A model generated the notes under the pieces. The model had not been told where the DNA came from. It did no database searches and was given only the letters and a program-made list of their open reading frames with translations. The position numbers were made by a program, and so were the translations under genes. From an uncultured Clostridia bacterium (lineage in GTDB: Bacteria > Bacillota > Clostridia > Oscillospirales > Acutalibacteraceae), in contig CAUCSW010000005.1 of the NCBI GenBank assembly GCA_958445555.1, positions 1 through 13,171 on the forward strand: 13,171 bases of DNA, in the 5' to 3' direction. This document shows, in pieces, positions 1-13,171 of the stretch. Position 1 is the stretch's first letter. Each line of letters opens with the position of its first letter.

Positions 1-6
1 CATTGA

Positions 7-243
7 CCAAAGCCCGATCGGACGCACCCCGCGCTCCAATCCTGCAACATAAAATTTCACGATTTCAGGGTAGTAAACGGCAAAGAGCGTATAAATGTTA
101 TATTCGATATAGTCGCGCACCCGGGCGACAAACTGTCCGAACAGGCACTTTGTACCCTTATTTCCGCAAAAATGCGCGACCGCGACCGCAGATACTGCTG
201 CGTGATAACGGTCGATGACGATTACACATCTGAGGAGGACTGA
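7..243 (+). pseudogene. C-terminal remnant of a cation diffusion facilitator (CDF) family transporter
   Basis: Reading in the frame that ends with TGA at 241-243 gives a segment of about 78 residues containing HDFRVVNG, then RINVIFDIV, LSEQAL and CCVITVDDDY. This matches the cytoplasmic C-terminal domain of CDF metal-efflux transporters, where HDFR and NxIFDxV followed by a VxxD ending are typical. The membrane domain would lie before the window. An in-frame TGA at 4-6 and the lack of a start codon in the first 50 codons mean this cannot be a complete gene. It is either a degraded or frameshifted end, or there is a base error near the window edge. The stop lies 9 nt before the next gene, whose ribosome binding site falls inside this reading frame. 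The family call is fairly secure; the pseudogene status is uncertain. Confidence 0.55.
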
Positions 244-252
244 CGGCACTTT

Positions 253-1515
253 ATGAAGTCGGAAATTTTCGATGTGACGGTCATCGGCGGCGGCGCTTCG
301 GGCTTGGCGGCGGCGATCTCCGCAAAAAGAAGCTTTCCCGAGGCGAGGGTGCTGGTGATCGAAAAGAACGACCGCGTCGGCAAAAAGCTTGCCGTTACCG
401 GAAACGGTCAGTGTAATATAACCAATAACTCGTTTTCGCCCGACAGGTATCACGGCTCCCCCGAATTCGCGTACCGCATAATAGCAAGCTTCGACCCCGA
501 AAAACAAGCGTCCTTTTTCCTGTCACTCGGACTGCCCGTGGCGTTCAGACAGGACGGCAAGGCGTATCCGATGTCGCTTCAGGCGTCGTCGGTCGTTGAT
601 GCACTGAGGTTTTCGGCAGCGGAGGCAGGTGTGAATATTTTGTGCGGAGCAAAGGCGGAAACGCCGTCGGTCAGCAAAGACGGGGCGTTTTTTATCCCCA
701 CGGACAAAGAAAGATTCATTTCAAAAACCTTAATAATCGCCTGCGGCGGCGAGGCGGGAGGAAAGCTCGGATCCGACGACGGCTACCGCTTTCTCTCGGC
801 CTTCGGCCACCGCATCACGGATCTCAGACCCGCAATAGTGCAGCTGCGTTCATCCGAACCGTTTTTGCGTGCGCTTAAGGGCGTTAAGGTTACGGCGGCA
901 TTGTCGGTCGACACTGATAAGGGCAGGATAAACGCGCCCGCGGGCGACCTGCTTTTCTGCGATTACGGTGTTTCGGGGCCGGGTGTCCTGCTCCTCTCTT
1001 CATATTACGGTGCGGACAAGCCGTTTTGCATCAAAGCGGACCTCACGCCGTATCTGGACGAGACCGAGCTGCTCGGACTTCTGAAAACAAAACGCGACTT
1101 CTGCGGCACAAGAAAAACCGAAGAGCTTTTGGGCGGGCTGCTGCAAAAGCGGCTCGCACAAACGGTCTTGAAGATTGGGGGACTGAGCCCCGAAACGCAG
1201 ATAGGCAGAGTGTCCGACTCGGAGCTGAAAAGGGTATCCGATATTTTGAAAAGCTTTAAGATAAACATTACAGGTACGCGCGGAATGAATGACGCTCAGG
1301 TCACGGCGGGCGGCGCCGACACCGCGGAGTTTTACGAAGACACGCTTATGTCGCGCAGAATACCGGGACTTTTTGCCTGCGGCGAGGTTTTGAATGCCGA
1401 CGGAGACTGCGGCGGCTTCAACCTGTCCTTTGCCTGGGCAAGCGGATATACCGCGGGTCTTTGTGCGGCGGATCGTGTAAAGACCTCGCAAAAGAAAACG
1501 GAATGCCGAATATGA
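253..1515 (+). CDS. FAD-dependent oxidoreductase, BaiN/HI0933 (YhiN-like) family
   Basis: Predicted soluble flavoprotein of 420 residues, a usual length for this family. A Rossmann dinucleotide-binding motif, GGGASGLAAA, lies at residues 12-21, with the ribose-binding acidic residue E37. It is followed by the family signature GKKLAVTGNGQCNITN at 43-58. Near the C-terminus, AGGADTAEF and GEVLNADGDCGGFNLSFAW (from residue 377) form the second FAD-binding segment typical of HI0933 proteins. The best-known relatives include BaiN, implicated in bile-acid 7-dehydroxylation, but most members have no proven substrate and no bai genes are visible here, so a bile-acid role should not be assumed. The ATG at 253 is preceded by GAGGAGG at 232-238, a rather long spacing of 14 nt. 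The gene overlaps the next flavoprotein by ATGA (1512-1515), suggesting translational coupling. Confidence 0.88.
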   Translation: MKSEIFDVTVIGGGASGLAAAISAKRSFPEARVLVIEKNDRVGKKLAVTGNGQCNITNNSFSPDRYHGSPEFAYRIIASFDPEKQASFFLSLGLPVAFRQDGKAYPMSLQASSVVDALRFSAAEAGVNILCGAKAETPSVSKDGAFFIPTDKERFISKTLIIACGGEAGGKLGSDDGYRFLSAFGHRITDLRPAIVQLRSSEPFLRALKGVKVTAALSVDTDKGRINAPAGDLLFCDYGVSGPGVLLLSSYYGADKPFCIKADLTPYLDETELLGLLKTKRDFCGTRKTEELLGGLLQKRLAQTVLKIGGLSPETQIGRVSDSELKRVSDILKSFKINITGTRGMNDAQVTAGGADTAEFYEDTLMSRRIPGLFACGEVLNADGDCGGFNLSFAWASGYTAGLCAADRVKTSQKKTECRI

Positions 1516-3125
1516 AGTTTATAATCAAGAATGTGATATTCCCGATAAAAGAGGGATTTGATCCGAGAAAGATGACCGAGAGGGAACTCGCGAGAATTAC
1601 CGAAAAGGCGACATCGACACGTTCGGGCACGCTTTTGTCGGCAAAGCTTTACAGGTGCTCGGTCGATGCCAGAAAGAAAAGCGATATCTGCCTTTGCTGC
1701 TCGGTTATAGCGGAAACTGCGCTCGGTGAGCACGAGGTGAACAGAGCGTTTAAAAGGTTTTCACCCGAAAGATATGAATATAAGCCCTATGTCGTCAAAA
1801 AAGCATTACGGCAACCGTCCGCAAGACCGATAGTAGTAGGCTTCGGTCCCGCGGGAATGTTCGCCGCTCTGATCCTCGCCCGTGCGGGAATGGATCCGAT
1901 AGTCCTCGAAAGGGGAGACGATGCAGATAAAAGATCCGCCGCGGTAGAAGTCTTAAACCGAGACGGTATACTTGATACCGAAAGCAACATCCAATTCGGA
2001 GAGGGCGGAGCCGGCACCTTTTCGGACGGCAAACTCAACACCGGAATAAAGGATCCGCGGTGCCGCAAGGTGCTTGAGATCCTCTCGGAATTCGGTGCGG
2101 GGAGCGATATTCTCGTCGATTCAAAGCCCCATGTGGGGACGGACAGGCTTATAACAACGATCAAAAACATCAGGCGGGAAATAATCGGATGCGGCGGCGA
2201 GGTCCGCTTCCGCACCCGCTTCGTCTCCTTCGGTGAAAAACACGGCAGTATCGTTTCGGTCGTGACCGAGGGCGCAGACGGGGCAGAAGAACTGCTTTGC
2301 TCCGATATGGTGCTTGCAACGGGTCATTCCGCAAGAGATACATTTGAAACGCTTTATGCCGCGGGACTCACAATGACCCCGAAACCGTTTTCGGTCGGGG
2401 CGCGTATAGAGCACCCGCAGTCGCTCATAAACAGTGCGCAGTACGGCGACTTCTCGGAAAATCCTCTGCTCGGCGCGGCGGACTATAAGCTGTTTTGTCA
2501 TCTTCCGAACGGCAGGGGCGTTTATACCTTCTGTATGTGTCCGGGCGGATATGTGGTCAACGCTTCAAGCGAGAGCGGCGGTGTCGTCACAAACGGGATG
2601 AGCTTCTCCGGCAGAAACGGAACCAACGCCAATTCGGCGGTGCTGGTAGGGGTAGGCCCCGAGGACTACGGCATGGGAGTGCTCGACGGGATGTATTTCC
2701 AGCGCCGAATAGAACGAAAGGCGTATGAGATCGCGGGAGGATACCGCTGCATCACTCAGACGGTCGGTGACTTTTTAAACCGTAAGAGCGGCACCTCTCC
2801 GACTTCGGTCAGACCCACAGTAAGACCCGAGCCGTTTTTGGGGGACTTAAGAGCCGTGCTCCCCGATTTCGCGGCTGATGCCCTGTCGGACGGAATAAGG
2901 GTTTTCGAAGGCAGACTCAAAGGCTTTTCGTCACCCGACGCATTGTTGACGGGACCCGAAACAAGATCCTCATCGCCTTTACGCATAATAAGGAATGACG
3001 GCCTTCAGAGCTCTGTTAAGGGGATATACCCATGCGGCGAAGGCGCGGGCTACGCCGGCGGGATAATCAGTGCCGCCGTTGACGGAATAAAAGCGGCGGA
3101 GGCAATAATAAATAAGTATATGTGA
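1512..3125 (+). CDS. NAD(P)/FAD-dependent dehydrogenase, COG2509 family
   Basis: Predicted flavoprotein of 537 residues, cytosolic, with no signal peptide or membrane segments. An N-terminal domain of about 100 residues precedes a Rossmann motif GFGPAGMFAALILARAG from residue 110. The strongest family mark is GEGGAGTFSDGKLNTG from about residue 163. Further typical segments are GHSARDTF, PFSVGARIEHPQ, the Cys-containing CMCPGGYVVNASSE, and the C-terminal FAD loop GEGAGYAGGIISAAVDGIKA. COG2509 proteins are widespread in Firmicutes and have no well-established reaction. I chose the ATG at 1512 because it forms a 4-bp overlap (ATGA) with the preceding gene and gives the usual MKFIIKN-like N-terminus. 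An ATG at 1503 is possible, and longer versions from 1461 are unlikely. There is no clear terminator behind it. Confidence 0.87.
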   Translation: MKFIIKNVIFPIKEGFDPRKMTERELARITEKATSTRSGTLLSAKLYRCSVDARKKSDICLCCSVIAETALGEHEVNRAFKRFSPERYEYKPYVVKKALRQPSARPIVVGFGPAGMFAALILARAGMDPIVLERGDDADKRSAAVEVLNRDGILDTESNIQFGEGGAGTFSDGKLNTGIKDPRCRKVLEILSEFGAGSDILVDSKPHVGTDRLITTIKNIRREIIGCGGEVRFRTRFVSFGEKHGSIVSVVTEGADGAEELLCSDMVLATGHSARDTFETLYAAGLTMTPKPFSVGARIEHPQSLINSAQYGDFSENPLLGAADYKLFCHLPNGRGVYTFCMCPGGYVVNASSESGGVVTNGMSFSGRNGTNANSAVLVGVGPEDYGMGVLDGMYFQRRIERKAYEIAGGYRCITQTVGDFLNRKSGTSPTSVRPTVRPEPFLGDLRAVLPDFAADALSDGIRVFEGRLKGFSSPDALLTGPETRSSSPLRIIRNDGLQSSVKGIYPCGEGAGYAGGIISAAVDGIKAAEAIINKYM

Positions 3126-3224
3126 TCAAAGATTTTTGAATACAGGCGCAATTACGGCTTCGAAAGATCGCATGAACCCGAGCCGAACGGCGCGGCGATT
3201 TGCGGCACAGGAGCGGACAAACGC

Positions 3225-3301
3225 GTCACAAATTAGTCAAAAACGAGTCGGAATTGAGTCAAAATTGCGTCATAATTAAGTTGTATAAGCGTTACAAAAC
3301 G
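3225..3301. repeat. Seven degenerate units in 11-bp phase upstream of the LysR gene
   Basis: GTC or GTT recurs exactly every 11 bases at 3225, 3236, 3247, 3258, 3269, 3280 and 3291. The units are GTCACAAATTA, GTCAAAAACGA, GTCGGAATTGA, GTCAAAATTGC, GTCATAATTAA, GTTGTATAAGC and GTTACAAAACG. An approximate consensus is GTCAnAATTnn. The period is close to one helical turn, so the same face of the helix would present each unit. The array could be a cooperative protein-binding region, intrinsically bent DNA (A/T tracts recur in phase), or a decayed minisatellite. I found no convincing -35/-10 pair within it, though CATAAT at 3271-3276 resembles a -10 box. Confidence 0.6.
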
Positions 3302-3316
3302 AACCGAGACAAAAAT

Positions 3317-3334
3317 TAAAGATCGCGATCTTTA
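3317..3334. promoter_or_regulatory. Perfect 18-bp palindrome before the LysR gene (candidate operator)
   Basis: TAAAGATCGCGATCTTTA is perfectly self-complementary and lies 24 nt upstream of the TTG start at 3359, just ahead of the ribosome binding site. LysR regulators commonly bind imperfect dyads near their own promoter, so autoregulation is a reasonable guess. It could also form a hairpin in the mRNA or be chance. The binding protein is unknown. Confidence 0.45.
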
Positions 3335-3345
3335 TCAATATCAAC

Positions 3346-3352
3346 GGGAGGG
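3346..3352 (+). promoter_or_regulatory. Ribosome binding site fixing the TTG start of the LysR gene
   Basis: GGGAGGG lies 6 nt before TTG at 3359. It supports this non-ATG start over the in-frame ATG at 3374, which would cut into the conserved N-terminal helix of the LysR DNA-binding domain. Confidence 0.7.
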
Positions 3353-3358
3353 CACGGC

Positions 3359-4300
3359 TTGAATCTTATTCATATGAAATATGCGGTTGAAATAGCCGAT
3401 AAAAAATCAATCAATAAGGCGGCGGAAACACTGTTTGTCGGTCAGTCGGCACTCAGCCGCGCGGTCAAAGAACTTGAGTCGTCGCTCGGTGTGACGATAT
3501 TTCAGAGGAGCACCAAGGGAATGGAACCGACCCCCGAGGGCGAGGTGTTCTTGAGATGCGCGAGAACAGTCCTCAAACAGGTCGATGACATAGAAAATAT
3601 GTTTATCGGCGAGAGCGCGGTTAAAAAGCGCTTTTCGGTGTCGGGACCCAGAGCAAGCTATATTTCGGCGGCTTTTTCATCATTCGTAAACAGTGTGGGC
3701 AACAACGATAAATATGAGTTTATATACCGCGAGACCAATTCCATGAGAACGATCAAGAATGTGCTGACGGACGATTATAAGCTCGGCATACTGCGTTACG
3801 CATCTGTTTTCGACGGCTACTATAAGACCATGGTGGAAGAAAAAGGACTGGCAGCGGAGCTTATATGCGAATTTGAATATGTACTGCTCACGAGCAAGGA
3901 CTCTCCGATAGCAAAGGAAAATGACCCGAGCGAGGAATTCCTTGCCGACTATACCGAGATCACCCACGCAGATCCTTATGTTCCCTCATTGCCTCTTGCC
4001 GAGGTGAAAAAGGAAGAAATATCGGATGTATCCGCAAGAATGGTCTTCGTCTTTGAAAGAGCAAGTCAGTTTGAACTGCTTTCGAATAATCCGTTTACCT
4101 ATATGTGGGTGTCGCCGATACCAAAGGAGCAGCTTGATCGCTTCGGACTTGTTCAGATAAGGTGCAGCGAACCTCATAAGACTTATAAGGATGTTCTGAT
4201 ACATCGTAAGGATTATGCCCTGTCGGATATAGACAGACTGTTTATCGAACACCTCGTTATGTCCAAACGGTCGACGGTGGACGGGGAGGCGGCAAAATAA
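3359..4300 (+). CDS. LysR family transcriptional regulator
   Basis: 313 residues, a normal length for a LysR-type regulator. The N-terminal winged helix-turn-helix is clear: SINKAAETLFVGQSALSRAVKELESSLG at about residues 17-44, followed by the wing IFQRSTKGMEPTPEG. The rest should be a periplasmic-binding-protein-like effector domain, but its sequence is too divergent to suggest a ligand. Translation starts at TTG (3359) with a strong GGGAGGG site 6 nt upstream. It is transcribed toward the adhE operon on the same strand and is separated from it by 527 non-coding bases. It could control that operon, itself, or something elsewhere; only proximity supports the first. Its own upstream region has a phased repeat array and an 18-bp palindrome. 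Confidence 0.9.
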   Translation: MNLIHMKYAVEIADKKSINKAAETLFVGQSALSRAVKELESSLGVTIFQRSTKGMEPTPEGEVFLRCARTVLKQVDDIENMFIGESAVKKRFSVSGPRASYISAAFSSFVNSVGNNDKYEFIYRETNSMRTIKNVLTDDYKLGILRYASVFDGYYKTMVEEKGLAAELICEFEYVLLTSKDSPIAKENDPSEEFLADYTEITHADPYVPSLPLAEVKKEEISDVSARMVFVFERASQFELLSNNPFTYMWVSPIPKEQLDRFGLVQIRCSEPHKTYKDVLIHRKDYALSDIDRLFIEHLVMSKRSTVDGEAAK

Positions 4301-4459
4301 GCAGCTGCGCCGCAGAACGGACGGCGGCGAGTCGGACGGCAGCAATACGGAATGTGAGCGGGGGCGGACAGTAAACGGCGCAAATGACGGTCAGGGCTCG
4401 GCGGTACCGCTCTGAAGGCTATATTCCGTAAATGCAATACCTATATGAAAAAACGGCAA
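4301..4459. other. Non-coding stretch between the LysR gene and the adhE promoter
   Basis: No credible gene on either strand. It contains an 8-bp inverted repeat, TACGGAAT at 4346-4353 and ATTCCGTA at 4423-4430, and a 10-bp perfect palindrome GCGGTACCGC at 4401-4410. A small GC-rich hairpin, CTGC-GCC-GCAG, lies just after the LysR stop, but there is no T-run to make it a standard terminator. Readthrough from the LysR gene into adhE therefore cannot be excluded. Confidence 0.4.
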
Positions 4460-4488
4460 TTTACAGGGAATATAAACTTTGTTAAAAT
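4460..4488 (+). promoter_or_regulatory. Predicted sigma-A promoter of the adhE operon
   Basis: TTTACA at 4460-4465 and TAAAAT at 4483-4488 are separated by exactly 17 nt, each one mismatch from consensus. Transcription would begin near 4495, giving a leader of about 330 nt before the adhE ATG. The -10 box lies inside the Rex-like operator, which is the expected layout for repression by blocking RNA polymerase. Confidence 0.65.
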
Positions 4489-4496
4489 AATAACAA
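4479..4496. promoter_or_regulatory. Rex-like redox operator
   Basis: TTGTTAAAATAATAACAA has perfect outer arms (TTGTTA/TAACAA) in an 18-bp frame. It differs at one position from TTGTTAA-N4-TTAACAA, the usual clostridial Rex target. Rex is a repressor that leaves DNA when NADH/NAD+ is high, and adhE is a classic member of its regulon. The position over the -10 box of the predicted promoter fits. The rex gene itself is not in this window. Confidence 0.7.
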
Positions 4497-4827
4497 GCGA
4501 AAGCGGAGCAGCGGATCATATGTGCCCCGAAAGGGTGACGGGAAGCGTATTGCGGGACCTTTTAAGGGCAGATATCGGCACCGAGCGGTGAGCCCTGAGG
4601 CGACAGGAGTCAGACCCCGATCGACATTAAAGTTTCGTTCGATCCGGCACAGGGGAGAAACAAACCGAAGGCGGGACATGACCCTCTGTGTACTAAGGTG
4701 CCGGGCAGACCGACGCAACTTGTCGAAATTTGAGACGATCTGTCGCAGTTTGCAGCAGTTTGCAGAAGCTTGCCGCAGGCGGGTTTTCGCACATAAGAAG
4801 TGTTTATAACCTATCGGGAGGTATTTT
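4497..4827 (+). other. Long, apparently structured 5' leader of adhE mRNA
   Basis: About 330 nt lie between the predicted start of transcription and the adhE ATG. Complementary segments seen by eye are: CCC-GAAA-GGG at 4526-4535; AGGGC/GCCCT (4565-4569, 4592-4596) enclosing CACC-GAGC-GGTG (4579-4590); GATCGA/TCGATC (4619-4624, 4639-4644); and a long-range 7-bp pair CCGGCAC/GTGCCGG (4644-4650, 4698-4704) with an inner AGGG/CCCT. A phased repeat array follows at 4711-4780, and a GGGAGG ribosome binding site at 4816-4821. I do not recognise a known riboswitch class. The small open frame at 4522-4809 has no ribosome binding site or recognisable protein and is not treated as a gene. The leader may hold a riboswitch, a protein-binding RNA or an attenuator. 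Confidence 0.45.
4711..4780. repeat. Degenerate 10-bp tandem repeat in the adhE leader
   Basis: Consecutive 10-mers run in register: CGACGCAACT, TGTCGAAATT, TGAGACGATC, TGTCGCAGTT, TGCAGCAGTT, TGCAGAAGCT, TGCCGCAGGC. Within it, CAGTTTGCAG is duplicated exactly at 4746-4755 and 4756-4765. The segment GTCGAAATTTGAGAC resembles GTCGGAATTGAGTC in the array upstream of the LysR gene, so the two arrays may share an origin or a binding protein. Confidence 0.55.
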
Positions 4828-7545
4828 ATGAAAGCAAAAGAAAGAATGATCGTTGACAGCGTGGAAACGCTGGAGCAGGCGATTGCATCGATCAGAGAGG
4901 CTCAGAATAAGTACGCAACCTATACACAGGAGCAGGTGGATAAGATCTTCTTTGCAGCCGCCTGTGCCGCCGACAAGGCGAGGATCCCGCTTGCAAAAAT
5001 GGCGGTGGAAGAGACAGGAATGGGTATAGTCGAAGATAAGGTCATCAAAAACCACTATGCCGCCGAGTACATCTACAATGCTTATAAGGACACAAAGACC
5101 TGCGGAGTCGTAGAAGAGGATAAGGCGTACGGAATCCGGAAGATCGCCGAACCGCTCGGAGTCATTGCGGCGGTCATACCCACCACAAACCCCACATCTA
5201 CTGCGATCTTCAAATGCCTGCTTGCGCTTAAAACACGCAACGCCATAATAATCAGCCCTCATCCGAGAGCTAAAAAGTCTACCGCTGCCGCCGCAAAGGT
5301 GGTTCTTGATGCAGCGGTCGCAGCCGGCGCACCCGAGGGGATCATCAACTGGATAGATGTTCCGAGCCTTGATATGACAAACCTTGTTATGAAAGAGGCG
5401 GATATCATACTTGCCACCGGAGGCCCCGGAATGGTAAAGGCTGCATACTCCTCAGGCAAGCCTGCGCTCGGCGTCGGAGCCGGAAACACCCCCGCCATTA
5501 TCGACGAGAGTGCGGATATCGTTCTTGCGGTCAGCTCAATAATCCATTCCAAGACATTTGATAACGGTATGATCTGCGCTTCGGAGCAGTCGGTTATCGT
5601 TCATAAGAATGTTTATGACGGCGTAAAGACCGAGTTCGCAAACCGCGGCTGCTATTTCCTTAACCCCGCGGAGACCGAAAAGGTCAGAAAGACAATAATC
5701 ATCAACGGTTCACTCAACGCCAAGATAGTCGGTCAGCCCGCCGCCAAGATCGCCGAGCTTGCCGGAGTAAAGGTCCCCGAGGGAACCAAGATACTTATAG
5801 GCGAAGTTTATAGTGTTGTGCTTTCCGAAGCATTCGCACATGAAAAGCTTTCGCCGGTGCTCGCAATGTACAAGGCAGAGGACATTGAGGATGCTTTCAA
5901 AAAAGCCGAGCATCTTATCGCCGACGGCGGTTACGGACACACCTCTTCCATTTATATCAACGAGACGACCGAAAGAGAAAAGCTCAACGAATTTGCCGAG
6001 AGAATGAAGACCTGCCGTATTCTCGTGAATACTCCTTCTTCACACGGCGGTCTCGGAGACCTCTATAACTTCAAGCTTACCCCGTCTCTGACACTCGGCT
6101 GCGGCTCTTGGGGCGGCAACAGCGTCAGCGAAAATGTCGGCGTGAAGCATTTGCTGAATATCAAGACAGTGGCTGAAAGGAGACAGAATATGCTTTGGTT
6201 CAGAGCGCCCGAAAAGGTCTATCTTAAGAAAGGCTGCCTGCCGGTTGCTCTTGATGAGCTGCGGTATGTTATGGATAAAAAGAGAGCCTTCGTCGTAACC
6301 GACAGCTTCCTCTATGAGCACGGCTACACCAAGCCGATAACCGATAAGCTCGATGAACTCGGTATAGTACATACAACATTCTTTGATGTAGCTCCCGACC
6401 CGACGCTTGCCTGTGCAAACGAAGGCGCCGCACAGTTGGCTGCATTCAAGCCCGACTGCATCATAGCTCTCGGCGGCGGTTCCGCAATGGATGCCGCTAA
6501 GATCATGTGGGTGCTTTATGAGCATCCGGAAGTCGACTTTATGGATATGGCAATGCGCTTTATAGATATCCGTAAGCGTGTTTATACCTTCCCGAAGATG
6601 GGCGAAAAAGCCTACTTTATCGCTATCCCGACCTCTGCGGGTACCGGCTCCGAGGTGACCCCCTTCGCGGTCATAACCGATGAAAAGTCGGGCGTTAAAT
6701 ATCCGCTTGCCGACTATGAGCTGCTGCCCGATATGGCAATAATCGATACCGATTTCCATATGAGTGCACCTAAGGGACTTACCGCCGCTTCCGGTATAGA
6801 TGCGGTCAGCCACGCGCTTGAGGCATACGCTTCGCTTATGGCGACCGATTATACCGACGGTCTTGCGCTCAAGGCACTCGATACCATATTCGAATACCTC
6901 CCCCGCGCATATGATAACGGCCAGACCGATGTCGAAGCCCGTGAAAAGATGGCTAACGCAGCTACAATGGCAGGTATGGCATTTGCAAACGCTTTCCTCG
7001 GCGTCTGCCACTCAATGGCGCATAAGCTCGGCGCTTTCCACCATATAGCACACGGCGTTGCCAACGCTTTGATGCTTGAAGAGGTGCTCCGCTTCAATGC
7101 ATCCGAGGCTCCCGCCAAAATGGGTACCTTCTCGCAATACGATCATCCTCATACCCTCGCAAGATATGCCGAGGTAGCCGACCATCTCGGTCTCGGCGGA
7201 AAGACCGACGAAGAGAAGCTTGAAAACCTCATAAAGGCAGTCAATGCTCTTAAGGATCGCGTCGGAATTAAAAAGACCATCAGAGACTATGTTCCCGACG
7301 AAAAAGACTTCCTTAACAGACTTGATGCTATGAGCGAGCAGGCATTCGACGATCAGTGTACGGGAGCCAATCCGCGTTATCCGCTCATAAGCGAGATCAA
7401 GCAGATGTATCTCAACGCATATTACGGCAATGCTCACTTTACCGAAACCGAAAAGCCGACCGCCGCTATGCTTCCCGCAGCCGAAGACGAAGGCGACTTC
7501 AAAAAGGCATATCGCAGAGCAAAAAGCGGTCTTAAAAAGAACTGA
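4828..7545 (+). CDS. adhE: Bifunctional acetaldehyde-CoA/alcohol dehydrogenase AdhE
   Basis: Full-length AdhE of 905 residues (E. coli has 891). It converts acetyl-CoA to acetaldehyde and then to ethanol, oxidising two NADH, and family members assemble into cytosolic spirosome filaments. The N-terminal aldehyde dehydrogenase domain (about 1-450) has the catalytic cysteine C250 in FDNGMICASEQS. The C-terminal iron-dependent alcohol dehydrogenase domain (about 465-880) has the nucleotide-binding GGGSAMDAAK from residue 549 and TSAGTGSEVTPF. All four metal ligands appear at the expected spacing: D658, H662, H728 and H742. The last 25 or so residues form a basic tail. GGGAGG at 4816-4821, 6 nt before the ATG, is a strong ribosome binding site. 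It is the first gene of a seven-gene run and lies behind a Rex-like operator, consistent with induction by high NADH. Confidence 0.97.
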   Translation: MKAKERMIVDSVETLEQAIASIREAQNKYATYTQEQVDKIFFAAACAADKARIPLAKMAVEETGMGIVEDKVIKNHYAAEYIYNAYKDTKTCGVVEEDKAYGIRKIAEPLGVIAAVIPTTNPTSTAIFKCLLALKTRNAIIISPHPRAKKSTAAAAKVVLDAAVAAGAPEGIINWIDVPSLDMTNLVMKEADIILATGGPGMVKAAYSSGKPALGVGAGNTPAIIDESADIVLAVSSIIHSKTFDNGMICASEQSVIVHKNVYDGVKTEFANRGCYFLNPAETEKVRKTIIINGSLNAKIVGQPAAKIAELAGVKVPEGTKILIGEVYSVVLSEAFAHEKLSPVLAMYKAEDIEDAFKKAEHLIADGGYGHTSSIYINETTEREKLNEFAERMKTCRILVNTPSSHGGLGDLYNFKLTPSLTLGCGSWGGNSVSENVGVKHLLNIKTVAERRQNMLWFRAPEKVYLKKGCLPVALDELRYVMDKKRAFVVTDSFLYEHGYTKPITDKLDELGIVHTTFFDVAPDPTLACANEGAAQLAAFKPDCIIALGGGSAMDAAKIMWVLYEHPEVDFMDMAMRFIDIRKRVYTFPKMGEKAYFIAIPTSAGTGSEVTPFAVITDEKSGVKYPLADYELLPDMAIIDTDFHMSAPKGLTAASGIDAVSHALEAYASLMATDYTDGLALKALDTIFEYLPRAYDNGQTDVEAREKMANAATMAGMAFANAFLGVCHSMAHKLGAFHHIAHGVANALMLEEVLRFNASEAPAKMGTFSQYDHPHTLARYAEVADHLGLGGKTDEEKLENLIKAVNALKDRVGIKKTIRDYVPDEKDFLNRLDAMSEQAFDDQCTGANPRYPLISEIKQMYLNAYYGNAHFTETEKPTAAMLPAAEDEGDFKKAYRRAKSGLKKN

Positions 7546-7559
7546 AAGGGGAACGGTTT

Positions 7560-8309
7560 ATGAATCTCGACAGAATTATCGCAGTAAGAAACAATAAAAC
7601 GGTGTACCGTGACGGCGACCGTTGTCTGAAGGTCTTCAATGAGGATTATTCAAAGGCTGATGTCCTCAACGAGGCGCTCAATCAGGCGAGGGTCGAAGAA
7701 ACCGGACTCCATATCCCGAAAATACTCGAAGTTACCGTCATCGACGGAAAGTGGACGATCGTAACGGAGTTTATAAAGGGTAAGACCCTGAGCGATCTTA
7801 TGAAGGAAAATCCCGACAATAAGGAAGAGTATCTGAAGCTTTTCGTGGATCTTCAGCTTGAGATGCACTCAAAGACCTGCCCGCTGCTCAATAAACTCAA
7901 AGATAAGATGAACAGAAAGATCAGCGAGACCGATCTTTCAGCAACCGTGAGGTATGATCTTCATACCCGCCTTGAGGCAATGCCCAAGCATAATAAGCTT
8001 TGCCACGGAGACTTCAATCCGTCGAACATCATCATCACCGAGGACGGCACACCCTATATCCTCGACTGGTCGCACGCAACTCAGGGTAACGCCTCCGCAG
8101 ATGCGGCAAGGACATACCTGCTTTTCTGGCTCAACGGAGATATTTCCGGCGCCGACGAGTACCTTAAACTGTTCTGCGATAAGAGCAATACCGCCAAACA
8201 GTATGTTCAGAAGTGGATGCCTATCGTAGCAGCCTCGCAGAGCGTAAAGGGAAATGCCGCCGAAAGAGAATTCCTGCACTCCTGGATCAATGTCGTTGAT
8301 TATGAATAA
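7560..8309 (+). CDS. APH/choline kinase-fold phosphotransferase of unknown substrate
   Basis: 249 residues with the catalytic features of the aminoglycoside phosphotransferase/choline kinase superfamily. K24 (CLKVF) and E38 are the likely ATP-positioning pair, HGDFNPSN at 149-156 is the catalytic loop with base D151, and LDW with D169 is the metal-binding motif. Family members phosphorylate small molecules such as choline, sugars, thiamine or aminoglycosides, and some act on proteins. Nothing here identifies the substrate, and an antibiotic-resistance role is not supported by the setting. AAAGGGG at 7545-7551 provides a ribosome binding site 8 nt before the ATG, 14 nt after the adhE stop and 13 nt before the next gene, so it is almost certainly co-transcribed with fermentation and hydrogenase genes. 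The fold is secure; the function is unknown. Confidence 0.82.
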   Translation: MNLDRIIAVRNNKTVYRDGDRCLKVFNEDYSKADVLNEALNQARVEETGLHIPKILEVTVIDGKWTIVTEFIKGKTLSDLMKENPDNKEEYLKLFVDLQLEMHSKTCPLLNKLKDKMNRKISETDLSATVRYDLHTRLEAMPKHNKLCHGDFNPSNIIITEDGTPYILDWSHATQGNASADAARTYLLFWLNGDISGADEYLKLFCDKSNTAKQYVQKWMPIVAASQSVKGNAAEREFLHSWINVVDYE

Positions 8310-8322
8310 TGAGGTGTAACCA

Positions 8323-8568
8323 ATGAAAATTACTGTTTGTATAGGCTCATCCTGTCATATTAAAGGATCACGCCAGGTTGTTGAACAGCTCCAGAATCTC
8401 ATCAAGGAAAACGGTGTGGGAGATACCGTCGAACTTGCCGGAACCTTTTGCATGGGAAAATGCAGACAGGGTGTCTGTGTCACGGTCGATGATGAATTCT
8501 ATTCGGTGACTCCGGAAAGAAAAAAAGAAAAAAAAAACAACAATGTGATCCCGAAGGTGAAGGGATAA
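8323..8568 (+). CDS. Thioredoxin-like [2Fe-2S] ferredoxin (NuoE-like), first copy
   Basis: Small protein of 81 residues with the cysteine pattern of thioredoxin-fold [2Fe-2S] ferredoxins: C6 and C11 (CX4C in CIGSSC), then C43 and C47 (CX3C in FCMGKC). A further Cys at 52 is probably not a ligand. Such proteins relate to the NuoE/HydC electron-entry subunits and carry single electrons to or from hydrogenases and other flavin or Fe-S partners. GAGGTG at 8311-8316 lies 6 nt before the ATG. The stop and the next start share one base (TAATG). The C-terminal end is very lysine-rich because of A7-G-A10 in the DNA, where the second copy has a normal acidic and aromatic stretch. This may be true sequence, slippage-prone, or an error. 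Confidence 0.85.
   Translation: MKITVCIGSSCHIKGSRQVVEQLQNLIKENGVGDTVELAGTFCMGKCRQGVCVTVDDEFYSVTPERKKEKKNNNVIPKVKG
8520..8537 (+). repeat. Homopolymer run A7-G-A10 inside the first ferredoxin gene
   Basis: Seven A, one G and ten A lie near the 3' end of the coding region, encoding KKEKK. Runs of this length invite replication or transcriptional slippage. A change of one base would alter the C-terminus and uncouple the stop from the start of the next gene at 8568. The frame as given is open and ends normally. Confidence 0.8.
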
Positions 8569-8828
8569 TGATAGTCTTGATATGCGTCGGTTCCTCCTGC
8601 CACTTGAAGGGTTCCGAAAAAATAGTGGAGCTCTTTCAAAAGGAGATCGAAAAACGAAGACTTGATTTCGAGATTACACTTGCCGGCAGCTTTTGCACCG
8701 GCAGGTGTAATCGTGTCGGTGTGACCGTTACGATAGATGATGAAGTCTATACCGGTATCACCCCCGAAACCTTTAACGAGTTTTTTGAAGATAAAGTGAT
8801 GAAGCATATCGCCGAAGGAGAGAATTGA
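8568..8828 (+). CDS. Thioredoxin-like [2Fe-2S] ferredoxin (NuoE-like), second copy
   Basis: Protein of 86 residues, clearly a paralogue of the preceding gene. It has the same CxGSSCHxKGS N-terminal motif (C6, C11) and AGSFCTGRC (C43, C47), so the CX4C and CX3C ligand pairs are identically spaced. It should carry one [2Fe-2S] cluster and act as a soluble or subunit-type electron carrier. Its C-terminus (ITPETFNEFFEDKV) looks like the family norm, unlike that of the first copy. The start overlaps the upstream stop by one base (TAATG), and its own TGA overlaps the TTG start of the hydrogenase-like gene (TTGA, 8825-8828). The overlaps suggest tightly coupled translation and a fixed ratio to the hydrogenase-like protein. 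Confidence 0.87.
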   Translation: MIVLICVGSSCHLKGSEKIVELFQKEIEKRRLDFEITLAGSFCTGRCNRVGVTVTIDDEVYTGITPETFNEFFEDKVMKHIAEGEN

Positions 8829-10507
8829 CGGCTATGGAGTGTCTGACTCTTAAAAAATCAAACTGCAAAAATTGCTATAAGTGTATACGCTACTGTCCCG
8901 TGAAATCAATAAGATTTTCGGGAAATCAGGCATACATAATCGGCAATGAGTGCATAATGTGCGGTCATTGCTTTGTGGTCTGCCCTCAGGATGCCAAGCA
9001 GATAGTGGATGAGACCGAAAAGGTAAAGGTGCTCCTGCAATCGGGGGACCCTGTTATCGTCAGCCTTGCGCCCTCATTTGTCGCAAACTATGAGGGAGTC
9101 GGTATCGGCGAAATGCGAAAGTCACTAAAAAAGCTCGGATTTTTCGATGTTGAGGAGACCGCTATAGGCGCCACGATCGTAAAAAGAGAATATGAGCGTA
9201 TGGTTAAGGAGGAAAAGAGGGATATAATCATAACCTCCTGCTGCCATTCCGTGAACCTTCTGATACAGAAGTACTTCCCTTCGGAACTGAACTTTCTCGC
9301 AGATGTACTTTCTCCCATGCAGGCGCATTGTAAGGATATAAAAAGACGCTACCCTAACGCCAAGACCGTTTTTGTGGGACCCTGTGTCGCAAAAAAGGAT
9401 GAGGCGCAGTACTATGAGGGAATAGTGGATGCCGTCCTTACCTATGATGAGCTCACCGCTTGGCTCAAGGCGGAAAACGCCGAACCCGAGCAAGTGTCGG
9501 ACAGCTGCGAGGAGAGCCGTGCGCGCTTCTTCCCGACGACCGGCGGCATACTCAAATCGATGACCGAATTCGATCCCGACTACACCTATATGGCTATCGA
9601 CGGTACCGATAACTGTATCGCCGCACTCCGCGATATCGAGGACGGCAAGCTTCACCACTGCTTTATCGAAATGTCTGCCTGTGTGGGCAGCTGCGTCGGC
9701 GGACCCGTAATGGAAAAATTCCATCGCTCACCCGTAAAGGATTATGTTGCGGTCGCGGAATTTGCGGGCAAAAAGGACTTTGATGTCAAGCAGCCCGAAT
9801 CTGTCGAAATCAAAAAGACCTTTACCGTGATCGAGAGAAAACTCAGCCGCCCCTCGGAGGAGGAGATACGCGACACACTCCGTCAGATGGGCAAAATGAA
9901 GCCGTCGGACGAACTCAACTGCGGTTCCTGCGGCTATAACACCTGCCGTGAAAAGGCAATAGCGGTGTGTCAGGGCAAGGCTGAAATATCAATGTGCCTG
10001 CCCTACCTCAAGGATAAAGCGGAAAGCTTTCCCGACAACATTGTGCGCAACACGCCCAACGGCCTCATTGGGCTGAATCAAAAGCTTGGGGTCCCGCAGC
10101 TAACTACAGCACCTCTAAATATGCTTAATATCAGGACGGCGTCGGATGTTCTCGGCGATCAGGTCGTGCGAATCCTGGATCCGGGCGACTTCCTTGAGGT
10201 GCTCTCGACCGGCAGAAATGTGGCGGATAAAAGGGTATACCTTGCCGAATACGAAAAGTACGCCGAAGAGACTATCATCTACGATAAGGAATATAAGCTG
10301 CTTGTCTGTATCCTGCGCGATGTCACCGAAGAGGAAACACAACGCGAGAAAAAGGAAAACATCAGCCGTCAGACGGTCGAGATAGCCGATAAGGTGGTCG
10401 ATAAGCAGATGCGTATAGTGCAGGAAATAGCATCTCTGCTCGGAGAGACCGCCGCCGAGACCAAGATCGCGCTGACTAAGCTCAAGGAGTCGATCGGGGA
10501 TGAATAA
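8825..10507 (+). CDS. [FeFe]-hydrogenase-like protein with Fe-S and PAS domains (HfsB-like, putative H2/redox sensor)
   Basis: 560 residues. Domains in order: two [4Fe-4S] ferredoxin motifs (C14/C17/C20/C24 and C43/C46/C49/C53); an H-cluster domain (about 70-330) with L1 TSCCHS (C139, C140), L2 GPCVAKKDE (C187) and L3 MSACVGSCVGG (C286, C290); a CGSCGYNTC Fe-S domain (C366, C369, C374, C391); a PAS-like domain (about 405-500); and a C-terminal coiled-coil-like helix. All four H-cluster cysteine ligands and the proton-transfer Cys are present, but L1 has HS where catalytic enzymes have Pro. This layout matches HfsB-type or Group C [FeFe] hydrogenases, thought to sense H2 rather than produce it in bulk. 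The TTG start at 8825 (AGGAG at 8816-8820) overlaps the upstream stop; ATG at 8834 is the alternative. The end overlaps the phosphatase gene by 8 bp. Confidence 0.88.
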   Translation: MTAMECLTLKKSNCKNCYKCIRYCPVKSIRFSGNQAYIIGNECIMCGHCFVVCPQDAKQIVDETEKVKVLLQSGDPVIVSLAPSFVANYEGVGIGEMRKSLKKLGFFDVEETAIGATIVKREYERMVKEEKRDIIITSCCHSVNLLIQKYFPSELNFLADVLSPMQAHCKDIKRRYPNAKTVFVGPCVAKKDEAQYYEGIVDAVLTYDELTAWLKAENAEPEQVSDSCEESRARFFPTTGGILKSMTEFDPDYTYMAIDGTDNCIAALRDIEDGKLHHCFIEMSACVGSCVGGPVMEKFHRSPVKDYVAVAEFAGKKDFDVKQPESVEIKKTFTVIERKLSRPSEEEIRDTLRQMGKMKPSDELNCGSCGYNTCREKAIAVCQGKAEISMCLPYLKDKAESFPDNIVRNTPNGLIGLNQKLGVPQLTTAPLNMLNIRTASDVLGDQVVRILDPGDFLEVLSTGRNVADKRVYLAEYEKYAEETIIYDKEYKLLVCILRDVTEEETQREKKENISRQTVEIADKVVDKQMRIVQEIASLLGETAAETKIALTKLKESIGDE

Positions 10508-11672
10508 TCTTTGCGCCGATATCGACAGGAAAAGCATAAACCACGAAGGCGAACAACTATGCGGCGATCATATCGATATTATTGAGCAGAACGAAAACTC
10601 AACCGTTATCGTGCTGGCGGACGGGCTCGGCAGCGGTGTCAAGGCAAGCATACTGTCGACCTTGACTTCGAAGATCATTTCCACCATGATGTCAGAGGGT
10701 CTCCCGCTTGAAGAATGCGTTAAGACCATAGCGGCGACCCTTCCGATCTGCTCGGTCCGCGGAGTCGCCTATTCGACCTTTACGATAATCCATATAATAA
10801 ACAATACCACCGCCGAACTCATACAGTATGATAATCCTCAGGTGATATTGCTCCGCGATTGCGTGAACTACGATTATCCCAAGACGGAATTGAATATTGA
10901 AGGCAAAACGATATATAAATCGGTGATACGGCTGCAGGAAAACGATATATTTGTCGCCATGAGCGACGGTTGTCCCCACGCCGGCATCGGAATTGCCTTT
11001 AATTTCGGCTGGAAAAGGGAAGATATTGCGAGCTTTATGGAAACACTCGCCCATGTCGGTTATACCGCAAAGACCCTCTCAACAATGCTTATCGACGAGT
11101 GCGATAAACAGTACGGTCATCACCCCGGTGACGATGCAACCGCCTGCGTCGTCCGTATAAGGAAACGCGAACCGATGAACATTCTGTTCGGACCTCCGCG
11201 CAACAGAGACGATTGCGACCGTATGATGTCGCTCTTCTTCTCAAAAGAGGGTAAGCATATCGTCTGCGGCGGTACAACATCGTCAATAGCTGCAAAATAT
11301 CTCGGCAAGCCTGTCAAGGCGTCGCTCAATTTCGAACGCAGCGATGTGCCGCCCATAGCCGAAATAGAGGGCGTGGACCTTGTAACGGAAGGCGTTATAA
11401 CCATAAACAAGGTCATAGAATATGCAAAAGACGCACTCGGCCCCAATGAACTCTATGAACATTGGAGCTATAAACACGACGGAGCCTCATTGATCTGCCA
11501 AATGCTCTTTGAAGAGGCGACCGATATAAACTTTTTTGTCGGCAGAGCGGTCAACCCCGCCCACCAGAACCCCGATCTTCCCATTAACTTCAATATAAAG
11601 ATGAATCTCGTGGAGGAGCTTTCCTCCTGCCTTAAACAGATGGGAAAGAGAATAAAGGTCAGCTACTTTTGA
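10500..11672 (+). CDS. SpoIIE/PP2C-family serine phosphatase with unassigned C-terminal domain (HfsC-like)
   Basis: 390 residues. The N-terminal half (about 1-220) is a PP2C/SpoIIE-type phosphatase domain with metal-binding acidic residues in VLADGLGSG (D41), MSDGCPHAG (D156) and GDDATACVV (D211, D212). Relatives remove phosphate from Ser/Thr of anti-sigma-factor antagonists or similar switch proteins. The C-terminal half (about 221-390) has no domain I recognise; it contains GGTTSSIAAKYLGK, VDLVTEGVITINKVIEY and a HWSYKHDGASL segment. The start overlaps the upstream sensor-like hydrogenase gene by 8 bp, with AAGGAG at 10484-10489 as ribosome binding site. Phosphatases of this type are regular neighbours of PAS-containing [FeFe] hydrogenases, so it is probably the output arm of an H2 or redox signal. 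No target protein or kinase partner is seen in the window. Confidence 0.87.
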   Translation: MNNLCADIDRKSINHEGEQLCGDHIDIIEQNENSTVIVLADGLGSGVKASILSTLTSKIISTMMSEGLPLEECVKTIAATLPICSVRGVAYSTFTIIHIINNTTAELIQYDNPQVILLRDCVNYDYPKTELNIEGKTIYKSVIRLQENDIFVAMSDGCPHAGIGIAFNFGWKREDIASFMETLAHVGYTAKTLSTMLIDECDKQYGHHPGDDATACVVRIRKREPMNILFGPPRNRDDCDRMMSLFFSKEGKHIVCGGTTSSIAAKYLGKPVKASLNFERSDVPPIAEIEGVDLVTEGVITINKVIEYAKDALGPNELYEHWSYKHDGASLICQMLFEEATDINFFVGRAVNPAHQNPDLPINFNIKMNLVEELSSCLKQMGKRIKVSYF

Positions 11673-11675
11673 AAG

Positions 11676-11680
11676 AAGGA
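11676..11680 (+). promoter_or_regulatory. Ribosome binding site fixing the ATG start of the last hydrogenase gene
   Basis: AAGGA lies 6 nt before the ATG at 11687. An in-frame TTG at 11669 overlaps the previous stop but has no ribosome binding site at proper distance, so the ATG is preferred. Confidence 0.65.
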
Positions 11681-11686
11681 AAAAAT

Positions 11687-13111
11687 ATGCGAAAATTTGA
11701 TACAAAGGTTCAGCACCTCAAGTACAAGGTGCTTCGAGAGGTCGCAAAACTTGCGTGGAATGACACCCTTCTTGATAATGTGCTTGACATTCCCAAGACG
11801 ATTGTGCCCGGCAATACACCTACGATGCGCTGCTGCGTCTATAAGGAGCGGGCGATCTTAGGCGATCGCGTGAAACTCGCAATGGGCGGAGATAAGGATA
11901 ATCCCAATGTCATCGAGGTCATCGAGACCGCCTGCGACGAATGTCCGATGGGCGGCTATGAAGTGACAAATGCCTGCAGGGGATGCCTTGCGCACAGATG
12001 TGAGGATGTCTGCCGCTTCGGTGCCATCTCATTTGATCAAAATCATGTGGCACATATAGACAAATCAAAATGTAAGGAGTGCGGTGCCTGTTCAAAGGTC
12101 TGCCCTTACACTGCCATAATCAGCAGAAGACGCCCCTGCGAGAACGCCTGCAAGATCAAAGCCATATATATGAATGAAAATAAGGCGGCGGCAATAGATA
12201 ACAATAAGTGCATTGCCTGCGGCGCCTGCGTTTATCAGTGCCCGTTCGGCGCAATAACCGATAAGTCCTTCATTCTGGACGCGATAGACATCATAAAAAA
12301 GAGCGAAAATAACACCAAGTATAAGGTGTTCGCGGTGGTTGCACCGTCGATATCCAGTCAGTTTACCTATGCAAAACTCGGACAGGTCATAACGGGACTG
12401 AAAAAACTCGGCTTTTATACCGTCATCGAGGCGGCTATGGGTGCGGATATGGTGGCCTATGCCGAATCTGCGGAGTTGAGCGAAAAGGGATTCCTTACAA
12501 GCTCATGCTGCCCCGCCTTCGTAAGCTATATCGAAAAGAGTTTTCCTGCCATGCTGCCTTATGTTTCCCATAATCTTTCGCCTATGGCGGCAATCGCAAA
12601 ATACATAAAGGAACATGAGGAGCCCTGTAAGGTCATCTTCATAGGACCCTGTACCGCTAAAAAGGCGGAGGTTCAAAAGGAGACCGTGAAGCCTTATGTG
12701 GATGTCGCAATGACATTTGAAGAGCTCCAGGCGCTTTTCGACAGCAAAGAGATCGATATAACCGTTTTGGAAGAGGATGTCCTGGACAACGCTTCTTATT
12801 TCGGCAGAATATTTGCCCGTTCGGGCGGTCTTTCCGACGCTGTCAGACAGGGACTTAAAGAACACGGAAATGAGGACTTTGAACTCAAAGCGTGCGCCTG
12901 TGACGGAATAGAGGCCTGCAAGATAGCCCTCCTCAAAAAGAGTAAGGGCGTGCTGGATGCCAACTTTATTGAGGGTATGGCTTGTGTCGGCGGCTGCATA
13001 GGCGGTGCGGGATGTCTCACCCACGGTGAAAAGAATAAGGCAGAGGTTGATAAATACGGTATGGAGGCCCATGAAAAAACCATAACCGATGTTATCTCCA
13101 TACTCAAATAG
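11687..13111 (+). CDS. [FeFe] hydrogenase, Group B type
   Basis: 474 residues from the ATG at 11687. A Cys-rich N-terminal part (C49, C50, C83, C86, C97, C100, C105, C109) leads into ferredoxin-like clusters at C129/C132/C135/C139 and C175/C178/C181/C185, with C151 and C155 between them. The catalytic domain follows, with L1 TSSCCPA (C274, C275), L2 IGPCTAKKAE (C322) and L3 MACVGGCIGGAG (C433, C437). All H-cluster ligands and the proton-transfer Cys are present, and L1 keeps the Pro of active enzymes. This arrangement is that of Group B [FeFe] hydrogenases, common in gut Clostridia and considered to make H2 from reduced ferredoxin. It is cytosolic, with no signal peptide or NADH-binding domain. 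The maturases HydE, HydF and HydG are not in the window. It lies 14 nt behind the phosphatase gene and appears to be the last operon member. Confidence 0.92.
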   Translation: MRKFDTKVQHLKYKVLREVAKLAWNDTLLDNVLDIPKTIVPGNTPTMRCCVYKERAILGDRVKLAMGGDKDNPNVIEVIETACDECPMGGYEVTNACRGCLAHRCEDVCRFGAISFDQNHVAHIDKSKCKECGACSKVCPYTAIISRRRPCENACKIKAIYMNENKAAAIDNNKCIACGACVYQCPFGAITDKSFILDAIDIIKKSENNTKYKVFAVVAPSISSQFTYAKLGQVITGLKKLGFYTVIEAAMGADMVAYAESAELSEKGFLTSSCCPAFVSYIEKSFPAMLPYVSHNLSPMAAIAKYIKEHEEPCKVIFIGPCTAKKAEVQKETVKPYVDVAMTFEELQALFDSKEIDITVLEEDVLDNASYFGRIFARSGGLSDAVRQGLKEHGNEDFELKACACDGIEACKIALLKKSKGVLDANFIEGMACVGGCIGGAGCLTHGEKNKAEVDKYGMEAHEKTITDVISILK

Positions 13112-13121
13112 ACAATATATC

Positions 13122-13156
13122 GCGCCCGATCGGCGCCTGCACCGGACCCGCCCGGT
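13122..13156 (+). terminator. GC-rich hairpins after the last hydrogenase gene (possible terminator)
   Basis: Two short hairpins follow the stop codon: GCGCC-CGATC-GGCGC at 13122-13136 and ACCGG-ACCCGC-CCGGT at 13141-13156. No T-run follows before the window ends, so a standard intrinsic terminator is not proven. They could stabilise the 3' end of the message or be part of a larger structure beyond the edge. Confidence 0.3.
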
Positions 13157-13171
13157 CGGCAGCCCAATCTC

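What the first reader, a model, noticed from the sequence alone, without database searches (positions are those of the whole stretch)
4828..13111. adhE, a kinase, paired ferredoxins, a sensor-type hydrogenase, a phosphatase and a Group B hydrogenase in one apparent operon
Seven same-strand genes have gaps of at most 14 nt or overlaps of 1, 4 and 8 bp and sit behind one good promoter. The hydrogenase part is known in hfs-type loci; having adhE at its head would place ethanol formation and H2 metabolism, the two main electron sinks, under one redox-controlled transcript with a built-in sensor and phosphatase. Operon structure is read from spacing; the joint physiological role is inference.
Basis: partly seen in the sequence, partly recalled or inferred. 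Interest (0 to 1): 0.7.

Follow-up and report, generated by a model that had tools for sequence, protein, structure and literature searches.

The report
Ethanol–hydrogen operon, Ruminococcus albus type
A Clostridia-type contig carries, in one apparent operon, the genes for making ethanol and hydrogen plus a probable hydrogen sensor; this arrangement was already described in Ruminococcus albus, but here the redox-repressor gene that heads it there is missing while a likely binding site for such a repressor sits on the promoter.

Summary
Seven same-strand genes (4828-13111) encode AdhE, an APH-fold kinase, two thioredoxin-like [2Fe-2S] ferredoxins, a HydS-type [FeFe] hydrogenase, a SpoIIE/PP2C phosphatase and a group B [FeFe] hydrogenase. 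The arrangement is known: plasmid pRUMAL01 of Ruminococcus albus 7 has the same order (67-80% protein identity), and published RNA-seq reports that eight-gene cluster falling 111-fold in co-culture with an H2 consumer. Clostridium thermocellum Cthe_0422-0430 is a cousin. The window differs in one tested feature: rex, which lies between lysR and adhE in R. albus, is absent. Instead an 18-bp Rex operator (one mismatch, 4479-4496) overlaps the extended -10 of the best promoter. Of 34 loci with a readable adhE upstream region, 18 have rex in cis and 16 do not. The canonical operator is present in 13/16 without cis-rex and 5/18 with it (not significant once kinship is allowed for). Another palindrome, ATCGATA-N7-TAYCGAT, is in 18/18 with cis-rex and 0/16 without (6 of 6 independent pairs), but in only 12 of 27 further cis-type rex loci. 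This suggests, without proof, that two Rex paralogues with different operators exchange control of one operon. The finding is real but largely known; the Rex exchange is the new part.

The parts
3359..4300 (+). LysR-type regulator, conserved neighbour upstream of the operon (TTG start)
   Evidence: PF00126 3.5e-19; lysR on the same strand within 3.8 kb upstream of adhE in 26 of 34 loci, window included (counted by hand)
4460..4488 (+). promoter TTTACA-17-TAAAAT, extended -10 (TGT)
   Evidence: the extended -10 lies at the same place in the operator in all 18 loci printed
4479..4496 (+). Rex operator TTGTTAAAATAATAACAA (1 mismatch to TTGTTAANNNNTTAACAA) over the -10
   Evidence: only match within 3 mismatches in the window; 0 of 200 shuffles of the 424-nt region have a site as good
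4497..4827 (+). unusually long leader (operator start to ATG 349 nt; 53-102 nt to the first gene in the 17 relatives with the operator); no Rfam match
4828..7545 (+). adhE, bifunctional acetaldehyde-CoA/alcohol dehydrogenase, 905 aa
   Evidence: NF010378 1391 bits, cutoff 951
7560..8309 (+). APH-family kinase, 249 aa, with HGDFNPSN and LDW stretches
   Evidence: PF01636 1.5e-15; stretches read
8323..8568 (+). thioredoxin-like [2Fe-2S] ferredoxin A, 81 aa
   Evidence: PF01257 1.7e-8
8568..8828 (+). thioredoxin-like [2Fe-2S] ferredoxin B, 86 aa
   Evidence: PF01257 2.1e-9
8834..10507 (+). HydS/HfsB-type putative H2-sensing [FeFe] hydrogenase, 557 aa from ATG (TTG 8825 possible)
   Evidence: PF02906 1.4e-48, PF04060; 69.5% to the R. 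albus 7 homologue over its length; PAS-like C-terminus in the model
10500..11672 (+). SpoIIE/PP2C-type phosphatase (HfsC-like), 390 aa
11687..13111 (+). group B monomeric [FeFe] hydrogenase (HydA2/HfsD-like), 474 aa from ATG (TTG 11669 possible)
   Evidence: TIGR04105 562 bits, cutoff 450; 75% to the R. albus gene in the same place

Best explanation
This is an R. albus-type ethanol/H2 operon read from the promoter at 4460-4488. Shown: gene content and order, orthology to R. albus pRUMAL01, conserved active-site residues, absence of rex in cis, and a canonical Rex operator on the -10. Inferred: a canonical Rex encoded elsewhere represses the operon while NADH/NAD+ is low and releases it when NADH builds up. 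HydS binds H2 at its H-cluster and passes the state through its PAS-like/coiled tail to the SpoIIE phosphatase and/or the kinase, which set the activity of a DNA-binding partner, possibly the neighbouring LysR. At high H2 the cell then makes AdhE (ethanol sink) and the ferredoxin-linked group B hydrogenase.
For: Order and identity to R. albus 7. Published regulation of that cluster by co-culture with an H2 consumer (PMC6776011; PMC10838669). Order kept in relatives. H-cluster Cys invariant in HydS (C137, C184, C283, C287; 44 sequences) and in the last hydrogenase (C275, C322, C433, C437; 66 sequences). PP2C Asp residues invariant in the phosphatase (D41, D156, D211, D212; 36 sequences). Rex operator of the consensus given in PMC9600882 and PMC8457756. 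15 of 15 relatives without cis-rex have one Rex match elsewhere in the genome.
Against: No transcript or protein data for this organism; its genome is not held, so its own Rex was not seen. Three of 16 loci without cis-rex lack the operator. No Pfam or NCBIfam PAS hit in this HydS, and that part of the model is of low to middling confidence. The target of kinase and phosphatase is not known. In T. saccharolyticum, deleting the HydS homologue hfsB raised ethanol and hydrogenase activity (PMC5707799), so the sign of the signal may differ.
Confidence: 0.72

Rival explanations
1. Two units: an adhE-kinase unit, and a separately promoted ferredoxin-HydS-SpoIIE-hydrogenase module that merely sits behind it.
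For: 15 of 47 relatives with enough upstream sequence have the HydS module without adhE, 12 of 67 without the kinase, so the module can stand alone.
Against: Gaps of 13-14 nt in the window with no terminator-like site in them; joint regulation of the whole cluster reported in R. albus.
Confidence: 0.12
2. HydS is not an H2 sensor but a working hydrogenase or an electron-transfer partner of the two [2Fe-2S] proteins.
Against: PAS-like run and long helix at the C-terminus, phosphatase neighbour, and the phenotype of hfsB deletions, which its authors read as regulatory.
Confidence: 0.25
3. The ATCGATA-N7-TAYCGAT box of the cis-rex relatives belongs to LysR, not to the cis Rex.
For: It lies just upstream of the -35 region, as LysR-family sites often do (recalled); outer TATATC arms persist in several loci without cis-rex (by eye).
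Against: The LysR DNA-binding region shows no consistent difference between the groups by eye while the box is in 18/18 vs 0/16. The box precedes a second cis-type rex with no lysR in the interval (L104), and the rex of L122 and L124 with no lysR hit in the 1.5 kb read upstream.
Confidence: 0.35

Closest known systems
R. albus 7 pRUMAL01 unit lysR / rex-adhE-kinase-fd-fd-hydS-spoIIE-hydA2 (Zheng et al. 2014: not held, seen only as a reference, content recalled; Greening et al. 2019, PMC6776011: passages)
   Same: Same order and orientation; 67-80% protein identity; lysR upstream
   Different: R. albus has rex between lysR and adhE and a perfect ATCGATA box, and its best match to the canonical operator has 5 mismatches; the window has no rex, a canonical operator and a long leader
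C. thermocellum Cthe_0422-0430 (PMC3848806, PMC3561251: passages)
   Same: rex, adhE, aminoglycoside-phosphotransferase gene, sensory hydrogenase and SpoIIE gene in one region whose genes fall together under furfural
   Different: Output hydrogenase is classed as trimeric (Cthe_0428-0430), not group B; rex is in the region
Thermoanaerobacterium hfsABCD (PMC5707799, PMC11837493: passages)
   Same: HfsB/HydS, HfsC phosphatase and HfsD/HydA2-like hydrogenase together
   Different: The operon as described has four genes and no adhE
Rex regulon of Clostridiaceae (PMC9600882, PMC8457756: passages)
   Same: Operator TTGTTAANNNNTTAACAA before fermentation and hydrogenase genes
   Different: Here it heads a joint ethanol/H2/sensor operon

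Membership tests
R. albus-type adhE-hydS-hydA2 operon | gene content and order adhE-kinase-fd-fd-hydS-spoIIE-hydrogenase | tested here: met
R. albus-type adhE-hydS-hydA2 operon | rex at the head of the unit (present in R. albus; absent in 16 of 34 loci tested here, so perhaps not defining) | tested here: not met
   no rex ORF or tblastn hit between lysR and adhE in the window
R. albus-type adhE-hydS-hydA2 operon | co-transcription and H2-dependent expression | not testable with these tools
   needs RNA from this organism
Group B [FeFe] hydrogenase | TIGR04105 above cutoff | tested here: met
   562.1 vs 450 bits
HydS (group C sensory [FeFe] hydrogenase) | orthology and H-cluster ligands | tested here: met
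   69.5% to the R. albus 7 homologue; ligand Cys invariant in 44 sequences
HydS (group C sensory [FeFe] hydrogenase) | C-terminal PAS domain | tested here: inconclusive
   no Pfam or NCBIfam PAS hit in the window protein nor a Pfam one in the R. albus protein; a few listed homologues carry PF00989, a PAS family by recall; PAS-like order of strands and helices at 408-496, block pLDDT 43-77
HydS (group C sensory [FeFe] hydrogenase) | senses H2 | not testable with these tools
   needs biochemistry
Rex regulon | canonical operator at the promoter | tested here: met
   1 mismatch, over the -10
Rex regulon | Rex binding and release by NADH | not testable with these tools
   needs gel shift or DAP-seq

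The most novel reading that the evidence does not exclude
The operon has been handed back and forth between two Rex repressors: a cis-encoded, divergent Rex with its own operator ATCGATA-N7-TAYCGAT upstream of the promoter, and the genome's canonical Rex acting on TTGTTAA-N4-TTAACAA over the -10. Gain or loss of the cis gene goes with gain or loss of its box, and more loosely with the canonical operator; the window is a canonical-Rex version with an added 5' leader.
Probability: 0.42. Interest if true: 0.55.

Novelty: new variant of a known kind. Interest (0 to 1): 0.35.

Why it matters
In R. albus this operon marks the switch between ethanol plus some H2 and acetate plus more H2, a choice that feeds H2 consumers in the rumen. 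The natural set of loci with and without cis-rex offers a direct way to separate redox control (Rex) from H2 control (HydS), and gives a testable operator for the cis-type Rex. For the C. thermocellum gene in that place (Rex_1799) the one passage of PMC8457756 that names it gives identity and expression but no motif.

Tried and rejected
Non-orthologous output hydrogenase: searches used a last-hydrogenase query that I had translated one base out of frame (11688) and gave 34-45% identities. With the right frame identity is 67-89% over 65 relatives, and R. albus HydA2 is also TIGR04105. Dropped; those 'HydB' rows are to be ignored. PMC6776011 calls the R. albus enzyme group A1; NCBIfam scores it with the monomeric B1 model.

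Riboswitch or known RNA in the leader: no Rfam match; folding z -1.52 with 6 of 100 shuffles as stable: not convincing. No DNA relative of 4300-4830 in plasmids; one 31-nt match of the leader in 295 family genomes.

Rex exchange, results against it. On the HydS tree the canonical operator runs opposite to cis-rex in 3.0 of 6 independent pairs, the same way in 0.1, and does not differ in 2.9 (median p 0.25), so that half is not significant once kinship is allowed for. Presence of another Rex in the genome goes with the canonical operator (16 of 23 against 1 of 9, Fisher 0.0049) but not significantly on the tree (median p 0.25; there I scored L025 as lacking a canonical Rex). The 2-mismatch limit and the box were chosen after looking at the same 34 loci. 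L025, L061 and L070 have neither cis-rex nor the operator. In 27 further cis-type rex loci (30 fetched, 3 from genomes already used dropped) the box with at most 1 mismatch is present in 12: 8 of 15 followed by adhE or the kinase, 4 of 12 not (counted by hand). L027 and L077 have cis-type rex without the box. Of 295 genomes, 28 hold a perfect box (the backward control pattern: 2), but only 8 of the 28 have it within 150 nt upstream of a cis-type rex, and 58 of the 295 have such a rex (matched by hand). Near-copies inflate counts (L030/L036, L033/L037, L032/L035, L063/L078, L058/L059).

Literature on a non-canonical Rex operator or on lysR beside this operon: searches listed nothing that I recognised as describing it from titles and abstract starts; most listed papers were not opened, and Zheng et al. 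2014 is not held.
Full report
What is there. The window holds two FAD-dependent oxidoreductase genes, a LysR-type regulator (3359-4300) and then seven close-packed genes, all on +. Families: AdhE far above the NCBIfam cutoff (1391 vs 951 bits); an APH-family kinase; two small thioredoxin-like [2Fe-2S] proteins; a HydS-like [FeFe] hydrogenase with an Fe-S domain after the catalytic part; a SpoIIE-type phosphatase; and a group B monomeric [FeFe] hydrogenase (TIGR04105, 562 vs 450 bits). Two of the quoted overlaps depend on TTG starts; ATG 8834 and ATG 11687 are likelier.

It is known. A tblastn of HydS against plasmid records put R. albus 7 plasmid pRUMAL01 first, 69.5% over the whole length. 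Its annotated neighbourhood reads lysR, rex, adhE, phosphotransferase, two [2Fe-2S] proteins, HydS, SpoIIE and the last hydrogenase, called HydA2 in the literature. Against R. albus the window proteins score AdhE 75%, kinase 75%, ferredoxins 70 and 67%, HydS 70%, SpoIIE 80% and last hydrogenase 75%. Greening et al. 2019 (PMC6776011, passages) report that a putative eight-gene cluster with hydrogenase, bifunctional alcohol/aldehyde dehydrogenase and putative sensory hydrogenase had the greatest fold change, 111-fold down, in co-culture with an H2 consumer, while ethanol fell from 8.7 to 0.3 mM; they propose H2 sensing through the PAS hydrogenase and a phosphatase. Zheng et al. 2014 is the primary source; it is not held, and I know its content from recall and from papers citing it. 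C. thermocellum Cthe_0422-0430 has rex, adhE, an aminoglycoside-phosphotransferase gene, sensory hydrogenase and SpoIIE gene in a region that fell together under furfural stress (PMC3848806; PMC3561251; passages).

How widely it is kept. One scan of bacterial genomes kept the best 80 of at least 573 relatives; with the two plasmid loci this makes 82. A ferredoxin lies before HydS in 77 of 77 with room, SpoIIE follows HydS in 76 of 77, the kinase precedes in 55 of 67, adhE in 32 of 47 with at least 4.6 kb upstream. A last hydrogenase was found by the motif filter in 69 of 83 loci, window included; of the 14 without, eight have at most 129 nt of room, three are cut at 563-783 nt, and in three (L057, L079, L082) none starts within the 2.6 kb examined.

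The difference: rex. Between lysR and adhE in the window there are 527 nt and no rex. At 4479-4496 lies TTGTTAAAATAATAACAA, one mismatch from the Clostridiaceae Rex operator quoted in PMC9600882 and PMC8457756 (passages). It is the only match within 3 mismatches in the window; shuffles of the window give 0.39 such matches, 64 of 200 having at least one, but no shuffle of 200 of the 424-nt upstream region has a site with as few mismatches. In 13 loci without cis-rex, window included, and 5 with it, the operator carries TAAAAT or TATAAT after TG(T/A) at the same place. In 17 of these 18 it lies 53-102 nt before the first gene; in the window 349 nt before adhE, so the window has some 250-300 nt of extra leader of unknown origin.

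Two classes. Of 34 loci with the 5' end of adhE and over 250 nt before it, 18 have rex in cis and 16, window included, do not. With at most 2 mismatches, the canonical operator is in 5 of 18 against 13 of 16 (Fisher 0.0026) and the box ATCGATA-N7-TAYCGAT in 18 of 18 against 0 of 16 (Fisher 4.5e-10; kinship ignored in both). Of 32 genomes searched, all 15 without cis-rex have one Rex match, 29-36% identical to the R. albus operon Rex; of the 17 with cis-rex (49-59%), 8 have at least one more. Of 20 elsewhere-encoded Rex proteins read (14 of those 15 genomes, and 6 second copies), 18 have a TASQIRxD-type helix followed by FGxFGQQGYGY; the 20 cis-type ones have GEVQVRKD or close to it, followed by SGxGKPKxGY or close to it (by eye; L083 and L102 are the two that depart). 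On the HydS tree the cis-rex state changes at least 6 times on well supported branches; the box goes with it in 6 of 6 independent pairs (p 0.031), whereas the canonical operator gives no significant result. LysR's DNA-binding region shows no consistent difference between the classes by eye. A second cis-type rex in one genome, ahead of a lactate dehydrogenase gene and with no lysR in the interval, has a perfect box (L104). In 27 further cis-type rex loci the box occurs in 12, and most perfect boxes in 295 genomes lie elsewhere, so it is neither universal nor confined to rex promoters.

Reading. The gene-level finding is real and already in print for R. albus. What the window adds is a version controlled, by inference, through a Rex encoded elsewhere rather than a cis-encoded one, and comparison suggests that this exchange has happened repeatedly. 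Which protein binds the ATCGATA box is not shown. Interest is moderate: the operon itself is no surprise to a specialist, while the operator exchange is cheap to test and would add to how redox and H2 signals are combined.

Noticed in passing
window 4497-4827: Some 250-300 nt of extra leader between promoter and adhE compared with relatives; no Rfam match, one 31-nt match in 295 family genomes (L103).
   Followed up: partly
window 253-3125: Two neighbouring FAD-dependent oxidoreductase genes (TIGR00275 family and PF21688 family) upstream of lysR; no link to the operon was tested.
   Followed up: no
L104 305-1978 and 2746-3483: A second HydS-like gene divergent from a second cis-type rex that is followed by lactate dehydrogenase- and fumarase-like genes (named from the translations, by eye), with a perfect ATCGATA box between them.
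   Followed up: partly
L027 2229-5543: HydS followed directly by the last hydrogenase, with rex before the ferredoxin and no SpoIIE gene next: the one of 77 loci with room that lacks it.
   Followed up: no
L057, L079, L082: HydS and SpoIIE present but no hydrogenase gene found within 2.6 kb after them: the sensor pair may exist without a neighbouring output hydrogenase.
   Followed up: no
window 10500-11672, residues about 230-390 of the phosphatase: Conserved C-terminal part of the SpoIIE-type phosphatase with no Pfam hit and a mostly poor model; may be the partner-binding part.
   Followed up: partly
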